Positions 1 through 10,430 of a stretch of DNA of 10,430 bases are shown piece after piece. How positions within the stretch are numbered: the first letter of the stretch is position 1; each line of letters opens with the position of its first letter. Under the pieces are notes generated by a model. The model did not search any database. It saw only the letters and a list, made by a program, of their open reading frames with translations, and was not told the DNA's origin. The stretch is from Spirosoma sp. (GTDB lineage Bacteria; Bacteroidota; Bacteroidia; Cytophagales; Spirosomataceae), in the NCBI GenBank assembly GCA_025351545.1, contig JANXVQ010000872.1, positions 1 through 10,430 on the forward strand, in the 5' to 3' direction. The position numbers and the translations under genes were made by a program.

Positions 1-428
1 GTGACCGATGAAATCTAAACCAAGTCTTAATCCTTATTCTGCTGGAAGTGAGACTGTTGGTCTATGTGGATTGCTGGATGGCGGCCCCCATCGCTATGTC
101 TTAATCCTTATTCTGCTGGAAGTGAGACTGTTGGCCGTTGCGTCCAACGTTTGGGACACCGTTTTGTCCAGTCTTAATCCTTATTCTGCTGGAAGTGAGA
201 CTGTTGGCCCAAAGAAACTCTCCCTGACCGCTGACGAAACAGCGTCTTAATCCTTATTCTGCTGGAAGTGAGACTGTTGGGGCCTATGAAGGCAAGCCTT
301 TGCTGTTTTCCAATGTGTCTTAATCCTTATTCTGCTGGAAGTGAGACTGTTGGGGTGGCCGCAACGCGATAATTGGCAAAAACCAGCGCATGTCTTAATC
401 CTTATTCTGCTGGAAGTGAGACTGTTGG
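1..428 (-). CRISPR. Type III CRISPR array, 6 repeats, runs off the left edge
   Basis: Six identical 37-nt repeats lie at 24-60, 98-134, 171-207, 244-280, 317-353 and 392-428. On the plus strand each begins GTCTTAATCC and ends GACTGTTGG. The spacers are 61-97 (37 nt), 135-170 (36), 208-243 (36), 281-316 (36) and 354-391 (38). Positions 1-23 look like the end of another spacer, so the array continues to the left. Read on the minus strand, the repeats end GGATTAAGAC, like the ATTGAAAC/ATTAAGAC ends that become the 8-nt 5' handle of type III crRNAs. The minus strand is therefore the inferred crRNA strand, and the newest spacer is 354-391. The repeat can fold weakly (GTCT at 1-4 with AGAC at 28-31, TCC with GGA inside). 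No repeat is degenerate, which fits this being the leader-proximal part of the array. Spacer targets cannot be judged here. Confidence 0.98.
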
Positions 429-538
429 GGCCCTTAACTAGTTACATGATTGATAATCAGATGACAAAGAACGTGTTTATTTGAAAAGTACAGCCAGATC
501 ATTGAAATTTTATGGCCAAAAAGGAACACCATTACAGT
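429..538 (-). promoter_or_regulatory. Putative CRISPR leader
   Basis: This is the 110-bp AT-rich gap between the last repeat and the stop codon of the TPR-OB gene. The repeat orientation puts the leader here, transcribed leftwards. It holds a 10-bp perfect palindrome, TAACTAGTTA (435-444), six bases from the first repeat, and a small inverted repeat, TGATT-GAT-AATCA (447-459). No clean Bacteroidota promoter is visible. The best box-like sequences on the minus strand are TACTTTTC and AAAATTTC, each imperfect against TAnnTTTG. The region could instead be the transcribed tail of the adaptation operon, with the array co-transcribed. Confidence 0.65.
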
Positions 539-2059
539 TTAGACTGACAAGTTTACCGATTCTTTTTGAATTCGGAAAGCCCGCCAACCGCATTTCTGCT
601 TTACATCATCCCAGGAAGCAAAAGCGTCCACAGTTACCAGAGAATCTGCCAGCCTAGCAGATCCCGTAAGCAGATCAGCCGGAACGTAAATATCCCCTAC
701 AAAGCCAAATCCTTTGCCATCTTTTACCCGCAGTGGCCCCGCAAGAATTCGGGTTTGCACATGAGTAAAGGGCTTTTCCGTAGCATTGGCCGTATGTACC
801 CGCAACTGTATCCGACCATTCTTCTCTTGTAACTTGTAACGAACTGCCAGTCGGTCGCCTACCACTGGTTGGAGCTTATACTTACCCACCGGAAAACTGC
901 CGGAAGTCCGTTCGTCGATGGATACATTCACGTATTGGCCTGTTGCGTCGACGCTGGTAACTAAGGCAACCGTTTCAGGACAGTCGGCCCATAGAAGACT
1001 TTCAGCCAGAGGCAATATAGCCTCGCACCATCGACCCAAAGGCGTGACTTCTGCTTGCGTATAGCGGCTATCGTTCATCCACAACTGTACCTCCGATGGC
1101 AAAGGCCATTGGTTAGCCTGGCGAGTTTGAACCAATTGGTCTATTTCAGCACTGGCATCGGCCCAACGGTTTTCCAGGATGAGCCAGGCCGCCATCTTTT
1201 GCCGTACTTTTACCAAAAATGATTCGGGCGTATTCAGCGTAAGAGCCCGGGCGTAACAGGCGGGCACCTGCTCTGGCGTAACAAGTTCAGCAAGTAGACT
1301 CCAGACCCAGAAATCATTCTTTTTAGTACGGGCAAAGGGCAAAAAGACAGCCATTGCTTCAGTAGGCCGATCAAGCCGAATAAGTAGTTGGGCATGGTAG
1401 TACGGTAGAAAATCCCAGTCAGGATGTCGGGCGGTTAGGTCAGCCAGCCGGTCAAGCCACGGAACTGCTACTTCATTGGGTAGTAAGACGGCCTGGAGGA
1501 GTTGTCGCACGACGGCCTGCACTATCCCCTCAATGAGTGGACGAACCGAACGCGGCTCGGTGGTTTTTCCGTCGCTATAAGTCTCGGGTTGCTCATCCTC
1601 AGGTCGGAAACTAGACTCCCAACCGTGTTGGGCAAACAGCCCCAGCCAGTCGATACCGGTAGCCTTGTGTCGCAACAGGGCTTTCCACCAAATGGAACGT
1701 AGCAAATCTGGCTCGGCAGGTATAAACGCCTTGCCCTGACGAATGACGTCAGCCAGCGGCCCCAGGGGCAGCGTCTCGGGCTTATGTCGCAGTAAAAACC
1801 GGCACACACTCCAGCCAACCGACTCGCGCCAGCGAGTATCCTCAACCATCGGGAAATCGGTAATTAGTGCCAGCCCGCGTAGCATTCGGGTGGTATCCGT
1901 ACTGCCCGATGCCTCTTTGAGCAGATCGGCATACACCCAGCCCAGTGCCCGGATCGTATGAGGATTAGCAGGATCGGCTTCGTAGCGGTTGCGGGCCTGT
2001 TGATAGGTGGCACGAAGGTCAGAACGGCAGGTCGTGGTGAGGGTGTTGTTGACGGTCAT
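539..2059 (-). CDS. TPR-like protein with tandem OB/cold-shock-like C-terminal domains, adaptation-module partner
   Basis: The protein has 506 aa from the ATG at 2059. An earlier ATG at 2137 stays in frame but would overlap cas2, and the extra 26 residues look unlike a domain, so 2059 is preferred; it lies 19 bp after the cas2 stop. Residues 1-350 are helical with TPR-like pairs (for example near 14-48, 219-245, 265-305). Residues 362-425 look like a small beta-barrel. Residues 438-500 contain GKGFGFVGDIYVP (448-460), close to the RNP1 motif of cold-shock domains (KGFGFI...DVFVH). This predicts single-stranded RNA or DNA binding joined to a protein-interaction scaffold. It is not one of the standard cas families I know. 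Its place as last gene of the cas1-primase-cas2 operon, next to the leader, suggests a role in handling substrate for spacer acquisition. That role is inference; the CSD-like call is fairly firm. Confidence 0.8.
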   Translation of the reverse strand: MTVNNTLTTTCRSDLRATYQQARNRYEADPANPHTIRALGWVYADLLKEASGSTDTTRMLRGLALITDFPMVEDTRWRESVGWSVCRFLLRHKPETLPLGPLADVIRQGKAFIPAEPDLLRSIWWKALLRHKATGIDWLGLFAQHGWESSFRPEDEQPETYSDGKTTEPRSVRPLIEGIVQAVVRQLLQAVLLPNEVAVPWLDRLADLTARHPDWDFLPYYHAQLLIRLDRPTEAMAVFLPFARTKKNDFWVWSLLAELVTPEQVPACYARALTLNTPESFLVKVRQKMAAWLILENRWADASAEIDQLVQTRQANQWPLPSEVQLWMNDSRYTQAEVTPLGRWCEAILPLAESLLWADCPETVALVTSVDATGQYVNVSIDERTSGSFPVGKYKLQPVVGDRLAVRYKLQEKNGRIQLRVHTANATEKPFTHVQTRILAGPLRVKDGKGFGFVGDIYVPADLLTGSARLADSLVTVDAFASWDDVKQKCGWRAFRIQKESVNLSV

Positions 2060-2078
2060 GGTGTTGGAGAAGAAAAGG

Positions 2079-2552
2079 TTAAACAAATACGGTGTGTTTT
2101 GGTGCTGTGATCTGCTGAAGTTCAAAGGATTGCCCAATGCACTGTAAACTGTTGAGCATGTCTTCGCCTACAGGCAATAGCATAATACTATCCTGATTCT
2201 CGTACAGTTGCTGAATCTGCCGAAGCAGGTCTGTTAGCCGAGCGTGCCGTTTTCGCTGAATACGCGCAAAAAACACCGATTTCTGAACCCGGATACAGCC
2301 TTCTTTTTCGAGAAGCCGCGCCACCATTCGGCGGATTTTGTCATTCTCGATATCATAGCAGATAAAGCAGTACATATCTTCAGGTCGTTTACGAGGTTGT
2401 TGCTGTAACCAGCCTAACCAGGCGGCCAAATGGGTGGGCAACGTCTGCCCATTCGCCAGTTCACCGTCGGTCAATGCGGGTAACCCGGCGCTGGCCCAGC
2501 GGTCATTCCGGTCGGGTAAGGGCAGTATCGGTTGTCGTTTTCGGCGGGGCAT
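2079..2552 (-). CDS. cas2: Cas2 with about 59-residue N-terminal extension
   Basis: The protein has 157 aa. Residues 60-157 are a normal-sized Cas2: a ferredoxin-like start MYCFICYDI with the conserved Asp at 67, then ENDKIRRMVARLLEKEG, the IRVQKSVF strand (88-95) and a closing VFV strand. Cas2 dimerises and bridges two Cas1 dimers in the spacer-integration complex. Residues 1-59 are extra: a basic start (MPRRKRQ), a proline-rich stretch, then a likely helix (LAAWLGWLQQQ). The start at 2552 lies 15 bp after the primase-polymerase stop, matching the tight packing of the operon. Starting at Met60 (2375) would leave an unusual gap of about 190 bp, so the long form is preferred. The extension could dock the primase or the TPR-OB protein, but nothing in the sequence proves that. 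Confidence 0.93.
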   Translation of the reverse strand: MPRRKRQPILPLPDRNDRWASAGLPALTDGELANGQTLPTHLAAWLGWLQQQPRKRPEDMYCFICYDIENDKIRRMVARLLEKEGCIRVQKSVFFARIQRKRHARLTDLLRQIQQLYENQDSIMLLPVGEDMLNSLQCIGQSFELQQITAPKHTVFV

Positions 2553-2567
2553 AGCGTAATGAGTGTA

Positions 2568-3611
2568 TTAATTCTCACAAAGTGCAATGGGTATGTTTTG
2601 CGCTACTGGTTCCGGGAAAAGGAGCCGGAAGAGTTCGTCGTAAAGTAGGTTAGACAGGGTAGGATCCGTACCCGTTTTGGGAGATCGCACCACCGAAAAG
2701 CCCCTCTTTCCAAAACACACATTAACTTCGGCCCGCCGAAATCCTTGCTTTATGGCCACCTTCAGCCCGTAATTTAGCGGAGTCAGCTCGGTCAGTTCCC
2801 AGGTAAACTGGACGCAAATAGCCCGTACCGCTGGTTCGATGGTCCAAAGTTCGTCGGGGACAAACGTTTGTTTCTCTCGTCTTCTGAGGGTGTTCGGGTT
2901 TATGGCTCGGAGCATATCGCGATAAGCAACTTCATTAATGGGCCGCTCAACAGCGGGTTTACGAGCCAAAACGACTACGTCGGAATCGGTATCATCGTCG
3001 AACAGCAATTCCCCCGACTGAGTATGGTTAGGTAACCACAGCCGCCAGTCAACGGGCATAGCATCGGGATTGTGGTAAGCCTTGGGGTCATGCGCCAGAA
3101 AGCAAGCCCGCGTCGCGTCGGATGTGCGCAGGTCAACGCTTTTTACAAAGCCGTGTCTGAGTCCGAAATCACCCGCAAAATTGCGGTAAGCTGCCGAGAA
3201 CGTTTTGGCATCGGTGCAGGGATCAAGCAACCGAAAAAACAGTTTCAAGCCCTCACCCGATGGCGACACAAACGCCAGCGTCACCGACAAATCAGCCCGA
3301 ATCGCGTCAGGAACCTGCCCATCCAGCCCGGTGCAGTGGTCAAGATCGAGTACAAAATACGTAGCTTCTTCAAGCGAATCCATCCGCCGAACGCCATTTG
3401 CAAACACACTCCCTACCACGTAGGGCAGGCTGGTTTTAGCTGTTTTATAGGCATTTTGGTCAAACTGAGCCAACTTTCGCAGCCGCTCAGTCTGATGTTG
3501 CAGTGCCGCATTGGTGCGCACCCAGGTAGCTACCTCAGCCAGTGAAATCGGACGCAGTGTATCTGTCGCACGCGTAATCTGTTGCCCGGAAGAAAGAAAT
3601 GGCGTCGTCAT
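2568..3611 (-). CDS. CRISPR-associated primase-polymerase (VirE-N/BT4734-like AEP)
   Basis: The protein has 347 aa. Residues 80-190 carry the hallmarks of the archaeo-eukaryotic primase superfamily in its VirE-N (BT4734-like) form: motif I FVLDLD with metal-binding D89 and D91, motif II SPSGEGLKL (116-124), and motif III with D160 in SVDLRTSD, followed by the family's ACFLAHDPKAYHNP stretch. Such enzymes make primers and extend DNA. CRISPR-associated primase-polymerases (CAPPs) are reported beside cas1-cas2 in type III loci and are proposed to copy captured nucleic acid into integration-ready DNA. The C-terminal part (about 262-335) holds a conserved-looking block, AEVNVCFGKRGFSVV, that I cannot assign. 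No helicase domain follows, unlike the VirE-N proteins of mobile elements. The gene starts 63 bp downstream of the predicted transcription start, with a hairpin between. Primase assignment is strong; the role in acquisition is inferred from context. Confidence 0.88.
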   Translation of the reverse strand: MTTPFLSSGQQITRATDTLRPISLAEVATWVRTNAALQHQTERLRKLAQFDQNAYKTAKTSLPYVVGSVFANGVRRMDSLEEATYFVLDLDHCTGLDGQVPDAIRADLSVTLAFVSPSGEGLKLFFRLLDPCTDAKTFSAAYRNFAGDFGLRHGFVKSVDLRTSDATRACFLAHDPKAYHNPDAMPVDWRLWLPNHTQSGELLFDDDTDSDVVVLARKPAVERPINEVAYRDMLRAINPNTLRRREKQTFVPDELWTIEPAVRAICVQFTWELTELTPLNYGLKVAIKQGFRRAEVNVCFGKRGFSVVRSPKTGTDPTLSNLLYDELFRLLFPEPVAQNIPIALCEN

Positions 3612-3625
3612 GGCAGAACGGGTTT

Positions 3626-3672
3626 AAAAGCCCCTCTCCTGAAAAGCAGGAGAGGGGTTGAGGTGAGGTGAA
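3626..3672 (-). repeat. REP-like palindrome in the leader of the primase-cas2 operon
   Basis: A perfect 11-bp stem, CCCCTCTCCTG / CAGGAGAGGGG (3631-3641 and 3647-3657), encloses a 5-base loop and is flanked by a GGTGAGGT-type tail (3662-3669). From memory, similar CCCCTCTCC...GGAGAGGGG-GGTGAGG elements recur between genes in many bacteria. On the minus strand the stem is followed by CTTTTAAA, so it also resembles an intrinsic terminator. It would end read-through from cas1, but it also lies downstream of the promoter at 3681-3688 and about 20 nt before the primase start codon, so attenuation or mRNA stabilisation is equally possible. Confidence 0.75.
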
Positions 3673-3680
3673 TCAGGTTA

Positions 3681-3688
3681 CAAAAATA
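3681..3688 (-). promoter_or_regulatory. Putative -7 promoter box for the primase-cas2-TPR operon
   Basis: The minus strand reads TATTTTTG, an exact match to the Bacteroidota -7 consensus TAnnTTTG. Its last base is 17 nt from the edge of the palindrome at 3698-3716. No clear -33 TTTG box is present where one would be expected; the palindrome occupies that place. The predicted start of transcription is near 3674, giving an untranslated leader of about 63 nt. Confidence 0.5.
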
Positions 3689-3697
3689 TAGTACCTT

Positions 3698-3716
3698 ACT
3701 GCAATTCCATTGCAGT
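3698..3716. promoter_or_regulatory. Operator copy A, 19-bp inverted repeat
   Basis: The sequence is ACTGCAATTCCATTGCAGT: perfect 8-bp arms around a 3-bp centre, located 10 bp beyond the cas1 stop codon. The same arms recur at 4776-4794. The symmetry and size suit a dimeric HTH regulator, and the nearby WYL protein is the obvious candidate. Confidence 0.8.
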
Positions 3717-3726
3717 GAAATGTACT

Positions 3727-4725
3727 TCATTCAGAGATGACCAACTTTCTTAGTGTACTGGCTAGCTGCTGAGCTTCCAGCACAATATGCTGCCCCCGCG
3801 AGCGTGACAGGCCTGTTACGCCAAGTGCCACCACTTCAGCCAGGTAGTCGTTCATCGACTGAATCAATATCCGTTTGCCCGTCGTATTCAGGTAAAACGT
3901 ATCGTTTTCGCGGTCAAAAAATTCATCGAACACGATTTCCTGGACCAGCAAATGACACACCACATAGTCGGCCCAGGCCCGAAATGGCTCAATAAAGTCA
4001 TAGGTCAACACCGGGCGATTGTATTCATCACGGTGCATAACGCCCACAAACGGATCGACTCCTGCCGTAATCAGCGCCGATTCACACTGGCCGTAGAGCA
4101 TACCGTATGCATAGTTGAGCAGACAGTTAAATATATCGGTGGCTCCACGTCCACTGCGTCGGGCAAAGCGATAAGCCTCTGGCAGGATTGTGTTCAATTG
4201 GGCAAAATAGACCCGCCCTGCGCTGCCCTCCAATCCCCGAAACGTAGCGAAACACTCACTGAGGTCACCAATCGGTGTATCGCGCAATTTTTGCGAATAG
4301 CGACTAATCGTATTCACACTTTGTTCCCGGTCGGGTTGATGGCCCTGACCGGTTAGTGCGCTTAGTAAGTCGATAACCGTAGCCTGATTATCGAGCTTAC
4401 GGAGTAGTAATCCGCGAATCCATTCGGCCCCGGCCTTGCTTTGCGAAAATGCAAGCTGGTGTTTCCGAATGGTCGCAATGGAGCCAAAACGGTTGCTCCA
4501 GATCCGCCCCGTTGGAAATCCCCGCCGATCAACAAATAGAATATCCGTATTCTGCTCAATGGCCATCATGACAACGTCGTGGCTCAGGCGTGTGGCAGCG
4601 TGCAACACAATACTACTGACCTCGTGGACAGGCATAAAAAATTCACGCTCACGGCTCCGTACCCGATACCGGCTACCCGATACTGATAAGCTGCTACCCC
4701 GTTGGTTAAGAACTAGTTGTGTCAT
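3727..4725 (-). CDS. cas1: Cas1 integrase
   Basis: The protein has 332 aa, the usual Cas1 length. Cas1 is the metal-dependent integrase that inserts spacers at the leader-repeat junction in complex with Cas2. The N-terminal beta domain includes VHEVSSIVLH (33-42) and LFVDRRGFPTGR (63-74). The catalytic helical domain shows E166 in GLEGSAGRVYF, H231 in GVMHRDEYNRP, and D243 with E246 in LTYDFIEPFR, so all metal ligands appear intact. The ATG at 4725 is chosen because an in-frame ATG at 4761 falls within the predicted promoter box (4759-4766), and MTQLVLNQRG is a natural Cas1 beginning. No reverse transcriptase or Cas6 is fused to it. It is the first gene of the adaptation module, divergent from the WYL regulator, with 105 bp between the two start codons and operator copy B inside that gap. 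Confidence 0.97.
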   Translation of the reverse strand: MTQLVLNQRGSSLSVSGSRYRVRSREREFFMPVHEVSSIVLHAATRLSHDVVMMAIEQNTDILFVDRRGFPTGRIWSNRFGSIATIRKHQLAFSQSKAGAEWIRGLLLRKLDNQATVIDLLSALTGQGHQPDREQSVNTISRYSQKLRDTPIGDLSECFATFRGLEGSAGRVYFAQLNTILPEAYRFARRSGRGATDIFNCLLNYAYGMLYGQCESALITAGVDPFVGVMHRDEYNRPVLTYDFIEPFRAWADYVVCHLLVQEIVFDEFFDRENDTFYLNTTGKRILIQSMNDYLAEVVALGVTGLSRSRGQHIVLEAQQLASTLRKLVISE

Positions 4726-4758
4726 GATGTGGATAGATGATAACTCTGATTTGTTAAA

Positions 4759-4766
4759 CAAAATAA
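4759..4766 (-). promoter_or_regulatory. Putative -7 promoter box for cas1
   Basis: The minus strand reads TTATTTTG, 7 of the 8 positions of TAnnTTTG including the unspecified ones. Its last base is 17 nt from the palindrome at 4776-4794, the same distance as in the other promoter. Transcription would start near 4752, about 27 nt before the cas1 ATG. Confidence 0.45.
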
Positions 4767-4775
4767 GCCTATTCT

Positions 4776-4794
4776 ACTGCAATGAAATTGCAGT
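4776..4794. promoter_or_regulatory. Operator copy B, 19-bp inverted repeat
   Basis: The plus strand reads ACTGCAATGAAATTGCAGT; on the minus strand it is ACTGCAATTTCATTGCAGT, differing from copy A at one base. It sits between the divergent cas1 and WYL regulator genes, so one bound dimer could affect both promoters and provide autoregulation. Confidence 0.85.
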
Positions 4795-4830
4795 TAAGGA
4801 CAAGATTTGTATATTCCTGCAAAAAAGAAA

Positions 4831-5802
4831 ATGTCTAAAAACAAAAAATACATGGATAGGCTGATGGCTATCCATGAGAAGCTTAGCAGCGGTCAGCATT
4901 ACACATTCATCGAATTACGCGAAGCCTGTGAACGTAGCATTGACCAGACCATTTCCGAAAAAACACTCTTTAACGATCTTGATTCGCTACGGGATTTAGG
5001 GGCTCTTATTCCAAGACGAAACCGATCCGGCCGACCCTATTATTATGAAGAACCATTCTCACTGCATAGTGCCCTGAATCCAACCGATGCGGCCCTGGCT
5101 AACGAAGCCGTAGCCTTGATCCGGCGCATGAACACGTTACCGCATTTTGACGGTTTAGCAGAAGTTATGCTCAAATTCGAGCAACAGCCAGGCGTAATCG
5201 GGAAACCAAAAGAACGCGTCGTTGATTTCGAGCAGAACCGGCAGTACAAAGGGCTGGCCTGGCTATCTCCACTCTATAAATCCATTCAGGCCGATCAGCT
5301 GGTACTGGTTCAGTATACAGGATTTGACCAACCGACGGCCACACTGACGTTTAGCCCGTATTTATTGAAAGAATACAACAATCGCTGGCATGTCTATGGC
5401 CGGGGTGCCGAATCGCTGGGTTTAGATAGTCTGGCGCTGGACCGCATTGATACGTTAAACCCTTTGCCCAGCCTGCGCCGACAGCCAAACACCGTCAATT
5501 GGATGACCCACTTAGCGGATGTGGTTGGCTTTACCCACCTGACAAACATGCCCCTCGAAACCTGGTTACTGCGTGTCTGGCAACCCAGAGCGCGTTACGT
5601 GGAAACAAAGCCCCTACATACTTCCCAGGATAAAATAGCTGAAACCGACGAGTTCATAGATTTTCAGTATCACTTGAGATGGAATAAAGAACTCGACGCC
5701 AAAATTCTGGAACTTGGCCCCGATGCCGAGTTATTGGCTCCACCTGACCACCGTAAACGATTTTTAAAATTGGTGAAAAAGCTGGTCAGTCGATATGAAT
5801 AA
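4831..5802 (+). CDS. WYL-domain transcriptional regulator
   Basis: The protein has 323 aa. Residues 1-75 form a winged helix-turn-helix with the typical QTISEKTLFNDLDSLRDLGA segment. The middle (about 140-210) is a WYL domain: PLYKSIQADQLVLVQY, then PYLLKEYNNRWHVYGRG, with WHV replacing the name-giving Trp-Tyr-Leu, and LDRI at 203-206. The C-terminal part (about 240-320) resembles the WCX extension. WYL proteins are ligand-sensing DNA-binding regulators often found in CRISPR and other defence loci, and some repress cas genes. The start is the ATG at 4831, after an A-rich tract; an in-frame TTG at 4807 adds only eight residues and overlaps the likely promoter. The 19-bp palindrome 37 bp upstream, repeated before the primase gene, is its likely binding site. 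The ligand is unknown, and activation versus repression cannot be read from the sequence. Confidence 0.92.
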   Translation: MSKNKKYMDRLMAIHEKLSSGQHYTFIELREACERSIDQTISEKTLFNDLDSLRDLGALIPRRNRSGRPYYYEEPFSLHSALNPTDAALANEAVALIRRMNTLPHFDGLAEVMLKFEQQPGVIGKPKERVVDFEQNRQYKGLAWLSPLYKSIQADQLVLVQYTGFDQPTATLTFSPYLLKEYNNRWHVYGRGAESLGLDSLALDRIDTLNPLPSLRRQPNTVNWMTHLADVVGFTHLTNMPLETWLLRVWQPRARYVETKPLHTSQDKIAETDEFIDFQYHLRWNKELDAKILELGPDAELLAPPDHRKRFLKLVKKLVSRYE

Positions 5803-5814
5803 GGATAATACTAG

Positions 5815-7212
5815 TTAGTTAACCAATGACAGAATCTGGGAGTTAATGTAATCAAATGGGTTTTCTGTTACGTTTAAATATGTGTCTAATTTTAAAAAAA
5901 CGTCTACTATAGTAAGCCCTTTTTTTGCTAATCCTTGCCCTATCAAAGCTTCTGACACTGGTTTGAAATCATGTGCTCCAATGGATTCGTTACGTAGCTG
6001 GCTCAGTGGGATAATTTTATCAATGAACTCGGCCATCGGATCATTATAGAAATGATTTATCGCCTGAAATGTGCCTATTGTTCCCTTTGTGAATTCCAAT
6101 GATCTACTTCCCATTTTCCAATTAGCGAGATGAGTTGCCAATGTTATATGAGCCGGCTCGCTAAGAATTCGAGTTATGTCTTTATCCCAATTTCGATTGT
6201 CATAATTGGCCAAACCGATATGATTAGTGGCTGATACACGCGACAACTCCTCAATAATTCTAAAGAAACGCAACAAAAAGTCAACGTATGCGGCTTGCAA
6301 ATAGTGGATTTTTGCATTGATATACAATTCTTTGAGCAATGCTCTGTCGTCTTCCTGAACTTGACTAAGTTGTGCAATTTGGCCAGCTACAAATGTTATA
6401 TACTGAGGAGCCATCAATTCCTTTAAATATGTCCGGGCTGCATCAAAGTCAAAATGTAACCGTGCCGCTGCGTAACGCCCGATTGTGCCTATAGCCGTAT
6501 CTAGCTCAAGTGTTTCTAATGCTGAATAAGCAAAACGCTCACAAAAAGCTTTTGCTTTTTGTCGCTCAGATTGGGCTAAAGATTGTTGTACAAAGCCGAT
6601 TTCGTAACAAGTTTCAGTACGCTCATCTACACATAGCTGCATTAAAGTTTTACCATATGCCTTAATAGCAGCAAATAGAAGCCCAAAGTTGATTGCATCA
6701 ATTCCTCCCTGATTCAGCAATAGTACATTATCAAAACTCTTTAGTTCATTGAAGGGAGACATAGTTGAGCGGCTCTCAAAAAGAGCGTACATGCTATCTA
6801 AAAAATTCACATTCTCTTTTACTGAAAATGTTTTGAACGCTCCAGCCTGAATCTTATATTTTGCGGTTAGAAGTTTGCTCAGTACTTGCCCTGAACTTAC
6901 GGTATCTCCATAATGAAAATCACCGACCTCCTCTGGTTGATCAGTCACGACTAGGATTATCCGTTCTGGTATCTGTCCTTCACTCTTTAATTTATCTAAG
7001 CATGGTTTAATAATGGGGAAAAGCAGGTGTGCCTTTGCTTTGTCAAACCGACTTGGTTCACTAAGTAAATAGTCGGCCATTCTTCGGGCATATGGATTTT
7101 GACGTCTATCTAAGAGTGGCTTATAATCATCTTCGCCGAATAACTTAATAAATTGATTTTTAGGTAGTTGCAAATCGCGTGAACCTACTGTTATAATTAG
7201 GGCTGTTTTCAT
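5815..7212 (-). CDS. csm6: Csm6-type CARF-HEPN ribonuclease
   Basis: The protein has 465 aa. The N-terminus (ALIITVGSRDLQL, 4-16) is the first strand and loop of a CARF Rossmann-like domain, and LLLNQGGIDAINFGL (164-178) fits the CARF GG-containing ligand loop. The C-terminus is a HEPN domain: the helix AAYVDFLLRFFRIIEEL (307-323), and the catalytic R407-X6-H414 pair in LRNESIGAHDF. Csm6 proteins bind cyclic oligoadenylate made by Cas10 and then cut RNA nonspecifically. It follows csm5 on the same strand after a 146-bp gap and converges on the WYL gene with 12 bp between. Hand counts of three 60-base lines gave 32%, 37% and 42% GC, against 52% and 55% for lines in the TPR-OB and csm4 genes, which suggests a separately acquired effector. 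The family call is solid; the ring size of its activator cannot be told. Confidence 0.9.
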   Translation of the reverse strand: MKTALIITVGSRDLQLPKNQFIKLFGEDDYKPLLDRRQNPYARRMADYLLSEPSRFDKAKAHLLFPIIKPCLDKLKSEGQIPERIILVVTDQPEEVGDFHYGDTVSSGQVLSKLLTAKYKIQAGAFKTFSVKENVNFLDSMYALFESRSTMSPFNELKSFDNVLLLNQGGIDAINFGLLFAAIKAYGKTLMQLCVDERTETCYEIGFVQQSLAQSERQKAKAFCERFAYSALETLELDTAIGTIGRYAAARLHFDFDAARTYLKELMAPQYITFVAGQIAQLSQVQEDDRALLKELYINAKIHYLQAAYVDFLLRFFRIIEELSRVSATNHIGLANYDNRNWDKDITRILSEPAHITLATHLANWKMGSRSLEFTKGTIGTFQAINHFYNDPMAEFIDKIIPLSQLRNESIGAHDFKPVSEALIGQGLAKKGLTIVDVFLKLDTYLNVTENPFDYINSQILSLVN

Positions 7213-7294
7213 ATCTGCTTTCTCAATTTAACCTTTCCAATTTATTCATGCTCAAAACCCGAACGTCTGTCTGTTGTTGCGGGCTATCTTCACC

Positions 7295-7304
7295 GAAAAT
7301 TATA
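7295..7304 (-). promoter_or_regulatory. Possible promoter before csm6
   Basis: The minus strand reads TATAATTTTC, containing both TATAAT and TAATTTTC (one base off TAnnTTTG), about 80 nt before the csm6 start. No convincing upstream box was found. It could let csm6 be expressed apart from the csm operon. Confidence 0.25.
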
Positions 7305-7318
7305 TACTTGTACTTTCT

Positions 7319-7353
7319 CTGACAGCTCAGGAATTGGCTTCCTAAGCTATCAG
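7319..7353 (-). promoter_or_regulatory. Intergenic RNA hairpin after csm5
   Basis: On the minus strand, 15-base arms starting CTGATAGCTTAGG and ending TTCCTGAGCTGTCAG pair completely, with 13 Watson-Crick and two G-U pairs, around a 5-base loop (GCCAA). It begins 5 nt beyond the csm5 stop codon. On the plus strand the two wobble pairs become A-C mismatches, so the fold belongs to the csm transcript. No U tract follows it on the minus strand, so it is not a standard terminator. It may slow the polymerase, protect the 3' end or mark a processing site between csm5 and csm6. Confidence 0.6.
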
Positions 7354-7358
7354 CGTTT

Positions 7359-8909
7359 TTATTTCATCTTATCGTACCGCACCTGTTGCAACACGTCTTT
7401 TTTGCTCAGTTGATCCACTTTTACTAGCACCACCCGGCCCAGGGGCTCGGCTCCCACGTAGCCGACCAGGTCGAAAAGCTGATTTTCGTAACCCGTTGCG
7501 TACACCTTTACTTTATTAGTTCTGGCACTCAGCACAATCTCAGCATCCAGCAATTGCCCTTTCTTCAATCTTCCCTCAAAGAGTTGTGGTTTCCTGCGTT
7601 CCAGTTCCGCCAACCGTTCGGCTTCCTGTTGTTGCCGTTTTTCCGCTTCAGCCCGGCTGCGCTCCTGCTCTGTGGCAAGGCGGACGGCTTCGGCTTTCTC
7701 TTGGGCCAGCACCCGCTTTCGCTGTCTGGCTTGTTCCGTTTCTGGCGTTTGTAACGTCAGCTTAATGAACCCCATCAGCATAAACTCAAATTCGCTGTTC
7801 TGCTGTCGGAACGAGAATTTGCGAGTCTTGGCAAAAATTTGATTGGATATATCAATCCACTCTGAAAAGTGATCCTGACTGCGGTTTTGCCAGTCGCCAG
7901 TGATGCTGTGAAAACCAACCCCTGCCCCCACACGCAACAGACAACTGTCCGCTTCGCTGTTAAATTGAATCAACGCGTTGATTCGTTCCTCAATAAATTT
8001 CTGTTTGTCTAAATCATCATTACGAAACTTTCGGAAATAGGCCTTTTCACGGTCTAAATATTGCTTGGTGTGTGAACGGATCGTATCCAGCAACCAATCG
8101 CCCGATTTACCATTGAGCAAATTCGTATAGTTAGGTACGTTTCCTGATACATATTTACCTAAGGCATGAGGAAGATTGCTGCCTAGCGAAATGAGTAGCG
8201 TATTGGGGGCATCAGTCGGGACTGACTGCGGAACCGCCGATTCATACCACGTTACAAACGCATCGGGTCTGTTGCTGACCACTGCTGGCGTATGATTACC
8301 CCGATTAGCATGTTTCCATTCGCCCCTCGTATTTTCATCTTTTCGGTCGCTGTCAGCAGAAAATATCTTCGTTCGGCGGACCTCAATCATTTCCTTCGGC
8401 AAATTGACGTCGCCCACCTGAATAAATCGCATCAAGTTGTTAGTAATGTTGCCAAAGAGCTTATCTAACTCAGCGTTACTGTGTCGGTTGCTGCCTGGTA
8501 GTTTTTTGAGTTCGGCCAGCAGTATGCTCCGAATGGCTCCTTTGATCGAACTACCCGGAATGGCGTACTGACCTAATCCAGTACGGTACATTCGTCGAAT
8601 ATCGGTTGGTTCTCCCTGAACGGGTAACTTTTGAAGCAAAATAGACGGATTAGCCCTGATAAGCGACTTCAGCGTGGTTTCCAATTCCCTGGCCTGACCA
8701 TCGGCTAATTTCAGGGTCAGATTTTGCAGCTCGTTCCGGTCCAGCAACCGAAAGAGACGGTCGGTATCAATCACCCAAATCTCGCCGGATTCCAGCACAT
8801 AGTCCAGTCCACGAACGTAGTTTTTTTCCTGCGCCATACCCACATGAACGGGCGTAACAACCTCGACCTCGAACGGGCAGGGGGTGAAAACAGATTTCAG
8901 ACTTTCCAT
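7359..8909 (-). CDS. csm5: Csm5 RAMP protein with coiled-coil and extra C-terminal domain
   Basis: Csm5 is the Cas7-like subunit that caps the 3' end of the crRNA in the type III-A complex. The core shows PFEVEVVTPVHVG (12-24), IPGSSIKGAIRSILL (117-131), typical of Csm5 and related RAMPs, and the glycine-rich loop LRVGAGVGFHSITG (325-338). At 516 aa it is well above the roughly 350-400 aa usual for Csm5. The excess is C-terminal: a highly charged coiled coil (about 392-440, rich in Ala, Glu, Arg and Gln) and then about 75 residues of apparent beta-rich domain (GRLKKGQLLDAEIVLSA onward) that could be OB-like. The ATG at 8909 follows the csm4 stop by 3 bp, indicating translational coupling. The extension could contact the target RNA, a crRNA maturation nuclease or another effector; this is inference. 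Confidence 0.93.
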   Translation of the reverse strand: MESLKSVFTPCPFEVEVVTPVHVGMAQEKNYVRGLDYVLESGEIWVIDTDRLFRLLDRNELQNLTLKLADGQARELETTLKSLIRANPSILLQKLPVQGEPTDIRRMYRTGLGQYAIPGSSIKGAIRSILLAELKKLPGSNRHSNAELDKLFGNITNNLMRFIQVGDVNLPKEMIEVRRTKIFSADSDRKDENTRGEWKHANRGNHTPAVVSNRPDAFVTWYESAVPQSVPTDAPNTLLISLGSNLPHALGKYVSGNVPNYTNLLNGKSGDWLLDTIRSHTKQYLDREKAYFRKFRNDDLDKQKFIEERINALIQFNSEADSCLLRVGAGVGFHSITGDWQNRSQDHFSEWIDISNQIFAKTRKFSFRQQNSEFEFMLMGFIKLTLQTPETEQARQRKRVLAQEKAEAVRLATEQERSRAEAEKRQQQEAERLAELERRKPQLFEGRLKKGQLLDAEIVLSARTNKVKVYATGYENQLFDLVGYVGAEPLGRVVLVKVDQLSKKDVLQQVRYDKMK

Positions 8910-8912
8910 ACA

Positions 8913-9932
8913 TCAATAGTTTACTGGCAACAATAACGTTCGGCCATCGCGCCAGACGGGATGCCCAATTTTTGTGGGTAGTTTAGATTCATTGGGTCGC
9001 AGATCAATCACAGAACCAATCATATCAACGCCAGTAATGTCGTGCCGAAGCAATGAGCCTTCGCGAAACATCCAGACTGAGCGTTTGCGGTAGCTATTGT
9101 GCGGTTCCGACAGCCAGCCCCCTCGCTGAATCAGATCATAGCGAGTTGCGTTGTCAGCTAGTAGTCTAGTCAACTGAGCATGATTTTCGGGACAGAACAA
9201 AGACAGGCTTACAGCGTATTGGGCGGATGTTGGTGTGTTAATGGCAAGCGTATCAAAAGCGGGCGTAAATAAACCGTTTCCAACAGACCGGTCCGTGCCG
9301 ATGCCATTATCGGCCAGATACAACACTGCCGATTGGACACGTTTCCGGGCCGTGTCGTTATCGTACTGAACAATGCACCATAGTCCTGAGTCCTGACTGA
9401 AATACAGCCGTTCCATATAAAATGGCGTAGGTTCTGACTCATCACGGGGTCTTACAATGCGGGGGAGTACGTCAGTCGTCAGGAAATCGCCTTTGTCAGC
9501 CGCCAAAGCTACACTCTGAAACATCCCTCGGATGGCTTTTGTACCAGCAGTAGGAGGTGTGCGCTGATGCAGGTACCCCTCAAAATGAGACACATCGACA
9601 TACTGGACTTTTTTGTATTTCTTCGCATCTCCTGATTCACCCATGCCCGTATCGTCCTGCCCGGCTTTATTTCGAAAATAAGGTTTGGGTAAAAAATAGA
9701 CCGGCTGGGACCCACCCCGAAAAGGAAACAGACTCGACACCGCGAAGCCCGGCGACTGATTGGCCGTAGTAGGTATCCAATCCGGCTGGCCGAGCATAGC
9801 CCATGCCTGATAAATGGCTGCGGTGAGCGTATCGGAGTGAACGATGCGTTCGCTGCTGCCGTAGTCATTGGGGCGGGCATTACTTAGGTGAAGGGGCGTG
9901 TCGAACCGAAAGCGTATAATATCGAAAGTCAT
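8913..9932 (-). CDS. csm4: Csm4 (Cas5-like) subunit
   Basis: The protein has 339 aa, normal for Csm4. Csm4 binds the 5' handle of the crRNA and contacts Cas10 at the foot of the type III-A complex. Recognisable features in order are TPLHLSN (12-18), the segment ERIVHSDTLTAAIYQAW (28-44), FPFRGG (69-74), YFLPKP (79-84), the glycine-rich loop NGIGTDRSVGNGLF (209-222), RGGWLSE (270-276) and GHPVWRDG (323-330). Csm4 has no catalytic activity of its own. The gene is 3 bp from csm3 upstream and 3 bp from csm5 downstream, so the three are read as one operon. No truncation or frameshift is seen. Confidence 0.94.
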   Translation of the reverse strand: MTFDIIRFRFDTPLHLSNARPNDYGSSERIVHSDTLTAAIYQAWAMLGQPDWIPTTANQSPGFAVSSLFPFRGGSQPVYFLPKPYFRNKAGQDDTGMGESGDAKKYKKVQYVDVSHFEGYLHQRTPPTAGTKAIRGMFQSVALAADKGDFLTTDVLPRIVRPRDESEPTPFYMERLYFSQDSGLWCIVQYDNDTARKRVQSAVLYLADNGIGTDRSVGNGLFTPAFDTLAINTPTSAQYAVSLSLFCPENHAQLTRLLADNATRYDLIQRGGWLSEPHNSYRKRSVWMFREGSLLRHDITGVDMIGSVIDLRPNESKLPTKIGHPVWRDGRTLLLPVNY

Positions 9933-9935
9933 GCG

Positions 9936-10430
9936 TCAGGCTGGATTGAGGTAGGTTTCGACCGTTTTACTAACCGGCTCGTTGAGGCTAAGTTTCACCT
10001 GCCCATACCCCCGAGAACCAGAGCCGCCTAGGTAATCGTCTTCGAGAAGCCGAATGCCTGCATAGAGTAGCTTGATAAAGTTAGTCTCCATTGTTTGGGC
10101 TTCCGTTTCATTCCCTTCCACCGTAATGATATTAATGACAAAATTGAGGTCAAATACTGATCCGGCCGGTACCCGCTCGGTTTGCCGGGGATTTAACGCC
10201 ACCCCCGTAATCCGGTTGATGGTGTTCTCAAATTTTACTTCGGTATAGGGCATATCGGTAAATTCCGATTCACTCAGCAACTGGGCCGAACTTTGGGTCA
10301 GATTGGCGTCGCGTATTAACAATCGGGCGGGTGTGCCGTCATTGGCGGCTGAACCAAACAAGTGAGCCAGCGTTTTGCCGTCAGCGGTCGAATAGCCCTT
10401 GAAATCGGTGTTATGATTTTCGCCTAGGGC
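9936..10430 (-). CDS. csm3: Csm3 backbone subunit, C-terminal part
   Basis: The last 164 codons are present and the reading frame is open to the window edge, so the true start lies to the right. Csm3 is the Cas7-family subunit that forms the helical backbone on the crRNA and cuts bound target RNA at 6-nt steps. The visible part has KTLAHLFGS then ARLLIRDANL, a loop likely to contact RNA, NRITGVALNPRQTERVPAGS, and the C-terminal glycine-rich loop LGGSGSRGYGQVKL. The catalytic aspartate lies in the N-terminal part and cannot be checked. A TTG at 10361 is an internal leucine codon, not a start. The stop is 3 bp before csm4. Confidence 0.94.
   Translation of the reverse strand, partial: ALGENHNTDFKGYSTADGKTLAHLFGSAANDGTPARLLIRDANLTQSSAQLLSESEFTDMPYTEVKFENTINRITGVALNPRQTERVPAGSVFDLNFVINIITVEGNETEAQTMETNFIKLLYAGIRLLEDDYLGGSGSRGYGQVKLSLNEPVSKTVETYLNPA

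Follow-up and report, generated by a model that had tools for sequence, protein, structure and literature searches.

Organization of the locus

The window, by which we mean the whole stretch of 10,430 nucleotides analysed here, comes from a Spirosoma-like bacterium and covers part of its type III-A CRISPR locus. It opens with a CRISPR array of six 37-nt repeats (24-428), which is followed on the minus strand by a gene for a DUF7017/TOTE S1-like protein (539..2137; PF22860, PF22707; start codon uncertain), cas2 (2079..2552; PF09827, TIGR01573), the gene for a CRISPR-associated primase-polymerase of type B (CAPP_B, hereafter primpol; 2568..3611; NF040562, 334 bits against a cut-off of 200), and cas1 (3727..4722; PF01867, TIGR00287; the open reading frame extends to a TTG at 4761, and the ATG at 4722 was used). 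Read in the direction of transcription, cas2 lies downstream of primpol, and the TOTE-like gene is the last of the module, a place that it also holds in Rudanella and Fibrisoma. CAPP_B proteins are tied to Cas1-Cas2 and occur mainly in type III operons of Bacteroidetes (PMC8211822). On the plus strand, and divergent from cas1, a WYL regulator gene spans 4831..5802 (PF13280, PF25583; start taken as the first ATG of the reading frame) and encodes the putative binder and activator discussed below; beyond it, a Csm6-like gene scoring below the curated cut-offs, csm5, csm4, and the end of csm3 lie on the minus strand.

The nearest named homologue of the WYL protein is from Spirosoma koreense (72% identity). 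Its predicted model, which is of moderate confidence (pLDDT 84.5, pTM 0.60; TM of about 0.5 to its matches), places three N-terminal helices before the WYL fold, and the WCX match (PF25583) is just above the cut-off. Foldseek searches with this model returned full-length DriD as the top match (8e-12), followed by PafBC (2e-11), CapW (2e-7), and BrxR (9e-7), whereas a sequence-profile search placed DriD and CapW level and PafBC and BrxR weaker; CapW is reportedly a WYL repressor at a defence locus. All of 48 homologues keep Arg-185 and Arg-205, an invariance that would suit a nucleic-acid ligand but proves nothing.

Two identical dyads at a constant distance from -7 boxes

The palindrome ACTGCAAT-N3-ATTGCAGT occurs exactly at 3698-3716 and 4776-4794, and the two copies have all 16 of 16 arm bases in common, as the original prediction had it. 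With up to three mismatches allowed, the window contains no match besides these two, 0.04 being expected, and none of 200 shuffles gave two copies, which bears out the earlier claim that a chance match is very unlikely. On the minus strand, the distance from the end of the 19-mer to the final G of a -7 box is exactly 17 nt at both copies, again as predicted. The dyad at 4776..4794 (minus strand), the putative WYL site of the cas1 promoter, lies in the divergent spacer between cas1 and the WYL gene and has counterparts in Rudanella and Fibrisoma; its box, TTATTTTG (4759..4766, minus strand), agrees with TAnnTTTG at 5/6 positions and faces cas1 (3727-4722). The dyad at 3698..3716 (minus strand), the putative WYL site of the primpol promoter, lies in the cas1-primpol spacer and has a counterpart in Rudanella (L035:11010); its box, TATTTTTG (3681..3688, minus strand), agrees at 6/6 positions and faces primpol (2568-3611). 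Mapping of transcription starts in Flavobacterium psychrophilum has placed TAnnTTTG-like boxes at -12 to -5 (PMC9723704), so the 19-mers would span about -40 to -22, with predicted starts near 4754 for cas1 and near 3676 for primpol. The original prediction had expected starts at 4752 and 3674, and these values shift slightly with the recalculation, whereas its placement of the copies over the -33 position and ahead of cas1 and the primase-polymerase agrees with this span, the dyad centre falling near -31. A TTG within the palindrome was considered as a -33 box and rejected, its gap to the -7 box being 13 by eye. The predicted 5' leader of primpol also carries a perfect 11-bp hairpin (3631..3657, minus strand), of which the assembly holds two further copies with one mismatch each.

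Conservation in related acquisition modules

In Rudanella, the gene order is csm, WYL, gene X, gene Y, cas1, primpol, cas2, and the TOTE-like gene, with one site before gene X (one mismatch) and one before primpol (exact), and in Fibrisoma a site with one mismatch precedes gene X. All five sites of the window, Rudanella, and Fibrisoma keep the 17-nt distance even though the 9 bases that separate dyad from box are not the same, and the Rudanella and Fibrisoma WYL proteins are 47-48% identical to that of the window. Genes X and Y, which lie between the WYL gene and cas1 in Rudanella, are kept in Fibrisoma and fused in Runella (L035:7593-8879 and 8979-9848; L036:10217-11491 and 11526-12389; L037:9374-11488), and neither product matches a Pfam family at 0.001. 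By eye, gene X (about 428 residues) encodes coiled coils and membrane helices, and gene Y (about 289 residues) has a signal-like start. Around L036:12218-12604, the Fibrisoma locus has kept the WYL gene, the site, and genes X and Y, but has lost cas1, primpol, and most of cas2, including its first part.

Searches based on primpol and on the WYL protein revealed more sites, upstream of cas1, primpol, or another gene, whose letters differ: Runella has AATGCAG-N5-CTGCATT, genome G751 has TGTAAT-N3-ATTACA (with a near match in G805), G844 and G806 have mixed forms, and two Cyclobacteriaceae metagenome-assembled genomes (MAGs) have TGCA-N7-TGCA. Altogether, one or more sites at exactly 17 nt are present in 11 of the 15 WYL-linked acquisition loci. 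These loci hold 17 such sites in total; 6 of them fall short of 6 of 8 pairs and owe their inclusion to core likeness and register. The other four loci (Rhabdobacter, L053, L096, and G251) have no clear site. G251 shows, by eye, two 19-nt stretches that are 16/19 alike, lie 17 nt before a TTTG box, and are hardly palindromic (L166:560-920). In both Runella spacers adjoining the WYL gene, a degenerate dyad lies 21 nt from a box (by eye). The loci added by the order-wide primpol search had no WYL gene within the stretch that was fetched, and the plasmid search showed no further acquisition locus among the 15 of 22 records listed. The loci overlap in part, since the first 2000 bases of L045 and L215 are identical and L165 and L215 are apparently one locus over two contigs; L046 and L171 have contigs of equal length.

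Rarity of the palindrome and of the register pattern

The assembly of the window (5.07 Mb, 80% complete) holds two exact copies of the palindrome, and among 341 genomes of the order the exact palindrome is present in two, the genome of the window and G233, which has the second-best WYL match among the other genomes of that sample. Chance and a common genome repeat were thus rejected by the shuffles and the genome counts, and the palindrome is not common throughout the genome. A relative with two mismatches is found on another contig of the same assembly (G000:C333:3195-3213; L003). The register pattern TGCA-N7-TGCA-N15-TTTG has two matches in the assembly of the window, both of them the module sites, and two in Rudanella (four contigs, 99% complete), likewise at the module sites only, in keeping with the proposal of a small regulon separate from csm. 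Further sites could be missing from an assembly that is 80% complete, but Rudanella at 99% also has only two. Fibrisoma has no match, its site carrying a mismatch, and the two Runella genomes have 3 and 5 matches, of which 1 and 2 are inside the module, the remaining 2/3 and 3/5 being outside it. The reversed pattern has 0, 0, 2, 3, and 0 matches in these five genomes.

The 17-nt register across WYL loci

Among 45 upstream regions of module genes, a dyad with at least 6 of 8 pairs and a TAnnTTTG-like box at 5/6 occurred at 17 nt in 11 regions, as against at most one at any other distance from 8 to 31, in a test that is not independent because the register was first noticed in these loci. With at least 7 pairs, there were 8 regions at 17 nt versus 1. 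The controls were 18 upstream regions of nine primpol loci whose fetched stretch has no WYL gene, and these gave none at 17 nt with 6 pairs, some of these loci being on short contigs and one genome (G810) having a WYL gene on another contig; with at least 5 pairs, the counts at 17 nt were 16/45 module regions and 1/18 control regions. A whole-locus scan ignoring gene starts gave a weaker peak, with 28 at 17 nt versus 6-25 elsewhere at 6 pairs and 10 versus 0-8 at 7 pairs.

WYL loci outside CRISPR that were meant as controls also had sites, in the divergent spacer in L038 and L043 and downstream of the WYL gene in L042, where the site faces the next co-directional gene. Therefore, 84 other Bacteroidota WYL loci were tested, oriented by translation and with a palindrome and box rule that uses no dyad letters; L008, L009, L010, L011, and L014, which were already in the whole-locus scan, the ten discovery loci (L005-L007, L044-L046, L052, L053, L069, and L096), and loci with less than 200 nt of usable region were set aside. 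A dyad at 17 nt facing the gene divergent from the WYL gene was found in 24 of the 84 loci, as against 0-5 loci at other distances from 9 to 35 (3 and 4 loci at 16 and 18 nt) and a mean of 1.94 divergent loci, maximum 7, in 200 shuffles; at 7 pairs, there were 7 loci at 17 nt versus 0-1. L008 and L011 also have a divergent site at 17 nt once oriented. WYL proteins from 25 site-bearing loci (22 together with L038, L042, and L043) were clustered and gave 20 groups at 60% identity, 11 at 50%, and 8 at 40%, the 22 being taken from a run in which 10 of the 84 loci, with the WYL gene on the minus strand, were misoriented. At the level of sequence, the architecture is thus found in many Bacteroidota WYL loci, beyond the single locus of the window.

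The direction of the register bears on the part of the original prediction that had the WYL protein controlling itself as well as the acquisition genes, apart from csm. Sites do accompany the WYL and acquisition genes, but self-control was not supported: the register pointing away from the WYL gene gave 26 matches in 24 of the 84 loci, whereas it pointed toward the WYL gene in one locus. For palindromes whose divergent box is at 17 nt, box distances on the opposite side are not constant; a shared promoter geometry toward the WYL gene was not found, and although the dyad at 4776..4794 is upstream of both cas1 and the WYL gene, no register supports autoregulation. On the side facing the WYL gene, a diffuse excess was seen at 23-26 nt (6, 6, 6, and 7 loci), which may mark the promoter of the WYL gene itself. 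Three related Alistipes loci (L090, L095, and L108) have sites at 17 nt both toward the WYL gene and opposite, which would fit self-activation; they come from a motif scan whose consensus was derived partly from the scanned loci, making its peak partly circular, and in which 10 loci with the WYL gene on the minus strand were read on the wrong side.

Genes faced by the sites and orientation of the sites

Among those genes faced by the sites that were submitted to Pfam, the searches identified five RtcB ligases, three Ro60/TROVE proteins, one RlaP, one TIR protein, one Sel1-repeat protein, and one reverse transcriptase, as well as one DNA methylase encoded downstream of a WYL gene; the faced genes of L021, L095, and L214 matched no Pfam family. 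Dyads of the TGCGC or TACGC type are found at 17 nt where the WYL gene is divergent from an RtcB gene (L063, L072, L074, L077, and L081) or from a Ro60 gene (L020, L058, and L043), and several of these and similar WYL loci have more sites before other genes. Read in the direction of the target, 43 sites have an asymmetric centre, with A at position 8 in 33 and A at position 12 in 34. Such asymmetry is impossible for a perfect dyad, so the sites are oriented, as expected if polymerase reads the middle. The consensus gap between a -33 TTG and the box is 17-23, and a TTG at this gap was present in 0 of the 43 sites; 189 control boxes have 49 such TTGs between them, with no sharp peak. The missing TTG is weak evidence by itself because the dyad fills that place, partly through its own letters.

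Co-variation of the sites with the WYL clade

A tree of 20 WYL proteins groups those of the window, Rudanella, and Fibrisoma, whose sites are of the TGCAAT type (support 100/99), those of G844, G751, and G806, whose sites are of the TGTAA type (86/85), the Runella pair (100/100), and the two Cyclobacteriaceae MAGs (100/96). As read from the sequences, the letters of the site drift with the WYL clade and the distance is constant. The exception is G805, which has a site of the TGTAA type and a first-seen WYL protein placed elsewhere in the tree. This misfit led to a search of its genome for another WYL protein, and a second, better-matching one, 50% identical to that of G751, is encoded about 9 kb from the cas1 site, beyond the stretch first fetched. 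The divergent spacer of this second gene also holds a site at 17 nt.

Discussion

With the sequence, register, rarity, conservation, and drift with the WYL clade of the dyads all observed directly, we infer, at a probability of about 0.74, that the adjacent WYL protein is a DriD-like dimeric activator of the acquisition genes acting through the two dyads. A WYL dimer would bind the dyads and switch on cas1 and primpol, together with the downstream cas2 and TOTE-like gene. The dyad would cover about -40 to -22, the place of the -33 element, at promoters without a TTG there, and the bound dimer would anchor sigma region 4 where sigma by itself has no grip on the promoter, as DriD does. Acquisition would then start only in the active state of the WYL protein, since sigma region 4 would need the bound dimer. 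A likely trigger would be a single-stranded nucleic acid from phage infection or DNA damage, by analogy with DriD and PafBC, which are switched on by single-stranded DNA (PMC11804915, PMC12340889), bound in their WYL domains.

An unlikely alternative is that the same WYL protein on the same dyads is a repressor that blocks RNA polymerase until phage infection, in the manner of BrxR, CapW, and Sll7009. Published WYL repressors of defence loci such as BrxR and Sll7009 (PMC9122601; for Sll7009 also PMC4012209, PMC6604393), the overlap of the dyad with the -33 position, and the level scores of CapW and DriD in the profile search are consistent with it. However, blocking needs no exact distance, and 16 and 18 nt were at background (3 and 4 loci versus 24); moreover, the centre of the site is oriented toward the target gene, the model fold is nearer to the activators, and, as a lesser point, a normally spaced TTG was found at 0 of 43 sites. 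An activator is therefore favoured over a repressor, from the one exact distance, the oriented centre, and a predicted model nearest to DriD and PafBC, although several points count against the activator reading: the four of 15 acquisition loci without a clear site, the degenerate Runella dyads at 21 nt, the six sites with fewer pairs, the weaker whole-locus peak, the Runella pattern matches outside the module, the profile score of CapW, and the moderate confidence of the model.

We regard it as quite improbable that an unrelated regulator binds the dyad, or that the dyad is a promoter feature general to Bacteroidota, with the WYL protein a bystander. This would be in line with the 428 upstream regions of other genes in WYL loci, of which 19 had a dyad at 17 nt versus 2-9 elsewhere, but 12 of these 19 score at least 9/12 on the WYL-site consensus, and most look like further targets in these loci (one of the 12, before a helicase-like reading frame in L076, is doubtful by eye). 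Loci that are otherwise unrelated also have the sites next to their WYL genes, the sites vary with the WYL clade, and both exact and register matches are rare genome-wide in the assembly of the window and in Rudanella. Least probable is that the palindromes are mobile or RNA elements (a terminator, a repeat unit, or an integration site) or arose by chance; one of them does lie 10 nt past the cas1 stop codon, but no T-run follows the palindrome (by eye), the assembly has two exact copies, none of 200 shuffles had two, and the same promoter place is occupied in other genera.

If the activator reading is true, one WYL protein activates cas1 and the CRISPR primase-polymerase separately from the csm effector, and a direct search for its trigger becomes possible. 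To our knowledge, the timing of spacer acquisition by cells is poorly understood, above all in type III systems. The fixed 17-nt distance would also provide a sequence rule for the targets of uncharacterised Bacteroidota WYL regulators, one that has so far singled out RtcB, Ro60, RlaP, and further genes of repair or defence. A broader proposal, to which we give even odds, is that these proteins form a phylum-wide class of Bacteroidota WYL activators that anchor sigma region 4 and whose code is an oriented dyad, approximately TGCGCAAAWAGATTGCGCA, at -40 to -22 with exactly 17 nt to the final G of the -7 box of the target, so that in CAPP_B type III loci acquisition, not interference, would be under a switch induced by infection or damage, and memory would be written only when single-stranded nucleic acid signals attack. 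Among the best-ranked open-access matches, none that dealt with WYL control of acquisition genes or with the 17-nt register stood out, and no mention of WYL was counted in the CAPP_B paper (PMC8211822).

Among known systems, DriD of Caulobacter is a WYL homodimer activator whose dyad lies over the -35 element at a constant distance from the -10 element (PMC12340889, preprint). The window resembles it in the predicted wHTH, WYL, and WCX architecture of the regulator, in the length of the site (a dyad of about 20 bp in DriD, 19-bp dyads here), in the constant distance (17 nt) from the -10/-7 box, and in its placement at -40 to -22 over a poor -35/-33 element (0/43 with a TTG). On the other hand, DriD acts on sigma73 promoters of DNA-damage genes in Caulobacter, whereas the sites reported here precede a Bacteroidota -7 box and CRISPR acquisition genes. 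SiwR of Mycobacterium smegmatis is also a WYL homodimer activator, with a 19-bp imperfect palindrome between the -35 and -10 elements of the neighbouring operon, but it acts through the -26 region and on dinB-like genes (PMC10693628). PafBC is a WYL activator that inserts between sigma region 4 and promoter DNA, but as a heterodimer that reads a -26 motif (PMC11804915), the PafBC type being either such a heterodimer or a fused pair with two WYL parts, whereas one WYL gene and a dyad are found here; the 323-residue protein has one WYL and one WCX match, and the window holds no second WYL reading frame. BrxR is likewise a WYL protein at a defence locus that binds inverted repeats, but it is a repressor, and the available part of its paper does not mention a constant register to the -10 element (PMC9122601). 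The closest case in function is that of archaeal Csa3a from Sulfolobus, whose gene lies beside and opposite to the acquisition genes, which binds an imperfect palindrome at the csa1 and cas1 promoters, and whose overexpression raises csa1 and cas1 transcription and spacer uptake (PMC4333418). Csa3a is a MarR-like/CARF protein of unrelated fold serving a type I-A system in an archaeon (PMC4333418), whereas Pfam gives only WYL and WCX, and no CARF domain, for the WYL protein of the window.
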